Of a stretch of 64,000 bases of DNA, positions 1 through 64,000 are shown piece by piece; position 1 is the stretch's first letter; every line of letters starts with the position of its first letter. The notes beneath the pieces were generated by a model. The model made no database searches, was not told the origin of the DNA, and saw only the letters and a list, made by a program, of their open reading frames with translations. A program made the position numbers and the translations under genes. This DNA is from Chloracidobacterium thermophilum B. GTDB taxonomy: Bacteria > Acidobacteriota > Blastocatellia > Chloracidobacteriales > Chloracidobacteriaceae. The stretch covers positions 248,001-312,000 of the forward strand of contig NC_016025.1 of the NCBI RefSeq assembly GCF_000226295.1. The letters run 5' to 3'.

Positions 1-735
1 ACGCGCAACGCCAATGTGACCGTCCGCGCTGTGGCCGCCGCCAATGTGACGACGGTCAGCGGCGGGGTCCTGGTTGAACAGGTGCCCGGTCCGGTCAACG
101 TGGCGACGACGAGCGGACGGGTCCGTTTGACTGAAGTGGGGACGGTCCAGCTCCGTACCGTGAGCGGCGACACGCAGGTGCAGGCGGTGACGGGCAGTGT
201 GATGGTGAGTGCTGTCAGCGGGAAGCTGGAAGCGTCCCACATTGGGGGGGACCTGACAGCCCAGCTCGTCAGTGGCAATGCCAGCATCCGGTGCAGCCGG
301 GGCCGGGTTGATGTGTCAACCTTCAGCGGAGAGGTCAGGCTGAGCCGACTGGAAAATGAAGTGGTTGTCGAGACGACGAGTGGGAATGTGTTTTTTGTCG
401 GGGCGCTGACGCCGGTCAAGCGGTGTACCATCAATGCGCTTTCGGGTGACATCAGGCTGGCCGTACCTGAAACGTGTGGTTTCGAGATGCGGTTCAGGAG
501 CTTCAGTGGAGCATTGAAGTCGGATTTTCCGGTGGACGGCACAAGTACCGGTGTATCGGTCCCGGATACGGAACCGCCGTCGGGACCCGGAGTGCCACTG
601 CCGCCGCGTCACGGACGTTTCGTTACCTGGCGACATAGGGATGGTGCCGCGAAGGTTCTTTTGAGTACCCTCAGCGGGACGGTTTCGTTCGTACGGGCCG
701 ACCCCGAAGCTGAGCCACCCTGCCATCAGCCCTGA
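1..735 (+). CDS. DUF4097-like beta-strand repeat protein, 5' end outside window
   Basis: The reading frame is open to the left edge, so the start lies outside the window. The visible 244 residues are a chain of short repeats built on a T/V-x-SG-x-V pattern (TTVSGG, ATTSGR, RTVSGD, SAVSGK, ETTSGN, NALSGD, STLSGT) spaced about 18-25 residues. This is the pattern of the DUF4097 family, which folds as a right-handed beta-helix-like stack and is often found in surface or membrane-associated putative adhesins. A proline-rich stretch (residues about 190-205) precedes the last repeat. No catalytic motif is visible. The next 120 bases hold no gene. Function is unknown; the fold assignment rests on repeat pattern only. 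Confidence 0.6.
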   Translation, partial: TRNANVTVRAVAAANVTTVSGGVLVEQVPGPVNVATTSGRVRLTEVGTVQLRTVSGDTQVQAVTGSVMVSAVSGKLEASHIGGDLTAQLVSGNASIRCSRGRVDVSTFSGEVRLSRLENEVVVETTSGNVFFVGALTPVKRCTINALSGDIRLAVPETCGFEMRFRSFSGALKSDFPVDGTSTGVSVPDTEPPSGPGVPLPPRHGRFVTWRHRDGAAKVLLSTLSGTVSFVRADPEAEPPCHQP

Positions 736-855
736 CGGTTGGCCTGACGGCTGGCGACGCACCCGGCGCGGACTGCCCTTCTGTCCTTGCGCGGCCCGGC
801 ACCAAATTTGTAGCTTCAGCATTCGGATGTGGTGTGTCACTGCGACAGATACTGA

Positions 856-1179
856 TCAGCCAGCGGGGATGTCGCCGGGATGCAGCCGGTCAGCGACCCC
901 GACAACTTCATCACCACGGAAGGAACCTTCTACTCCTGGGTCAGGGACACAACCGGCCAGCACGAAAGTGCGCCGCCCGTACGGTGGCTCGCCGACCTGA
1001 AAATCCGCCACCAGGTTGAACCCGCCGGAGATGTGCGGCTGGTTCGCCTCGAAGCCACACCACGGGCTGAGCTGTACTTCACTCTGGACGGCTCCAATCC
1101 CAGAGACGGCGGCGCTACGACGGTCCCTTCAAGATTGGTCCGCAAGCCTGCCGCCTGCTGGTGAAGGTTGGAGAAAAAA
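856..1179 (+). pseudogene. Decayed C-terminal remnant of a DUF499-like defence ATPase
   Basis: This frame has no start that would give a complete protein; it opens after an in-frame stop at 853-855. It encodes a C-terminal domain with the motif YFTLDGSNP (about 1075-1101), a chitobiase/FN3-like signature. From memory, DUF499 proteins of DUF499/DUF1156/DUF3780 phage-defence loci end with such a domain. Near 1115 the coding continues one frame back as YDGPFKIGPQ and then reaches the A-run at 1174-1179, where frame is lost again. Only a short tail of a protein normally around 1000 residues is left, so the gene is certainly non-functional if the identification is right. The DUF1156 methyltransferase downstream supports it. 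Confidence 0.5.
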
Positions 1180-1495
1180 TCCCGTGGATCGCCTGCTTGG
1201 CGAGGAACTGTGTGTCCTCGCCTGGGCTGTGGAGCGGATGAACCTTGACCGGATTCCCGTGGCCGTACGTAACCGGGTGGCGCTGCGGCCTGAAGAACGC
1301 TGGTGGTTGTTTGGCATGACCGCCATGGGCACGGGGGGAGTGCTGGATGCCGGCAGGGGCTGGCGCGCTGCGCTGGAGCATGCGCTGGGGGATGTCGTCC
1401 AGAGCGAGATGCTGGAAATCCGTGCCCACCGCAGCCAGCGTTTGCATGAAGACAGCCAGCCCCGGCTGAACCTGTTTGGCGATGACCCCCTATGA
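1180..1495 (+). pseudogene. Decayed C-terminal remnant resembling DUF3780 protein
   Basis: The frame mod-3 = 2 here encodes a compact helical segment with LGEELCVLAWAVE, then LRPEERWWLFGMTAMG and GRGWRAALEHALG. From memory this matches the C-terminal end of anti-phage-associated DUF3780 proteins (PEERWWL..MT followed by GRGWRKA). The N-terminal part is missing: the segment is joined at the A-run 1174-1179 to the DUF499-like tail, as expected from a deletion that fused two neighbouring genes. Its stop overlaps the darT start (ATGA, 1492-1495), so ribosomes finishing this fragment could still feed darT translation. A small functional gene starting at an internal codon cannot be excluded. Confidence 0.45.
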
Positions 1496-2148
1496 CCAGC
1501 GTCCGCGTACCGGAAGAACCCAGGACTTACCACATCGCCCACATTGATCGTCTGGCATCCATCGTTGCCGACAAGTACCTCTGGTGCGATGCAGAAGTGA
1601 TATGCCGTGGGCTTGCAGGTACGAACATTGGCATGAGCAGCATCAAGCAGCGGCGATTGATGCTGGCGCTGGATAGTTACCCTGACCTGTGTGTGGGGGA
1701 CTGTGTGCCGTTCTACTTCTGCCCGCGCTCCGTAATGCTGTATGTGATTTATCGAGGTGAGCATCCGGAACTGGATTATGACGGCGGGCAGGAACCAATC
1801 CTGCATTTCGAGGCCAAGCTGCGTGTTGCCGTCGCCTGGGCGCACAAGTGCGGGCGGAGGTGGGTGTTCACGCTCTCGAACGCCGGTTCGACCAACTTTG
1901 AGGAACGCTGTGACCTGGCGCACCTTGATGAGATTAACTGGGCGGCTGTTCAAGCCCGAGATTGGCGGCGGTGCAAGGAAGAGAAACAGGCTGAGTTTCT
2001 GACGGAGTACAACTTCCCCTGGCGCCTGATGGATCGCATCGGTGTGTTTGATCACACGATCCGTCAGCAAGTCCTGGAAGTCCTGAACAGGGTGTCGCCA
2101 AGGGGCCATTGGCCGCGGGTTGAGGTCCGCCGTGACTGGTACTACTGA
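1492..2148 (+). CDS. darT: DarT-like DNA ADP-ribosyltransferase toxin
   Basis: DarT enzymes (DUF4433) use NAD+ to attach ADP-ribose to bases in single-stranded DNA and so block replication; they act as toxins and in phage defence. The 218-residue protein has the family layout: N-terminal TYHIAHIDRLASI (residues 12-24) for NAD+ binding, GDCVPFYFCPRSVMLYVI (69-86), and the catalytic glutamate region KQAEFLTEYNFPW with E168. All look intact. Length is normal for the family. The ATG overlaps the stop of the upstream remnant (ATGA). The cognate antitoxin gene follows after 31 bases. Which base and motif it modifies cannot be told from sequence. Confidence 0.93.
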   Translation: MTSVRVPEEPRTYHIAHIDRLASIVADKYLWCDAEVICRGLAGTNIGMSSIKQRRLMLALDSYPDLCVGDCVPFYFCPRSVMLYVIYRGEHPELDYDGGQEPILHFEAKLRVAVAWAHKCGRRWVFTLSNAGSTNFEERCDLAHLDEINWAAVQARDWRRCKEEKQAEFLTEYNFPWRLMDRIGVFDHTIRQQVLEVLNRVSPRGHWPRVEVRRDWYY

Positions 2149-2179
2149 CAGCAAGGGCAACGAAAGGAAGGCTGCTGTG

Positions 2180-3520
2180 ATGGAGTTCACTTCGGGCGAC
2201 CTCCTCAAGTGTGAGGCAGAGGCGCTGGTCAACACGGTCAACTGTGTCGGCGTGATGGGACGGGGAATCGCCCTGCACTTCAGGCAGGCCTTTCCTGAGA
2301 ACTTCAAGGCTTACGAAGCTGCATGCCAGCGCGAAGCCGTGCAGCCGGGCCGCATGTTCGTCTTTGAGACGGGGCAGCTCACGCCGCCGCGCTTCATCAT
2401 CAACTTTCCCACGAAGCGCCACTGGCGCAGCAAGAGCCGTATTGAGGACATCGAGGCGGGCCTTGGCGATCTGGTCAAGGTCATCCGCGACAGGAACATC
2501 CGCTCCATCGCCATTCCGCCGCTGGGATGCGGCCTGGGTGGCCTGGACTGGAATGATGTCCGCCCCCGCATCGAGCAGGCACTGGCTTCCCTGACGGATG
2601 TGCATGTGCTCATCTTTGAACCAGACGGTGCACCGACTACCGACAGAATGCCCCATGCGCGCGAAGTGCCAACCATGACCACTGGCCGCGCGGCGATGGT
2701 CAGGCTGATGCAGCGGTATCTTGATGGCTTGCCCGATTCTTTCATCACCCTGCTGGAAGCGCACAGGCTGATGTACTTCATGCAGGCGGCCGGCGAACCG
2801 CTGCGCCTGAACTATGTCAGGCATCATTACGGCCCCTATGCCGAAAATCTGCACCACGTCCTGCGTGCTGTTGAAGGCTATCTGATTGCCGGTTATGCCG
2901 ACGGTGGCGACAGAGCGAACAAGCCGCTGAGGCTGGTTCCCGGCGCGATTGAGGAAGCCACGGACTTCCTCGACCGCCATCCCGAAAGCCGGGCGCGCCT
3001 TGAGCGTGTCAGCCGTCTCATTGAAGGATTTGAGTCGTCTGATGGGCTTGGGTTGCTCTCGACGGTGCACTGGGTCATGACGCAGGAGGGTGCGCATCAT
3101 CCCGACGATGTGGTTGCGCGTGTTCACGCCTGGAATCCGCCTAAGCGCTGCCGGTTTTCGCCGGAGCAAATGGAGGCCGCGATACGCCGCCTTCAGGAAC
3201 AACAGTGGATTGAGGCCGGATGCCAGCCCCATGTCGGGCCCCATGTTGGGAATGGGGAGGAAGCTCCAGGGGAAGCCGCGTCGCCGACCACTGCCTTGAC
3301 ACCGGATGAAAAAAGCCTGGCGCAAGACTGGCTGCGTCCCGGGGAGGATGAGGCAGGGACGCATTTGGACTGCTTGGCCAGCTATCAGCCGCAAACCGAA
3401 CTGGGCAGGAAGCTTATGGAGTTGCGTCAAGCCTATATTGCCCAGGGTGGACAGCTACTCTCTGCCGATGAGGTGTGCGCTGAAATCTGCGCCCGACGTG
3501 GTGGTGTAGGCGATGCCTAA
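2180..3520 (+). CDS. darG: DarG-like macrodomain antitoxin with extra C-terminal antitoxin-like domain
   Basis: DarG removes ADP-ribose from DNA and also binds DarT. Start 2180 is chosen over an upstream in-frame start because AAAGGAAGG precedes it and the macrodomain begins at MEFTSGDLL. Residues 1-155 are the macrodomain, with NTVNCVG, the lysine-containing TKRHWR and the glycine loop PPLGCGLGGLDW. Residues about 170-343 match the DarG DarT-binding region (RYLDGLP, RLNYVRHHYGPYAENLHHVL). The remaining ~100 residues are unusual for DarG: a linker and then ELGRKLMELRQAYIAQGG with LLSADEVCAEI..RRGG (about 405-444). That resembles the short antitoxins that normally precede PIN toxins. The stop overlaps the PIN gene by 8 bases, so the fused tail probably serves that toxin. 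Confidence 0.9.
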   Translation: MEFTSGDLLKCEAEALVNTVNCVGVMGRGIALHFRQAFPENFKAYEAACQREAVQPGRMFVFETGQLTPPRFIINFPTKRHWRSKSRIEDIEAGLGDLVKVIRDRNIRSIAIPPLGCGLGGLDWNDVRPRIEQALASLTDVHVLIFEPDGAPTTDRMPHAREVPTMTTGRAAMVRLMQRYLDGLPDSFITLLEAHRLMYFMQAAGEPLRLNYVRHHYGPYAENLHHVLRAVEGYLIAGYADGGDRANKPLRLVPGAIEEATDFLDRHPESRARLERVSRLIEGFESSDGLGLLSTVHWVMTQEGAHHPDDVVARVHAWNPPKRCRFSPEQMEAAIRRLQEQQWIEAGCQPHVGPHVGNGEEAPGEAASPTTALTPDEKSLAQDWLRPGEDEAGTHLDCLASYQPQTELGRKLMELRQAYIAQGGQLLSADEVCAEICARRGGVGDA

Positions 3521-3920
3521 GCGAACTTACGTTGACACTTCCGTGCTGGTGGCAGCCTTCAAGGGGCAGGGCGAAATAGGGCAACGGGCGCTGAGCGTGC
3601 TGGATGACCCGGAACGCACGCTGGTTGTCAGTGACGCGGTGCGCCTGGAGGCATTGCCTATGGCCCACTATCACCGGCAGCCGCAGGAAGCCGCTTTTTA
3701 CGAGGCCGTGTTCAGCCGGGCTGAAAACATTGCCTGGAATGTTTCAGCCTTGGAGCAGGCGCAAAACATTGCCGAAGCCTACGGCATCGCTGCCATGGAG
3801 GCTGTCCACATTGCCCATGCCATAGCCGCAGAGGTGGATGAATTCATGAGCGCCGGGAAACCAACCAAGCCCATGTTCCGGGTGACTGGTATCTGCATGC
3901 GTTCAATCCGGGATGCTTGA
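3513..3920 (+). CDS. PIN-domain (VapC-like) putative ribonuclease toxin
   Basis: This 135-residue protein has the PIN fold signature: YVDTSVLVAAF with D8, RLEAL with E46, the AMEAVHIAHA helix with E96, and VDEF with D109 before KPTKPMFR. PIN toxins cut RNA with a Mg2+ site made of three or four acidic residues. E96 stands where most relatives have Asp (A-x-D-A-L-H), a conservative change that may keep metal binding. The gene starts inside darG (8-base overlap), and no separate antitoxin gene lies before it; the antitoxin-like stretch is at the DarG C-terminus. The stop nearly touches the next gene, so all four genes appear cotranscribed. Target RNA is unknown. Confidence 0.85.
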   Translation: MPKRTYVDTSVLVAAFKGQGEIGQRALSVLDDPERTLVVSDAVRLEALPMAHYHRQPQEAAFYEAVFSRAENIAWNVSALEQAQNIAEAYGIAAMEAVHIAHAIAAEVDEFMSAGKPTKPMFRVTGICMRSIRDA

Positions 3921-3922
3921 AC

Positions 3923-6889
3923 ATGGACTCCCAAGTGAAGACAACCCTCACCCCGCTGGTGCTCAGGGGCGCCCCAGCGCTGATTGAAACCGTCTTCCCG
4001 GCGCAGAAGGTTTCCTTCGAGGCACAGGCGGAACGCAAGGCCGTTGCGGCGCAGACCTTGACATGTCTCGGCTCCTACTGGAAGGGCAGAAAGCCCCTGA
4101 TCCTTGTGCGCACCATCGTGCTGGGCTGCCTTCTGCCCCCTACGGACGACACCGAAGCCGACCTCGATGTGTTCGAGCGGTTGCTGGCCTTCGATGACGA
4201 AGGGCTGGCCCGCCGGGCGCTCGCCGCCAACGCCTTCTCCGCCGCCAGACTCCAGGAAATGCTGACCATCCGCGACCCGGAACGCTACTTCAGCGGACGC
4301 GGCTGGCGACGGGACCTCACGGATGACGACAAACTCACCCTCTACCGCCGGGCGCTGGCCACCCTTGGGAGCTACGAAGCCAAAGCCAGCCTCGGCAAGC
4401 GCCCCGAAGAAGTCAATCCCGACTGGCTCTACGCCCCGGTCTGGCCCGTCGTCAACCGCCACTACGCGCACCTTGGCATCGAGGCGCATTCGTTCCCGGA
4501 ACTCATCGAGCAACTGGGCATCCTGCGCTACGGCCATCGCCCGCGTGTCGGCGACACCTTCTGCGGCGGCGGCTCCATTCCGTTCGAGGCGGCGCGGCTG
4601 GGCTGTGATGTCTATGCCAGCGACCTGAACCCGGTAGCCTGCATGCTCACCTGGGGGGCGCTCAACATCATCGGCGCCAGTCCCGAACGCCGGGCCGAAA
4701 TCGAGCAGGCGCAACGCGAAGTGGCCGCCGCAGTGGATGCCGAGATTACCCGGCTGGGCATCGAGCACGATGAGCAGGGCAACCGCGCCAAGGCCTATCT
4801 CTACTGCCTGGAAACGCGCTGCCCGGAAACCGGCTGGCTGGTGCCGCTTGCGCCCTCGTGGGTCATTTCCAGAACACGCCGTGTCATCGCCCGCCTCAAG
4901 CCCGATCACGCCGGCAAACGCTTTGACATCGGGATTGTCAGTGGTGTGAGCGAAAGGGAACTCAAAGCCGCCGAGCGCGGCACGGTGCAGGATGGCGAGA
5001 TGGTCTATCAGCTTGATGGCAAAACCTACCGCACGCCGATCAAGACCCTGCGCGGCGACTACCGGCTGCCCGACGGATCAACTGCCAACCGCCTGCGCCG
5101 CTGGGAGAAAACCGATTTCAAGCCCCGGCCGGACGACATCTTCCAGGAGCGGCTCTACTGCATCCAGTGGATCATGCGGGGCGGACAGGCGGAGGGCCGT
5201 CCGCCCGCTGCCCGGCAGGAAACCTTCTTTGCCGCGCCGACCGAGGCCGATCTGGAGCGCGAGCGCCGCGTGGAAGCCATCGTGGCTGAGAACCTTGCGC
5301 GCTGGCAGGCCGACGGACTCGTGCCCGACATGCCTATTGAGCCGGGTGACAAGACCGATGAACCGATCCGTACGCGCGGCTGGACGTATTGGCATCATTT
5401 GTTCAACGCACGGCAGTTGTTATCAATGGCGCTGACGATCCAAGAATGGCGAACCTCACAAGTGGCTAATGTAGGCTGGATCAACATAGCCAAGATGCTG
5501 AATTTCTACGCCAAGCTTTGTCAGTGGTTGCCGACCCAAGGCGAAGGTGGCCCTAAGCACGTTTTCTACAACCAGGCACTCAACGTTTTTTACAACTACG
5601 CCGTGCGAGGCTTTGTTCGATTCACACCAGATTTCTTCGAGTTAAGTAGGGTGACGATGCCGGATGTAAAGCGCGAGATCGTCTCTGTCCCAGCCAATCA
5701 TCCTCAACAGCACTGCGAATTCTGGATCGCCGACCCACCCTACGCCGACGCCGTCAACTACCACGAGATCACCGAATTCTTCATTGCCTGGCTGAGGAAG
5801 AATCCGCCCGTTCCCTTCGATGCGTGGGTCTGGGACTCGCGCCGGGCGCTCGCCATCAAGGGTTCCGGCGCGGAGTTCCGGCGCGGCATGGTGGCCGCCT
5901 ACCGGGCCATGGCCGCGCACATGCCTGACAACGGCGTGCAGTGCGTCATGTTCACGCACCAGGACACCGGCGTGTGGAGTGATCTCATCGCGATTTTCTG
6001 GGCGGCGGGACTGCAGGTGGCGGCCGCGTGGTACATCGCCACGGAGACCACTTCCGAACTCAAGCAGGGCGGCTACGTACAGGGGACGGTCATCCTGATT
6101 CTCAGGAAGCGCGCCCCCGGCGAGCGGCAAGGGTTCAGGCAGCGGCTTCTGCCCGAGGTACGGCAGGAAGTGCAGCGGCAGATGGAAACCATGCTGCACC
6201 TGAACGAACGGGTGGCGGCGCAGCATGGCGCGCCGGTGTGGAATGACGCCGACCTGCAGATGGCGGGCTATGCGGCGGTGCTGAAAGTGCTGACGGCCTG
6301 CACACACATCGGCGGCGAGGAGGTGACGACCTTTGCCCTGCGCCCGCGTGCCCGGGGGGAAGTGACGGTTGTGGATGACATGGTGCAACAGGCGGCGGAG
6401 ACCGCCTCGAACCTTCTGGTGCCGGAAGGTCTGTCGCCGGACACTTGGGGCCGTCTCACCGGCATCGAGCGGTTCTACTGCCGCATGCTGGAGATGGAAG
6501 CGGCTGGCGCGCGCAAGCTCGACAACTACCAGAACTTTGCCAAGGCCTTTCACGTGGGGGACTACAGTCAGGTGATGGGCGATATGCGCCCGAATCAGGC
6601 GCGTGTGAAGCGCGTCAGTGAATTTGCCGGACGTGATTTGACCGAGGCGACGGAACTGGGGCGCAGCCGGCTGGGGCGGCTCATTCTGGGTTTGCAGCAG
6701 ATGCTCCGGGAGACTGAGGCGCGGGTTGTTGTGGAGCAGTTCAAGCGGGAGATGGACGATTTTCTGGACGTACGCCTGCTGCTGGCGGAGGTGTCGGCGT
6801 TTCTGGCGCGCAAGTCACCGGAGCAGCCCGTACGCGAGGCGGCCGAGGTCCTGGCCGCGCGGCTGAAGAATCTGCGCTTTGGCGAGTGA
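3923..6889 (+). CDS. DUF1156 DNA methyltransferase of a phage-defence locus
   Basis: The 988-residue protein starts with a DUF1156-type segment (IETVFPAQKVSFEAQAERK, about residues 18-36) and contains a class I methyltransferase core. Motif I is GDTFCGGGSIPFEAARLG with ASDLNPVA near residues 207-240; the catalytic DPPY motif of amino-methyltransferases (WIADPPYADAVNYHE) is near residue 600. Motif I therefore precedes the catalytic motif with a long insert between, as in this family. It should methylate adenine N6 or cytosine N4 in DNA. ATG 3923 is preferred; a TTG six bases earlier is possible. Its usual partners DUF499 and DUF3780 are only remnants upstream, so it may now act as an orphan methylase. 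Bases 5420-5720 look lower in GC than their surroundings. Confidence 0.85.
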   Translation: MDSQVKTTLTPLVLRGAPALIETVFPAQKVSFEAQAERKAVAAQTLTCLGSYWKGRKPLILVRTIVLGCLLPPTDDTEADLDVFERLLAFDDEGLARRALAANAFSAARLQEMLTIRDPERYFSGRGWRRDLTDDDKLTLYRRALATLGSYEAKASLGKRPEEVNPDWLYAPVWPVVNRHYAHLGIEAHSFPELIEQLGILRYGHRPRVGDTFCGGGSIPFEAARLGCDVYASDLNPVACMLTWGALNIIGASPERRAEIEQAQREVAAAVDAEITRLGIEHDEQGNRAKAYLYCLETRCPETGWLVPLAPSWVISRTRRVIARLKPDHAGKRFDIGIVSGVSERELKAAERGTVQDGEMVYQLDGKTYRTPIKTLRGDYRLPDGSTANRLRRWEKTDFKPRPDDIFQERLYCIQWIMRGGQAEGRPPAARQETFFAAPTEADLERERRVEAIVAENLARWQADGLVPDMPIEPGDKTDEPIRTRGWTYWHHLFNARQLLSMALTIQEWRTSQVANVGWINIAKMLNFYAKLCQWLPTQGEGGPKHVFYNQALNVFYNYAVRGFVRFTPDFFELSRVTMPDVKREIVSVPANHPQQHCEFWIADPPYADAVNYHEITEFFIAWLRKNPPVPFDAWVWDSRRALAIKGSGAEFRRGMVAAYRAMAAHMPDNGVQCVMFTHQDTGVWSDLIAIFWAAGLQVAAAWYIATETTSELKQGGYVQGTVILILRKRAPGERQGFRQRLLPEVRQEVQRQMETMLHLNERVAAQHGAPVWNDADLQMAGYAAVLKVLTACTHIGGEEVTTFALRPRARGEVTVVDDMVQQAAETASNLLVPEGLSPDTWGRLTGIERFYCRMLEMEAAGARKLDNYQNFAKAFHVGDYSQVMGDMRPNQARVKRVSEFAGRDLTEATELGRSRLGRLILGLQQMLRETEARVVVEQFKREMDDFLDVRLLLAEVSAFLARKSPEQPVREAAEVLAARLKNLRFGE

Positions 6890-6901
6890 GGTTTGGAGGC
6901 G

Positions 6902-7558
6902 ATGACCATCCGCCGTTTTTCTTCGCGTACCCAGCGGCTTGATGTCAGTTTTCTGCTGCGGCATCTCCGGGGCGCGCGCAGTTACATGCGCATTGCGGGC
7001 TATTTCACGAGTTCGTTGTTTGAGGTGGCCGGCGAAGTTCTGGAGGACATTCCCGACGTGCGGATTGTCTGCAACGTGGACATTCACCCGGACGATCTGA
7101 AAGTGGCGCAGCTTCGGGAAAGCCGGATGCTGGGCCGCTGGAACGAGCGCGCGCTGGAGGCCGAAACGCTGCTGCACCGGGAGCGGTACCGCCGTCTGGA
7201 TGCCTTTCTGCAAAGACACGGGCAGTCTGTCCGCGTGGCCCCGGATGACCTTTGCGGTTTTGTGCACGGCAAGGCCGGCGTCATCACTCTGGCTGATGGC
7301 CGCAAGCTGGGCTTCATGGGTTCGATGAACGAGACCCGCAGCGGCTGGCAGCGACACTATGAAATCCTGTGGGAGGATGAATCGCCGGAGGGGGTGGCCT
7401 GGATTGAAGCGGAGTTTGAATTCCTCTGGCAGGCGGCCGGCAAACCGCAGCACACTACCCGGCGGGGCAGAAAAACCGCCCCGATTTCCCAAAACCGGCT
7501 ACATAGTGGCTACATCGTTTGGCTGCGACTGCGTTTGCTGCTTTTGAACTCTCCGTAA
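6902..7558 (+). CDS. PLD-like (HKD) nuclease-family protein, C-terminus apparently truncated
   Basis: The start is ATG 6902 behind GGAGG, 12 bases after the methyltransferase stop, so both are probably one transcript. The protein (218 residues) resembles the phospholipase-D-like proteins found in defence loci: RSYMRIAGYFTSSLFEVAG near the N-terminus, and one HxK motif, FVHGKAGVITL, followed by GFMGSMNETRSGW. Such proteins commonly dimerise to pair two HKD motifs and cut DNA. Family-like sequence stops near residue 183; the last ~35 residues are basic then leucine-rich and end 14 bases before tRNA-Phe. This looks like a tail replaced at an island junction. The helicase often found with this family is absent. 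Confidence 0.75.
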   Translation: MTIRRFSSRTQRLDVSFLLRHLRGARSYMRIAGYFTSSLFEVAGEVLEDIPDVRIVCNVDIHPDDLKVAQLRESRMLGRWNERALEAETLLHRERYRRLDAFLQRHGQSVRVAPDDLCGFVHGKAGVITLADGRKLGFMGSMNETRSGWQRHYEILWEDESPEGVAWIEAEFEFLWQAAGKPQHTTRRGRKTAPISQNRLHSGYIVWLRLRLLLLNSP

Positions 7559-7572
7559 ACTGTTGATTTTGT

Positions 7573-7648
<76 letters not shown>

Positions 7649-7849
7649 ATATACCTGATCTGTCACGTGCACTGACCGGCTGCCCGGCCACTGCGCCATC
7701 CCGATGCCACCCTTGTTCCAATGTTCCAAGTACCAGCGTTGCACCGGAAGCTTGTCAGCAACGTGCGACCTTACGTTTTCCCTCGCCCGCTGTCAATGAT
7801 GACCTTCAATCTTTGAAGCTTCCAGTGAAACTTCGCCACCGACCCCCCC

Positions 7850-8977
7850 CTACCGGAACGACCGCGCCAGCCACGCCCATTCGCGCCGCCCAAACAAACC
7901 CTGCGGACGTACGATCATCAGCCCAATCAGAAGCAGCGAATACAACACCATCCGGTAGTCGGGCAGATTCGCCAGAAATGGCGCCACCTCAATCACTGCC
8001 GGCGGCAGAATGCGCGTCAGATCACGCAGGGCTTCAGGCAAGACCGTCAACGTCGTTGCCCCTACAATCGCCCCGGAAATGCTCCCCAGCCCGCCCAGCA
8101 CAATCATCGTCACCATCTCAACCGAACGCAGAAAGGTAAACGAACTCGGATTCAGATAGTTGTCATAGTGCGCATATAGCCCCCCCGCAATGCCGGTCAG
8201 CATCGCACTGATGACAAAAGCCGTCGTTTTGGCCCGCGTCGTGTCAATGCCCATCGCCGCCGCCGCAATTTCGTTTTCACGAATTGCCGCCAGACTGCGC
8301 CCAAAACTGGAATAGGCCAGCCGTCCCACAGCCAGCGTCGTCAACACGGCCGCCAGCGAGACCCAGAAAAACATCGTGTCTTCGAGAAACAGGGCAAACC
8401 GCTGATCGGGTAACTGCCCCGGTACATCCGGCCCCTGGGCAATGTTCGTAAAACCCAGCGCACCGCCAGTCGGCTCGATGTTCAACAGCACAACCCGGAT
8501 GATTTCCCCAAACCCCAGCGTCACGATCGCCAGATAGTCACCCCGCAGGCGCAGCGTCGGCAGCCCAACCAGCCACCCCGCCAGTCCACTGGCAAAAGCC
8601 CCCACCGTCAGGGACACCAGCAGCCGTACCGCATGAACCGGCCACCCCGGCAGCCCCTCCAGCAGGGCCACGAACGGCCCCCCGCCAAAGTGCGTCACCG
8701 CGCCGGCCGCATACGCGCCAATTGCCATAAAACCCGCATGCCCGATGGAAAACTGTCCGGCACAGCCGTTGACCAGCGTCAGGCTCACGGCCAGGATGAT
8801 GGAAATGCCCACCAGCGTCAGAACCCGCAGGTAGTACTCCGATAACCCATAGCCGCCCACCCCATGCACGAACGCCTGGTTGAGCAAAAACAACCCCGCC
8901 ACCAGCCCAATGCCGCTCAGCCAGGGCCGTACAGACGGTGACGTGCGAGGAAGCCCATCCTCTGGTAGCTGATTCAT
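7850..8977 (-). CDS. livM: Branched-chain amino-acid ABC transporter permease, LivM-like
   Basis: This 375-residue inner-membrane protein has about nine to ten hydrophobic segments and the LivM/LivH family signature GLPTLRLRGDYLAIVTLGFGEI, plus the cytoplasmic coupling loop RSLAAIRENEIAAAAMGID that docks on the ABC ATPase. LivM forms one half of the membrane channel with LivH and takes substrate from a periplasmic binding protein. None of the partner genes (LivH, LivG, LivF, LivK) lies nearby in the window. ATG 8977 is chosen because the family alignment begins near MNQLPEDG; an upstream in-frame start would add a sequence without resemblance to the family. No clear ribosome site is visible. 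Substrate is inferred from family only. Confidence 0.88.
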   Translation of the reverse strand: MNQLPEDGLPRTSPSVRPWLSGIGLVAGLFLLNQAFVHGVGGYGLSEYYLRVLTLVGISIILAVSLTLVNGCAGQFSIGHAGFMAIGAYAAGAVTHFGGGPFVALLEGLPGWPVHAVRLLVSLTVGAFASGLAGWLVGLPTLRLRGDYLAIVTLGFGEIIRVVLLNIEPTGGALGFTNIAQGPDVPGQLPDQRFALFLEDTMFFWVSLAAVLTTLAVGRLAYSSFGRSLAAIRENEIAAAAMGIDTTRAKTTAFVISAMLTGIAGGLYAHYDNYLNPSSFTFLRSVEMVTMIVLGGLGSISGAIVGATTLTVLPEALRDLTRILPPAVIEVAPFLANLPDYRMVLYSLLLIGLMIVRPQGLFGRREWAWLARSFR

Positions 8978-9161
8978 ACAAACCAAATTCTGCAAACCAA
9001 GTTTTTGCAACCGCGTGCCGTTCGCGCTATGTTGCCGCTTACCGGCAACGTCAGCCCAGAACCAGCCACAGAGGGAACCGCATCGCCTTATGTGTACACG
9101 GGCGTCTGTGTCGGCTGCTTGACCTGAATCCATTTCAACTGAACTGATAGAGGAGTGCAGC

Positions 9162-10622
9162 GTGGCAAATCAGCTCTTCGTCGTCAAATCCATTGATGAA
9201 CTGCAAGCCCAGTCATCACCAGAACACAGCTCGCTCAAACGAACCCTTGGACCCTTCAACCTGATTACCCTGGGCATCGGCGCTATCATCGGTGCCGGAC
9301 TGTTTTCCATCACCGGCCTGGCCGCCGGCAACAACGCCGGGCCGGCCGTCACCATTTCCTTCATCATCGCCGCTGTCGGCTGTCTTTTTGCCGGCCTGTG
9401 CTACGCCGAGTTTGCCGCGATGATTCCGGTTGCCGGAAGCGCCTACACCTACTCGTACGCCACCATGGGTGAACTCGTCGCCTGGACAATTGGCTGGGAC
9501 CTCGTGCTGGAATATGCCGTCGGCGCGGCCACCGTCTCCATAAGCTGGTCGCGCTATCTGGTGAAGTTTCTGGAGTACTACAACGTAGTGCTCCCGCCCC
9601 AGCTCACCATGTCGCCCTTTGATTCCATCACCACAGCCAACGGCACGACCATCACCGGCGTCGTCAACCTGCCGGCGGTGTTCATCGTCGTGGCCATGTC
9701 GCTCATTCTCATCAAGGGAACTCAGGAATCCGCCCTGGTCAACAACCTCATCGTGGCGCTCAAGGTCGGCGTCGTGCTGGCTTTCATCGGGCTGGGCTGG
9801 GCGTTTATTGAGCCGAAAAACTATGAACCCTACATCCCACCCAACACGGGTGAGTTCGGCAGCTTCGGCTGGAGCGGCATCATCCGCGCCGCCGGCATTA
9901 TCTTTTTTGCCTACATTGGTTTCGATGCTGTTTCGACAGCCGCCCAGGAAGCCCGTAACCCACAGCGCGACATGCCGATTGGCATTCTCGGCTCGCTTGG
10001 TATCTGTACCGTGCTCTACATCCTGTTTGCACACGTCATGACCGGACTGGCCCACTACACGGAATTTCAAGGGGTCGAAGGAATTGCACCCGTGGCGACA
10101 GCCATTGCCCATACGCCCTACAAGTGGCTCAACCAGGGCATCATCCTCGCCATTCTCGCCGGCTACGCCTCAGTCATTCTGGTGATGCTGCTGGGACAGT
10201 CGCGGGTCTTTTTCTCGATGTCCTACGACGGGCTGCTGCCGAAGATTTTTTCGGAAGTGCACCCATACTTCCGTACGCCGTGGAAGTCCAACGCGCTGTT
10301 TGCCGTTTTCGTCAGCCTCTTTGCCGCCTTTGTGCCAGCGCGCGTCGTGGGCGAGATGACCAGCATTGGCACGCTGTTTGCTTTCATTTTGGTGTGCGCC
10401 GGGATCATCGTGTTGCGCTACACGCAGCCGGAGCGGGAGCGGCCCTTCAAAACGCCGTTCGTGCCGGTTGTGCCGGTGCTTGGGATTCTGGTGTGCTTTG
10501 CCATGATGGCCGCCCTGCCCCTCGACACCTGGCTGCGGCTCGTCATCTGGATGGCTGCCGGCTATGTCATCTACTTCAACTATGGCATCCGGCACAGCAA
10601 GTTGAAGCCGGCTGAAAGCTAG
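9162..10622 (+). CDS. APC-superfamily amino-acid permease (cationic amino-acid transporter type)
   Basis: The GTG start at 9162 follows AGAGGAG by about seven bases. The 486-residue protein has about twelve membrane segments. The first contains GIGAIIGAGLFSITGL, the unwound substrate-binding helix typical of APC transporters, and FFAYIGFDAVSTAAQEARNP is the TM6 signature of the YfnA/CAT group. It should carry amino acids by proton-coupled uptake or exchange. It is divergent from livM, sharing a 184-base upstream region (8978-9161) in which I see no firm promoter. Cationic amino-acid specificity is a family-level guess; the proximity to an arginine cluster 5 kb away is suggestive but not proof. 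Confidence 0.88.
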   Translation: MANQLFVVKSIDELQAQSSPEHSSLKRTLGPFNLITLGIGAIIGAGLFSITGLAAGNNAGPAVTISFIIAAVGCLFAGLCYAEFAAMIPVAGSAYTYSYATMGELVAWTIGWDLVLEYAVGAATVSISWSRYLVKFLEYYNVVLPPQLTMSPFDSITTANGTTITGVVNLPAVFIVVAMSLILIKGTQESALVNNLIVALKVGVVLAFIGLGWAFIEPKNYEPYIPPNTGEFGSFGWSGIIRAAGIIFFAYIGFDAVSTAAQEARNPQRDMPIGILGSLGICTVLYILFAHVMTGLAHYTEFQGVEGIAPVATAIAHTPYKWLNQGIILAILAGYASVILVMLLGQSRVFFSMSYDGLLPKIFSEVHPYFRTPWKSNALFAVFVSLFAAFVPARVVGEMTSIGTLFAFILVCAGIIVLRYTQPERERPFKTPFVPVVPVLGILVCFAMMAALPLDTWLRLVIWMAAGYVIYFNYGIRHSKLKPAES

Positions 10623-10629
10623 CCCGGCC

Positions 10630-10656
10630 GGTCGGCGCTTGAGGTCGGCGCTTGAG
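10630..10656. repeat. 13-bp tandem duplication in the convergent intergenic region
   Basis: GGTCGGCGCTTGAG begins at 10630 and again at 10643, giving a perfect 13-base period between the ends of the APC permease and the nucleotide-sugar dehydrogenase genes. The two genes converge here. The rest of the 111-base gap has only a weak 5-bp hairpin (CGGAA/TTCCG) and no clear terminator. Confidence 0.8.
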
Positions 10657-10733
10657 AACGCTGGGACGGAAACCCCTTCCGGCGAGTAGCTACAGTCAAG
10701 GTGTGGTCAGGCTTACAGTGACATCCTTTGGTT

Positions 10734-12041
10734 TCAGGCCTTGACCACCTTATGCAACAACTCGGCCGGCAGCCCGGCGCAGGCATTGCGGGTGTCCACG
10801 ACAAGCCGGGCATGCCGGACGACAAAACCGTAATCCAGCCCGTCGTGCGCCGTACAAATCACCACGGCGTCACTGTGCGCCAAAACCGCTTCGGTCAACG
10901 GAACCGATGGCGTGCCGGCATAGGCCGGATATTCCCGCATGGCCGGGGCGACCGGGATGTACGGGTCATGAAACTGTACGTTCGCCTGCCGGGCGCGCAG
11001 CAGGTCCCAGATGGCAAAGGTCGGGGACTCGCGTGGGTCATCCACATTTTTTTTGTAGGCCAGGCCCAGCAGCAGGATGCTGGCCCCGCGCAGCGCCCGG
11101 CCGCGATCCGAAAGGGCTTCCAGCAGGCGCATCACCACGTAGCGCGGCATGCTCGTGTTGATGTCGCCGGCCAGCTCCACAAACTTGGTCTGCACGCCGA
11201 ACTCCCGTGCCTTCCACGTCAGGTAAAACGGGTCAATGGGGATGCAGTGCCCGCCAAGGCCCGGCCCCGGCTCGAACTTCATGAAGCCAAACGGCTTGGT
11301 TTTGGCGGCGTCCAGAACTTCCCACACATCAATGCCCATGGCGTCGAAGACCATTTTGAGTTCGTTGACCATGGCGATGTTGACGCAGCGGAAGATGTTT
11401 TCGACGAGTTTCGTGGCCTCGGCCACGCGCGTCGAAGAAACCGGCACCATGGTTTGCACCGCGTGGCGGTACAGCCGGATGCCGGCCGCCAGGCAGTCCG
11501 AGGTCAGGCCGCCAATGACCTTGGGAATGTTGCGTGTCCCGAAGTCGGGATTGCCGGGGTCTTCACGCTCCGGCGAATAGACCACATGAAAGTCACGTCC
11601 GGCGCGCAATCCTGACCCCCGTTCGAGCCGGGGCACGAGTTCTTCTTCGGTCGTTCCAGGATAGGTCGTGGATTCCAGACTGACGAGTTGCCCGGCCCGC
11701 AGATGCGGGGCAACGGCTTCAGCCGTCTGAATGATGAAGGAAAGGTCCGGCTCACGGTGCGCCGTCAGCGGCGTGGGAACGCAGATCAGGATCGCTTCCA
11801 CGTCGGCAAGCCGGGCCACATCAGCCGTCGCCTGGAACTGCCCGGTCGCCACGGCTTCGGCAATCACGGCTGCAGGGACGTTTCTGATATAACTCCGCCC
11901 GGCATTGAGGGTTGTGACCTTGTGCTGGTCAATGTCAAAGCCGATGACCCGGCAGCCGCTGCGAAGAAACTGTACGGCCAGCGGCAGCCCAACGTAGCCC
12001 AGACCAACGATGCCGACGGTCGGACAAGCTAGGTGTGACAT
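10734..12041 (-). CDS. Nucleotide-sugar dehydrogenase (UDP-GlcNAc/UDP-ManNAc 6-dehydrogenase type)
   Basis: The enzyme oxidises the C6 hydroxyl of a UDP-sugar to a carboxylate with two NAD+, supplying uronic acids for surface glycans. The 435-residue protein begins with a Rossmann motif GIVGLGYVGLPLA, has SPEREDPGN and KVIGG in the central part, and the catalytic cysteine in GLGGHCIPIDPFYL (about residue 264). LGLAYKKNVDD and DTRN occur near the C-terminus. The pattern fits WbpA/WecC-type enzymes better than UDP-glucose dehydrogenase. The start has GAGGAG six bases upstream. It stands apart from the polysaccharide genes at 22.8-30.1 kb but may feed them. Exact sugar is not determined by sequence. 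Confidence 0.9.
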   Translation of the reverse strand: MSHLACPTVGIVGLGYVGLPLAVQFLRSGCRVIGFDIDQHKVTTLNAGRSYIRNVPAAVIAEAVATGQFQATADVARLADVEAILICVPTPLTAHREPDLSFIIQTAEAVAPHLRAGQLVSLESTTYPGTTEEELVPRLERGSGLRAGRDFHVVYSPEREDPGNPDFGTRNIPKVIGGLTSDCLAAGIRLYRHAVQTMVPVSSTRVAEATKLVENIFRCVNIAMVNELKMVFDAMGIDVWEVLDAAKTKPFGFMKFEPGPGLGGHCIPIDPFYLTWKAREFGVQTKFVELAGDINTSMPRYVVMRLLEALSDRGRALRGASILLLGLAYKKNVDDPRESPTFAIWDLLRARQANVQFHDPYIPVAPAMREYPAYAGTPSVPLTEAVLAHSDAVVICTAHDGLDYGFVVRHARLVVDTRNACAGLPAELLHKVVKA

Positions 12042-12277
12042 GAAGGCTCCTCGAAACTACACCAGGTTGCACAAGTCCGCCGGACAGGCGGCTGCGCCAC
12101 GATACTGTGCCAGAAGGCAAGGTTGAAGTTGTAGGGAACTTGTGACGGTCAGGGCTGCCCGTCAATTCCGCAACAACCCGACAGTGCCCTATGCTTGCCC
12201 GCCGGCAGATACATCCGTGACCCGGCGGCGTCGGTTGCCGAACCTGGTCAGTCCCGGAGGTGGGGTCCGTTTCGGCT

Positions 12278-13840
12278 ATGGCCTTGAAACTGCATACCCG
12301 GACAACGTTGTTGGCCTCAGCACTCACGATTGCTGTTCTGGGCGCTTTCGTGTGGCTGTCGAACCGTGAACTGGCACGGCTGCTCCGCGATGAGCAGCGC
12401 GTGTGGGTCAAACTCCACGCTGTCACGCTCGCCGAGCAGATTGCACGCCTGCCCAATGAACAGCCCGGCCTCAACCGCCTTGTGGCGCTGTCCAAGCAGG
12501 CGCGGCCCGACGCCCTGGGTATCCGCGTCTGGGAGCGGTCGGGGAAAAGCTACCAGGTCGTCACGGCCCTGGTCGAAGACGACCTGCCGCCGCCGGACCC
12601 GACAGCCGTCGCCAATGCACTGCGGACACCGGCCATGACGAACCTGCCCACTCAACTGCGTCTGAACGGCAGCGGCGGAGATGCCTACTGGATATGCGTG
12701 CCCATCAAACGGGCCGGTCGGCCCGAAGGCGCAGTGGAATACATCGAGCGAATTGGTCTCGCCACAGCCGTACTGACCCGTTACCGCACCCTTGCCCTGT
12801 GGTTCGCTCTGGGCTGCGTGCTGGCCATCACCCTGGCGATGAACTGGCTCTTCCGCCGGACGGTCTATGCGCCCATCGAGCGCCTGCTGGCCGCCATGCA
12901 GCGCGTGCAGGAAGGTGATCTTTCCGCCACGGTGGAAGTCCGCACCCAGGATGAACTGGGACGGCTCGCCGACGGCTACAACCGGATGCTGGCGCAGGTC
13001 CGCGCCATGACCGACGAACGCGAGCAGCAGCGCCAGGAACTGGAAGCCCGTGTAGCCGAAGCCACGGCCGAGCTTTCTGAACGCAATACCCAACTTGAAA
13101 CGCTCAACCGCGAACTGTGGGAAATGACCCGTCGCTTGACCGACATGGAGCGTCTGGCGGCGGCTGGACAGACGGCAGCCCAGTTGGCCCACGAGGTGGG
13201 CACACCGCTCAACCTCATCAGCGGACACGTGCAGCTTCTCGGCGCTGACCTCAACGGCAATCCCAGGGCCCAGGCCCGACTCGAAACCATCAGCCTGCAA
13301 ATCGAACGCATTGAGCGCATTGTGCGGACGATGCTCGACCGAACCCGGGCCGACACCAGCGAACACCAGTTGCTTGACCTGAACGCTGTCCTGCGCCGGA
13401 CGTTCGAGCTGATCCAGCCGGCCCTGACCCTGCGCCACATCCATCTGGTGACACAGCTCAGCCCGACGCCGCTGCCCGTGCGCGGCACGGTGGATCAGCT
13501 CCAGCAGGTCTTCATCAACCTGTTCAACAACGCCATGGACGCCATGCCTTCCGGTGGGCAACTCACCGTGACCAGCGCCCGGTGGGAAACCGGAACGGGC
13601 GTGGAACACTTCGTCATCGAGGTGCGTGACACCGGACAGGGCATGCCCGAAAGCGTACGGACACGCATTTTTGAACCTTTCTTCACGACCAAACCGCGTG
13701 GGAGCGGAACCGGACTGGGGCTGGTGGTGGCCCGGCAGATCGTCCGTGAACATGGCGGCGACCTGACGGTAATGAGCCAGCCGGAGCAGGGAACGACCGT
13801 CCGGCTTACCTTCCCGCCGGCGACGGAGCCACGCCCATGA
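12278..13840 (+). CDS. Membrane sensor histidine kinase (NtrB-like)
   Basis: The 520-residue kinase has one N-terminal membrane helix (residues about 8-26), a periplasmic sensing segment of ~140 residues, a second helix (about 172-192), and a HAMP domain containing PIERLLAAMQRVQEGDLS. A coiled coil with EQQRQELEARVAEATAELSE follows, then HisKA with the phosphate-accepting His in AHEVGTPLNLISGH (about residue 305). The HATPase has N (NLFNNAMDAM), G1 (DTGQGM), F (FEPFFTTK) and G2 (GTGLGL) boxes. ATG 12278 is preferred, with GGAGGTGGGG about 12 bases upstream. It overlaps its response regulator by ATGA, so the two form a pair. The signal is unknown. Confidence 0.93.
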   Translation: MALKLHTRTTLLASALTIAVLGAFVWLSNRELARLLRDEQRVWVKLHAVTLAEQIARLPNEQPGLNRLVALSKQARPDALGIRVWERSGKSYQVVTALVEDDLPPPDPTAVANALRTPAMTNLPTQLRLNGSGGDAYWICVPIKRAGRPEGAVEYIERIGLATAVLTRYRTLALWFALGCVLAITLAMNWLFRRTVYAPIERLLAAMQRVQEGDLSATVEVRTQDELGRLADGYNRMLAQVRAMTDEREQQRQELEARVAEATAELSERNTQLETLNRELWEMTRRLTDMERLAAAGQTAAQLAHEVGTPLNLISGHVQLLGADLNGNPRAQARLETISLQIERIERIVRTMLDRTRADTSEHQLLDLNAVLRRTFELIQPALTLRHIHLVTQLSPTPLPVRGTVDQLQQVFINLFNNAMDAMPSGGQLTVTSARWETGTGVEHFVIEVRDTGQGMPESVRTRIFEPFFTTKPRGSGTGLGLVVARQIVREHGGDLTVMSQPEQGTTVRLTFPPATEPRP

Positions 13841-15234
13841 CCAGACATATTCTCGTAGTGGATGACGACGCCGCTTCGTGTGAGCTGCTGCGTGAAATCT
13901 TCACGGCGCGCGGCTGGCAGGTCTCCACGGCCACCACACCGGAAGCCGCCCGCCTGTGCTTTGCCCGGCAGGCTTTTGACCTGGTCATCAGCGACATCAA
14001 CCTGGAAGCCGAGGCCACGGGACTCGACCTGCTCACTGACTTCCGTGCCCACTGCCCGGTCATTCTCATCACCGGATTCGGAACCCTCGATGCCGCCGTG
14101 GCTGCGTTGCGCGACGGCGCGTGGGATTTCATTTCCAAGCCGTTCAAGGTGGATGAGGTCGTGGCGGCCGTCCAATCGGCCCTTGCCCGGAAGGACGAAG
14201 CCCGGAAGGGGGAAGCACCGGCGGCTGCGCCGGCCGTAGGCCTGGCCGATGCGTCCGGCCTGGTCGGGCGCTCGGCAGCCATGGTGGCGCTGTACAAAGA
14301 AATTGCGCGGGTGGCACCCACGCGCTCGACGGTGCTGGTGCTGGGGGAGTCCGGCACGGGGAAGGAACTCGTCGCCCGGGCCATTCACCGGCATAGCCCA
14401 CGGTCAGGCGGCCCCTTCATCCCGGTCAACTGCGGCGCTTTGCCGGAACCGCTGCTTGAAGCCGAACTGTTCGGACACGTCCGTGGGGCGTTCACCAGCG
14501 CCGTGGCCGACCGCCGGGGCCTGTGGGAGGAAGCCCATCACGGAACGCTTTTTCTGGACGAAATCGGCGACCTTCCGCTGCCGATGCAGGTCAAGCTGCT
14601 CCGGGCCTTGCAGGAAGGGGAAGTCCGCCGCCTGGGGGCGGCGCGGCCGCAGCAGGTGGATGTCCGGGTCATTGCCGCCACCAACCGCGCCCTCGAAGCC
14701 GAAGTCGCCGCCGGACGCTTCCGGGAAGACCTGTACTACCGGCTCAGTACGGTTACGCTGCACGTGCCGCCCCTGCGCCAGCGGCGTGACGATTTGCCGC
14801 TACTGGCCGAGGCCTTTCTGCGCCAGGCGGCACAGACCGTGGGACGCCACCTGTGGTTTGAACCGGCAACGCTCACCGTTCTGGCGGCCTACGACTTTCC
14901 CGGCAACGTCCGTGAACTCCAATCCGTGATTGAGTACGCGGCGCTCCACGCCCGCGATGACGTTATCCGCCCGGAAGATTTGCCGCTCAAACTGCAACCC
15001 GTGAAGCCGTCCGTCCCGGACACATCTCCGGCCGGGAGCGACCCGAACCCCTTTGCCGACCTGCCGACGCTGGATGAACTGGAGCGGCGTTACCTGACCT
15101 ATGTGCTCGAAGCCGTCAGCGGCCACCGTACGCGCGCTGCCGAAGTGCTCGGCGTTGATCGCCGGACGCTGTACCGCATGGCTGAACGGCTGGGTGTCAA
15201 GCTGACCGATGACCGGGGCCTGGACGAACCCTGA
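13837..15234 (+). CDS. Sigma-54-dependent NtrC-family response regulator
   Basis: The 465-residue protein has a receiver domain (VVDDD at 7-11, phosphorylated D53 in ISDIN, K in FISKPFK), an AAA+ domain with Walker A GESGTGKE and Walker B FLDEIGD, an arginine finger region FREDLYYRL, and a Fis-type helix-turn-helix ([19 protein letters not shown]) at the end. Such proteins remodel sigma-54 RNA polymerase at -24/-12 promoters. The sigma-54 contact loop reads GAFTSA instead of GAFTGA (14485-14502); the key Thr is kept. It is translated from an ATGA overlap with the kinase. Targets are unknown; argR starts only 141 bases after its stop but has its own promoter. Confidence 0.94.
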
Positions 15235-15262
15235 TGACTGCCGGAACAAGAGGCGGTTTTTT

Positions 15263-15302
15263 GCATATCTATGCTTGACAGGTGCATAAATATGCGTAAT
15301 AT
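15263..15302 (+). promoter_or_regulatory. Promoter with two ARG-box-like operators upstream of argR
   Basis: Two 12-base palindromes, GCATATCTATGC (15263-15274) and GCATAAATATGC (15284-15295), lie with centres 21 bases apart, the spacing of tandem ARG boxes bound by one ArgR hexamer. They frame a near-consensus sigma-70 promoter: TTGACA at 15275-15280, 16-base spacer, TAATAT at 15297-15302. The second box sits inside the spacer, so bound ArgR would block polymerase. This predicts arginine-dependent autorepression of argR and the whole downstream arginine operon. The half-sites differ from the E. coli box but fit the AT-rich palindrome style. Confidence 0.8.
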
Positions 15303-15375
15303 CCGCCGTTCGTTCCGCAAGCCGGAAGCGTTTGCCGGCCAAAGCGACAGAAGAAGGGGGACCCGGCGGGCTGCA

Positions 15376-15885
15376 ATGGACAAATCCGCGCGTCAGCAGG
15401 CGTTACTGGAGATCATTTGCCAGGAGCGACTCAGTACCCAGGCGGAACTGTGTGCGGCGCTGGCTGCCCGGTACGGCATCACCTGTGACCAGGGCACCAT
15501 CTCGCGCGACATCAAGGAACTGGGAATCGTGCGACTGACGGATGCCAGTGGCAGCTACTACGGGCGGCTGGCGGGCAGTCTGCCCAGCTCAAACGAGGCG
15601 TTTTTGTTGTCGCGGCTGGTGCGGCGCGTCGCGGACGCGGGAAATCTGGTTGTGGTGCACACCGACGCCGCCAATGCCCATCCGGTGGCCGAGGCGCTCG
15701 ACCGGCTGGCGTTCCCGGAGGTTGTGGGCACGGTGGCCGGTGACAATACGGTGCTGGTCGTCGTCAAAACGGCAGGTAAGGCGCGGCGGGTGATGGAGCG
15801 GATTATGACGATTGCCGGTCTGGACAGCGGGCCGCACAATGGAAACAAGCGCGAGCGAAAAAAGGGAGGGAAATCCGCGAAATGA
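15376..15885 (+). CDS. argR: Arginine repressor ArgR
   Basis: The 169-residue protein has the ArgR layout: N-terminal winged helix ([14 protein letters not shown], then [18 protein letters not shown] as recognition region) and C-terminal oligomerisation and arginine-binding domain with [17 protein letters not shown] and [15 protein letters not shown] basic lysine-rich tail ([13 protein letters not shown]) extends past the usual end. Start 15376 is chosen because family similarity begins there and a purine-rich AGAAGAAGGGGG lies upstream; an in-frame ATG at 15292 would begin inside the operator. The stop overlaps argG by ATGA. It should repress its own operon when arginine is abundant. Confidence 0.94.
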
Positions 15886-17087
15886 AAAAAATAGCCCTGG
15901 CCTACAGCGGCGGCCTCGATACGAGCGTCATTCTGGCGTGGCTGAAGGAAACCTACGGCGTGCCGGTGGTGGCGTTCGTGGCCGATGTCGGGCAGAACGA
16001 AGACCTGGCTGCAGTGCGGGAAAAGGCGCTGGCAACCGGGGCGGATGAGGTCGTTGTGGCGGATGTCAGGGAAGAGTTCGTGCGCGACTACGTGTTTCCG
16101 GCGCTGGCGGCGCATGCCGTGTATGAAGGCTCCTACCTGCTGGGGACGGCGCTGGCCCGGCCGGTCATTGCCAAAGCACTCGTCGCGGCGGCGCGGGCGA
16201 CCGGCTGTGACGCGATTGCCCACGGAGCAACGGGCAAGGGCAACGATCAGGTACGCTTTGAGTTGACCGTGGCCGCCCTGGCGCCGGAGCTGGGCATCAT
16301 CGCGCCCTGGCGCACCTGGTCGTTTGTGGGGAGGCGTGACCTGCTGGCCTATGCCGAACAGCATGGCATTCCGACGCCGGTCACGGCCGAAAAGCCCTAC
16401 TCGACCGATGCCAACGCCATGCACATCAGCTATGAAGGCGGTGTACTGGAAGACCCTTGGCAGGCGCCGCCGGAGGGGATGTTTCAGTGGACGACCGATC
16501 CCGAAAAAGCTCCCGATGAACCGGCTTTTGTTGAAATTGCCTTCGAGCGCGGACGGCCCGTGGCCATTGATGGCGAGGCGCTGTCACCCTTCCGGCTGCT
16601 GGAGCGCGCCAACGCGCTGGGAGCGCGTCATGGGATTGGGCGCGTGGACATCGTTGAAAACCGCTTCATCGGGCTGAAGTCACGCGGCGTCTATGAAACG
16701 CCGGGTGCGACGCTGCTGATGCAGGCACACCGGGCGGTGGAGTCGCTGACGCTCGACCGCGAAGTGGCCCATTTCAAGGAAACGCTGGGTCTGAAATTTG
16801 CCGAACTGGTCTATAACGGCTTCTGGTTTTCGCCTGAAATGGAGTTGTTGCGGGCGACCCTGACGCACACTCAACGGAACGTAACCGGAACGGCGCGTTT
16901 AAAGCTCTACAAGGGCGCGGCCTATGTTGTCGGTCGGAAGTCGCCGGTTGGTCTCTATAATGCCGAGGCGGTGAGTTTCGAGACGCGCCCGCAGGTTGCA
17001 CCGGCCGACGCCGGAGGCTTCATCGCCATCCATTCCTTACGTTTGCGGCAGCAGGCTCGCCTGTCTTCCGAAGACAGTGCGGGCTGA
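15882..17087 (+). CDS. argG: Argininosuccinate synthase
   Basis: ArgG joins citrulline and aspartate with ATP to give argininosuccinate, the second-last step of arginine synthesis, in the cytoplasm. The 401-residue length is normal. The N-terminal ATP pyrophosphatase loop [12 protein letters not shown] is intact, followed by [13 protein letters not shown] (citrulline and aspartate binding), [15 protein letters not shown] and the C-terminal helix region [15 protein letters not shown]. It begins within argR (ATGA) and is therefore translated together with its regulator. About 120 non-coding bases follow before the next small gene. Confidence 0.97.
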
Positions 17088-17209
17088 GGGTTTACGAGCG
17101 CGATGCGTTGCTGAAACGCCGAGTTTACGCATCGCCCCCATCGTATCGCGCACCTTGTCGGGTGCGGCGAAGGTCTCTACTGGAAATGTTCTTGATGGAG
17201 GTGCCGCCG

Positions 17210-17476
17210 ATGCCGTTGTTTCCGTTTGCTGTTTCTGCCCGGTCTGCTGTGGGAAAAGCCCGTCACCAGTCGCTTTTCTGGGAAGAAGTGCTGGCGACAC
17301 TGGGATTTATGCTGGCCATAACGACGGCATTGGTTGTGGTGTTTGGAACGTTGCCGTCAGCGCGCATCAACCTGTTGACCCATGCTGCGTTTGCCCTGCT
17401 GACGGTGGCGCTCTTCGGGCTGGAGGTGACGACCTACCAGCACCTGTTTGCCAAACAATCTGTCCGGGATGAGTGA
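17210..17476 (+). CDS. Small two-helix membrane protein of unknown function in arg operon
   Basis: ATG 17210 has GGAGGTG about seven bases upstream and gives an 88-residue protein. A short amphipathic N-terminus is followed by two predicted membrane helices (roughly residues 27-46, LATLGFMLAITTALVVVFG, and 54-72, LLTHAAFALLTVALFGLEV) and a charged tail ending FAKQSVRDE. No motif of a known family was recognised. It lies between argG and argH on the same strand, 12 bases before argH, so it is probably cotranscribed. A role in arginine export or operon-linked membrane function is only a guess from position. Confidence 0.6.
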   Translation: MPLFPFAVSARSAVGKARHQSLFWEEVLATLGFMLAITTALVVVFGTLPSARINLLTHAAFALLTVALFGLEVTTYQHLFAKQSVRDE

Positions 17477-17488
17477 GGATAACCGCCG

Positions 17489-18847
17489 ATGAGTGCTGAC
17501 GTATCCAACGCCCAGGCGCTGCGGGCGGCTTTTACTGCGCCGATGCAGGAGGAGATCGCCCGCTTCGTCGCTTCGGTGGAGGAAGACCGGCATCTGCTCG
17601 ATGCCGATCTGCGCGGCTCGCTCGCGCACGTCGCCATGCTTGAAGCCTGCGGCATTCTGACGGCCGAACAGGCAGCGCGCCTGCGCCAGGGACTGGAGCA
17701 GATTCGCGCCGAAGGTCTTGAGCTCGATCCGGCCTACGAAGATGTGCACATGAACGTCGAACGGCGGCTGGAAGAGCTGGTTGGCGAGGATGCCCGCCTG
17801 CTGCATACGGCGCGCAGCCGCAATGATCAGGTGGCGCTGGATTTGCGGCTCTACGTACGCGACTGCGAGAACCGGTTGCGGAAGGCGCTGGATGAGCTGA
17901 CAACGGCGCTGGTGGACAAGGCGGAAGCCTATGCTGATGTCGTCCTGCCGGGCTACACGCATCTTCAGCGGGCGCAGCCGGTTTCGCTGGCGCACGTCCT
18001 GCTGGCTTACCATGCGGCACTGGGGCGCGACCGGGAGCGGCTGCGGCAACCGCTGATTTCACCGCTGGGCGCCGGAGCGCTGGCCGGTACGGCCATTCCC
18101 ATTGATCCACACCGGACGGCACAGGAACTGGGCGCTGACGGTGTGTTCAGCAATGCGCTCGATGCGGTCACGGACCGGGATTTCGCGGTGGCGTTCGTGT
18201 TTGCCAGCGCGCTGCTGGCCGTCCATCTCTCGCAGCTTGCCGAGACGCTCATCCTGTGGTGTTCGCAGGAGTTCAACTTCATCCGCCTGCCGGATGAGCT
18301 GACGACCGGCTCCAGCCTGATGCCCCAGAAGAAAAACCCGGATTGCCTGGAGCTGGTGCGCGGGCGGGCCGGGCAGTGCATTGGCGAGCTGGTCAACCTG
18401 TTGACCACGCTCAAGGGACTGCCAACCGGATACAACCGGGATTTGCAGGAAACGAAACCGCCGGTGATCCGGGTCAGTGCGACGGTGCTGGCTTCGGTCA
18501 AGGTTTGTACGCTGGCCGTGCAGCACATGACGGTTCACCGTGAAGTCATGCGTCAGGCGGCGTCAGATGAAAAGCTGTATGCCACTGACCTGGTTGAGCA
18601 ACTGGTTTCCCAGGGGGTTCCGTTTCGGACGGCCTACGCCACGATTGGCAATTTGGTACGGCGCGGAGTAGCCTTTTCACAAGTCGCAGCGGATGAATGG
18701 GCAACGCTCGGTCTGCGCGTCATGCCTGAAACCTTGACCCCGGAACAGTCCATTGCCGGACGTGCTTCCCACGGAGGCACGTCGCCAGGGCGAATTGCCG
18801 ACCAGATTGCTGCGGCGCGCGCCACGCGCCGGGAGGACGTACCATGA
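17489..18847 (+). CDS. argH: Argininosuccinate lyase
   Basis: ArgH splits argininosuccinate into arginine and fumarate. The 452-residue protein carries the fumarase/lyase superfamily signature GSSLMPQKKNPD (about residues 272-283), the substrate loops HTARSRNDQVALDLRLY and PGYTHLQRAQPVSLAHVL, and the expected helical bundle core. Length matches the family. The start gives SADVSNAQALRAAF, slightly different from the common WGGRF start of ArgH, so the first ~10 residues are atypical. The stop overlaps the next gene by ATGA. Confidence 0.95.
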   Translation: MSADVSNAQALRAAFTAPMQEEIARFVASVEEDRHLLDADLRGSLAHVAMLEACGILTAEQAARLRQGLEQIRAEGLELDPAYEDVHMNVERRLEELVGEDARLLHTARSRNDQVALDLRLYVRDCENRLRKALDELTTALVDKAEAYADVVLPGYTHLQRAQPVSLAHVLLAYHAALGRDRERLRQPLISPLGAGALAGTAIPIDPHRTAQELGADGVFSNALDAVTDRDFAVAFVFASALLAVHLSQLAETLILWCSQEFNFIRLPDELTTGSSLMPQKKNPDCLELVRGRAGQCIGELVNLLTTLKGLPTGYNRDLQETKPPVIRVSATVLASVKVCTLAVQHMTVHREVMRQAASDEKLYATDLVEQLVSQGVPFRTAYATIGNLVRRGVAFSQVAADEWATLGLRVMPETLTPEQSIAGRASHGGTSPGRIADQIAAARATRREDVP

Positions 18848-19890
18848 AACGAGGTTCTTCAACGCTTCGGGCGCTTATTGGCGAAGGTGTCTCCATCCAG
18901 CCGCAGTCCACGCCGCGACTGGGCGACGTGGTGGCCGTGGAGGTGCTTACCATCAACCAGAACTATCCACACCTTGAACTGATTGATGGGACTACGGTTC
19001 CGCTGACTGTCGGCGAACGCATCATCGGGGTGCTCGGCTCACGTCAGGCGTTGCGTGGCTTCGTCGGCTGTGTTCCCGAAACCCTGGCGGAAGGCGATGA
19101 GCTTTCGATTCTCAATGTGGGTGGGGTCATCGGCAGGTTCCTTGATGCCACGACGGCGCTTGGGGAAGCCACGCGCGTGCGTTATCTCGGCACGCTGTGC
19201 GACGAGCGCGGCACGGTCAACCTGGAACGTGATGCCCTGCCGGCGGCGAGTCATCTGCTGCGGCGGCGTCCGATTGTGCTGGTGGTGGGAACGTGCATGA
19301 ACGTCGGCAAAACGGTTACGGCGGCGGAACTCATCCGCGTGGCGACGGCGCATGGCTATCGCGTCGGGGCAGCCAAGCTGTCGGGCGTCGGGGCGATCCG
19401 GGACCTCAAAAAGTTCGAGGCCGCCGGTGCCGTGGATGTCAAGAGCTTCCTTGACTGCGGGCTGCCCTCGACGGTGGATGCTGCAGACCTGGCACCCATC
19501 GTCAAAACCGTTGCCAACGCACTCGATGGCGATCTGCTCGTCTTTGAGTTGGGCGACGGCATCTTTGGGCACTATCGGGTGGATTCGGTCATTGCCGACG
19601 CGGACATCATGGCGTCGGTGGCCGCCGTCGTCGTCTGCGCCGGAGACCTGATGGGCGCCTATGGCGCGCGTCTCTATCTGGAGCCGCTCGGCGTGCGGAT
19701 TGCCGCTTTCAGCGGTCTGGCAACGGAAAACATTTCCGGCTCCGATTACCTGGAAAAGCATCTTGGCATTCCAGCCGTCAACGGCCTGAAGTACCCTGAA
19801 AAACTCTTTGCCACGCTCGATTTGACTGGCAGCCTGCTGCGTATGGCGACGCCAGCCGCCTGTTACGAAACAGGCGTTGCCGTGGCCTGA
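18844..19890 (+). CDS. DUF1611-like P-loop protein inside arginine operon
   Basis: The 348-residue protein has an N-terminal beta-rich domain (GDVVAVEVLTINQNYPHLEL, VPLTVGERIIGVLGSRQALRGF) and a C-terminal P-loop domain with Walker A VGTCMNVGKT (about residues 147-156), a switch-like KLSGVGAIRDLKKFEAAG, and GDLLVFELGDGIFGHY. This matches DUF1611/dethiobiotin-synthase-like NTPases. Its job is not established. It is locked between argH and argC by an ATGA overlap and a 6-base gap, so its product is made in step with arginine enzymes; a ligase or amidating role on an amino-acid-like substrate is possible but unproven. Confidence 0.65.
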   Translation: MKRGSSTLRALIGEGVSIQPQSTPRLGDVVAVEVLTINQNYPHLELIDGTTVPLTVGERIIGVLGSRQALRGFVGCVPETLAEGDELSILNVGGVIGRFLDATTALGEATRVRYLGTLCDERGTVNLERDALPAASHLLRRRPIVLVVGTCMNVGKTVTAAELIRVATAHGYRVGAAKLSGVGAIRDLKKFEAAGAVDVKSFLDCGLPSTVDAADLAPIVKTVANALDGDLLVFELGDGIFGHYRVDSVIADADIMASVAAVVVCAGDLMGAYGARLYLEPLGVRIAAFSGLATENISGSDYLEKHLGIPAVNGLKYPEKLFATLDLTGSLLRMATPAACYETGVAVA

Positions 19891-19896
19891 TAACGA

Positions 19897-20934
19897 ATGG
19901 TTGCAGCGTCATCCACATCGGCGGCGCGGCGGCGCGTCGCCGTCATCGGCGCCTCCGGTTACATTGGTGGAGAACTCCTCCGCCTGCTGTTGGCGCATCC
20001 GCAGGTGTCTGTCGTCGCCATCACCGGGCGGGAAGCGGCTGGGAAACCTCTGGACGCCGTTCATCCGCATCTGACGGGAACCGGGCTGGTGTTTGCTCCG
20101 CTGACCGAAACCGGCGGCGCGGAAGTTGTCTTTCTGGCCCTGCCCAACGGTGAAGCCATGACGCACATTGACGCACTTGCCGGAGAGGCGCGCATTGTGG
20201 ATGCCTCGGCTGATTTCCGGCTGCATGACCGGTCGGTGTATGCCGCAACCTACGGGCGGCCACATGCGGCAGTGGCGTGGCTCCCACGCTTCGTCTATGG
20301 CCTGCCGGAGCTGTTCCGCGAAGACATCCGCCGGGCGCACTATGTGGCGGCACCGGGCTGTTTTGCCACGGCGGTCACGCTGGCTTTGTACCCACTCGTC
20401 GCTGCCGGTTGGCTGGAACAGGCTTTTGTCAACGGTATCACCGGCTCTTCGGGAGCGGGGGCCAGCCCACGGCCAACGACGCACCATCCCTTCCGGGCGG
20501 ACGCCCTGTTTGCCTACGAGCCGTTCACCCATCGGCACGTGCCCGAAATTGCCCAGGCCCTGCGGCTCAAAACCGGACAGGAAGTTGACTTTGTCTTCCA
20601 GCCGCACTCCGGCCCGTTTGTGCGGGGGATTCTCGTCACCGTCTATGCCCGGTTGCGCCAGAACCTTTCACCCGAAGGGCTGCACCGGCTCTACGCGGAA
20701 CACTATGCCGACGCGCCTTTCATCCGCCTGCGTGAGACACCGCCCAACATCAAGTGGGTTGGTGGGACGAACTACTGTGACCTTGGGCTGGCCGTCCGTG
20801 GGCAAACGGCCATCGTCTGGGCGGCGCTGGACAATGTCATCAAAGGCGGCGGCGGGCAGGCGCTCCAGTGCTTCAACCTCATGCATGGTCTGCCTGAAAC
20901 GCTCGGTCTGACCGCTTTTGCGTGCAATCCATGA
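19897..20934 (+). CDS. argC: N-acyl-gamma-glutamyl-phosphate reductase
   Basis: ArgC reduces the acyl-glutamyl phosphate made by ArgB to the semialdehyde with NADPH. The 345-residue protein begins with the Rossmann motif VAVIGASGYIGGELLRLL, contains DASADFR, the catalytic cysteine in APGCFATAVTLAL, GITGSSGAGASPRPTTHH, and the histidine segment FQPHSGPFVRGI. The start at 19897 lies six bases after the upstream stop; an N-terminal stretch rich in Ala/Ser/Arg before the Rossmann fold may be partly untranslated. The stop overlaps the transcarbamylase gene (ATGA). Whether the acyl group is acetyl or succinyl is not readable here, but the next gene suggests succinyl. Confidence 0.93.
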   Translation: MVAASSTSAARRRVAVIGASGYIGGELLRLLLAHPQVSVVAITGREAAGKPLDAVHPHLTGTGLVFAPLTETGGAEVVFLALPNGEAMTHIDALAGEARIVDASADFRLHDRSVYAATYGRPHAAVAWLPRFVYGLPELFREDIRRAHYVAAPGCFATAVTLALYPLVAAGWLEQAFVNGITGSSGAGASPRPTTHHPFRADALFAYEPFTHRHVPEIAQALRLKTGQEVDFVFQPHSGPFVRGILVTVYARLRQNLSPEGLHRLYAEHYADAPFIRLRETPPNIKWVGGTNYCDLGLAVRGQTAIVWAALDNVIKGGGGQALQCFNLMHGLPETLGLTAFACNP

Positions 20935-21878
20935 GACACTTCATCAACACCGGGGACTATGACCGCGCCACACTCGAAACGATTTTGACGCATGCCATGA
21001 CGCACCGTGGCGAGCGTTCAACAGCCCTGAGTGGGCGGACCGTCGCGCTGATGTTCTTTGACAGCTCACTTCGCACCCGCGCCAGTTTTGCCGTCGGTAT
21101 TGCGCAACTGGGCGGGACTTCTGTCACCTTCGAGGTCGGGCGCGGAACCTGGAATCTGGAATACCAGGAAGGCGTCGTCATGGACGGCGACAAACCGGAG
21201 CACATTGCCGACGCCGCGCAGGTGCTTTCGCGCTACTTTGATGTGCTGGCCATCCGTTGTTTCCCGTCCCTGAAGCGGCCCGAAGAGGACGCGGCCGATC
21301 CGGTCATCGAGGCCTTCCGGCGGTATGCCACGGTTCCGGTCATCAACCTCGAATCGGCGCTGTACCATCCCTGCCAGGCCATGGCCGACATGCTGACCAT
21401 CCGGGAGCGTTTCGGGCGGACGGAAGGCGTACGGGTCGCGCTGGCGTGGACGCCACATATCAAGGCGCTGCCCACGGCGGTGCCGAACTCGTTTGCGCTG
21501 GTGGCCGCGCAGCTTGGCTGCCGGCTGACCATCGTGGCCCCGCCGGAGTTTCCGCTGCCGGACGTGGTCATGGAGCGTCTCGGTGATGTCGAGGTCGTGC
21601 ATGACCAGTCGGTGCTGGCCCGGCAGGATGTGGTCTATGCCAAGTCCTGGGCGTCGCTGGTGAATTACGGCGCACCGCCGCCAGCACGCTATCGGGACTG
21701 GATACTGACACCGGAAAAACTCGGTTCAGCGCGGTTTCTGCACTGCCTGCCGCTGCGGCGCAACGTCGAGGTGACGGACGCGGTGCTGGCATCGGCGCAG
21801 AACGATTGTTACGACGAAGCCGAAAACCGGCTGCACGTCCAGAAATCCATTTTGCAGTTTTGTTTGCATCTGATTTGA
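20931..21878 (+). CDS. argF': Acylornithine transcarbamylase, succinylornithine type
   Basis: The 315-residue enzyme transfers carbamoyl phosphate to N-acylornithine, giving N-acylcitrulline. It is not an ordinary OTCase: it has FFDSSLRTRASF for carbamoyl phosphate, WTPHIKALPTAVPNSFAL and HCLPLRRNVEVTDAVLAS, the set seen in AOTCase/SOTCase, with the late ENRLHVQKSI containing the lysine known in the Xanthomonas enzyme. In the 80s loop it reads MDGDKPEH with Pro89. That site is Glu92 in the Xanthomonas N-acetylornithine enzyme and Pro90 in the Bacteroides N-succinylornithine enzyme and swaps specificity when mutated. I therefore infer N-succinylornithine as substrate. ATG 20931 makes an ATGA overlap with argC. 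Confidence 0.88.
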   Translation: MRHFINTGDYDRATLETILTHAMTHRGERSTALSGRTVALMFFDSSLRTRASFAVGIAQLGGTSVTFEVGRGTWNLEYQEGVVMDGDKPEHIADAAQVLSRYFDVLAIRCFPSLKRPEEDAADPVIEAFRRYATVPVINLESALYHPCQAMADMLTIRERFGRTEGVRVALAWTPHIKALPTAVPNSFALVAAQLGCRLTIVAPPEFPLPDVVMERLGDVEVVHDQSVLARQDVVYAKSWASLVNYGAPPPARYRDWILTPEKLGSARFLHCLPLRRNVEVTDAVLASAQNDCYDEAENRLHVQKSILQFCLHLI

Positions 21879-21884
21879 CGCCTT

Positions 21885-22814
21885 ATGGGATTTGACGCCA
21901 ATGTGCTGCGGGAAGCCCTCCCGTACATCAATCGTTTCAAGGGAAAGACCTTCATCGTCAAGTTTGGCGGCAAGGTTGCGGCAGAGGAAGACACCCTCGA
22001 TTCATTTTGTGAAGAACTGGCGCTGTGCGCCCAGATTGGGATTCGCGTCGTGGCCGTACACGGCGGCGGAGTACAGGCCAATGAACTGAGCCAGCAGCTT
22101 GGCATCAAGCCGAAGACCATCAACGGCCGGCGTATCACGGACGAGCGCGCCCTCGATGTGGTCAAGATGGTTTTTGGCGGCAAGGTCAACGTCGAAATTC
22201 TCGGCGCGCTGCGCCAGGCCGGCGTTCCCGCCGTCGGGTTGAGTGGGGTGGACGGCAACATCCTGACGGCACGCAAGCGCCCGCCGCAGGTGGTCGTCAA
22301 TCTGGAAACCGGCAAGCCGCAGACGGTGGATTATGGTTACGTCGGCGAAATTCTGGATGTGGACACCCGGTTGCTTGACACGCTCATCGAGAAGGACTTT
22401 GTTCCGGTCATGGCGTCGCTGGCCGCCGACGAGGATGGTGACATCTACAATGTCAATGCCGATACCGTGGCGGCTGTCATTGCGGCGGAGATGCGGGCTG
22501 AAAAACTGGTTCTGGCGACCAACGTGGATGGTGTGCTGGATGAGCACGGGCAGCGCATCAGCCGCCTGACGCTGCGGCAAGCCGCCGCCATGATGGACGC
22601 CGGAAAGGTGGCCGGTGGCATGCTGCCGAAACTTGAAGCTGCGGCGCGCGCCCTGCGTGCCGGAGTCAACTCAGTGCACGTCATCAACGGCATGAAAGCC
22701 GGGGCGCTGCTCCGGGAGATTTTCACGGAAGAAGGGGATGGGACGATGATCACTGTCAACGGCGAGAATGGAGTGGCAAGCCGCCCGCCGGCTTTGTCCC
22801 GTCGGCAGGCATGA
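21885..22814 (+). CDS. argB: N-acylglutamate kinase ArgB
   Basis: ArgB phosphorylates the gamma-carboxylate of N-acylglutamate with ATP, normally the feedback-controlled step. The 309-residue protein has the amino-acid-kinase fold motifs KTFIVKFGGKVA, VVAVHGGGVQANEL, GLSGVDGNILTA, NVNADTVAAVIAAEM, LVLATNVDGVLD and GGMLPKLEAAARAL. The N-terminal extension before KFGG (MGFDANVLREALPYINRFKG) is the arginine-sensing helix type found in hexameric, arginine-inhibited enzymes, so feedback inhibition is likely. It follows argF' after 6 bases and overlaps the FkbM-type gene by ATGA. Confidence 0.93.
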   Translation: MGFDANVLREALPYINRFKGKTFIVKFGGKVAAEEDTLDSFCEELALCAQIGIRVVAVHGGGVQANELSQQLGIKPKTINGRRITDERALDVVKMVFGGKVNVEILGALRQAGVPAVGLSGVDGNILTARKRPPQVVVNLETGKPQTVDYGYVGEILDVDTRLLDTLIEKDFVPVMASLAADEDGDIYNVNADTVAAVIAAEMRAEKLVLATNVDGVLDEHGQRISRLTLRQAAAMMDAGKVAGGMLPKLEAAARALRAGVNSVHVINGMKAGALLREIFTEEGDGTMITVNGENGVASRPPALSRRQA

Positions 22815-23527
22815 CGTTGCTGGCCCTTTTGACGAAACAGACGCCGACACCCGTGACGATTCTGGCCGGGCCCTTTCGCGGGGCAAGGCTCATTCTCAAT
22901 CCGGCCCACTCCAAGCGAAAAATCCTGGGCGCTTATGAGCATGTACTCAATCCGTGGCTGAAGGCGGCGTTGCGGCAGGTGGATGTGATCTGGGATGTCG
23001 GCGCCAACGATGGTTATTTCACCTACGGGTGCGCGGCAGCCATTCTCGGGCAGGGCCGTCACCCGCATATCGTGGCTTTTGAGCCGGGGATGGACGATAC
23101 GCCGTCTCTGGCAGAACAACTCACCGGCCCTGCCCAACGGTGGGCTGCCGCCTATGCTGGCGCGACGTTTGAGTTCCTGCCGTTGTACGTCGGGGCCCGA
23201 AACGACGGCGTGACCATCACGCTGGATGCCGCTTTGGATGCCCGGCCGGCGCTGGCCGGACGGGCGGCATTGGTCAAGGTGGATGTCGAAGGCGCTGAAG
23301 TGGACGTGCTCGACGGCGCACGGCGGCTGTTGACCGCACCGGTGCAGTGGCTGGTGGAAGTCCATGGCGAGCACCTGCTGGAGCCGGTCCTGAGCCGGCT
23401 GCGGGCAGCGGGCCGGACGGTGGATGTTCACCCGTTGCGTCCCCATTGGCTGTTCGGCCCGGAGGCGCGCACGATTCCCACCTGCTGGGTGACGACACGC
23501 CTCCCGTCGCCGACTTCCAGCGAGTGA
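22811..23527 (+). CDS. FkbM-family SAM-dependent methyltransferase
   Basis: The 238-residue protein has the FkbM signature: VIWDVGANDGYFTYG (SAM-binding motif I, about residues 58-72), IVAFEPG, and KVDVEGAEVDVLDGARRLL (about 155-173). FkbM enzymes O-methylate hydroxyls of polyketides or sugars and are common in surface glycan clusters. It starts inside argB (ATGA) although its likely role is with the polysaccharide genes that follow, so the arginine and glycan genes appear joined in one transcript. The N-terminus (about 50 residues) is shared with other FkbM proteins. Target sugar is unknown. Confidence 0.82.
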   Translation: MTLLALLTKQTPTPVTILAGPFRGARLILNPAHSKRKILGAYEHVLNPWLKAALRQVDVIWDVGANDGYFTYGCAAAILGQGRHPHIVAFEPGMDDTPSLAEQLTGPAQRWAAAYAGATFEFLPLYVGARNDGVTITLDAALDARPALAGRAALVKVDVEGAEVDVLDGARRLLTAPVQWLVEVHGEHLLEPVLSRLRAAGRTVDVHPLRPHWLFGPEARTIPTCWVTTRLPSPTSSE

Positions 23528-23540
23528 ACTCCGCCAAACG

Positions 23541-24743
23541 ATGAAGGTTCTGCTTGCCCATCCCGGAACGCAGCATGCCTTCCAGCTTGCCCGGCAGTTG
23601 GCACGGCTGGGGATGCTGGAGGGGTTCTGGACAGGGTTGGCGTTGCGTGAAGAAGCGTGGTGGGTCCGGCAACTGACGCAGGTGGAAGCCATCCGGGAAC
23701 GACTGGGCAACCGGCTGCTGTCGGGCGTGGCGCGCCGGCATCTTCATCTGCGCCCGTGGCGTGAGCTGGCGGCGCTGTGGGCGCTCCGGCAGGGAGCGCC
23801 GGCGCTGGAGGTCTTTCTGCGCCGCAACCAGCATTTTCAGGAAAGCATCCCCACGGCGGCGCTGCGTGCGGTGGATGTGGTCATTGGTTTTGATACGTCC
23901 TCGTGGATACTGGCCGAGCGGTGTCGTGACCTGGGCCGGCGGTTCATCCTTGACCAGAGCATTGCCCATCCCCTGTGGAAAAAACGGGTTTTTGAAACCG
24001 TCGCCGCACGGTATCCCGACTGGCGCGAAAGCCTTGTGCCGCCGCTGCCGGCAATGCTGGCCCACGAAGCGCAGGAACATGCCTTGGCGGATGCCATTGT
24101 GGTGGCGAGCAGCTTTACCACCCGGTCGCTTGTCGCTCATGGGGTTCCCGTGGAGCGGATTGTCTGTAACCCCTATGGGGTTGACTTGGAGGCCTTCACG
24201 CCGCGTCCGCCGCCGGAGGCCGGCCGCCCCTTTCGCTTTCTGTTTCTTGGTTCGGTGACGGCCCGCAAGGGGGTTCCGCTGCTGCTGGAAGTGTGGGAGA
24301 AGCTGGCTCCACGGCACGCCGAATTGTGGCTGGTGGGGCCGGTTGCACCGGAGGTGCAGCCGCATATTCCCGATTTGCCGGGGCTGAAGGTCATGGGCAA
24401 GCGTCCGCACCGCGACCTGCCGGACATCATCCGGTCTTGTGACGTGCTGGTGTTTCCAAGTTACTTCGAGGGCTTCGGGCTGGTCATCCTGGAGGCTATG
24501 GCCTGTGGCGTCCCGGTCATTGCCTCGGATGCCACGGTTGGGCCCGACCTGATTGAAGACGGTGTGGATGGCTGGCTGATGATGGCCGGCGATGCCGCGC
24601 GGTTACAGGCGCTGATGGAAACGGCGCTGTCCCGACCGGCCGAAACCTTCGATATGGGACGACTGGCGCGCCAGCGCATCGCGGCGTACACTTGGGATGC
24701 TTACGGCATCCGCTGGAAAACACTGCTCGAAACCGCCCGCTGA
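23541..24743 (+). CDS. Glycosyltransferase family 4-like, GT-B fold
   Basis: The 400-residue protein has two Rossmann-like halves. The C-terminal half carries the GT4 nucleotide-sugar signature: FLFLGSVTARKGVPLLLEVW, LWLVGP, and the E-x7-E motif in PSYFEGFGLVILEAMACGVPVIAS. The N-terminal half (HPGTQHAFQLARQLARLGMLEGFWTG) resembles the acceptor-binding half. It should add a sugar to a growing lipid-linked or surface glycan in the cytoplasm. It lies 13 bases after the FkbM-type gene. Donor and acceptor are unknown. Confidence 0.87.
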   Translation: MKVLLAHPGTQHAFQLARQLARLGMLEGFWTGLALREEAWWVRQLTQVEAIRERLGNRLLSGVARRHLHLRPWRELAALWALRQGAPALEVFLRRNQHFQESIPTAALRAVDVVIGFDTSSWILAERCRDLGRRFILDQSIAHPLWKKRVFETVAARYPDWRESLVPPLPAMLAHEAQEHALADAIVVASSFTTRSLVAHGVPVERIVCNPYGVDLEAFTPRPPPEAGRPFRFLFLGSVTARKGVPLLLEVWEKLAPRHAELWLVGPVAPEVQPHIPDLPGLKVMGKRPHRDLPDIIRSCDVLVFPSYFEGFGLVILEAMACGVPVIASDATVGPDLIEDGVDGWLMMAGDAARLQALMETALSRPAETFDMGRLARQRIAAYTWDAYGIRWKTLLETAR

Positions 24744-24771
24744 CCGGGCCTCTTGCTGGTGGACATACCCT

Positions 24772-26082
24772 ATGGATACGCTTTTCCCGCTCATCGTCCT
24801 CATCCAGACGGCGCTGCTGGTTTTCGCTGGCGTGTGGTTCTTCCGGCGGAACGATGAAGTTCCGCTCATCATTGCCGGGCTGACGATGTTTTTCAGCTCA
24901 TACCGGTATTTTGCCGTGACCCAGGGGTGGGGGGAATGGATAGAGACGGTCTATACCTTTGGCTTACCGCCCATCACGGATGAGGATGCCCTGGAGGTCC
25001 TGCCGTTTATGGCCTTTGGGGAGTTCGTCCTGATGGCGACCTACTGCGTTCGGATGCGGCGGAAACTGCCGGTGGTGGCGGCGGAAGGTCTCCAGCGGCT
25101 GCCGCCACGTACGGTGTCATCCCTGCTTGCCCTGGGCATTGTATTTTTCCTCCTGAGCGAGTATGCCCGCAGTGCCGCCTTCAATCTGACGAGCAGCAGC
25201 TACGTCTATCTGTTTCCCCTCACTCTGATCGGGGTGGCAACCCTGCTGGTGGCGGCGTGGCGCTTTGGGGCGTTGTACACACCCTTTCAGAAGGGCGTCT
25301 GTCTGCTCATTGTAGCGGCTGCCGCTTACAACAACTTTGGGGCTTTCCTGCGGTTTCAGTTCGTCGGCCTGATCATCGGGATGGCCGTGACGCTTTCGGT
25401 GTTTTATGCCCCACGGAAACGGGCGGTCGCCCTGCTGCTGGGGACGATCATCGCCGTGCTGGCGTTTAGTCTGGGAGGGGGGCTCCGGCAGGCTGACAAC
25501 GTCAACGACAAGGCGGCGGCTTTCCAGCGTTTTGACTCGTCGTGGGACCGGCTGGTCGCAGGGGAAGACGCCAACATGCTGGATGGATTTGCCATCGTCC
25601 GTTTCGTCTATCCCGAACTGATGGATTTCACGCTGGGCATGGAGCACCTCGAAGTGCTGACCCGTCCGATTCCACGGGAACTCTGGCCCGACAAGCCGGT
25701 GGGCGGATATGTCAACAAGCTTGGTCTGCGCGATGCATCGCAGGGGATACTGGGGATTTCCCAGTCCATCTACGGTTCATTCTATGGTGAAGGGGGCGTC
25801 ATCGGGATTGCTGTCTTTGCGGTGCTCTACGGTTTGGGTCTGGCTGCCATAACGGAATGGATGACCACACTGCACCCGTTCGTGTACAGCGTGCTGCGTG
25901 GATTGTTTGTGGCGTGGATGATCCCGCTCCTGCGGGGCGGTGACCTGCCGGGCATCTATGCCTGGCTGGGAATGTCTTCCCTGACGGTGTTGATGTTTGC
26001 CTGGTCGAACCGCCGGCTGCTGAAACAGGGAAGCCAACCGGCGACGTGGTCCGGGCCACGGCCGATTCCCATCCGGGCCTGA
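24772..26082 (+). CDS. Wzy-like oligosaccharide repeat-unit polymerase
   Basis: This 436-residue inner-membrane protein has about ten to twelve hydrophobic helices, beginning LFPLIVLIQTALLVFAGVWF. A periplasmic loop before the last helices contains LTRPIPRELWPDKPVGG and SIYGSFYGEGGVIGI, a pattern common in O-antigen/repeat-unit polymerases. Such enzymes link undecaprenyl-diphosphate repeat units on the periplasmic side. ATG 24772 is chosen because the membrane protein begins there, 28 bases after the glycosyltransferase stop. Sequence identity among Wzy proteins is low, so the assignment rests on topology, the IPRxLWP motif and context. Confidence 0.75.
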   Translation: MDTLFPLIVLIQTALLVFAGVWFFRRNDEVPLIIAGLTMFFSSYRYFAVTQGWGEWIETVYTFGLPPITDEDALEVLPFMAFGEFVLMATYCVRMRRKLPVVAAEGLQRLPPRTVSSLLALGIVFFLLSEYARSAAFNLTSSSYVYLFPLTLIGVATLLVAAWRFGALYTPFQKGVCLLIVAAAAYNNFGAFLRFQFVGLIIGMAVTLSVFYAPRKRAVALLLGTIIAVLAFSLGGGLRQADNVNDKAAAFQRFDSSWDRLVAGEDANMLDGFAIVRFVYPELMDFTLGMEHLEVLTRPIPRELWPDKPVGGYVNKLGLRDASQGILGISQSIYGSFYGEGGVIGIAVFAVLYGLGLAAITEWMTTLHPFVYSVLRGLFVAWMIPLLRGGDLPGIYAWLGMSSLTVLMFAWSNRRLLKQGSQPATWSGPRPIPIRA

Positions 26083-26100
26083 AGCCGGACAACGCGCACC

Positions 26101-27036
26101 ATGGCAACGATTCTGGTCACGGGCGGCAATGGCTTCATCGGCTCCCATCTGGTTGACCGCCTGGCCGGGCAGGCTTCGGTCATTGTCTTTGACCGCCGGG
26201 AGCGCCGCTATGACCCCCCGCCGCCGGGGGTGCGGGTTGTGACGGGAAGCCTCTCCGACCGCGACCTCGTGCGCAATGTCCTGACGGAGTTTGGCGTTGA
26301 GACGGTGTATCATCTCGCCTGGAGTTCGATTCACGAGACGGCGACCCGGCATCCGGTTGCCGACATCGAGGCAAATCTCCTGCCCACGGTGCAGCTTCTC
26401 GATGCCTGTCGGGAAGCCGGTGTACGGCGGGTGGTGTACGTCTCCTCCGGTGGCACAGTGTATGGAACGCCCTGCGCCGGAACCATTGCGGAAGACCATC
26501 CCACACAGCCCATCAATGCCTATGGGGTGACGAAGCTGACCGTTGAGAAATATCTTGGGGCCTACCACCACCTTTACGGTCTGGAATATGTCATCTTCCG
26601 TCCTTCGGTGCCCTATGGGCCGCGTCAGAACCCACTCGGTCGGCAGGGAGCCGTGACCGTCTTTCTGTATCGCGCCCTGCGGGGAGAACCGGTTGTCATC
26701 TTTGGTGATGGGCAAACCAGCCGCGACTTCTTTTTCGTCACGGATATGCTGGAACCGCTGGTGCAGGCCGGAAGCGGTACGGCCGGGGTCAATCGGGTGT
26801 TCAATCTGGGCGGCGGACACGCCTACAGCCTGAATGAACTCGTGGCCACGATTGAATCAGTCATCGGACGGTCGGTGACCGTCCGCTACGAGCCGGCACG
26901 CCGCATTGATGCGCCTTTCGTCTGCCTTGACTGTAAAGCCGCCCGGCGCACGTTTGGCTGGCATCCAGTGACCTCACTGGAAGCGGGCATTGCACGGACG
27001 GCTGCCTGGATGCAGGCGGCAAAGCTGTTGTCCTGA
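26101..27036 (+). CDS. NAD-dependent sugar epimerase/dehydratase (extended SDR)
   Basis: The 311-residue protein has the Rossmann motif ILVTGGNGFIGSHLVD, VYHLAW, VVYVSSGGTVYG, and the catalytic pair Y..K in INAYGVTKLTVEKY, followed by FRPSVPYGPRQNPLGRQGAVTVF and DFFFVTDM. This is the UDP-glucose 4-epimerase / dTDP-glucose dehydratase group. It should alter a nucleotide sugar for the polysaccharide made by this cluster. It lies 18 bases after the polymerase. The exact reaction cannot be assigned. Confidence 0.85.
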   Translation: MATILVTGGNGFIGSHLVDRLAGQASVIVFDRRERRYDPPPPGVRVVTGSLSDRDLVRNVLTEFGVETVYHLAWSSIHETATRHPVADIEANLLPTVQLLDACREAGVRRVVYVSSGGTVYGTPCAGTIAEDHPTQPINAYGVTKLTVEKYLGAYHHLYGLEYVIFRPSVPYGPRQNPLGRQGAVTVFLYRALRGEPVVIFGDGQTSRDFFFVTDMLEPLVQAGSGTAGVNRVFNLGGGHAYSLNELVATIESVIGRSVTVRYEPARRIDAPFVCLDCKAARRTFGWHPVTSLEAGIARTAAWMQAAKLLS

Positions 27037-27054
27037 AGAGCTGGGAAACCGGGC

Positions 27055-28218
27055 ATGCGGATTTTGTATGTCGTTCCTTATCTGGGTGCCAAATACGGTG
27101 GAATTGCGAAAGTGGTCACCGGGATTGCCCAGTCTGTCGGGCGCGCCGGTGCCCAGGCGGACATCATCACCACCGATGCCGACGGCGAGCAGCGGCGGAT
27201 GGTTGTCCATCACACCTGGATTGCGGAAGATGGTTATCGCGTCATGTACTTCCCCTGCTGGCATCGCCAGGACTTCATCCTCAGTCAGTCGCTCGTCCGG
27301 TGGTTTGGGCAGCAGGGGCAGGCGTATGACCTCATTCACACGCATTCCATTTTTGCGCCGCTTATAGCAGCGGTACAGTGGCAGTGCCGGCAGCACGGGT
27401 GGCCATACGTCACCACGCCGCACGGCATGCTTGAGCCATGGGCGCTGGCCTACAAGGCCTGGAAAAAGCGTACCTACTATGCCCTGGTGGAACGTCCGGC
27501 GTTGCGCGGTGCCCGGCTCATTCAGGCCACGGCCTCACGCGAAGCCGCACACATTCAGGCGCTCGGCCTGGAGACACCGATTGAACTCATCCCCAACGGG
27601 TTACACCGTGCCGAGTTTGAGACGCTACCTGACCGCGAGGTGTTCTATGCGGCTTACCCGGCGCTGCGCCACAAACGGCTTCTGCTGTTTTTCGGGCGCA
27701 TCGATCCCAAAAAGGGGCTTGATCTGCTGGCACCGGCCTTTGCCCGGATACACGCCAAATACCCGGACACCCACCTGTTGGTGGTGGGACAGGACAACAT
27801 CGGCTTTCTGCCACGGGCAAAGGAGTTTTTTGCCGCAGCCGGGTGTCTGGAGTCCGTAACCTTTGCCGGCTGGATGAGCGGGCCGCTACTCTATGCCATG
27901 CTGCGCAGCGTTGAACTCCACATCGCGCCTTCCTACTCCGAGGGCTTCAGCATGGGCATTCTGATGTGTCTGGCTGCAGGCGCGCCGACCATCATGACGG
28001 ATGGCTGCAACTTCCCGGAGGCTGGGGCGGCTGGCGCGGCCTGTATCGTTGAATGTTCCGTGGAAGCCATTGCACAGGCGCTCGACCGCTATCTGGGTGA
28101 TCCGGCCGCCGCCCGGACAATGGGTGCCCGCGGAAGAGCCTTTATTCTTGACCACTACACTTGGGAACGGGTGGCGCAAAAACTGCTGGCAACGTATGAG
28201 CGCATCCTGGCGACATGA
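27055..28218 (+). CDS. Glycosyltransferase family 4
   Basis: The 387-residue protein starts MRILYVVPYLGAKYGGIAKVV, the usual GT4 N-terminus, and has THSIFAPL and YVTTPHGMLEPWAL in the acceptor half. The donor half has LLFFGRIDPKKGLDLLAPAF, HLLVVGQD and the E-x7-E region APSYSEGFSMGILMCLAAGAPTI. The first glutamate is present (SEGFS); the second E of the E-x7-E pair is replaced (position held by C/L in MCLAAG), which may affect donor phosphate binding. It overlaps the acetyltransferase gene by ATGA. Confidence 0.87.
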   Translation: MRILYVVPYLGAKYGGIAKVVTGIAQSVGRAGAQADIITTDADGEQRRMVVHHTWIAEDGYRVMYFPCWHRQDFILSQSLVRWFGQQGQAYDLIHTHSIFAPLIAAVQWQCRQHGWPYVTTPHGMLEPWALAYKAWKKRTYYALVERPALRGARLIQATASREAAHIQALGLETPIELIPNGLHRAEFETLPDREVFYAAYPALRHKRLLLFFGRIDPKKGLDLLAPAFARIHAKYPDTHLLVVGQDNIGFLPRAKEFFAAAGCLESVTFAGWMSGPLLYAMLRSVELHIAPSYSEGFSMGILMCLAAGAPTIMTDGCNFPEAGAAGAACIVECSVEAIAQALDRYLGDPAAARTMGARGRAFILDHYTWERVAQKLLATYERILAT

Positions 28219-28802
28219 CGAAGGTTGACCTCTCCCGTTTTGACAATGCCTGGTATCGGCCCGGCCCGGTGTTCAAGCGTGTGCTGTGGATGCTGGTCAA
28301 TGCCTGGATTTTCAAGTCTGACCTGCCCTATCCCTCGGCACTCAAAGCGGCCCTGCTCCGGCTGTTCGGCGCGCGGGTGGGGCAGGGCGTGGTCATCAAA
28401 CCGAACGTCAACATCAAGTACCCGTGGTTTCTCTCGATTGGCGACTTTACCTGGATTGGTGAAGGTGCGTGGATTGACAACCTGGCTCAGGTGACAATTG
28501 GTGCCCATGCCTGTATTTCACAGGGGGCGTACCTGCTGACTGGCAACCACGACTACACCTCGCCTTCCTTCGACCTGATGGTGGGGCCGATTGTCATCAC
28601 GGATGGGGCCTGGATCGGCGCCAAAAGCATCGTGCTGCCGGGAACCGAGATTGCCAGTCACGTCGTCGTTGCGGCGGGCAGTGTCATTGGCGGCAAAACC
28701 GAGCCATACAGCATCTATCGCGGATGTCCGGCGCAGTGGGTGCGGCAGCGGGTGCTTCGCACGACAGAGCCATCTGTCGCCCAGGTGTCGCAACCGTCAT
28801 GA
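28215..28802 (+). CDS. WcaF-like hexapeptide acetyltransferase
   Basis: The 195-residue protein has an N-terminal helical part (FDNAWYRPGPVFKRVLWMLVNAW) typical of WcaF/colanic-acid O-acetyltransferases, then a left-handed beta-helix of hexapeptide repeats (VGQGVVIKPNVNIKYPW, IGDFTWIGEGAWI, IGAHACISQGAYLLTGNHDYTS, IVITDGAWIGAKSIVLPG). The histidine in GNHDY is the likely catalytic base. It should transfer acetyl from acetyl-CoA to a glycan sugar. It overlaps both neighbours by ATGA, so it belongs to the polysaccharide operon. Confidence 0.88.
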   Translation: MTKVDLSRFDNAWYRPGPVFKRVLWMLVNAWIFKSDLPYPSALKAALLRLFGARVGQGVVIKPNVNIKYPWFLSIGDFTWIGEGAWIDNLAQVTIGAHACISQGAYLLTGNHDYTSPSFDLMVGPIVITDGAWIGAKSIVLPGTEIASHVVVAAGSVIGGKTEPYSIYRGCPAQWVRQRVLRTTEPSVAQVSQPS

Positions 28803-30112
28803 CGCGCCACCGGGAGACCGTCCCTTCCACTTCGGAAAGGTTGCCCACTTCAGCGCCGTCGGCCACACCGGTGCCGCGCCTGCTCATTCTGACCCACTAT
28901 TTTTATCCCGAAACGGCTGCGGTGGCGCAGTTCACTACTGAAATTGCCCAGGACTTCGCCCGGCGTGGCAGTGAGGTGATGGTGGTGACGAGCCGCGCCC
29001 CCTACCAGCGGGATGCTCAGCCGTTACCGGCCTATGACCGGCTGGGGGCAATCCGCATCCGCCGGGTGCTGGGTACCCGTTTTGACAAGCGTCGTCTGTG
29101 GGGCCGGCTGCTCAACCTGGCGACCTTCGTCGCCGGGGCTGCCATCGAGACGACTGTGGGTTTTCGGGGATATGACGTACTGCTGGTGTGCAATGCGCCA
29201 TTACTTGGCCTCGTCGGGTGGCTGGGGTGGATGGTGCAGCGCCGCCCTTATGTTTGTGTCGTAGAGGACATCTATCCTGATCTGGCCGTACGGTTCGGTG
29301 TCCTGAAGGAACATTCTCTGGTGCGGCGGTTGTGGGATGCCGTCAATGCCTTGGTCTATGACAGGGCAGCGGCGGTCATTACGCTGGGCAATCGCATGCG
29401 CGTGACGCTCGAAGCCACCCATGCCCGTTCCAGAGGGCGCTTCCTTCCGGTGCGTGTCATCCCCAGTTGGGCGGATGGAACGGCCATTCATCCCCGCCCA
29501 AAGGCGGAAAATCCCTTTGCGCTGGAACACGGCACTCATGACCGGCTCACCGTGCTGTATTCCGGGAACATGGGGCTGGCGCATGACCTGGAAACCGTTC
29601 TGGCTGCCGCTGACGCACTGCGCCACGATCCACGGTTTTTCTTCCTCTTCATTGGTGATGGAGGCAAGCGGACCCGCCTCGTGGAGATAGCCGCGGCCAA
29701 GCAGTTGCCCAACGTGAAGTTTTTGCCCTACCAGCCGGTGGAACGCCTGCCGCTGTCGCTGACCTGCGCCGATCTTTCAGTGGTGACGATGGAGCCGGCG
29801 GCCGAAGGTCTTATCATTCCCAGCAAAATCTATGGTTCGCTGGCCGCCGGGCAGGCCATTCTCGGACTGGTCGGTGAGCATACCGAGGTGGCTGACATCA
29901 TTCAGGCGCATGCCTGTGGTGTTCGCATTGCACCAGGTGACGTGGCGGCACTGGTCGCTGCGCTGCGCCGGCTGGCCGACGAGCCGGAGTCTTTGACCGC
30001 CATGCAGCGCCGCGCCCGTGAATGCTTTGAGCAGCATTTTCGGCGCGAACTGGCACTTGATGCCTACTGGGAGGTCGTCACGTCCGCGATGCGTACCCGC
30101 CCAGCACACTGA
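28799..30112 (+). CDS. WcaI-like glycosyltransferase
   Basis: The 437-residue protein begins with a ~25-residue polar leader, then LLILTHYFYPETAAVAQFTTEIAQDFARRG, the start typical of the WcaI group of GT4 enzymes. PYVCVVEDIYPDLAVRFGVL and VIPSWADGTAIHP are further WcaI signatures; the donor half has LTVLYSGNMGLAHDLETVL and IIPSKIYGSLAAGQAILG. Start 28799 makes an ATGA overlap with the acetyltransferase gene. It is the last gene of the + strand run; the next gene converges on it. Confidence 0.88.
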   Translation: MTRHRETVPSTSERLPTSAPSATPVPRLLILTHYFYPETAAVAQFTTEIAQDFARRGSEVMVVTSRAPYQRDAQPLPAYDRLGAIRIRRVLGTRFDKRRLWGRLLNLATFVAGAAIETTVGFRGYDVLLVCNAPLLGLVGWLGWMVQRRPYVCVVEDIYPDLAVRFGVLKEHSLVRRLWDAVNALVYDRAAAVITLGNRMRVTLEATHARSRGRFLPVRVIPSWADGTAIHPRPKAENPFALEHGTHDRLTVLYSGNMGLAHDLETVLAAADALRHDPRFFFLFIGDGGKRTRLVEIAAAKQLPNVKFLPYQPVERLPLSLTCADLSVVTMEPAAEGLIIPSKIYGSLAAGQAILGLVGEHTEVADIIQAHACGVRIAPGDVAALVAALRRLADEPESLTAMQRRARECFEQHFRRELALDAYWEVVTSAMRTRPAH

Positions 30113-30160
30113 CGCCTTGCTGGAAAGCCAAAGAGACAAAGCCGAAAGCCAAAGAAAAAA

Positions 30161-30184
30161 GCGGCAGCGCTGCTGCGCTGCCGC
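30161..30184 (-). terminator. Rho-independent terminator of the TonB-receptor gene
   Basis: A perfect 10-bp stem, GCGGCAGCGC (30161-30170) with GCGCTGCCGC (30175-30184), closes a 4-base loop. On the minus strand the stem is followed by TTTTTTCTTT (complement of 30151-30160). It lies 27 bases after the stop of the receptor gene, in the right orientation to end it, and may also block read-through from the converging glycan operon. Confidence 0.88.
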
Positions 30185-30211
30185 CGGGAAAGCCAACTGT
30201 AGCTACCTGGT

Positions 30212-33200
30212 TTAGAACTGATACCGCACGCCAACCTGGAACTGGAACACCGAGTTCCCCAGCGTGTTGTTGAGCAGAAGCTGCCCAAGCCGCGGGCTGT
30301 TCAGGTTGCGCTCCCGGAGGGACAGGAAGTTCGGGTTGAGCGGCACATTCGCCTGCGGAATACCACAGTTGCGTTGCGCAGCGATCAGGGCATTGCCCGT
30401 CAATCCGGCAAAGTTGCACAGACTCGTCACCGCGGCGCCGCTGTATTGCAGTCCCATGAGGTTGAACAGGTTGAAGAATTCGCCCGAAATCACGATGTTT
30501 TGTGACTCAGTAATCTTGAAACGCTTTTGCAGGCGCAAGTCAACATTGTAAATCGGGCGGTTGCGGAACGAATTGCGCGGGTATGGATCGCCGGGTGCAC
30601 GGTACGGCCGGTCAAGCTGCCCACCGCCACCAGCACCAAGTTGACCATCGCGATTGACATCAGCCAAGCCACCACCAATGTTGCCCACGATAGCATCAAC
30701 CGGGAAGCCCGACTGCAAGCGGACTATGCTTGACACTTCAAATCCGTAGGGCAGAAAGATGACCGGGTTGACAACGAACAAGTGTCGCCGGTCAATGTTG
30801 GAATAGCCACGCTCAGCCCGCAGATCGAAGGAGTTGGCCGGAAACGAGCCGCCGGCTTCGCGTTCATTGTCATCGTCCGAGACGTTGTCTGAGAGGGTGT
30901 AGAAGGCCGAGAATTGGCCCCACTGCCGCTCAAACTTCATCCGTAGCACCATGGCACGGTAGCGTGAGCGGGCCGTGGACTCACGTACAGTCAACTGACC
31001 AATCGCAAGGTTGGGGCGAGGAGGAGTAAAGATCGGCCGGAGGGAGATGTCGCCTGGAATGTTGTCCGGGTTGATGCGCGGAGGAGGGAGGTTCAACTGC
31101 CGGTTCCGCTGCAAGTACACCGTGTTGATGAGTGAGAAGTCCGCGCCCACCGTCAAGCCACGGGCTAGTTGGTATTCGTACCCAAAGTTGGCTTGGACAG
31201 AACGTGGGTTGCGGAAGTCTTCAGCGATGAAGAGTGGTGATGCGGCAGCCGAAAGCGAAAACGGCGTAGCACCAGCCGGGAGGAACTGGTTGAGCACGTT
31301 GGCAATCTGGGTCAGTTGCGCTGGTGTGACCGTCGGCAGCGCCCCAAGCTGGAAGTTGTTGAGGTTGATGCCAGCCAGCAGGAACTGCCGGAACACCGTG
31401 TTCGGTGCCGCGCCCGTACCCATAATGGCCCGGTATCCAGCCGTTGCTGGCGAGGCGTCAAACGCCGCCTGGTTGAATCCGGCTGGCAGGGCAAAGGGAA
31501 TCTGTGCCGACAGGTTACCCGGCGGAATGCGGAAGTTGTTGGTGGCATCGGCAAACAGCAGCAGTGGCGTCGTGGCGTAGTAGATACCGCCATTGGCGCG
31601 GAAAACCGACTTCCCGTTGTTGAACGGATCCCACGCAATACCCAGCCGTGGGGCGTACTGGTTGGTCACGTCTGGAATCTGGGTGGGATTGCGCCGCAGT
31701 CCGGGAACGTCAATCGGATACTGCACGCTGCGGACAATGTTGACGAGGTTCGTATTGTTGGCCGCCGGGGTGGGGTTGTATTGCCCTTCCCAGCGCAGCC
31801 CGTAGTTGAGCGTGAAGTTGGGGCGAATCCGCCACGAGTCCTGACCAAAGAAGGCCAACTGATGGACAGTGTATTCGGTGAACCGGTTGCCAATCTGCAC
31901 CGTGTAGTTGGCGGCGACGTCAAACCGTCCACGCTGGGCTGTCGGCGGCGCGCCAGGTGGCACGACCGGCACTTGGACGCCGTTGATAACGGCCAAGGTC
32001 GTATTAGCCCCGATCAGCGAGTAGTTGCCAAACTGGTTGAAACCAAACAACTGGTTGGCAAACACGCGGCTGTACTCAAAGCCGAATTTCATTGTGTGGT
32101 TGCCGGCCAGCACTGTCAGGTTGTTGACGAACTGCGTCCGCGTGTCGTACTGCGTGGTTGGCAGGAAGGAGACGGCCCCAACATTACCAATGAAGCTGTT
32201 GAATGTTGGACGGCTGGAGTTGGAGCCACGTGGGCGGTCCTCACGTGCAAACTGGAAGCGGAACTCATTGAACAGGCTCGGTGTGAGCGTGCTGTAGAGC
32301 GACACCACGCCAATGTTGTTGCGGTTGCGCTCCGCACCGTTGTTTGCCAGGGAGCTGTTGGTTGTCGGGAAAATTTGCGGGCCGTTGGAGTTGGCATTCA
32401 GGGCGCGGTTATAACTGAAGTTATAACGCACCGTCAGAAGGTTCTTGCTGGTGATCTGCCAGTCCAACCGCAGGAGTGGGGCCCAGGCATCGTTGGTTTG
32501 TTCAAAATTCCCCTGCTCGCTGACATAGAAGTCATACACAGCCCGCTGTGAAGGCGTCAACGTGGCTGGATTGACCAGCGCCAGGTTGGGGAAGGCCGTG
32601 CTGCGCGTCTGGCGCAGCCGCTGCTGCTCGTAGGCAAAGAAGAAGAAAAACTTGTTCTTGACGATGGGGCCGCCAATGGAGCCGCCAAACTGCTGCTGCG
32701 TCGGCGCGGCATTGATTTTGCCCGTGATGCCCTGCGCGACAAACTGGGCTTCCTGTGCCCGGAAGAAGTCATTGGTACGGGCGGCTTCCTGCGGGCGGAT
32801 CAGGTAAAACGCCGTGCCGTGGAATTCATTGGTGCCGCTCTTGGTGACGGCATTGACTGTTCCGCCTGTGGAGCGTCCGAACTCGGCTGAATAGCCGGCT
32901 GAAACCACCTGGAACTCCCGGATGGATTCCTGCGGGATGGTGAAGGCGGAATTCGAGCGTTCGCCGCCGCGGATGCCACCGAAGAACGGCTGGTTGTAGT
33001 CCATGCCGTCCACGTTGACGTTGGCGCCGTAAATCCCGCGCTGTCCCGAAAGGGAAATCTGCTGCCGACGCGGCTCAACCTGGGCATTGGGTGCCAGGGT
33101 GACGAAATCCTGGAAGCGCCGCCCGTTGATGGGCAGGTTTTGAATGGCCGTCGAGTTCTGGATGGCGTCGGCCTCGCTGCGGGTGGTTTGGATGCTGACA

Positions 33201-33592
33201 CCACTGGCCGTCACCTCGATGACTTCACCGGTAACGGCTCCCACGCCGAGCGTCAGGTTGACGTTGAGCGTCCGCCCGACGATGACCGTGGCGTTTTCAA
33301 CAGTGGTGGAGGCAAAGTTGGTCGCTTCCGCGGTCAGCTTGTAGCTCCCGACCGGTAACTGAACCAGCACATACTCACCGTTGGCTTTGGAGGTCGTCGT
33401 TTGTTTGAAACCGGTTTGCGGGTTTTCAGCGGTTATGGTTGCATTGGCGATGGCCGCCCCGGTTTGGTCAACAACGACGCCTGCAATCTGTCCAGTCGTG
33501 GCCTGTGCCTGGGCCCAGGCTGGTCCTGAAAAGCCAAAGCACAGTGCCACCGTAAGCAGCCAGAGCCGCTTCAGTCGCAAAACATCTCGCAT
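30212..33592 (-). CDS. TonB-dependent receptor, Oar-like, with carboxypeptidase-regulatory domain
   Basis: The 1126-residue outer-membrane protein has a signal peptide ([20 protein letters not shown]), an N-terminal carboxypeptidase-regulatory-like beta-sandwich ([20 protein letters not shown] to about residue 110), a plug domain ([33 protein letters not shown]), and a long beta-barrel that ends VGVRYQF with the C-terminal aromatic typical of BAM substrates. ATG 33592 is preferred with AAAGGGAG upstream. Such Oar/SusC-like receptors are numerous in Acidobacteriota and take up oligosaccharides, peptides or complexes; no clear TonB box or partner gene is seen. Substrate unknown. It stands alone with its own terminator. 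Confidence 0.9.
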
Positions 33593-33772
33593 GATGATTC
33601 TCCCTTTACACACAGAGGACAGAATGGAATCCCAGACGGAGAACGCCCCTCGCACAAAGTCGCTGGACTGCCCGGCAGACCACCGTTGCTCGAAACGCCT
33701 TCCGCCATGAGAACCCTTTTTCAAGTTTGTTTGGCGTCATGAGGCCACACGTAACGCCATTATTCGTACCTA

Positions 33773-33790
33773 TGTGAACACAGTGTGAAC
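33773..33790. promoter_or_regulatory. Direct repeat (possible operator) upstream of the TonB receptor
   Basis: TGTGAAC occurs at 33773-33779 and 33784-33790, 11 bases apart (one helical turn). The centre CACAGTGTG region is also partly palindromic. It lies 181-198 bases before the receptor start in the AT-richer gap 33593-33853, beside a possible -10 AATAAT (minus strand, about 33760-33765). The repeat fits an operator, but no regulator is known. Confidence 0.4.
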
Positions 33791-33853
33791 GAATAGGAAA
33801 GTGTTTTGCAATCAATTTTCAGCGTTTCGTCGGTCTTCCTGGACAGGCTTTGG

Positions 33854-34663
33854 TTAGAAGTGAAAGCTGCCGTGAAGCACGGTGACGGCACGGCCGCCGA
33901 GATTGACCCGTGTCCCACGGTCTTCGACGTGGACGATGCCGCCACGCCTGGAAGCCTGGAAGCCGATGAGCCGGGTTTTGCCGAGCTTGGCGCTCCAGTA
34001 GGGGGCCAGGGAACAGTGCGCTGAACCCGTCACCGGGTCTTCTCCCACACCCTTGGCCGGGGCAAAGAAGCGTGAAACGAAGTCGTGGTCAGGGAGTCCA
34101 TCCTGCGCTGTCGCCCGGCAGGTGACAATCGTGCCCCACTTGGGCAGGGTCGCCAGCAGGCGCATGTCTGGCTGGATGGAGCGCAGGATGTCTTCGTTCT
34201 CGACTTCGACGAGATAGTTCGACTCGCTGGCGCCGACGTAGGCCAGCGGCACGCCCAAGGCGGCAAACAACTCCATCGGTGCCACTGTGGGCGTGACAGG
34301 AATGGCGGGAAAATCCATCTCGATGTCGCCATCTGCGTGGCGAACGCAGGTGAGGACACCACTGGCTGTCTGAAAAAGCACCACGTCGTTGGCTGGAACG
34401 CGCCCCTGTTCGTAGAGCACGTGGGCGGCCGCCAGGGTCGCGTGGCCGCAGAGCTGGACTTCAGCTTCCGGGGTGAACCACCGTAGCTGCCACCGTCCGT
34501 CGGCGTCGGGCAGAACGAAGGCTGTTTCCGACAGGTTCATTTCCAGGGCAATGGACTGCATGAGCGTCCGGTCAAGGGCTTCATCGAGCAGACATACCGC
34601 CGCCGGATTGCCCCGGAAAGGTTTGTCCGTGAAAGCGTCCACTACCGTAAGCTGAATGGGCAT
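33854..34663 (-). CDS. PhzF-family isomerase/epimerase-like protein
   Basis: The 269-residue protein has the PhzF family pattern: VVDAFTDKPFRGNPAAVCLL, the catalytic glutamate in MNLSETAFVLP (E46), LRWFTPEAEVQLCGHATLAAAHVL, and the second-half GVGEDPVTGSAHCSLAPYW. The fold is a duplicated diaminopimelate-epimerase-like barrel. Characterised PhzF isomerises a phenazine precursor, but most members have unknown substrates. It is 55 bases downstream of ctaB on the same strand and may be read through from the respiratory operon, without an evident functional link. Confidence 0.88.
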   Translation of the reverse strand: MPIQLTVVDAFTDKPFRGNPAAVCLLDEALDRTLMQSIALEMNLSETAFVLPDADGRWQLRWFTPEAEVQLCGHATLAAAHVLYEQGRVPANDVVLFQTASGVLTCVRHADGDIEMDFPAIPVTPTVAPMELFAALGVPLAYVGASESNYLVEVENEDILRSIQPDMRLLATLPKWGTIVTCRATAQDGLPDHDFVSRFFAPAKGVGEDPVTGSAHCSLAPYWSAKLGKTRLIGFQASRRGGIVHVEDRGTRVNLGGRAVTVLHGSFHF

Positions 34664-34718
34664 GGATGATGACTCCCAGGTTGGGATGGGGGAAGCCTGG
34701 CTGCTGTCGCTCGGCGGA

Positions 34719-35627
34719 CTAGAGACGGTTGAGCGTCATCAGCAGAAACAACATGGGAAGATACATCACGGAAGCCCGCAACACCCGTTTGGCAGCCAGG
34801 TTCGTTCGCGTGCGGGCCAGCGTCAGGCAGGACTGAAGGAAAAGCGCGCCGAGCACGAGCGCCCCAGCCAGGTATATCCAGCCCGAAAGCCCCAGCCAGA
34901 AGGGCAAAAGACTCAGCCCAACGGTAACAAGACCCGTGATGAGCGTCTGGCGGATGGTACGACGGCCATCGGCTTCAATCACCGGCAGCATCCCGATTCC
35001 GGCCCGGCGGTAGTCTTCACGGTACATCCAGGCAATGGCGTAGAAATGCGGGAACTGCCAGAAAAACATGATGGCAAACAGCACCCACGCTTCGAGCGAC
35101 AGTGAACCGGCAGCCGCCGCCCACCCGACCAGCGGCGGCATGGCACCGGGAAAGGAACCAATCGCCGTCGAAAGCCAGGTGCGCGTTTTGAGCGGGGTGT
35201 AAATCCACACGTAGCCGATGGCAGTGGCCAACCCAAGAACAGCCGTCAGCGGATTGACCGTCGGGCAGAGGTAGGCTTCAGCGCCAATGGTCAGCACCAG
35301 ACCAAAGAGCAGCGCCTGAAAGGGTGTCACCTTTCCACTGGGAATCGGGCGGGTCGCCGTGCGCCGCATCTGCCCGTCAGCCGGGTGTTCCATCCACTGA
35401 TTGAGCGCCGCAATCCCGCCGGAGAGCAGGCCGATGCCAAGCATGGCGTGACAGAACCGGGCCCAGTCCACCGGCCCCGGCGTGCCCAGCAGAAAACCAA
35501 AGGCGGCAATCAGGACAACCTCGAAGGTAATCCGGGGTTTGGTCAGGGCCCAGTAAGCGGCCAGCCGGTCACGGAGACCCAGGGCCACAACCGGCGTCGG
35601 AGAGGCAAGTACAAGTGATTTCGGCAT
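34719..35627 (-). CDS. ctaB: Protoheme IX farnesyltransferase (heme O synthase)
   Basis: CtaB adds a farnesyl group to heme b to make heme O, the precursor of heme A for the oxidase encoded just upstream. The 302-residue protein has about nine membrane helices and the UbiA prenyltransferase motifs: NQWMEHPADGQMRRTATRPIP (polar, diphosphate-binding) and MYREDYRRAGIGMLPV. ALTKPRITFEVVLIAAFGF begins the core. ATG 35627 is chosen over an upstream TTG. It closes the act-cox gene series. Confidence 0.93.
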   Translation of the reverse strand: MPKSLVLASPTPVVALGLRDRLAAYWALTKPRITFEVVLIAAFGFLLGTPGPVDWARFCHAMLGIGLLSGGIAALNQWMEHPADGQMRRTATRPIPSGKVTPFQALLFGLVLTIGAEAYLCPTVNPLTAVLGLATAIGYVWIYTPLKTRTWLSTAIGSFPGAMPPLVGWAAAAGSLSLEAWVLFAIMFFWQFPHFYAIAWMYREDYRRAGIGMLPVIEADGRRTIRQTLITGLVTVGLSLLPFWLGLSGWIYLAGALVLGALFLQSCLTLARTRTNLAAKRVLRASVMYLPMLFLLMTLNRL

Positions 35628-35671
35628 GACGACCTGTAACAACCGGGAGGGCAAAACGCCCGAAACACAGC

Positions 35672-36055
35672 CTACTGCTGTTTCAGTATGGGATCAGGTG
35701 AGTAGAGCGAAGGAATCTCATGCGTTTTTTCGCGCGTGAGATAGTCGGCAAAAGTCAGTCCGAACAGCACGATGAGAAAGAAAAACGAACCGATGACGAC
35801 GGTTCGCGTCAGCCAGGTGCTGTACCGGATGTGCATGAAATACAGAATGATGAGCGTCGCCTTGCCGATGGCAATCGCCAGCGCCACCGGCGTATTGAAC
35901 GCTCCCAGGTCCATGCTGGCTGTCCAGACCGTAACCACCGTGCCGATGACCAGCGCCGCCAGCACGAGAAGATAGGTTGCCGGGGAAATCGTGGGATGGG
36001 CATGGCTATGCCCGTTGGCATGGTGTGTGGCTGGCTGTTGTGTCGCCTGTCCCAT
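35672..36055 (-). CDS. coxD: Cytochrome c oxidase subunit IV (prokaryotic type)
   Basis: The 127-residue protein has a histidine-rich N-terminus (HHANGHSHAHPT) and three membrane helices (YLLVLAALVIGTVVTVWTA; VALAIAIGKATLIILYFMHI; VIGSFFFLIVLFGLTFADYL). IGKATLIILYFMHIRYST is the signature of caa3/bo3 subunit IV, which stabilises the subunit I-III complex. ATG 36055 is chosen because family similarity starts shortly after it. It sits 16 bases after coxC. Confidence 0.88.
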   Translation of the reverse strand: MGQATQQPATHHANGHSHAHPTISPATYLLVLAALVIGTVVTVWTASMDLGAFNTPVALAIAIGKATLIILYFMHIRYSTWLTRTVVIGSFFFLIVLFGLTFADYLTREKTHEIPSLYSPDPILKQQ

Positions 36056-36071
36056 GGCCGTTGCCTCCGAT

Positions 36072-36749
36072 TCAGTGATGTCCGCCACCGCCCGGCGGCA
36101 GGTGTGCCCCAAGCAGGTAGAGCAGGGGGAAAAGGAAAATCCAGACCAAGTCCACGAAGTGCCAGTACAACCCGAACATCTCAACCGGGTTGTAGTACTC
36201 GGGGGAATACTTGCCCTGATAAGCCGTGATGAAAATCCAGATGAGCAGGCCCAACCCGACAACCATGTGCAGGGCGTGCAGACCTGTCATAAAGAAGTAG
36301 AGAAAGAAGAATATCTGCGCCCCGTTGGCGAGTTCGGGGGCTCCGGTCCACTGGAAGTTAAGGCCCGGGATGTCGTGGTCGAGGTAGTGGTGCTTGTACT
36401 CAAAATACTTGACGACGAGAAACAGCGTCCCAAAGAAGCCGGTCGCTGCCAGGAAACCCAGAAGACCACCCCGGCGCCCCTTTTCCGCCGAGGAAACGGC
36501 AAACACCATGGTCACGCTGCTCACGATGAGAAAGAGCGTGTTGAGACCGCCCATTTTCCAGTCCATGCGTGAGCTGGCCACCATGAAGGCCTCGGAAAAC
36601 TTGTAACGATAGACCGCATACGCCGTAAACAGGGCACCGAACAGCAGGATTTCCGTCGCCAGAAACAGCCACATCCCAATGGTGGCCGATTCCTTCTGCT
36701 GCTCGATGGTGTAGAAGTGATGAGCGACAGGGCTGTGTGCGTTAGACAA
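36072..36749 (-). CDS. coxC: Cytochrome c oxidase subunit III
   Basis: The 225-residue protein has the expected membrane helices. [22 protein letters not shown] carries the conserved glutamate, [11 protein letters not shown] follows the third helix, and [15 protein letters not shown] and [26 protein letters not shown] are the family hallmarks. It ends with a glycine/histidine tail GGGGHH. It starts 8 bases inside coxA's end (overlap 36742-36749). Subunit III stabilises the oxidase and supports proton uptake. Confidence 0.95.
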
Positions 36750-38448
36750 CTTCGGCCTCCCTTCCAGTTCCAGTTGCGGTTGCCGTGGGGGATGCAGGGG
36801 GATTCAGTCCACCAGTGAGCTTGCCAGTCTGCCTGGCAGGCAGCGCCGGACGTGTCGGGTAGTTGTAGGCTTCTTCGGTGACGATGGGCTGCTCGAGGAA
36901 GTTTTCCGGCGGCGGCGGTGAAGTCGTCTCCCATTCCAGTCCCTTGGCGCGCCAGGGATTCGACGCCACCTTGCCGTAGCGCAGCGACCAGATGAAGTAC
37001 ACCAGCGGCAACAGGTAGCCCACACCCAGAATGGATGATCCGGCGGTGGACATCACATTCAGCACCTGGAACTCCGGCGCATAGACGTGGTAGCGGCGCG
37101 GCATCCCCAGGTAGCCGATGATGAACTGCGGAAAGAACGACAGGTTGAAACCCACGAACACGATAAGCGCGCTCAGGCGCCCCCACCATTCAGGGTACAT
37201 CCGCCCGAACATCTTGGGCCACCAGTAGTGCAGACCGCCGAAGTAGCCCATCACTGCGCCACCGACCATGATGAGGTGGAAGTGGGCAATGACGAAGTAG
37301 GTGTCGTGCAGGTGCCGGTCAAGACCCATTGAGGCCAGGAACAGGCCCGTCAAACCGCCAATCGTAAACAGCCCGATGAAGCCCAGGGCATACAGCATCG
37401 GGGTATCGTAGGAAACCGAGCCTTTGTACAGCGTAGCCGTCCAGTTGAAGACCTTGACTGCCGAAGGCACGGCCACCAGATAGCTGAGAATGGAAAACAG
37501 CATGCCGGCATAGATGGACATGCTGGAGACATACATGTGGTGTCCCCACACGATGAAGCTGAAGATGGCGATCATCAGCGAGGAGACGGCCACGAACTTG
37601 TAGCCAAACACCCGCTTCCACGTGAACGCAGAGATCAGTTCGCTGACCACACCCAGGCTCGGCAAAATCATGATGTACACCGCCGGGTGGGAATAGAACC
37701 AGAACATGTGCTGGAACAGTACCGGGTCGCCGCCCAGCGCCGGGTCAAAGATGCCCACTTTGGCGAAGCGTTCGGCGGCAATGAGCACCATGGTGATGCC
37801 CAGCACCGGCGTCGCCAGCACCTGAATGATGCTCGTGGCATACAGTGACCAGATGAAAAGCGGCAGGCGGAACCAGGTCAGTCCCGGCGCGCGCATCTTG
37901 TGAATCGTGACAATGAAGTTGAGACCGGTCAGGATCGAGGAAAACCCGGTGAAGAACACGCCCAGCGTCGCCGCAATGACATGCGTGTTGGCGAAGGTCG
38001 TGCTGTACGGCGTATAGAACGTCCACCCCGTATCAATCCCGCCCACGGCCACCACCCACAGGGTAAACAGCGAGCCGATGACGAAGATGTACCAGCTCAG
38101 CAGGTTGAGCTTGGGAAAGGCCACGTCCTTGGCGCCAATCATCAGCGGGATAAGGAAATTCCCCAGGGTGGCCGGAATCGAGGGCACGAGGAAGAAGAAA
38201 ATGAGAATCACCCCGTGCAGCGTGAAGAACTTGTTGTACGTATCCGCTGTGAACATGTCCGCCTGGGGCGTCAGCAGTTCGAGCCGGATGAGCAGCGCGA
38301 AGAAGCCGCCAAGGAAGAACATCAGCGTGATGGAAACCATGTAGAGCAGACCAATCCGCTTGTGGTCGGTCGTGAAGAGCCACGATTTCCACCCGTAGTG
38401 GGAGTTCAGATAGTGAATGCGCGGTAGGGAGACGTTTTCTTCAATCAT
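36742..38448 (-). CDS. coxA: Cytochrome c oxidase subunit I, A2-type heme-copper oxidase
   Basis: Subunit I holds the low-spin heme and the heme-CuB centre that reduces O2 and pumps protons. The 568-residue protein has about twelve membrane helices, [22 protein letters not shown] (heme ligand), WGHHMYV (CuB ligands) and [16 protein letters not shown] (heme ligands). Helix VI reads [10 protein letters not shown] near residues 250-258 instead of the GHPEVY of mitochondrial-like oxidases. Loss of that Glu with a YS pair marks the A2 subclass, as in Rhodothermus caa3 oxidase. An 11-bp tandem duplication lies just upstream. The neighbouring CoxB-cytochrome c fusion agrees with a caa3 enzyme. Confidence 0.97.
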
Positions 38449-38450
38449 AG

Positions 38451-38472
38451 TGTCACTCGATTGTCACTCGAT
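38451..38472. repeat. 11-bp tandem duplication in the coxA ribosome-binding region
   Basis: TGTCACTCGAT is repeated perfectly at 38451-38461 and 38462-38472, two bases before the coxA start on the minus strand. Read on the coding strand it places two copies of ATCGAGTGACA before ATG, each with a GAG that could serve as a weak ribosome-binding core. Confidence 0.85.
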
Positions 38473-38506
38473 GCGGTCCGAGGGGCTGCCGACAGGCGGA
38501 ATCAGA

Positions 38507-39679
38507 TCAGTTGGGTTTCGGACGGGTTCCTTCTGACACCGGGGAGGGCGTGGGGGCCGCACCGGCCGGCGCAACCGTCGCCGGAGGTGATGTGCCCGGC
38601 GTCATACTTGGTTTGACGTTGCCGGTGGGGAGCGTCTGGTCGGGATTCTGACCGGCCGGGCGCGGGGCCGGCGCCGTCGGCGGCGCCACCGGCTCAAACT
38701 GCTCGTACTTCTTGCCCAGGTGTTTGATGTAGGCCACCAACTCGATGATTTGTTCCTCGGTCAGTTGCCCATCGTAGCCAGGCATGATGTTGTCGTAACC
38801 GGCAGCAATCTTGACACCGGGTTTGAGGATGGACTCGCGGATGTAGTTTTCGTCCGCGACAATAACCTCGCCGGTCGTGAGCTGGACATTGCGGCCGTAC
38901 AGTCCGGGCAGGTAGGGCCCGCGGGCTTCGGCATCGCCGGTATGGCAGCCATTGCAGGCGAGTTTGTTGAACAGGGCCTCGCCGCGCAGTGCCAGCGAGC
39001 CGGTCGCCGCGCCGTTGAGCCAGGTTTGGTATTCATGGGGTTCGAGGGCGATGACTGAACCGATCATGTTGGCGTGTTCCGTGCCGCAATACTGCGAGCA
39101 GAACATGTGGTACGTCCCCGGCTTGGTCGCCTCAAACCAGACTTCCGTGTACCGCTTGGGAATCACGTCCATGTGAATCCGAAAGGCCGGCACGAACATA
39201 CTGTGGATGACATCTTCCGACACCATGACCAGTTTGACAGGTTTCCCGACCGGGATGTGCAGCGTGTTGATCTCACGCTGTCCGTCCGGGTGCTGAAACT
39301 TCCACATCCACTGGCGGCCCGTGCAGGCAATTTCGAGGGCACCTTCGGGCGCTTTGGCGTCCTTGAAGTACACAAACGCCCCCCAGCCAAAAAACGACAT
39401 GAAGAACAGCGAGGGAATGATGATCCACGCCCACTCCAGTGCGACAGGGACATGGGCCTCTTCAGCCAACTGGTCGGGCGTCCGCCGGCGGTATTTGACG
39501 GCAAAGTAAAAAATCAGCAGAACAATGGCGATCGAGACGCCGCCGCAGACCGCGAGCATGAAGAAGTACAGGGCATCCACGTTGGGCGCATTCGCCGATG
39601 CCTGTTCTGGAAACAGCGGCACCCGCCGCGCCGCTGCCGTCCAATTGAAGCATGTAGTCAATATGGTCAATGGCATCAT
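38507..39679 (-). CDS. coxB: Cytochrome c oxidase subunit II with fused cytochrome c (caa3 type)
   Basis: Subunit II takes electrons into the CuA centre. The 390-residue protein has two N-terminal membrane helices, the CuA domain with GRQWMWKFQHPDG and the ligands C-x3-C in FCSQYCGTEHANM (Cys, Glu, Cys, His, Met present), then a fused cytochrome c domain with heme site CNGCH and a methionine ligand candidate in NIMPGYDGQL. A Pro/Thr/Ala-rich tail of about 55 residues follows. ATG 39679 has AGGGA upstream; an in-frame ATG at 39700 would overlap sco. The fused heme lets it accept electrons directly from ACIII's cytochrome. Confidence 0.95.
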   Translation of the reverse strand: MMPLTILTTCFNWTAAARRVPLFPEQASANAPNVDALYFFMLAVCGGVSIAIVLLIFYFAVKYRRRTPDQLAEEAHVPVALEWAWIIIPSLFFMSFFGWGAFVYFKDAKAPEGALEIACTGRQWMWKFQHPDGQREINTLHIPVGKPVKLVMVSEDVIHSMFVPAFRIHMDVIPKRYTEVWFEATKPGTYHMFCSQYCGTEHANMIGSVIALEPHEYQTWLNGAATGSLALRGEALFNKLACNGCHTGDAEARGPYLPGLYGRNVQLTTGEVIVADENYIRESILKPGVKIAAGYDNIMPGYDGQLTEEQIIELVAYIKHLGKKYEQFEPVAPPTAPAPRPAGQNPDQTLPTGNVKPSMTPGTSPPATVAPAGAAPTPSPVSEGTRPKPN

Positions 39680-39689
39680 GACAACATCC

Positions 39690-40580
39690 CTATCCGGCAT
39701 TGGCCGTGGTTGAACCGGCGGCCAGTGCCTGCCGTTCCTTGCGTTCCTGCCACAGGAAATAACCAATCAGGCTGCCGAGCAGCAGCACCGTCAGAACTGC
39801 GAAAATCTTGACGGTCGTCAGAATCAGGGGCGTGTAGCGCCCGGTCACAGGGTCATAATGGAAGCAGTAGAGCAGAACCTGCTCGACCGGACTGCCGATC
39901 TTGCCCTGTGAGGACTGAATGAGTGCAAAGCGCAGGTCGTTGGGGCGGTATTCGACGCCGTAGAAGTAGTGTGAGAGCTGGCCCTGGGGGGTGGCGACCA
40001 TGATGGCACTGGCGTGCGCATACTGCTGGGTGGCTTCATCCCAGGCGTAACGGAAGCCAAGCGCCGCTGCCAGCCGGGAGACTTCTTCTTCCCGTCCGGT
40101 CAGGAAGTGCCAGCCGCCTTCCGTGCCGGGACGGCCGTAACGTTTGAGGTAGCTCTGCTTCTTGCCAGCCGCCAGTTCCGCCGTCTCGCGCGGATCAATG
40201 CTCACAATCACCACTTCAAAGTCCTGTCCCGGTGTGTAGTGGACTTCGCGCAGGCCCTTGATGAGGCCGTTGATAATCTGGGTGCAGAGCATCGGGCAGG
40301 TGAAATAAACCGGCGCCAGGATGACTGGCTTATCGGTGAAGTAGGTGCGCAGGGGGCGCTCCTGGCCGGTTTCATCCCGCAACTGGACATCGAGAGGAAG
40401 CTGTGCGCCCAGGTTCTGCGTGACGCCAATCTGCTTGAGCAGCTCCGGCGACCCGGAGGGCATGCCGGTCTGGCTGGGCATCTCAACCTGCTGTCCGATG
40501 CCGTACTGGGCCAGGGCTGGCGGCGTGGCCAGCACGAGTCCCAACCAGATGAACCAAACCGTTGCAAAAACTTTCTTCAT
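39690..40580 (-). CDS. SCO1/SenC-family copper chaperone
   Basis: SCO proteins deliver copper to CuA of subunit II or keep its cysteines reduced. The 296-residue protein has a signal peptide (VFATVWFIWLGLVLATPPALAQ), a thioredoxin-like domain with the copper motif CPMLC, the distal histidine in YAHASAIMV, and a C-terminal membrane helix (VKIFAVLTVLLLGSLIGYFLW) that anchors it to the membrane. ATG 40580 is chosen because the signal peptide starts there. It lies directly before coxB and is probably cotranscribed. Confidence 0.93.
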   Translation of the reverse strand: MKKVFATVWFIWLGLVLATPPALAQYGIGQQVEMPSQTGMPSGSPELLKQIGVTQNLGAQLPLDVQLRDETGQERPLRTYFTDKPVILAPVYFTCPMLCTQIINGLIKGLREVHYTPGQDFEVVIVSIDPRETAELAAGKKQSYLKRYGRPGTEGGWHFLTGREEEVSRLAAALGFRYAWDEATQQYAHASAIMVATPQGQLSHYFYGVEYRPNDLRFALIQSSQGKIGSPVEQVLLYCFHYDPVTGRYTPLILTTVKIFAVLTVLLLGSLIGYFLWQERKERQALAAGSTTANAG

Positions 40581-40660
40581 ACAAAACCACTCAATCCTTT
40601 GAAAAACCCGCCGCGCCATACCCAGCTCCGGCCAGACCCGATCACCCCGGCCAGGTAGCG

Positions 40661-41341
40661 TCAGTGGGGTCCCCCGTGGGAGACATCTGTCTTACCGGGT
40701 GCGGCCGGTGGCCCGACCGTGCCGGGTGCGGCCGGTGGCCCGACCGTGGGGGCCGTTGTGGGCGGCACTGCCGGTGCTGTTGGCGTTGCAGCCGCCGCCG
40801 TCGCCGGGCGCGGCAGTGGCCGCCCGGAGTTGGAATCGCCCGAATGCCGCAGTACTTCTTCCTTGTCGAACAGCGGCATCCCCGTTCCGCCCGGACGATG
40901 AACACCCGTGGGCGCATTGAACGGCTGAACCCGGTTGCTGCTGGGCAGACCGCGTTCGAGCGTCAGCTTCATGGCCCGTTCAATGGGGATGTGAACGATG
41001 CCTTTTTCCTTTGAGACCCAGCCATAGCTTTTCAGGTGGGCTTCTTCCTTGGCGCGCCAAATCCGCATGTCAGCTTCCGGCGATTCCTGAAGCGGCGGTT
41101 CGTGATCGTTGATTACCCGTGGCTCCGTTTTGGGGCGTTCCGTCTTTGGCTGGACAACGCGGTGGCCGCGCTCATCCAGGTAGCTGTAGAGCACATTGAT
41201 GACCACAGCGCAGCAGATCGTGAAGACCAGGACAGCAATGCCGACGCCGAACACCGCCTTGATGTTGGCGTCGCTTTGCTCAAAACCGACGCCGTTGGGT
41301 AACTCGTGGTGATTGGATTTGTCGGGCTTAGTGTCCGCCAT
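40661..41341 (-). CDS. ActG-position single-helix protein with proline-rich tail
   Basis: The 226-residue protein begins with NGVGFEQSDANIKAVFGVGIAV and one membrane helix (FGVGIAVLVFTICCAVVINVLY, about residues 30-51). A polar domain follows with MRIWRAKEEAHLKSYGW and GIVHIPIERAMKLTLERG, a segment I associate from memory with acidobacterial respiratory operons. The last ~65 residues are Pro/Ala/Thr-rich and include a 9-residue duplication GPPAAPGTV. It overlaps actF by 14 bases, so it occupies the place of actG, but similarity to characterised ActG cannot be shown here. It may be an accessory subunit of ACIII or of the oxidase. Confidence 0.6.
   Translation of the reverse strand: MADTKPDKSNHHELPNGVGFEQSDANIKAVFGVGIAVLVFTICCAVVINVLYSYLDERGHRVVQPKTERPKTEPRVINDHEPPLQESPEADMRIWRAKEEAHLKSYGWVSKEKGIVHIPIERAMKLTLERGLPSSNRVQPFNAPTGVHRPGGTGMPLFDKEEVLRHSGDSNSGRPLPRPATAAAATPTAPAVPPTTAPTVGPPAAPGTVGPPAAPGKTDVSHGGPH
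40695..40748. repeat. 27-bp tandem duplication in the proline-rich tail
   Basis: A 27-base unit starting CCGGGTGCGGCCGG occurs perfectly at 40695-40721 and 40722-40748. It encodes two copies of a nine-residue Gly-Pro-Pro-Ala-Ala-Pro unit in the actG-position protein, so the copy number can change without loss of frame. Confidence 0.9.
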
Positions 41342-42563
41342 GGGCAAACGCCTCCTTCATGTTCGGATCGTGCCGGGGAATGAGCGGCCGCTGTTGCAGG
41401 TTGCGCAGGTAGAACCACACCCAGATGCCGCCGATGGCCAGCGGGGTAACAATGTCCATCCAGGTCAGGCTGAAGTGCGACAGATGCTCGACGGCGTGGA
41501 ATCCATGTCCGGCGTCATACGTCGGCTTGATCCACCAGAACAGGTCCACCATCCGCATGAAGATGATGAAGGCCCCGACGTAGATGAGCGGTTTGCCGGG
41601 GTCTTTGACCTGCCGCTGCAACAGGACGGCAAAGGGCAGCATGAAGTGGCCGACCAGCAGGCTGGCTGCCACATAGCCCCAGCCGCCGTTGAGCCGGTTC
41701 AGATACCAGGGCGTTTCTTCCGGCAGGTTGCCGGAGTAGGTGATGAGAAACTGGGACAGCGAGGTGTACGTCCACAGCATTGTGAATGCCAGCATGAGGT
41801 TGCCGAAGTCGCGGAAGTGCTTGGAGGCAATCAGCCCCTTGAACGGAGGCATATCCGACATCAGGGCCACCAGGGCCACCGTGAAGCAGATGGCGGAAAG
41901 CAGATTGCCCACCATATTGATGAGCGGATACATCGAGGAGAACCAGTACGGTTCGAGCGACATCAGCCAGTCAATGTTGGAGAACGTCATGGTGATGGCC
42001 ATCACCAGCAGCCCCGGGCCGCTCAGGTTGCGCAGTTTCTGGGCCAGTTTCTTGTCGCCGCTCTGGTCCTGCTCCAGCGACCAGCGGCTCAGGAAGTACG
42101 CCCAGACGATCCACACCGTGAAGTAAAACGCCAGACGCCCCAGGAAAAACGGTACGTTGAGGTAGGTGGCTTTCTGGTGCAGGTGGTGATCGGCTTCCAC
42201 GCGGGCGGTGTCCGTCCAGATGTAAAGTTTGTTGAGGAGCACCCCGGCAAGAATCGGCAGGAAAAACAGAGCCATCAGCCACATGTTGCGGACGGCGGCT
42301 TCCATCGTGCGCCGCCCCAGAATGCCCCAGCCGCCGCCCGTCAGGTACTGAATCATCAGGAGAACCATCGCCCCCAGCGTCACCCCATTCCAGAAGGTGA
42401 AGGCAAAAAGGTAGGCGTGCAGGAACTGCCGGAAGTCAAGAACCGCCGCCACAATAGCGAGCACGGCACCAAGGATGCCGATGATGAGCGCCGGCATCTG
42501 GAGCTGCCTGACAACCGCCGGCACGGGGGCGTCCCACTGCACTTGCGTCGCGTCGTAGCTCAT
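41328..42563 (-). CDS. actF: Alternative complex III subunit ActF (membrane quinol-site subunit)
   Basis: ActF and ActC are NrfD-like membrane subunits of ACIII, the quinol:cytochrome c/acceptor oxidoreductase that replaces the bc1 complex. This 411-residue protein has about ten helices. Family features are FLHAYLFAFTFWNGVTLGAMVLLMI at the start, FSNIDWLMSLEPYWFSSMYPL in the middle, and LPEETPWYLNRL. The end is histidine/glycine-rich (FAHGGH). The ATG touches the actE stop (1-base overlap). Confidence 0.93.
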   Translation of the reverse strand: MSYDATQVQWDAPVPAVVRQLQMPALIIGILGAVLAIVAAVLDFRQFLHAYLFAFTFWNGVTLGAMVLLMIQYLTGGGWGILGRRTMEAAVRNMWLMALFFLPILAGVLLNKLYIWTDTARVEADHHLHQKATYLNVPFFLGRLAFYFTVWIVWAYFLSRWSLEQDQSGDKKLAQKLRNLSGPGLLVMAITMTFSNIDWLMSLEPYWFSSMYPLINMVGNLLSAICFTVALVALMSDMPPFKGLIASKHFRDFGNLMLAFTMLWTYTSLSQFLITYSGNLPEETPWYLNRLNGGWGYVAASLLVGHFMLPFAVLLQRQVKDPGKPLIYVGAFIIFMRMVDLFWWIKPTYDAGHGFHAVEHLSHFSLTWMDIVTPLAIGGIWVWFYLRNLQQRPLIPRHDPNMKEAFAHGGH

Positions 42564-43228
42564 CAGTGCGTTCCTCCCGAATGTGAGGCCGAAGGTGAAG
42601 CGGCCGGTTTGGAGGCCGCCGGAGGGGTCGGCTGGGCGTCGAGCTGCTGCCGCTGGTCGGCCGGTACGTCTTCAAGGCGGGCATTCTGGCTCAACTGCAG
42701 GGCCCGGACGTACGCCACGATGGCCCACCGGTCGGAAACCGGAATCTGATGGGCATGGCCCGGCATGGCGCCATAGCCGTTGGTGATGACGGAAAAGTAG
42801 TAACCCACTGATTTTTCACGGGTTTCCGGGTCGTGAAACGATGGCGGCGGAGAAAACCCGCGCTGGACGATCATGCCGTTCCCGTAACCCGAAAACCCGT
42901 GGCACATCGTGCAGTAGATGGTGAACCGTTCCTGCCCCCGCCTGAGAACTTCTTCGGTGATGGGGAAGGGAAAGGTCGTCACGTAGTCGCCGTTTTCCTT
43001 GCGCCCCAGAAACACTTCCGGGTCATCGCGCAGAAAGCCGCGGGCAACCGTCCCGGCCACCAGCGGCCGCGCCGAAGCCCGGTCGTTGAACGTTTCACTC
43101 CGCTCCAGGGGGTCATAGCGTGGCTGGTAGCTCATCTTCTGCTTGCAGCCAGCGCCGCCGGCCAGAAGCGTTGCCACGATGCCGGCCCAGACGAGGCGCT
43201 GCACAGGGCCACTAGTCGTCTTCAACAT
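42563..43228 (-). CDS. actE: ACIII subunit ActE, monoheme cytochrome c lipoprotein
   Basis: The 221-residue protein has a lipoprotein signal (LLAGGAGC, lipidated Cys about residue 28), then a class I cytochrome c domain with heme site IYCTMCHGFSG and methionine ligand in GYGAMPGHAHQIP. It carries electrons out of ACIII toward the oxidase. The C-terminal ~30 residues are Pro/Ser/Ala-rich and end HSGGTH. It overlaps actD by 17 bases. Confidence 0.94.
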   Translation of the reverse strand: MLKTTSGPVQRLVWAGIVATLLAGGAGCKQKMSYQPRYDPLERSETFNDRASARPLVAGTVARGFLRDDPEVFLGRKENGDYVTTFPFPITEEVLRRGQERFTIYCTMCHGFSGYGNGMIVQRGFSPPPSFHDPETREKSVGYYFSVITNGYGAMPGHAHQIPVSDRWAIVAYVRALQLSQNARLEDVPADQRQQLDAQPTPPAASKPAASPSASHSGGTH

Positions 43229-43760
43229 CGTGAATCTCCATTGGCTTCAGACCTTCGAGAAACCGGTGGACGGCATCGAGGTCAAACTTTGGATCGGCCG
43301 ACTCAATGCAGAGGAAAAACCGGCTCTGCGTGGCCTGGGAAAAACTTGGCACGTTGAACAGCGGATGATGCGGCCGGGGCAGCCCGTTGAGCGCCAGCAT
43401 CGCCAGCACGCCGGTAAACGCTGCGAACGCCACCGTGCACTCGAAGGTGATGGGGATGAACATCGGCCAGGCATAGAGCGGCCGGCCGGCAATGTTCATC
43501 GGGTAGTGCACCAGGTTGGCGTACGCCTGCATGCCAAATCCGACACACGCCCCGGTCAGCCCCGCGAAAAAGACAATCTTTGAAATGGGGTTTTTGTGGT
43601 CGTGCATCGCCTCGGCCAGTTCCTCGATAGGGAAGGGCGAATAGGCGTCATACTTGCGATAGCCAGCGTCATGCGTGGCGCGGGCCGCGGCAACCAGCGC
43701 CGCCGGCGACTCGAACTCGGCCAACACCCCGTAGTAACGCGGTCGGTTGCTTGGCTTCAT
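43212..43760 (-). CDS. actD: ACIII subunit ActD (DUF3341)
   Basis: The 182-residue protein matches DUF3341: [39 protein letters not shown] at the start (a ferredoxin-like domain) and two membrane helices (FFAGLTGACVGFGMQAY; FECTVAFAAFTGVLAMLAL). ActD is a peripheral/membrane subunit of ACIII. It overlaps actC by 4 bases and actE by 17. Confidence 0.93.
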   Translation of the reverse strand: MKPSNRPRYYGVLAEFESPAALVAAARATHDAGYRKYDAYSPFPIEELAEAMHDHKNPISKIVFFAGLTGACVGFGMQAYANLVHYPMNIAGRPLYAWPMFIPITFECTVAFAAFTGVLAMLALNGLPRPHHPLFNVPSFSQATQSRFFLCIESADPKFDLDAVHRFLEGLKPMEIHDVEDD

Positions 43761-45163
43761 GATTTCGCCGCTCCTTTCTCCGGCACGCCCGTAGCGCCCG
43801 GCAGAAGCATCTGCATTTCAGACATCGAAATCATCGGCAGTAGGCGGATGAACAGGAACAGCAGCGTCAGGAAGAAGCCCATCGTGCCGATGTACAGCGT
43901 CCAGTCCCAAAATGTCCCAGCGTAGGTTCCCCAGCCGGAGGGCAGGAAGGTCCGGTGGAGGCTGACGACGATGATGACGTACCGCTCCAGCCACATGCCG
44001 ACGCTGACGAACATCGAAATCGCAAACAGCCACCAGGCATTGCGTCGAATCCGCTTCGACCACAGGAACTGCGGCGCAATGATGTTGCACACGATAAGCC
44101 CCACATACAGCGCCCAGTAGGGGCCGAAGACGCGGTTGTGCACCATGAACTGCTCGTACTCGTTGGCGCTGTACCAGCCGTAGAACAGTTCCATGATGTA
44201 GGCGTAGCCCACCATGTTCCCCGTCACCAGTGTAATCAGCCCCATGTTTTCAAGGTGCTTGTCGGTGATGAAATCTTCCAGCCCATAGACCCAGCGCACT
44301 GGGATGGCCAGCGTGAGCACCATGGCAAACCCGGCATAGATGGCGCCGGCGACGAAGTAGGGCGGGAAAAACGTCGCGTGCCATCCGGGAATGATGGATA
44401 CTGCGAAGTCAAAGCTGACGATGGTGTGTACCGACAGCACCAGCGGCGTCGAAAGACCGGCCAGCAGCAGGTAGATGGATTCGTACCGGTGCCAGTGGCG
44501 GGCCGAGCCGCGCCAGCCCAGCGAGAAGAAGCCATAAACGGTTTTGGCAAACCAGCTCCGCGCCCGGTCGCGCATCGTGGCCAGGTCGGGAATCAGACCG
44601 ACGTACCAGAACACGAGCGACACGCTGGCATAGGTCGAGACGGCGAACACGTCCCATTCGAGCGGGCTGCGAAACTGCGGGAAGTACATCCCCATCGTGT
44701 TCGGATAGGGAAAGAGAAAGTAGGCGTACCACGGCCGCCCCAGGTGCAGCACCGGAAACAGTGCCGCACAGGCTACGGCAAACAGCGTCATGGCTTCGGC
44801 AAAACGGTTGATCGAGGTGCGCCATTTCTGGTGCAGCAGCAGCAGGATGGCCGAGATGAGCGTTCCGGCGTGCCCGATACCGATCCACCAGACAAAGTTG
44901 ATGATGTCAAACCCCCAGCCGACCCGGTTGTTGATGCCCCAGACGCCGACGCCTTTGTAGAGGAGGTAGCTGATCGAGCCGAGCATCATCATGAAAATCA
45001 TGAAGGCAATGCCAAAACCGACCAGCCAGCCGAAGGTCGTTCCCCGCAGCAGGACGATGGCGCTGATCTTTTCGTTGATGCTGGCGTAGGTATGCCCCGG
45101 CCCGATGACGGGCAGGCGACTCGTGGGCGACTGAGAGTGTTCAAACGTGTTCGACTCGGACAT
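43757..45163 (-). CDS. actC: ACIII subunit ActC (NrfD-like membrane subunit)
   Basis: The 468-residue inner-membrane protein has about ten helices and typical ActC segments: WGINNRVGWGFDIINFVWWIGIGHAGTLISAILLLLHQKWR, FRSPLEWDVFA, and HTIVSFDFAVSIIPGWHATFFPPYFVAGA. The conserved His/Asp/Glu residues near the periplasmic face are those proposed for the quinol site of ACIII. It lies 25 bases after actB. Confidence 0.95.
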   Translation of the reverse strand: MSESNTFEHSQSPTSRLPVIGPGHTYASINEKISAIVLLRGTTFGWLVGFGIAFMIFMMMLGSISYLLYKGVGVWGINNRVGWGFDIINFVWWIGIGHAGTLISAILLLLHQKWRTSINRFAEAMTLFAVACAALFPVLHLGRPWYAYFLFPYPNTMGMYFPQFRSPLEWDVFAVSTYASVSLVFWYVGLIPDLATMRDRARSWFAKTVYGFFSLGWRGSARHWHRYESIYLLLAGLSTPLVLSVHTIVSFDFAVSIIPGWHATFFPPYFVAGAIYAGFAMVLTLAIPVRWVYGLEDFITDKHLENMGLITLVTGNMVGYAYIMELFYGWYSANEYEQFMVHNRVFGPYWALYVGLIVCNIIAPQFLWSKRIRRNAWWLFAISMFVSVGMWLERYVIIVVSLHRTFLPSGWGTYAGTFWDWTLYIGTMGFFLTLLFLFIRLLPMISMSEMQMLLPGATGVPEKGAAKS

Positions 45164-45188
45164 AGGTCAAGGTCGCTCCTGTGCTTTC

Positions 45189-48100
45189 TCAGTGACCGGG
45201 CGCGTGACTTCCGGTGGGCTTGTCCGGCGTGCCGCTGCCGTGGGGTTCCGCGGCGTTGCCGCTGTGGTGTCCGCCGGAATGACCGCCGCCGTGACCGGTC
45301 GCCTGCTTGCGGGAAGGCGTCAGGTCGGGATGGACGTTGCGCACTTTCGCCAGGTAGGAAGTCCGCGGACGGACATTGAGTTCGGCCAGCAGCCCGTAGT
45401 TCGTCGGCTCCCTGCGCAACTGGGCAATCTGGCTGTCTGGATCGTTGATGTCACCGAAGATGAGGGCCTGCGTCGGACAGGCGGCCTGGCAGGCTGTGAT
45501 GACTTCGCCATCCAGGATGCGCCGGTCTTCTTTTTCGGCCTCGATGCGCGCGGCATTGATGCGCTGGATGCAGTAGGTGCATTTTTCCATCACGCCGCGC
45601 GTCCGCACGGTCACATCCGGGTTGCGCCCCAGCTTCAGTACCGGCGTGTCATAGTCGGAGTAGTGCAGGAAGTTGAACCGGCGCACCTTGTAGGGGCAGT
45701 TGTTGGCGCAGTATTTCGTCCCAACGCAGCGGTTGTAGGTCATCTCGTTGATGCCTTCCGGGCTGTGGGTCGTTGCGGCCACCGGACAGACCAGCTCGCA
45801 CGGTGCCATTTCGCAGTGCTGGCACATGACGGGTTGCAGGTGCAGGGCGAGGTTGGGGTCGTTCGGGTCGCCGGCATAGTACTGGTCAATCCGAATCCAG
45901 TGCATTTCGCGCTCGCGCAGCACTTCGGCCTTGCCCACGATGGGGATGTTGTTTTCAGCCGTGCAGGCCACAACACACGCCTGGCAGCCGGTGCACACGT
46001 TCATGTCCACGACCATGCCCCAGGCATAGCCCTTGGTGTAGTCGTCGGGCGGCTCGAACAGCGTCAATTTGCGGGCTTTCGGGTCATCGAACTCGGTACG
46101 CGCAAACTGCGGGTCGGAGAGGTATTCCGTCAGGGTGGCTTCCCGGACGAGTTGCCGGCGCTCAAAGGCCCCGGCGGCTTCGATTTCCCAGTGCATCTGG
46201 GTGCAGGCCAGGCGGGCGGTTTCGCCGGTTTTGGCGACCTTGGCCCCGCTGGCAGCCCACAGGTGGTCTGCTGCCCGCAGGACATTGGCATTGAAACCAG
46301 CGCCGTTGCCGACACTGCCAGCGCGCTCCCGCCCGTAGCCCAGGTGGAGCGTCAGCGTGTCGTCCGGGTGGCCGGGGACAATGAGTGCCGCGCCGCGTAC
46401 CCGCCGCCCGCCGACTTCCACTTCGACAACCGCATAGGGGTCGGTGTCGTGCGTCCGTACAACACCCAGTTTGGCTCCGGTGCGGGGCGAGACAATGACG
46501 GCGTTGTCCCAGGTGAGTTTCGTGCGTGGTTTCGGTGTTTCCTGCAACCAGCCGTTGTTGGCAAAGCGTCCGTCGTAAATCATCGGGTCGGGGCGGAAAA
46601 CCACTTCCAACCCGTCACCGGCTGGTTTGGGAAGCGTGGCGAGCACCTGGGAGGCGACACCGGTCAGTGTGACCTCGATGGGCGTAAAGGCCGAGCCGTC
46701 CAGGTAGCCGTCATGCAGTGTGCGTCGCCATTGCTTCTCGAAGTCGTCTTGTAGTCCGACAGCATTGCGTCCCACGCGCACCGGGCCAGTGGCATTCGGT
46801 GTGAAGGCTTTGCCGGACTTCAACTGCGCCAGGTGGCGCTGCCAGAAGTGGCGGACGATTTCATCGCTGTTCTGGTTGAACTCATCCAGAAAGGCCGCCA
46901 GAAGTTCCAGCGGTGATTTGGTTTCCCGGTAAAGCGGCGCAATGAGCGGCTGCTGCACGGAAACCGTGCCGTCGTGGGCGCGGGCATCACCCCAGCATTC
47001 GAGGAAGTGCGAGGCCGGGATGTGCCAATGGCAGCGGGCTGAGGTTTCGTCGAAGTAGAGACTGAGGTGGGCGGCCAGTTTGACCTTCTGCAACCCGCCG
47101 GCAAAGTCCACGTCCGCCGCCGCCGTATAGGCCGGGTTGCCTTCCAGGATGATGAGGGTTTCGACCGCGCCGGCATGCATGTCTGTCACGAGCTGCCGGA
47201 ACTCAGCTTCCTGATCGGTTGGCGCGATTTCGGGCGAGTCGGTGTAAAACAGGGTTTTTCCGACGTTGCCCAGCCTGGCGTTGATGGCGTGGGCGAGGAA
47301 GTGCAGGGCCGCTGGCTGGTAGTCCCCGACGAGAAACAGGCTCTTGCCAGCGTGGGCCTGCAGGTCTTTGACGAGCGTTTCGACGAACTTCGCATGGGCT
47401 GCTGGCGGCTGCGCCGGGCGTCCGGTGTCAATTCCCAGCCCGACGGCGACAGCATTGGCAATTTCGATGAGTTCACTGGGGCGCACCGCAATCCGGTGGT
47501 CGGCCACGGTCCCGGTGGACGTGAGCGTGCACTCCACCATGTACAGCCGCGACATCTGTTTGGTCGTGTCCTGGCCGAAGCGGGCGCGACGCCGGCGGCT
47601 GAAATCCTGGGCATAGCGCACGTGGCCGGGGCCGGCCGCCAGGAAGTCGGCATCGAAGGCCGCCACCACATCGGCGGCCTCGAAGCGGTACTGCGTCGCC
47701 ACAGCGCGTCCAAAGGCCAGCCTGGCCCCGGCGCGCACCTGGTCGCGGCCGCATGGCTCGTACTGCACCCATTTCGCTTTTGGAAAGGCAGCCAGAATGC
47801 GCTGAAGCTGGAAGCCAAGCGTCGGTGAGGTGACGGTTTCCGTCAGAATCCGCAGTCCGGCGCCCTGGTCAGCCCGGTGCTGGTCAAGCATCTTGCGCAG
47901 GTCGCGCAGAAACATGTCATAGGGCCGCGCATCGCCATAGTAGCGGGTGGTCTGGGAGCGGTCCGGGTCGTAGAGGGTCAGGATGGCCGCCTGGGTGAAG
48001 GCATCCGTCGCCCCCAGGCTGGCCGGGTGATCGGGGTTGCCTTCGATTTTGGTCGGGCGGCCCATGTGGCTTTCGACGAGTACGCCCGTCACCTGCCCGC

Positions 48101-48428
48101 CCATGCTGAAGGTCGAGGCGTAGAACAGCGGCTTGCCCGGAACAATCTCCTCCGGCGCTTTGACGTAGGGCACGATTTTGCCGTCGTCCGGGTAGGCACT
48201 GCAGGCGGTGAGTCCGGCCAGCCCGAAGGAGGCGCCCATGATTTTGAGGAAGTGCCGCCGGTCAAGGGCATCGCCGAGCAGTGACGCCTGGCGCGGAAAG
48301 GCCTCGGCGAGCGCCGCCTGCGCTTCCGGGTCGGCGAGCAGCCGTTCGATGCCGCGCCAGTGAGCCGGTTCCGGCTGGCGGGCGTTCGGCGGGGAAGGGA
48401 CGGAGGAAGGTACAGAATGATCGGTCAT
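45189..48428 (-). CDS. actB: ACIII subunit ActB (molybdopterin-enzyme-like plus iron-sulfur domain)
   Basis: The 1079-residue protein is the large periplasmic ACIII subunit. A twin-arginine-type signal lies inward (RRHFLKIMGASFGLAG, about residues 56-71). The first ~700 residues resemble a molybdopterin oxidoreductase (complex-iron-sulfur type) that has lost its cofactor in characterised ACIII. Then a four-cluster ferredoxin-like domain has CTGCQACVVAC, CQHCEMAPCELVCP, CANNCPY and CTYCIQR with CQAACPT. The tail is Gly/His-rich. ATG 48428 is chosen, 20 bases after actA; earlier in-frame codons would overlap actA. It moves electrons from the quinol site to the hemes. Confidence 0.95.
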   Translation of the reverse strand: MTDHSVPSSVPSPPNARQPEPAHWRGIERLLADPEAQAALAEAFPRQASLLGDALDRRHFLKIMGASFGLAGLTACSAYPDDGKIVPYVKAPEEIVPGKPLFYASTFSMGGQVTGVLVESHMGRPTKIEGNPDHPASLGATDAFTQAAILTLYDPDRSQTTRYYGDARPYDMFLRDLRKMLDQHRADQGAGLRILTETVTSPTLGFQLQRILAAFPKAKWVQYEPCGRDQVRAGARLAFGRAVATQYRFEAADVVAAFDADFLAAGPGHVRYAQDFSRRRRARFGQDTTKQMSRLYMVECTLTSTGTVADHRIAVRPSELIEIANAVAVGLGIDTGRPAQPPAAHAKFVETLVKDLQAHAGKSLFLVGDYQPAALHFLAHAINARLGNVGKTLFYTDSPEIAPTDQEAEFRQLVTDMHAGAVETLIILEGNPAYTAAADVDFAGGLQKVKLAAHLSLYFDETSARCHWHIPASHFLECWGDARAHDGTVSVQQPLIAPLYRETKSPLELLAAFLDEFNQNSDEIVRHFWQRHLAQLKSGKAFTPNATGPVRVGRNAVGLQDDFEKQWRRTLHDGYLDGSAFTPIEVTLTGVASQVLATLPKPAGDGLEVVFRPDPMIYDGRFANNGWLQETPKPRTKLTWDNAVIVSPRTGAKLGVVRTHDTDPYAVVEVEVGGRRVRGAALIVPGHPDDTLTLHLGYGRERAGSVGNGAGFNANVLRAADHLWAASGAKVAKTGETARLACTQMHWEIEAAGAFERRQLVREATLTEYLSDPQFARTEFDDPKARKLTLFEPPDDYTKGYAWGMVVDMNVCTGCQACVVACTAENNIPIVGKAEVLREREMHWIRIDQYYAGDPNDPNLALHLQPVMCQHCEMAPCELVCPVAATTHSPEGINEMTYNRCVGTKYCANNCPYKVRRFNFLHYSDYDTPVLKLGRNPDVTVRTRGVMEKCTYCIQRINAARIEAEKEDRRILDGEVITACQAACPTQALIFGDINDPDSQIAQLRREPTNYGLLAELNVRPRTSYLAKVRNVHPDLTPSRKQATGHGGGHSGGHHSGNAAEPHGSGTPDKPTGSHAPGH

Positions 48429-48447
48429 GGCGTCGCGCTTCAGTGGT

Positions 48448-49116
48448 TCAGTGGTGACAGGTCGAGCAACTCGTGAGCTTCCGAGCCGGTTCGATGTTGT
48501 ATTCCTTGACGAGACGCGCTCCCAAACTGGCTTGCGTTTCGCCAATGTCCTCTGGCTTCCACGTCATATTGAAGACCTGGTCGCGCGGCCGGATGTGCTG
48601 TGCCGGATTCCGGTGGCAGTTCAGGCACCATTCCATCGTGTGGGGTTGGTCCTTGTAGATGAGTTGCATTTGGTCCACCCGCCCATGGCAGGACACACAC
48701 CCGATGCCTTTCTGCACATGGACGCCATGGTTGAAATAGACGTAATCGCCGAGGTTATGGACGCGGTTCCACTCCAGGGCCTGCCCGGATTTCCAACTGG
48801 CACGGACGGGTTCAAGCATCGGCGCCCCAAACCAGATTTGCTGGTGGCAGTTCATGCAGGTCGAAATCGGGGGCACGTTGGCAAAGGACGAGTGTTCGAC
48901 CGAGGTGTGGCAGTAGCGGCACTCGATCCCAAGCCCGGCGACGTGGTGCTGGTGGCTGAACTGCACCGGCTGGGGCAGGGCAATCCCCACGTTGGTGACG
49001 TTCGACGAGCGGTTGATTTCAAGCAGCAGCCACGCACTGAACCCGATGATGAACACGGCCCCGAAAATGGACACCTTCGCAACCGTGTTCATACTGCGAT
49101 GGAAATGTTGAGCCAT
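48448..49116 (-). CDS. actA: ACIII subunit ActA, pentaheme cytochrome c
   Basis: The 222-residue protein has an N-terminal membrane anchor (VSIFGAVFIIGFSAWLLLEI) and five CxxCH sites: CRYCH, CMNCH, CVSCH, CLNCH and CSTCH, the last at the very C-terminus. Histidine-rich spacers supply bis-His ligands (FSHQHHV, YFNHGVHV). ATG 49116 has AGAGGGG upstream. It is the first gene of the act-cox series; the 471 bases upstream should hold its promoter. Confidence 0.95.
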   Translation of the reverse strand: MAQHFHRSMNTVAKVSIFGAVFIIGFSAWLLLEINRSSNVTNVGIALPQPVQFSHQHHVAGLGIECRYCHTSVEHSSFANVPPISTCMNCHQQIWFGAPMLEPVRASWKSGQALEWNRVHNLGDYVYFNHGVHVQKGIGCVSCHGRVDQMQLIYKDQPHTMEWCLNCHRNPAQHIRPRDQVFNMTWKPEDIGETQASLGARLVKEYNIEPARKLTSCSTCHH

Positions 49117-49587
49117 AATCAAACCCCTCTGTTGCGCGCCACTCCCCGCCCGGCTGAAAACCAGGTGCTAGCCAGAGCACTGCCCGTCCATCCGGCAGGG
49201 GACGGGCGCGATGGGGAGGCAGGACACAGCTTTCCGATCTGGGACGTCGTCACTGTTGTTCAGGGTAGCCATCGAGTCGCCTCATCCCGCAGGTGCCTGG
49301 ACGCAACAGTAGGTGGGGGGACAGCAACGGGACGGATACTCGAAACGTCGTTATCAAGCGTCTGGTTTCGTACGCTGGACAGCCGCGGCAGATGAACCGG
49401 GGAGGTGGTTCGCACTACCGCCGAAGCCTCGGGCTTCGTGTGCTGCCGTACGAAGTGCCGCTAATCTAGCGTGTTTTTCCGAACGTTCCAAGCCCTTTTT
49501 GCATGTTTTTTCACAAAACGGGGCCGCTGCCCGGGACCTGTGCCTGGAACCTGGCGGTGGCGGGCGGATGCGCCGGGCGGTGCCGGT
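49117..49587. other. Non-coding gap upstream of actA
   Basis: These 471 bases lie between the bshA 3' end and actA, both on the minus strand. I see no credible gene. A 7-bp hairpin (CGAAGCC/GGCTTCG, 49422-49438) and a 5-bp one (CGCTA/TAGCG, 49459-49471, with TGTTTTT after it on the plus strand) occur, but neither is a convincing terminator for bshA. No canonical sigma-70 promoter for the act operon was found by eye, though it should be here. Confidence 0.6.
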
Positions 49588-50736
49588 TCAGCCACGCCGG
49601 GCGCGGAACTGCTCGATGACCCGCCGGTAGTAGGCTTCGTAGCGGGTCACGATGTCGTTGGCGTTGAAGTTTTCCACGGCAACACGCCGGCAGGCCTGAC
49701 GCATGCGGTGGTGCAGGTCGGCGTCGGTCAGCAGCCGCTGCGCGTGGTCGGCCATGGCCTGGATGTCGCCGACTTCGGCCAGAAAGCCGGTTTCGCCGGG
49801 CGTGACAAGTTCCGGCAACCCCCCTGTGCAACTCGCAATCACCGGCACTTCACAGGCCATGGCTTCAAGCGCCGCCAGCCCGAAGGATTCCGACTCGGAA
49901 GGCAGGAGCAGTACATCGGCCAGCGACAGGTAGGCGGGAATGTCCGGCTGCTTGCCGACAAAGTGAACCCGCTTGGCAATGCCTTTCTGCCGGGCGAGCC
50001 ACTGCGCCTGGGCGCGCTCCGGGCCGTCGCCGACCATGATCAACTGTACGGGGAGGTGGCGGCTGAGCCGCGCAGCAATACGAATGCAATCGGTTGTACG
50101 TTTGACGGCGCGGAAGTTGGAGACGTGAACCAGGATGGGTTCGTCGGGTTTGGCAAAGGTGGCGCGGAGCGCCGGGTTTTCCATCCGCCGGTAAACCTGG
50201 CTGTTGATGAAGTTGGGAATGACCTCGATGGGCGTGTCGGTACAGATGTCGAATTCGCGGCAGGTTTCGGCGCGCAGGTACTCCGAAACGGAGGTCACCC
50301 CGTCGCTTTGCCGGATGGCAAAGCGCGTGATGGGCAGGTAGGAGCGGTCAGTGCCGACCAGCGTGATGTCCGTGCCGTGCAGGGTGGTAATGAAGGGCAC
50401 CGGGCGGGTGTCCTTGAGCATTTCCCGCGCCAGGAAGGCGCTGACCGAATGTGGAATGGCGTAGTGGACGTGCAGCAGGTCGAGTTCGTATTCGAGCGCC
50501 ACTTCGGCCATGCGTACCGCCAGAGCCAGGGCGTAAGGCGCGGTGTCAAACAGGGCATAGTTGGTGGCTTCGACCTCGTGGAAGTGCATGTGGTCCGGCA
50601 TGCGGCTGAGGCGCAGGGGCAGCGTGGCGCAGATGAAATGCACCTCGTGGCCGCGGGCGGCCAGTTCGAGACCGAGTTCGGAAGCGACGATGCCGCTTCC
50701 GCCATAGGACGAATAGCACGTGATACCGATTTTCAC
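49588..50736 (-). CDS. bshA: N-acetyl-alpha-D-glucosaminyl L-malate synthase BshA
   Basis: BshA joins GlcNAc from UDP-GlcNAc to L-malate, the first step of bacillithiol synthesis. The 382-residue GT4 protein starts (GTG) with [34 protein letters not shown], then [18 protein letters not shown] and [14 protein letters not shown], the BshA hallmarks that separate it from general GT4 enzymes. The donor half has [14 protein letters not shown], and the E-x7-E in [24 protein letters not shown]. BshB and BshC are not in the window. It lies 54 bases after rsmB on the same strand. Confidence 0.92.
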
Positions 50737-50790
50737 GGCGGGTGGGTTCCTCTCCAGAAGCTTCTCCGGGTGGCTTCTCAGGCGTCTGCC

Positions 50791-52350
50791 TTAGTCCGGG
50801 CCGTGGCGACGCAGCCGCGCCGCGAAAAAGCCATCCGTCCCGTCCTGGTCGGGCCACAGCCGCAGGAAGCCTTCGCTGGTCAGCGCGTCACCGGCATCAG
50901 GTGGGGGGACAACCTCAAAGTTGCGATGGTGTTTGAGAAAAATCCGTATGACCTCTTCCCCTTCGCGGGCTTCAAGGGAGCAGACCGCGTAGAGCAGAAA
51001 GCCGCCGGGCTTGACGGCCTGGGCCGCGTTCCAGAGCAGCCGGGTTTGAATCCCGGCCAGCTCGGACAGTTTGCGTGGCGTCAGCCGCCACTTGATTTCC
51101 GGGTGGCGGCGCAGCGTGCCGGTGCCAGAACAGGGGGCATCGAGCAGCACGGCATCGAAGGAATCCGGGAAGAGTGAAAAGGGCAGTTTTTTGCGGGAGC
51201 GGCGGTGGTCGGCCGGGGAGATCAGATGCGTCGAGGTGGCGTCGGCGACGTAGCACCGGGCGATGCGGACGCCCAGCCGGGCCAGGTTCTGCTCCATGGC
51301 GGCGACCCGGTGCGGATGGACATCCAGCGCCGTAATCGTGCCTTCGTTCTGCATCAGGGCTGCAAGCTGGGCCGTTTTGCCGCCCGGCGCGGCGCACATA
51401 TCGAGCACCCGCTGTCCCGGCTGGACGCCCAGCCAGCGGGCGACCTGCTGCGAGCCGGCGTCCTGCACGTAAATCTTGCCGCTTGTCAGAAAGGGACCCA
51501 GAGCAGAGAGGTCGCCTTCGACCATACAGGTTTCCGGCAGCCCGGCGAAAGGTTGGAGTGTGAACCCGGCAGCGGTCAGTTCCTGCCAGGTGACTGGCGG
51601 GTCCTGGCGGAGCGGATTGAGCCAGATAAAGGTCGGCGCTGGCAGGTTGTTGGTGGCCGCAATGCAGGTGGCGCGGGTCTCTCCCAAGGCGCGCGCCCAG
51701 TGGCTCAGCAGCCAGGCCGGATGGGACAGCTCGGCTTCCCGGTCGGTGATGGTGGCCGGTGCAGGACGGTCCGGTGGCGGCGGAGGCGGCGCCTTGCGGC
51801 GGGTCCGTTTGGCCGGAACCGGCGGCGGCGGCGGTTTTTTCAGAATCCTTCGGACCGGAGCCAGCTTGTTCTCGTCCAGACCGCGCTGCCGCAGGATTTC
51901 ACGCAGGATGGCGTTGACAAACCCGGCCGCATGGCTGCTTTCGGACGACTGTTTGACGAGTTCCACCGCGTCGTGGACGACCGCAAAGGGCGGCGTGCGC
52001 GTCAGGAAGGTGATTTGGTACAGCCCCATGCGCAGGGCGGTTCGTACGGCCGGATCGAGGGTGTTCAGTTCCCGTCCAGTGTGTTTCCTTAGCTCGGCGT
52101 CAAGCTTGCCGCGCCAGCGCAGCGTGCCCAGCACGATGTCTGTCGCCAGGCGGCGGTCGGCGGCCAGTTGTTCCGGGTCACCGGAAGGGGACAGCCGGGC
52201 GAAGGCCGCATCAAGGGCTTCATTGGACCAGGCTTCATCGGTCTCGACGCGCATCAGCGCCAGAAAGGCCGCCCGGCGCGCCCGGCTGATCTCCCGTGGC
52301 AGCGCAGGTGGTGTCGCAGTTGGTGGTGAGACATCGGATGTTTCTGGCAT
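50791..52350 (-). CDS. rsmB: 16S rRNA (cytosine-967-C5)-methyltransferase RsmB-like
   Basis: The 519-residue protein has an N-terminal NusB-like helical domain (RARRAAFLALMRVE to about residue 160, with FAVVHDAVELVKQSS) and a C-terminal SAM methyltransferase: YVQDAGSQQVARWL, VLDMCAAPGGKTAQLAALM (motif I), DAPCSGTGTLRRHPEIKW (motif IV cysteine) and YAVCSLEAREGEE (motif VI catalytic cysteine). Between the domains is an unusual insert of about 30 residues made of two polyproline runs with basic residues (KKPPPPP, KAPPPPPPDRP). Function is inferred from the NusB-MTase architecture. Confidence 0.92.
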   Translation of the reverse strand: MPETSDVSPPTATPPALPREISRARRAAFLALMRVETDEAWSNEALDAAFARLSPSGDPEQLAADRRLATDIVLGTLRWRGKLDAELRKHTGRELNTLDPAVRTALRMGLYQITFLTRTPPFAVVHDAVELVKQSSESSHAAGFVNAILREILRQRGLDENKLAPVRRILKKPPPPPVPAKRTRRKAPPPPPPDRPAPATITDREAELSHPAWLLSHWARALGETRATCIAATNNLPAPTFIWLNPLRQDPPVTWQELTAAGFTLQPFAGLPETCMVEGDLSALGPFLTSGKIYVQDAGSQQVARWLGVQPGQRVLDMCAAPGGKTAQLAALMQNEGTITALDVHPHRVAAMEQNLARLGVRIARCYVADATSTHLISPADHRRSRKKLPFSLFPDSFDAVLLDAPCSGTGTLRRHPEIKWRLTPRKLSELAGIQTRLLWNAAQAVKPGGFLLYAVCSLEAREGEEVIRIFLKHHRNFEVVPPPDAGDALTSEGFLRLWPDQDGTDGFFAARLRRHGPD

Positions 52351-52398
52351 GGGATACAGGCGGAGTGCAGGCGTCTCCCGTGGGTGACAGGCGCCAGC

Positions 52399-53883
52399 TT
52401 ACTTGCTTTCTGACGCTGCCGGACGGCGCAGCTTGTGGCTTTCCGGTTTGGTCTTGCTCACGGTTGACGGATGGCAGCTATCGCAGCTTCCCAGATTGAA
52501 CACCGCAATGAAGTTGTGTTGCGCTGGCGCAAAGCCAGGCAGGGGGGTCAAACGCTGCACCCGTTCCTTGGTGTCCTTGTCGTTGATTTTCTCGATGCGC
52601 TCGAAGCCATGGCAACCGGCGCAGGACTGGTTGGCCGGATAGGTCGGGTTGCGCCGGAAGGTGGTTTGCACCAGCCAGTCCCATTCAAGCTTTTCTTTCG
52701 CAAACGCTTCCTTGCTTTTCTTGCCGCGTTTTGGACGGGCGTCCCGGAGTTCCTTGGTGAGCGTCAGCAGGTTGCCGTGACAACTCCGGCAGGAAAGAGC
52801 CGTTTGCCGGCTGGCGGCGTCAGGGTGCGTCATGGCCGCCAGGGGCGTCGCCTTGCCGAGTTTGTTGAGAAACTCGATGGTCTCAAACGGTTTGCCGGGA
52901 TTCCACTGCCGGTTGAACACGGCATGGTGGCTGCCGTGCTGAAACTCTGAGGTGATGGTTGTATAGCGCGGCGCACGGAGCAGACGGCGGTCGGGCTGGC
53001 GCTCCAGTGGATGGCACCCGGCACAGTTGGTTGCATACGGCTCGGCGGCATCCCGGCCGGTAAGTGTCTTGGCGTTCTCGATGTGACACACGAAACATTC
53101 GCGGTGTTCGGGGCGCGACACATAGATGTTGCGCCGCGCCGCTTCCGGTGTACCGGTTGGCATCAGCGGTGTGGCCTGCACCTGATGGCAGCTTTCACAG
53201 CTTTCCTTGGCATGGGCCGAAATGGCGTGGGAGTACAGTGCCCCGAACTGGGTTTGCCGCGCCGGATTGGGGAACGGGTGGATGTCTTTGGCCGTCTGAC
53301 CAACCGGAGGCCCGTTATGACAGACCGCGCACATCACCTGGAGTTTGGCCATACGCGCGCGGTTGCCGGGCGTCACCATAAAACTGTGGCAGGCAGTACA
53401 GGCGGAGTGTTTGACCGGGGCCTGCCGTCCGGCGTACTGCTGCAGGTAGGCCGGCGTTTCAAGCGGGTATTGCCCAAATCCGTCGGCGCGGACTTCTTCC
53501 GGCCGCACGAGGTGGCAGTAGTTACAGTCAAGCTGAATGGTGGGCTTGCCGCCGTTGAAGCGGATGAGTTCCTTGTCCACGATGGCCACGTCGCCCGTCG
53601 GGTGCTGGTCATGCCGGAACGCCCCTTCCGGCAGGTTGTCTTCCGGCGCGGGAGGGTAAATCGTCCCGGTCGGCGCTGGCGCGGAAGTGCCCGTCGCCGA
53701 CCCGGCAGGTGCCTGGGCCGGCGAGGGCTTGCTTGGTGACTGGGCCAGGCTGAACCAGCCACTCCCTATGAGAGCAAGCCACAGGATGACCAGTTTGAAG
53801 TGTGTTGTCCTGACCACGTCCCACCTTACCTTGTTCACCTTGCTTTGCCGGCCCGCCTGGGTTCGCTCGCCGCCAGCCTTCAC
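52399..53883 (-). CDS. Secreted nonaheme cytochrome c
   Basis: Up to 494 residues with a signal sequence (LVILWLALIGSGWFSLAQS) and nine CxxCH sites in order: CNYCH, CTACH, CAVCH, CESCH, CFVCH, CAGCH, CRSCH, CAGCH, CDSCH. The pattern suits a periplasmic or surface multiheme electron carrier of the cytochrome c3/c554-like kind, with many extra histidines as ligands. The GTG at 53883 overlaps the upstream stop (GTGA); a GTG at 53817 with AAGGTAAGG upstream would give a neater signal peptide. It is coupled to the GlcG-domain lipoprotein gene before it, which suggests a shared role. No close named family was recognised. Confidence 0.85.
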   Translation of the reverse strand: MKAGGERTQAGRQSKVNKVRWDVVRTTHFKLVILWLALIGSGWFSLAQSPSKPSPAQAPAGSATGTSAPAPTGTIYPPAPEDNLPEGAFRHDQHPTGDVAIVDKELIRFNGGKPTIQLDCNYCHLVRPEEVRADGFGQYPLETPAYLQQYAGRQAPVKHSACTACHSFMVTPGNRARMAKLQVMCAVCHNGPPVGQTAKDIHPFPNPARQTQFGALYSHAISAHAKESCESCHQVQATPLMPTGTPEAARRNIYVSRPEHRECFVCHIENAKTLTGRDAAEPYATNCAGCHPLERQPDRRLLRAPRYTTITSEFQHGSHHAVFNRQWNPGKPFETIEFLNKLGKATPLAAMTHPDAASRQTALSCRSCHGNLLTLTKELRDARPKRGKKSKEAFAKEKLEWDWLVQTTFRRNPTYPANQSCAGCHGFERIEKINDKDTKERVQRLTPLPGFAPAQHNFIAVFNLGSCDSCHPSTVSKTKPESHKLRRPAASESK

Positions 53884-55658
53884 AGATTGGGATTGGGCGG
53901 GAATTTGACGAACGCCAGGCGGACGCCACGGACGAACACCTGGTCACTCCGTATGTTGGCCGGAGATTCAAAGCCGGCCGAGCCGAACGAGGCAATGATG
54001 TCATCCTGGTCAATCCCATCGCCGCTGATACCGATGGCCCCAACCAGGACGCCGTTTTTGTAGAGCGGCACCCCACCGGCAAAAATCTGAAGTCCGTTGC
54101 GGATATTTGCCGGTGGGCGCCGGATGACCGGTACGCTGCCGGGGTTGGAATAATTGGTAAGAATATCGGCCAGCGTACCGGCAATAAGATCAAGCTGGAG
54201 GCCCGTATTGAACGGACTCCACACGTTGGTACTGGTAAACAGCCGGCTTCCGGTGGAGAACGGTCCCGGCGCATTGGGCACACATGGCCCGGAGCCGGTG
54301 CAGTCAATCCCATCCGGGAAAAACGGACGATGAATATCGCCCAGACCCCGGCAACTGAAGGCAATTGCGCCGTTGAGCTGAATGCCATCGGCTGCGGCGC
54401 GACTGACGTAGCTGCCCAGCCCGGCCGCGGTGAGAATGGCACCGGCATTGGGATTGCTCATAAAGGCAGCCGAGCGGGCCTTCTGCACACAGACATCCAC
54501 GCCGAAAACCGGGGCGTCGGGGGTCCCACGCAGTCCGAGCAGGTTGCCGTTGGCATCCACGACGGCCACGTTGACTTCAGCAAAGTTGTTGAGGGGAAGG
54601 CGAATCCCGGCGCGGGTGGCGTACGCCTGCTGGATGGCCTGGGACAGTATTCGCTCCACTTCGGCCACCGAAAGCTGGGCGCTGGGCGTGATGTTGGCCA
54701 GCGGCGTAAAGATACGTACCGGCCGCCCGCCGAGTGTGCCGCAGATAAACTGGCTGCCGGGGCCCAGGAACGGCACGCCGGCTCTGGGAGTGGCCTGAGT
54801 GCCAAAGGCCGGAATGACCATGAAACTTCCCTGGGTGGCGAGGTTGACCAGTGGTTCGGCGACAGGCGGTGGGGCATTGACGAACCGCAGGGCGACACCA
54901 TCCACCAGAATCTGATTGCCCCGGATACCGGCTGGCGCTTCAAAACCCCGTGAGCCAGCGACGGCGATGATTTCCTCCGGCGACTGGTCATTGTCGGTCG
55001 GGTCAGGGTCGAGGCTATAGTTGCCGTCAAGTTCCACTCCGATGCCGCCTACCGGTGAGTCGCCGATGTAAAGCGGCACGCCGCCGGCATCGGCCGACAG
55101 CCCCAGCGGCAGCCGGGGGTTGATGTCACTGAAGAGCAGACTCGAAAACTGGACGCCAAACAGCGGCCCGCCCCGCGTAAAGGACACTCCCGGCGGAAAG
55201 TGCTCCTGGACAATAAAGCTCGCCGTCCGTGGGGTGAACGCATTGCCGGTTGTAGCAAAGAACGAGCAGGTGCCGGCTTTGGAAATGGCCGCCAGTTCGC
55301 TGGGGATCGGCCGTCCACCCAGTGGACCGCCCGAAATGAACGTGTTGGGATTGGCACCGGTCATGCGGAACACCGCCAGGACATTGGCTTCCCGGTCAGT
55401 CACGGCAATGGTGGCGCGCAGGTTCAGGGCGGCAGCACGGGTGACAGCCTGGGTGATGATCTGGGTGACATCACTGACGGACAGGGCGCGTTCGTTTGGG
55501 TTTGGGCACAACGGCTTGTTGAGCGCCTGAGTTTGGGGAGGCGGGGTCAGAACAGCGTTACTGCCGGAGATGTTCCGTGAACCGCAGGCCGAAAGCAGTG
55601 GAATACCTGTAATGAGCAACCCCAAAATCAGGTGTGGAAGTGAACGCAAGCAACGCAT
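53880..55658 (-). CDS. Lipoprotein with two GlcG/HbpS-like (DUF336) domains
   Basis: The 592-residue protein has a lipoprotein signal ending LLSAC (MRCLRSLPHLILGLLITG before it) and two copies of a GlcG/HbpS-type domain. Copy 1: LSVSDVTQIITQAVTRAAALNLRATIAVTDREANVLAVF, ending GDSPVGGIGV. Copy 2: LSVAEVERILSQAIQQAYATR with NVAVVDANGNLLGLRG, ending NGVLVGAIGISGDGIDQDD. HbpS-type domains bind heme or corrinoid-like cofactors in some members. Each copy is followed by IRxxQ(I/V)xVxGVxLxFV, a duplicated linker. ATG 55658 is set by GAGGAG seven bases upstream. Translationally coupled to the nonaheme cytochrome. Confidence 0.78.
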   Translation of the reverse strand: MRCLRSLPHLILGLLITGIPLLSACGSRNISGSNAVLTPPPQTQALNKPLCPNPNERALSVSDVTQIITQAVTRAAALNLRATIAVTDREANVLAVFRMTGANPNTFISGGPLGGRPIPSELAAISKAGTCSFFATTGNAFTPRTASFIVQEHFPPGVSFTRGGPLFGVQFSSLLFSDINPRLPLGLSADAGGVPLYIGDSPVGGIGVELDGNYSLDPDPTDNDQSPEEIIAVAGSRGFEAPAGIRGNQILVDGVALRFVNAPPPVAEPLVNLATQGSFMVIPAFGTQATPRAGVPFLGPGSQFICGTLGGRPVRIFTPLANITPSAQLSVAEVERILSQAIQQAYATRAGIRLPLNNFAEVNVAVVDANGNLLGLRGTPDAPVFGVDVCVQKARSAAFMSNPNAGAILTAAGLGSYVSRAAADGIQLNGAIAFSCRGLGDIHRPFFPDGIDCTGSGPCVPNAPGPFSTGSRLFTSTNVWSPFNTGLQLDLIAGTLADILTNYSNPGSVPVIRRPPANIRNGLQIFAGGVPLYKNGVLVGAIGISGDGIDQDDIIASFGSAGFESPANIRSDQVFVRGVRLAFVKFPPNPNL

Positions 55659-55852
55659 GGACATCTCCTCGTGGAAGCCAAAGAGGAACCCGTCTGCAAG
55701 GTGTGTATCCGTCGGGTCCGTTGTGTATGTGGCGGCTATCGCGCAGGTGAAGTGGCCCGAAAGTGTCCGCAAACATACCAAAACGCTTTGAGATTACAAC
55801 CTGAAAAGCAAGCCGTGGCGCTGTTCCCGGAAGTTGGATGGGGGATGGCTGG

Positions 55853-57025
55853 CTAGTGACGCTCCGGCAGGGGATAGGGAAGCAGCCGTCCGTCGCCAGT
55901 CAGACGGTACATCTGCCCGCGCCAGGTGACGGTTCGCCCGCCAAAGCCGCCCATCCAGATGGCCATCTGGAGAAGGTCCCGCAGCGGAAGCCAGCCAAGG
56001 CGGCGGATTGTCTCGCGGTCTCCCAGAATGTTTGCCATCTGCCACGCCGCCAGAAACCGCAGGGTCAGGGCAACCAGAAAGAGGTGCCAGGCAAGCGGGA
56101 CGGCGGGGAATGCCGCGACGAGCAGCGCCCCTAGCCAGAAGGTATGCGTAATGAACATTCCGGTGTAACCGCCGGGGCGGGCCGTCCGAATGGTGCGTGC
56201 CCAGCGCAGTTGATGACTGAGAAAGTCGCGCCAGGTCATGCGTGGCACAACCGTTTCCACGACACAGGAAGACAGACACACTTCGTAGCCAGCCCGGTGG
56301 GCGAGATGTCCGAGCAGGTAGTCATCGCCCAGATGGTCGGCCAGGCGGGACAGCCCGCCAAAATCCGCGATGACCGCCTTGCGGGTGGCAATCGTGGCGC
56401 CAAGGGCAAAGCTCATCCCTTCAGTCAGGCAGGCTGCCAGCACCCCGGCTATGAAGTCCGTGCTGATGCCCAGACATTCAAGATGGGCGGTCAGTCCGCC
56501 GTTTGCCGTTCCCCGGTAGGGACAGGTCACGACCCCCACCTGTGGATGTTGCAACGGGCGGACGACGGTGCGCAGGTAGTTGGGCGGAACACGAATGTCG
56601 GCGTCGCTCAGCACGACGGTTTCGTACTGTGCTGCATTGAAGGCATGGGCCAGGTTGGCGACTTTGGGGTTGATGCCCAGCGGCGGCGGCTGAAAAACGC
56701 AGGTGGTACGCACACCAGGATAGGTTTGGCGCAGGCGCTCGATGACGGCAACAGCGGCGTCTTCCGGGTCGTGGAGGGCAAAGACAATCTCATAGTGCGG
56801 GTAATCCTGGCGGAAAAAGGTTTCCAGGCAGGCTTCGAGGTCGTCATCGGCGCCACGGATGGGCTTGAGGACGCTGACCGGAGGGGTGAAGCTGGTGAGG
56901 CTGCGCTGTTCCCGGAAGCGGAGACGCCGGAACCAGAGCGTGCCCAGCAGAACGACGAACTGGTAAGCGCTCGATGCCACCACGAGTAACGCCAGACCGG
57001 CAAACAACCAGGGAGCGGCATGCAT
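55853..57025 (-). CDS. hpnI: Hopanoid biosynthesis glycosyltransferase HpnI
   Basis: HpnI adds N-acetylglucosamine to bacteriohopanetetrol. The 390-residue GT2 membrane protein resembles ceramide glucosyltransferase: N-terminal anchor (LFAGLALLVVASSAYQFVVLLG), VSVLKPIRGADDDLEACLETFFRQDYP, DxD-like DADIRVPPNYL, FALGATIATRKAVI, the general-base Asp region HLGDDYLLGHLAHRAGY, and the product-binding QLRWARTIR, followed by C-terminal membrane helices. It is the last gene of the hpnJ-hpnK-DMT-DMT-hpnI series on the minus strand, 75 bases after the second DMT gene. Confidence 0.9.
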   Translation of the reverse strand: MHAAPWLFAGLALLVVASSAYQFVVLLGTLWFRRLRFREQRSLTSFTPPVSVLKPIRGADDDLEACLETFFRQDYPHYEIVFALHDPEDAAVAVIERLRQTYPGVRTTCVFQPPPLGINPKVANLAHAFNAAQYETVVLSDADIRVPPNYLRTVVRPLQHPQVGVVTCPYRGTANGGLTAHLECLGISTDFIAGVLAACLTEGMSFALGATIATRKAVIADFGGLSRLADHLGDDYLLGHLAHRAGYEVCLSSCVVETVVPRMTWRDFLSHQLRWARTIRTARPGGYTGMFITHTFWLGALLVAAFPAVPLAWHLFLVALTLRFLAAWQMANILGDRETIRRLGWLPLRDLLQMAIWMGGFGGRTVTWRGQMYRLTGDGRLLPYPLPERH

Positions 57026-57100
57026 GGGACTAGTCTCCAGTCTCCGTGGCAGGGGATGAAATGAGAAGACCGTCAGCCGCCATGGCGATGCAGTGAGGGT

Positions 57101-57481
57101 TCAGAAAAACAACAGGTAAGCGCCGCCGGTGACGAGCAGCGTCCCGATCCAGCGGGTAGGGCTGACCCGTTCCTTGAGAAGGAACTGAGCGCCCAAGGTA
57201 TTGAGGACAAAGCTCAGCGCCGTTGCCGGCTCCACCAGGCTCACCGGTGCAACGGAAAGGGCCGCCAGAAGCGAAGCAAACGCGCCGGCCATACAGGCCA
57301 CACCAAGGTAAAACCCCGGTGCGCCGAGCGTACGTCCGGCAAGCCGCAGGGCATCACGCCAGGTACGAAGCTCGTCCTTGCCGACCTGCTTCATAGTCCG
57401 GCTCAGGATGAGATCGCCCACTGTGCCGAACACGACGATGCCGGCAATCAGGGCAATGACAACAGAGACCGAGGCCGTCAT
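57101..57481 (-). CDS. Half-size DMT/SMR membrane protein B in hopanoid cluster
   Basis: The 126-residue protein has about four membrane helices (SVVIALIAGIVVFGTVGDLILS; GFYLGVACMAGAFASLLAALSV; LVEPATALSFVLNTLGAQFLL; WIGTLLVTGGAYLLFF) and the EamA/SMR pattern with KERVSPTRWIGTLLV at the end. It overlaps its neighbour by ATGA. The two likely form a heterodimer, as do ArnE and ArnF, which flip an undecaprenyl-linked sugar. In this context a hopanoid or its glycosyl donor could be the cargo. That is inference from position. Confidence 0.75.
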   Translation of the reverse strand: MTASVSVVIALIAGIVVFGTVGDLILSRTMKQVGKDELRTWRDALRLAGRTLGAPGFYLGVACMAGAFASLLAALSVAPVSLVEPATALSFVLNTLGAQFLLKERVSPTRWIGTLLVTGGAYLLFF

Positions 57482-57894
57482 GACGCTGCCTCCAGATGTG
57501 ATGTCTGCCGGTCGGCTTCGGCGCTGCGCGTCACCAGATACACCCCGGTGGCAATGGCAACAATGCCTGTCCAGCGCAGCGCCGAGACGGTTTCTCCGAG
57601 CAGCAGCGCACCCAGCAGCGCCGTAATGACGTAGCCCAGCGACGTGACCGGCAGGACATAACTCAGATCGAGCTTGGAGAGCAGCGTCAAAAACAGGATG
57701 AAGAACGCGATGAGCAGAGCCAGTCCGCCCAGAAAGGTCACGTCGGTGGCGAGGGTCAGAAGCACGGCACCCACGTCATAGGCTGCCAGGTGGGCTTCGA
57801 GGGTTGGGGCCAGACGCTTCATCGCCAGCGTCAGCAGAACATTGCCCAGCGAATTGACGATGACCGAAGCCGCCACAAAAGGATGGAGTTTCAT
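57478..57894 (-). CDS. Half-size DMT/SMR membrane protein A in hopanoid cluster
   Basis: ATG 57894 overlaps the hpnK stop (ATGA) and gives 138 residues with four helices: FVAASVIVNSLGNVLLTLAMK, FLGGLALLIAFFILFLTLL, YVLPVTSLGYVITALLGALLLGE, and WTGIVAIATGVYLV. The motifs NVLLTLAMKR and LSYVLPVTSLGYV with GETVSALRW are those of EamA/SMR half-transporters. A polar tail (RSAEADRQTSHLEAAS) follows. Tight coupling to hpnK and to the second half-transporter argues that all act together. Confidence 0.77.
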   Translation of the reverse strand: MKLHPFVAASVIVNSLGNVLLTLAMKRLAPTLEAHLAAYDVGAVLLTLATDVTFLGGLALLIAFFILFLTLLSKLDLSYVLPVTSLGYVITALLGALLLGETVSALRWTGIVAIATGVYLVTRSAEADRQTSHLEAAS

Positions 57895-58739
57895 GACAAG
57901 TCTGCGTAGGTCACAGGCTGGATGTGCCGTTGCCGGAGGCGGGCTTTGACCTGCGGACTCAACAGCGCCGCCAGTTCGTCGGGACCCTGGGCGTTGTGTG
58001 CCGGCAACATAGGCGATGCGACCTCCGGGTGGCAATACACTTCCTGGGGGGCGGCGCTCAGGCGGTCGAGCAGCGCCAGCCAGTAGTCTTCCGTGAAGCG
58101 CCCGGTCTCGTAGAGTCCGTGAACTTCGTCCACAGCACGCAGGTGGTGCCGCCGCAGGTGTCTGATGGCCAGCGCGGAAAGCCAGCCAAACACCAGCCGG
58201 TGTCCGACCTTGACGGGCCACCCCTGCCGCCGGATGGCCAGGTTGCGCCAGAGCCGCTCCCGTGGCAGGCGGACAAACCGGATGCCAAACGCGGCCGCAC
58301 AGGCGGCAACAACGGGAAAAACCGCCGGATGCAGGTGAAAGTGCAGGTGGCCGTCCACATGGGAGCAGGGCAACCCCGTGGCCAGAAAACGCTCGAATTG
58401 GGCGCGGATTTCCCGGCGCAACTCCGCCCGGCAGCGTGGATCGAAAAAGTACCGTACTCCGGCAACGACCGGATTGGAAGCAAACTGCCGCTGGCCGTCA
58501 ACGAGGTGTGGAATTTCCGTGGGGGGCAGGACGGATTTGCCGCACACCAGCGTCAGGTGCAGTCCGACGCTCAGGCGGGGACGGGCTTTGGCCAGCGCCA
58601 CGGCCTCGTCGCAGGCATCGCCCCCGACCATGAGACTGCAACTCGTCAGGATGCCTTCGTCATGGGCCTTGACCACGGCCTGGTTGACCGTGGAGGAAAC
58701 CCCGAAGTCGTCGGCATTGATGATGAGCTTGATGGACAT
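57891..58739 (-). CDS. hpnK: Hopanoid biosynthesis deacetylase HpnK (YdjC/ChbG family)
   Basis: HpnK removes the acetyl group from GlcNAc-bacteriohopanetetrol to give the glucosaminyl form. The 282-residue protein shows the YdjC metal-dependent deacetylase motifs: LIINADDFGVSSTVNQAV (catalytic Asp pair), SVGLHLTLVCGK, and the metal-binding CSHVDGHLHFHLHPAVF. YCHPEVASP lies near the end. ATG 58739 is chosen because the fold begins at SIKLIINADDFG. It lies 48 bases after hpnJ. Confidence 0.93.
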   Translation of the reverse strand: MSIKLIINADDFGVSSTVNQAVVKAHDEGILTSCSLMVGGDACDEAVALAKARPRLSVGLHLTLVCGKSVLPPTEIPHLVDGQRQFASNPVVAGVRYFFDPRCRAELRREIRAQFERFLATGLPCSHVDGHLHFHLHPAVFPVVAACAAAFGIRFVRLPRERLWRNLAIRRQGWPVKVGHRLVFGWLSALAIRHLRRHHLRAVDEVHGLYETGRFTEDYWLALLDRLSAAPQEVYCHPEVASPMLPAHNAQGPDELAALLSPQVKARLRQRHIQPVTYADLS

Positions 58740-58787
58740 CGCCCGCAAAGTGCCCGGCACAGGAAGCGCGTACCGGAAGTGGCGGTG

Positions 58788-60254
58788 CTACACCCCCTTG
58801 TGAGTCCCGGCCGTTTCCACCTGGCTGCGGTAATACGCCTGCCGCTTGGAGCGCAGCCGCAGAAAATCACGCGCTTCCCTGTAGAGGCGTTTCCGTTCCT
58901 GCCCGTCAAAGATGGCTTTCCCGACAATCCGGGCGATGATTCTGGGCCGGAAGTAGTAGCCGTCATAGAAGTCTTCGACGGCCTTCATAATCTGGCCCTT
59001 GGTCAGTCCGGGATATTCGATGTGCGGAAGCTGATGGCCTTCTTCGTCCGTCATCGCCCCTTCCGTCAGCCAGCCCTGCTCCACGAGATAGTCGTAGAGT
59101 TCCGTCCCCGGGTAGGCGTGGGCAATCGAAACCTGGATGGTCTCGCAGTCGAGTTCCTTGGCGAAGCGGATGGTTTTCTCGATGGTCTGGGGCGTCTCGC
59201 CGGGCAGACCCAGGATGAAATCGCCGTGAACGACCAGACCGAGCTTTTTGCAGTGCTTCATAAACTGCCGCGCCATGTCGGTCGTTGCGCCTTTCTTGAT
59301 GTTTTTCAGGATTTGGTCGTCGCCGGACTCAAACCCGACAATCAGCAGGCGGCAACCGGCTTCCTTCATCGCTTTCAGGGCGTCGTAGGTTGTGGTGACG
59401 CGCGCCGTGCAGGACCAGGTTTTTTTGAGCGGCTTGAGTTTTTCGCAGACTTCAATGGTACGTGAAGGCTGGTAGGAAAATGTGTCGTCGTCGAAGAAGA
59501 TTTCCTTCAGTTTGGGGAACAGTTCCCAGGCGTGGGCAAATTCATTCGCTACGTCTTGGGCTGACCGCTTGCGCCAGGGGTGCCCGGAAATCGTCTGCGG
59601 CCACATGCAGAAGGTACAGAGGGCCGGGCAGCCACGGGTGGAGTAAAACGCCACGTAGGGGTGCAGCAGAAACGGCACGTTGTATTTTGTGTAATCCAGG
59701 TCGCGGGCATAGACTTCGGTTGCCCAGGGCAGGGCGTCGAGGTCGTGGATGGGCGGCCGGTCGGGGGTGCAGATAAAGCGTCCGTTGGCGTCAAGGTAGG
59801 CAATGCCTTCAATGTCGGCAAGCGGCTTGCCCATGGCAAACTCCGTCACGCTGTAGTCAAATTCCTTGCGGGTGACGAAATCAATCGCCCCGTCGGCCAG
59901 CCGCAGCGTCTCTTCCGCCCGGACGGTCACGTGTGGGCCGACGAAAGCAATCTTGACGTGCGGGTTCTGCTCCTTGAACATCCGCGCCAGTTTGAGGTCG
60001 TTATGCAGTCCGGGTGCGCTCGTAAACAGCACGATGAATTCGTAATCCTGAGCAATCTTCAGGGTTTCCTGGAGGCTGATGCCATGAGGTGGGGCATCGA
60101 GCAGCCGCGCGCCGGGAATCATGCCGGCCGGGTAGGCCAGCCACACCGGATACCAGTAGGACGCAATTTCGCGCGTCGCCGGCCAGCGCGAACTGGCTCC
60201 GCCATCAAAGCCTTCGAAGGAAGGTGGATTGAGCAGCAAGGTTTTCATCGGCAT
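58788..60254 (-). CDS. hpnJ: Hopanoid biosynthesis radical SAM protein HpnJ
   Basis: HpnJ is needed to form the cyclitol ether head group of bacteriohopanetetrol. The 488-residue protein has an N-terminal B12-binding-like domain (MKTLLLNPPSFEGFDGG, FVGPHVTVRAEETLRL), then the radical SAM cluster motif RGCPALCTFCMWPQ, FFDDDTFSYQPSRTIEVCEKL and LIVGFESGDDQILKNI, and a C-terminal helical part. Start 60254 is the first ATG; a second ATG lies six bases later. The gene runs divergently from the LolA-like gene. Confidence 0.93.
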   Translation of the reverse strand: MPMKTLLLNPPSFEGFDGGASSRWPATREIASYWYPVWLAYPAGMIPGARLLDAPPHGISLQETLKIAQDYEFIVLFTSAPGLHNDLKLARMFKEQNPHVKIAFVGPHVTVRAEETLRLADGAIDFVTRKEFDYSVTEFAMGKPLADIEGIAYLDANGRFICTPDRPPIHDLDALPWATEVYARDLDYTKYNVPFLLHPYVAFYSTRGCPALCTFCMWPQTISGHPWRKRSAQDVANEFAHAWELFPKLKEIFFDDDTFSYQPSRTIEVCEKLKPLKKTWSCTARVTTTYDALKAMKEAGCRLLIVGFESGDDQILKNIKKGATTDMARQFMKHCKKLGLVVHGDFILGLPGETPQTIEKTIRFAKELDCETIQVSIAHAYPGTELYDYLVEQGWLTEGAMTDEEGHQLPHIEYPGLTKGQIMKAVEDFYDGYYFRPRIIARIVGKAIFDGQERKRLYREARDFLRLRSKRQAYYRSQVETAGTHKGV

Positions 60255-60376
60255 AGTGTGTTTATGTTCTCCGTGATCCCGTGGGGAGGGCGCACTGCCT
60301 CCGCCCGGAGGTTGATTTCAAGGCTGTCCGTTGCCAGACGGTTGGTTCCCCGGCCCGAAGGAGGGCGGCGGGTTTC

Positions 60377-61000
60377 ATGAGCAGACCGGTATTTCGTCGC
60401 AACTTGGTCGCCGTCGTGCTGGGGTTGCTGCTGATCGGGCTGCCCGGCCCGGCCGGGGCGGATGATCTGGCCCCCTCGGAACTGGTCGAACGCATGCGGG
60501 CCGCGTTTGAGCGCGTGCAGGACTACACCTGTCGTCTGATTGAGCGGAACTTCAGACGGCCCGATGAATTTTCCGAAAGCGACTATGCGTTCAAGAAGCC
60601 GCATTTCATTAAGCTGGTGGGACGTGTCGGCCGGTCGAAGGGATCGGTTGTCGTCCTGGGCCGGGACGGCAAAACCAGCCTGCGCAAAAATGGCTTTCCC
60701 ATTCCAACCTTCCTGGTACGAGAGGAGTTGCGCGATTTTGCCCGCAGTGACTTTGGCAGCCTGATCGAAGAGATCGAGCAGATGTTGCAGGCTGGCGCGG
60801 AAGCCGCTGTGACGCTCCGGGGCGACGCCTACCTGCTGCGGCTGGCGCAGGGCAATCGGGTGCGTCTTTACGTGGTGGATGCCCAGGTCAACCTGCCCAT
60901 CGAGTTGCTCGAAACCGTGGACGGCCAACGGGTCAGTCTGACCGAATGGCGTGATCTGCGGCTTGATGTCGGTTTGACTGAGGCTGCTTTTCAGCCGTGA
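60377..61000 (+). CDS. Secreted LolA/DUF1571-like protein within hopanoid cluster
   Basis: The 207-residue protein has a signal peptide (FRRNLVAVVLGLLLIGLPGPAGA, residues 5-27) followed by a single domain starting ELVERMRAAFERVQDYTCRLIERNFRRP. This pattern of a helix then Y-x-C/x-L-x-E strand with HFIKLVGR..GSVVVLGRDG is like DUF1571 or the LolA/LolB lipid-binding fold. ATG 60377 is preferred to upstream starts because the signal peptide follows directly. It is the only + strand gene between hpnJ and hpnH. A periplasmic hopanoid or lipoprotein carrier is a possible role, not shown. Confidence 0.6.
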   Translation: MSRPVFRRNLVAVVLGLLLIGLPGPAGADDLAPSELVERMRAAFERVQDYTCRLIERNFRRPDEFSESDYAFKKPHFIKLVGRVGRSKGSVVVLGRDGKTSLRKNGFPIPTFLVREELRDFARSDFGSLIEEIEQMLQAGAEAAVTLRGDAYLLRLAQGNRVRLYVVDAQVNLPIELLETVDGQRVSLTEWRDLRLDVGLTEAAFQP

Positions 61001-61035
61001 CTGGCGGCCTGGTGCTTGCCCGTCCTGCGCCGTGT

Positions 61036-62046
61036 TCATACGCCCATCCCTAGCGACCAGGCGGCGAGTTGCAGCTTGCCGCGCAGGGTTTTCATGGCTT
61101 CTTCGACGGCGCTGTGTTCCGAGCCGCTGTGCATCTTGCAGTTGACACAGCGCGGGTCCTGGCGGCTTTCCCAGTAGTTCCAGTCAACCGTGTTCCAGAA
61201 GGTCTCAAAGTCCTGAAAATAGCCTTCGCCCTCGATGAGGTAGCAGGGCGCTTTCCAGCCCTTCGGCGTGTAGTTGACCGTGGACCACGGCGCGCAGGGA
61301 AGCTCAATGAGGCCGGCAGCGAAGTCCAGAAACTTGGGCGTGGCGTTGATCTTGTATTTCTTCGCAAAGGCGCGGATGGCCCGGAATTTTTCGTGCGTCT
61401 GTTCGCGGTTGAGAAAAATGTCGTTTTTGACGCTCTGGTACTCGTAGCCCGGAGAAATCAAAATCCCGTTCGCGCCGAGTTCATCCACGAGTTGGCAAAG
61501 CTGCTCGACTTCCTCGATCCTGGTTTCGCGGAAGACCGTTGTGTTCAGATAGACGTTGTAGCCGAGTTTTTTGGCTTTTCGGATGGCATCAATGGCCTTG
61601 TCAAACACCCCGGCGCGGTTGGTGACGTAATCGTGGGTTTCGCGCATGCCATCGAGATGAATCATCAGCAGCAGCCGGTGGGTGGGCGGCACGACGCCGA
61701 AGAGTTTTTCTTCGAGCTTGAGCGCATTGGTGCAGAAGATCACGTGCTTGTCGCGGGCAAACAGCCCTTCGAGCAGTTCTTTGAGTTCCGGGTACAGGCA
61801 TGGCTCGCCGCCACAGATGTTGACAATAGGCGCGCCACAGGCGTCCACGGCGGCAAAGCATTTTTCCGGTGGCAACCGGTCGGAGAGTTTGCCGGTGTAA
61901 CGCTCGGTTGAGCAGCCCAGGCAGGCAAGGTTGCAGGTGTAGAGCGGTTCAAGCATGAGCACGGTCGGGTAACGTTTCCGACCAAGGCGTTCCATTCTGG
62001 CGCGGTGGCGCGCTTGCGCAAGCGTGAACTGGAGGGGGAAGCGCAT
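61036..62046 (-). CDS. hpnH: Adenosylhopane synthase HpnH (radical SAM)
   Basis: HpnH adds the 5'-deoxyadenosyl radical to diploptene, giving adenosylhopane, the first committed step to extended hopanoids. The 336-residue protein begins MRFPLQFTLAQARHRARM, has the cluster motif YTCNLACLGCSTERY, NICGGEPCLYPEL, and a C-terminal SPASM-like/auxiliary region with CAPWSTVNYTPKGWKAPCYL and CVNCKMHSGSE. ATG 62046 is chosen because family similarity starts there; upstream in-frame sequence is unlike the family. It converges with the LolA-like gene. Confidence 0.95.
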   Translation of the reverse strand: MRFPLQFTLAQARHRARMERLGRKRYPTVLMLEPLYTCNLACLGCSTERYTGKLSDRLPPEKCFAAVDACGAPIVNICGGEPCLYPELKELLEGLFARDKHVIFCTNALKLEEKLFGVVPPTHRLLLMIHLDGMRETHDYVTNRAGVFDKAIDAIRKAKKLGYNVYLNTTVFRETRIEEVEQLCQLVDELGANGILISPGYEYQSVKNDIFLNREQTHEKFRAIRAFAKKYKINATPKFLDFAAGLIELPCAPWSTVNYTPKGWKAPCYLIEGEGYFQDFETFWNTVDWNYWESRQDPRCVNCKMHSGSEHSAVEEAMKTLRGKLQLAAWSLGMGV

Positions 62047-62369
62047 GATGTTTGGGTCTCGGCGTAGGCGACTTGGGAAAACTCCGGTGGTGCCGGTGAT
62101 TGTCCTTGCACTTGGCGTTTTCAAGGTTGCCGTTGGTATCACATCTGACAGTCAGCAACAATGACGGCTTCCGTTGCTGAGCCTCGCAGGTTTCCGGCGT
62201 CCGGTGTTGCGCGGAACATGTTTCCGGACCAGCGAAAGCGGCAATGCCGTGGGGATGACCCAACGGGTGCCCTGACAAGGAAACAGACAGGGCGCTGGCC
62301 CTTGTTTTGGAACGAAGGTGTGCCTAACGTAAGCCTCAGTTCTCACCTTGGCGAAAGGACGACCAATCC
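62047..62369. other. Divergent non-coding region between hpnH and aldehyde dehydrogenase
   Basis: These 323 bases separate the divergent hpnH and aldehyde dehydrogenase genes and must hold both promoters. The only clear element is the ribosome site GAAAGGA about 10 bases before 62370. No credible small gene, operator or hairpin was found by eye. Confidence 0.55.
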
Positions 62370-63881
62370 ATGTCTGCTCCACACACCGCACCCGATACTC
62401 CGGCGACTGCGGACCTGCCGACCTACCAGATGCTCATTGACGGACAGCTCGTTGGGGCTGAAAACGGGCGTGTTTTTCACACGGTTTCGCCGGCCGATGG
62501 GATGCCGCTGGCGGCGGTTCCCCATGCTTCAGTCGCCGACGCCGAGCGGGCGGTACAGGCGGCGCGTGCAGCCTTTGAACTGGGCACCTGGCGCAATGCC
62601 GACGGCTCGATGCGGGCGAAGATTCTGAACCGGCTGGCTGACCTCATCGAAGCCAATCTCGATGTTCTGGCGCAGCTTGAAGCTATGGATCAGGGCAAGC
62701 CGGTTGGCTATGCCCGCGCCTTTGAAATCCCGGTGGTGGTGGACACGTTCCGGCACTTTGCCGGCTGGGCTGACAAAATCTACGGCGAAACCATCCCGGT
62801 GCCGGCATCGGGATTGGATTTTACGTTGCGGGAGCCGGTGGGCGTGTGTGTAGGGTTTGCGCCCAACAACTATCCGCTGGTGTTGGCGGCGTTCAAAATC
62901 GCTCCGGCACTGGCGGCTGGCAACAGTGTGGTGCTTAAGCCATCGCCGGCAACGCCGCTCACGGCGCTGAAACTGGGCGAGTTGTGTGTGTCCGCCGGAC
63001 TGCCCGATGGGGTGCTCAATATCGTCACCGAACCGGGGCATGAAGTGGCGGCTTACCTGCTTGAACATCCTGAAGTGGATTTGGTGTCGCTGACCGGTGG
63101 GACGGAAACCGGCAAGCTGGTGAGCCGGGCCGCGGCCGGGACGCTCAAACGGGTGCTGCTCGAACTTGGCGGCAAGTCGCCGTTCATCATCTGTGCCGAC
63201 GCCGACATGGAGCTGGCCGTGACGGGCGCGCTGATGGGGACGTTTTACAACTCCGGCCAGACCTGTACGGCGAGCACGCGGATTTTCGTCCACCGCGCTG
63301 TGTACGAGGAATTCCTGGAGCGCTTTGCTGCGGAAGCTGACCGGCTCGTAGTGGGTCCACCGCTCGATGAGGCGACCAACAACGGCCCACTCGTGACCCG
63401 CAGCCAATACGAGAAGGTGCTGGGTTACATCGAATTGGGGCAGGCAGAAGGCGCACGGCTCATCACGGGCGGCACGCATCCGGCCGGGCTGCCGGAAGCC
63501 GGCAACTATCTGCGCCCCACCATCTTTGCCGACGCGCACAATCGCATGCGCATTGCGCAGGAGGAAATCTTTGGGCCTGTGGCGTCGGTCATTCCTTTCG
63601 AGGATGAAGACGAGGTGATTGCCCAGGCCAACGATTCGGTTTATGGGCTGGCGGCTTCCGTCTGGACGCGCGACATCAAGCGCGGTCTCAGCATGATGAA
63701 AGCCCTGCGTGCCGGGCAGGTATGGATCAACAACCACAACATCTTTTTCCCGCACGCGCCCTTTGGGGGCTACAAGCAAAGCGGCAATGCCCGTGAGGGA
63801 GGCGCGGAGGCGCTGCGCCACTACACGCAGGTCAAAAATGTCTATGTCGAACTGGGGGATATGTTGCTGACCCCGTTCTAG
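62370..63881 (+). CDS. NAD(P)+-dependent aldehyde dehydrogenase (betaine-aldehyde-type)
   Basis: The enzyme oxidises an aldehyde to its acid in the cytoplasm. The 503-residue protein has ALDH motifs: FAPNNYPLVLAAFKIAPAL, VVLKPSP, SLTGGTETGK (cofactor), the general base Glu in VLLELGGKSP, the catalytic Cys in NSGQTCTASTR, EEIFGPV and PHAPFGGYKQSG. The pattern and length fit the betaine/gamma-aminobutyraldehyde group, but substrate is not determined by these motifs. Start 62370 has AAAGGA upstream. It is divergent from hpnH and ends at a strong hairpin. Confidence 0.93.
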   Translation: MSAPHTAPDTPATADLPTYQMLIDGQLVGAENGRVFHTVSPADGMPLAAVPHASVADAERAVQAARAAFELGTWRNADGSMRAKILNRLADLIEANLDVLAQLEAMDQGKPVGYARAFEIPVVVDTFRHFAGWADKIYGETIPVPASGLDFTLREPVGVCVGFAPNNYPLVLAAFKIAPALAAGNSVVLKPSPATPLTALKLGELCVSAGLPDGVLNIVTEPGHEVAAYLLEHPEVDLVSLTGGTETGKLVSRAAAGTLKRVLLELGGKSPFIICADADMELAVTGALMGTFYNSGQTCTASTRIFVHRAVYEEFLERFAAEADRLVVGPPLDEATNNGPLVTRSQYEKVLGYIELGQAEGARLITGGTHPAGLPEAGNYLRPTIFADAHNRMRIAQEEIFGPVASVIPFEDEDEVIAQANDSVYGLAASVWTRDIKRGLSMMKALRAGQVWINNHNIFFPHAPFGGYKQSGNAREGGAEALRHYTQVKNVYVELGDMLLTPF

Positions 63882-63895
63882 GTTTCAGCCGGAGC

Positions 63896-63926
63896 GCCCG
63901 CTCACGATGTGCCATCGTGAGCGGGC
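63896..63926. terminator. 14-bp hairpin between convergent genes
   Basis: GCCCGCTCACGATG (63896-63909) pairs perfectly with CATCGTGAGCGGGC (63913-63926) around a 3-base loop, 14 bases after the aldehyde dehydrogenase stop. No U-run follows on either strand, so it is not a classical intrinsic terminator, but its position between converging genes suggests a bidirectional stop or mRNA-end protection. Confidence 0.55.
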
Positions 63927-63947
63927 CGTCGGTTGGACGAGGGCGTA

Positions 63948-64000
63948 CTAACTGGTTTTTTCGTCATCCGGCAGAGCGATTTCATCCACATCGCTGAACG
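63948..64000 (-). CDS. C-terminal tail of a gene entering from the right edge
   Basis: On the minus strand a frame open from the right edge ends at TAG (63950-63948) and reads FSDVDEIALPDDEKTS. The acidic, polar composition is like a real protein C-terminus, and a convergent gene would explain the hairpin at 63896-63926. Only 16 residues are visible, so no product can be named. Confidence 0.4.
   Translation of the reverse strand, partial: FSDVDEIALPDDEKTS

What the first reader, a model, noticed from the sequence alone, without database searches (positions are those of the whole stretch)
2180..3920. DarG antitoxin fused to a second antitoxin-like domain that precedes a PIN toxin
DarG carries ~100 extra C-terminal residues. 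The last ~40 (ELGRKLMELRQAYIAQGG, then LLSADEVCAEI..RRGG) look like the short antitoxins that precede VapC/PIN toxins. A PIN gene starts 8 bases inside darG and has no other antitoxin gene. One protein may therefore hold two unrelated toxins in check: DarT on DNA and a PIN nuclease on RNA. Loss or inactivation of DarG would release both at once, a possible two-stage abortive defence.
Basis: partly seen in the sequence, partly recalled or inferred. Interest (0 to 1): 0.82.

Follow-up and report, generated by a model that had tools for sequence, protein, structure and literature searches.

The report
DarG fused to a second antitoxin peptide
In one bacterial genome the DarG antitoxin carries, at its end, the toxin-binding piece of a different antitoxin and is followed by that piece's toxin gene, so one protein may guard two toxins, although the second toxin looks partly worn out.

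Summary
DarG (2180-3520) has a canonical core ending near residue 340 plus a 105-residue tail. Tail residues 402-444 match a profile of 24 stand-alone antitoxins from PIN-toxin pairs (51 bits; best of 2000 shuffled tails 5.1). Such pairs occur in Acidobacteriota, cyanobacteria and one viral contig, and their PINs are homologous to the window's PIN (3513-3920). None of 114 other complete DarG frames has this tail. The peptide is modular: stand-alone versions carry DUF2281, AF2212-like or a large unknown N-terminal part; DarG is one more carrier. The tail also holds a remnant shared with an antitoxin-like gene in a sister species (88% DNA identity over 60 bases).

The locus is a decayed Type-2 BREX-related operon. 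In 12 of 80 related DarG loci the order is DUF499-DUF3780-DarT-DarG-DUF1156 without PIN, so the PIN module is an insertion.

Against the two-toxin idea: this PIN alone among 22 aligned PINs has changed two conserved acids (D96E, E115G) and departs most from the family. That DarG binds PIN is likely; a live second toxin is doubtful; joint release in defence is untested. Modelling tail plus PIN failed (pTM 0.22).

The parts
850..1162 (+). Remnant of the DUF499 gene (C-terminal part)
   Evidence: 91% DNA identity to L091 6286-6599, inside the DUF499 gene of sister species G157
1163..1495 (+). Remnant of DUF3780 gene, frame runs on from the DUF499 remnant
   Evidence: 92% DNA identity to L091 7391-7737; Pfam DUF3780 5e-35 over positions 87-181 of 184
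1492..2148 (+). DarT toxin, ssDNA thymidine ADP-ribosyltransferase
   Evidence: Pfam DarT 1.9e-54, NCBIfam DarT 220 bits over cut-off 150; departs at 2 of 54 conserved columns
2180..3211 (+). DarG core, residues 1-344: macrodomain and DarT-binding domain
   Evidence: NCBIfam DarG residues 1-338; homologous to solved DarG macrodomains 5m3i, 5m31 and DarG chain 7yk3_B
3212..3382 (+). Linker, residues 345-401, predicted mostly with low confidence
   Evidence: AlphaFold2 segment 348-402 with pLDDT below 50
3308..3367 (+). Remnant of a second antitoxin end (MazE-like by inference), residues 377-396
   Evidence: 88% identical over 60 bases to the end of an antitoxin-like ORF in the same slot of sister species G157, upstream of a weak PemK-like ORF
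3383..3511 (+). PIN-binding antitoxin peptide, residues 402-444 of DarG
   Evidence: 51.1 bits to a profile of 24 stand-alone antitoxins that precede PIN genes
3513..3920 (+). PIN-domain gene, partner toxin of the peptide; D96E and E115G changes
   Evidence: Pfam PIN 1.2e-8; family alignment
3923..6889 (+). DUF1156 N6-adenine methyltransferase of the BREX-related operon
   Evidence: NCBIfam NF042963 1363.6 bits; 96% DNA identity to sister species over 3945-6891; start ATG 3923 read from the sequence
6893..7558 (+). Truncated HKD/PLD-helicase (residues 1-178 of an 895-position family)
   Evidence: NCBIfam NF042964 272 of 1100 bits needed; similarity to the sister gene stops at 7451; tRNA-Phe at 7573-7648

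Best explanation
A two-gene PIN toxin-antitoxin module entered a Type-2 BREX-related operon between darG and the DUF1156 methyltransferase gene. Its antitoxin gene lost its own N-terminal half and was joined in frame to darG, so that DarG now ends in a disordered linker plus the short helical peptide that in relatives neutralises the neighbouring PIN protein. DarG should therefore bind two unrelated partners: DarT through its core and PIN through its tail; coupling of the two genes (8-base overlap) would keep PIN translation tied to DarG. Shown: sequence identity of the peptide, its place beside PIN, its absence from other DarG, the ancestral operon without PIN. Inferred: binding and neutralisation. 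The PIN has changed two of the putative catalytic acids, so I expect a weak or dead nuclease; the tail then restrains a weak toxin or is a recent relic of doing so.
For: Tail hits stand-alone antitoxins beside homologous PIN genes in 4 acidobacterial genomes and in 3 of 3 plasmid hits (with PIN hits). A search with the PIN alone found it in 28 of 292 cyanobacterial genomes; 22 of the 30 fetched loci have an immediately upstream ORF ending in this peptide and the other 8 hold only partial PIN frames. Profile 51.1 bits against 5.1 for the best of 2000 shuffles. The peptide sits on different N-terminal parts: DUF2281, AF2212-like, or an unknown ~180-residue part in 4 loci. 12 of 80 DarG loci have DUF499-DUF3780-DarT-DarG-DUF1156 without PIN. 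Model of DarG: linker with low confidence, two tail helices 407-421 and 429-439. Precedent: a toxin-binding peptide fused to SUMO neutralises its toxin (PMC10440598, passages).
Against: No binding or toxicity data. The model of tail plus PIN failed: mean pLDDT 39.9, pTM 0.22, only 3 aligned rows. PIN departs at 9 of 30 conserved columns, next most deviant row 5. The tail is also at the divergent end: 5 of 18 conserved columns changed, range 0-6 among 25. The DarG core is the most deviant of 81 rows (9 of 136 columns, median 2). The operon around it is broken. A single genome: 1 of 7 in the genus has DarG or PIN.
Confidence: 0.62

Rival explanations
1. Relic: the tail and PIN are the decaying remains of an inserted toxin-antitoxin pair. 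The fusion does no harm because the PIN is already inactive, and DarG works as an ordinary DarG.
For: PIN lost D96 and E115, which are D and E in the other 21 of 22 aligned PINs, and is the most deviant row. Alanine at each of the four acids abolished toxicity of a VapC in Bosea (PMC8522696, passages). Neighbouring DUF499, DUF3780 and helicase genes are truncated. The MazE-like remnant in the tail has lost residues shared by its sister copy (E to G, W to G).
Against: Both frames are intact, the peptide still scores 51 bits, and D8, E46, E59 and E110 of PIN are unchanged; D to E at position 96 is conservative.
Confidence: 0.27
2. Internal start: a separate short antitoxin is translated from a start codon inside the 3' end of darG, and the fused form is a by-product.
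For: In-frame TTG at 3365 after AGGGA and ATG at 3416 after AGGA; the first would give the whole peptide. Relatives use free antitoxins of 78-97 residues.
Against: The Shine-Dalgarno-like matches are weak, and start from ATG 3416 would drop the conserved LG..KL part; no transcript or peptide data.
Confidence: 0.07
3. Artefact: a sequencing error removed a stop codon or frameshift that separates darG from a free antitoxin gene.
For: Only one genome carries the arrangement, and no second isolate could be checked.
Against: The frame is open for 105 codons beyond the core, the joined antitoxin lacks its N-terminal half, so a single error cannot restore a stand-alone gene of the usual form; the genome is in 2 contigs, 99.99% complete.
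Confidence: 0.03

Closest known systems
DarTG toxin-antitoxin system
   Same: DarT and the DarG core match the curated families well above their cut-offs.
   Different: Extra C-terminal 105 residues with a second antitoxin peptide; 0 of 114 other complete DarG frames have it.
VapBC-like PIN pairs with a C-terminal LGxxLxxIRxxIxxxG peptide (Acidobacteriota, cyanobacteria)
   Same: Homologous PIN, same peptide, same gene order, overlapping genes.
   Different: The peptide is on DarG rather than on a small protein with its own N-terminal part; PIN has D96E and E115G.
Type-2 BREX-related (BR) systems: DUF499, DUF3780, DUF1156 methyltransferase, HKD-helicase (PMC12839542, passages)
   Same: Same gene set around DarTG; intact in sister species G157.
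   Different: Here DUF499, DUF3780 and helicase are truncated and DarTG plus PIN lie inside the operon. The terms DarT, DarG and ADP-ribosyl do not occur in that paper's main text.
Modular antitoxins of the NetFlax/Panacea network (PMC10440598, passages)
   Same: Short toxin-binding peptide moved between carrier domains.
   Different: The carrier is itself a complete enzyme antitoxin for another toxin; that paper says DarTG escaped its prediction.

Membership tests
DarTG | DarT homologue upstream of a macrodomain DarG | tested here: met
DarTG | DarG removes ADP-ribose from DNA and binds DarT | not testable with these tools
   Needs enzymes; the core matches solved DarG chains
PIN toxin-antitoxin pair (VapBC-like) | PIN-domain toxin gene | tested here: met
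   Pfam PIN 36 bits over cut-off 23.6; NCBIfam VapC 20.3 bits, far below its cut-off of 80
PIN toxin-antitoxin pair (VapBC-like) | Cognate antitoxin encoded directly upstream | tested here: met
   Only as the fused peptide, residues 402-444 of DarG
PIN toxin-antitoxin pair (VapBC-like) | Conserved catalytic acids | tested here: not met
   D8 and E46 kept, D96 is E and E115 is G; in the other 21 of 22 rows they are D and E. That E115 is the fourth catalytic acid is inferred from its position
PIN toxin-antitoxin pair (VapBC-like) | Toxicity neutralised by antitoxin binding | tested here: inconclusive
   Model of tail plus PIN has pTM 0.22
Type-2 BR system | DUF499, DUF3780, DUF1156 methyltransferase and HKD-helicase genes | tested here: not met
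   Only DUF1156 is whole in the window; all four are recognisable in sister G157

The most novel reading that the evidence does not exclude
One DarG protein is the working antitoxin of two unrelated toxins, a DNA ADP-ribosyltransferase and a PIN ribonuclease, inside a BREX-related operon; a phage that destroys or titrates DarG frees both, and the antitoxin peptide is a portable part that can be hung on any stable carrier.
Probability: 0.25. Interest if true: 0.8.

Novelty: new variant of a known kind. Interest (0 to 1): 0.55.

Why it matters
It is a natural example of an antitoxin peptide captured by an enzyme that is already an antitoxin for another toxin. It supports the view that toxin-binding peptides are portable parts, gives a direct bench test of whether one protein can guard two unrelated toxins, and points to DarTG as a recurrent part of Type-2 BREX-related operons.

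Tried and rejected
Structure: P0005 (tail read into PIN) was modelled with 3 rows and failed, so no fold search was run. Solved structures: PIN has no relative in the PDB by phmmer at E <= 0.1, and the profile of 16 PINs gave 5 matches, none a PIN. Viral contigs: PIN alone, a cyanobacterial PIN and the tail gave no relative; the PIN profile gave one locus, L161. Longer DarG matches in plasmids (3 of 74 records cover 80% or more): two of the three were opened and their annotated DarG has 347 and 352 residues, so the extra match is read past the stop; H25 was not opened. One phage DarG match covers residues 1-357 and was not followed. MazE-like label: the G157 antitoxin end has no plasmid match at E <= 1, its neighbour scores 17.2 bits to PemK, below the cut-off of 23.1, and the motif is recalled, so the label is inference. 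A first multiple alignment put antitoxins on PIN and was used only as a list of rows. Promoter and terminator scans of 1100-4100 are at chance. PMC10714953 was opened (outline and one section) and its toxin residues (K, H, F, E) do not bear on PIN.

Rows dropped: in the count of 114 DarG, matches not reaching query residue 330 were left out; 3 of the 114 are second copies of the same locus (L014/L163, L028/L162, L075/L171). In the PIN alignment of 22, PIN frames that were partial or interrupted were left out. In the 24-antitoxin profile, those of L005, L127, L146, L147-L149 and L159 were left out.

Full report
Observation. The window holds DarT (1492-2148), DarG (2180-3520) and PIN (3513-3920) on one strand; darG and PIN overlap by 8 bases. 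The window is part of a 3.70 Mb genome in 2 contigs; I think of Chloracidobacterium from memory, no call names it. DarG matches the curated DarG model over residues 1-338 and then runs on to residue 446. In 80 of the nearest DarG homologues fetched from genome contigs the protein ends within about 25 residues of that point; over a wider set of 114 complete DarG frames (80 nearest, 34 from phylum samples of 297, 292 and 398 genomes plus one further genome) the longest extension is 27 residues, and neither the antitoxin peptide nor the PIN is found in the fetched stretches at E <= 0.01.

What the tail is. A 46-residue tail query hit 6 of 296 other genomes. Four of the six are ORFs of 79-82 residues next to a PIN gene homologous to the window's. 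A PIN profile, used without the tail, rang in 28 of 292 cyanobacterial genomes. Of 30 fetched loci, 22 have an adjoining upstream ORF that ends in the same peptide, LGxxLxxIRxxIxxxGxxLLxxxEIExExAxRRGG; the other 8 hold partial PIN frames. The same pair lies on cyanobacterial plasmids and on one viral contig. A profile from 24 of these antitoxins gives DarG residues 402-444 51.1 bits, against 5.1 for the best of 2000 shuffled tails and no hit in 80 other DarG. The stand-alone antitoxins share the peptide but not the N-terminal part: DUF2281 in P0004, AF2212-like in L006, no Pfam family in L147. Four loci carry proteins of 216-230 residues that end in the peptide (L147, L148, L149, L159), so large carriers occur elsewhere too.

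The rest of the tail. Residues 377-396 are encoded by 60 bases that are 88% identical to the end of an antitoxin-like ORF in the corresponding slot of sister genome G157. That ORF is followed by a weak PemK-like ORF (17.2 bits, cut-off 23.1). I read this as the relic of a second, MazE-like antitoxin end; the label is inference. The DarG model has low confidence at 348-402 and two helices at 407-421 and 429-439 with middling confidence.

The operon. In 12 of 80 DarG loci the gene order is DUF499, DUF3780, DarT, DarG, DUF1156, and 9 of those 12 also show the HKD-helicase in the fetched stretch. These are the genes of Type-2 BREX-related systems (PMC12839542, passages). In sister G157 the BR genes are recognisable around a slot without DarTG that keeps 20 bases matching the start of darT at 18 of 20; 4 of the 20 belong to the DUF3780 stop overlap. 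In the window DUF499 and DUF3780 are collapsed and the helicase stops after about 180 residues beside tRNA-Phe, while DUF1156 is whole. Thus DarTG is an old part of this operon, and the peptide plus PIN (about 3212-3920) were added between darG and DUF1156. Of 7 genomes of the genus only the window's holds the DarG core; the PIN is in 1 of 20 relatives searched.

Is the PIN active? Of 22 aligned PINs, the window's is the only one with E at position 96 (others D) and G at 115 (others E), and it departs at 9 of 30 conserved columns, against at most 5 for any other row. D8, E46, E59 and E110 are kept. In a Bosea VapC each of four acids was needed for toxicity (PMC8522696, passages). That position 115 is the fourth catalytic acid is my inference from its place in the family; no solved relative was found by sequence. 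For contrast, DarT departs at 2 of 54 columns; the DarG core departs at 9 of 136, the most of 81 rows, none of which I recognise as catalytic; its distance from the mostly proteobacterial set may explain part of that.

Mechanism. Most likely DarG binds PIN through the tail, as the free antitoxins are presumed to do. A toxin-binding peptide fused to SUMO is known to neutralise its toxin (PMC10440598, passages), so the fusion needs no new principle. DarG is already described as dual in action, removing the DNA mark and binding DarT (PMC8832971, passages). Whether the PIN still does harm, and whether loss of DarG frees two toxins, is not shown. The joint model failed.

Literature. Full-text searches combining DarG/DarTG with PIN, DUF1156, VapC and fusion, C-terminal domain, antitoxin domain, BREX, and Chloracidobacterium with toxin-antitoxin listed no paper whose title or abstract start describes a DarG fused to a PIN antitoxin; only open-licence papers are held and most listed papers were not opened.

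Noticed in passing
L009, L011, L012, L014-L022: DarTG lies inside Type-2 BREX-related operons, between DUF3780 and DUF1156, in 12 of 80 DarG loci; the main text of the BR survey PMC12839542 has no occurrence of DarT or DarG.
   Followed up: partly
L147, L148, L149, L159 (upstream of PIN): Proteins of 216-230 residues with an unknown N-terminal part end in the same PIN-antitoxin peptide.
   Followed up: partly
window 850-1511 and 6893-7558: BREX-related core genes are truncated in this genome: DUF499 and DUF3780 collapsed, HKD-helicase cut next to tRNA-Phe 7573-7648.
   Followed up: yes
L091 7738-10695: The same slot in sister species G157 holds other genes: an unknown 246-aa ORF, an antitoxin-like ORF, a weak PemK-like ORF and further ORFs; the slot looks like an exchange site for toxin-antitoxin genes.
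   Followed up: partly
L128 8919-13940 (Geminocystis plasmid pGM01): The same PIN pair lies downstream of a DUF1156 protein related to the window's (3.8e-27), with a HicA gene between.
   Followed up: partly
L092, window coordinates about -10612 to -2189 (left of the window): Three similar ~500-aa ORFs with a secreted-looking start in near-tandem.
   Followed up: no
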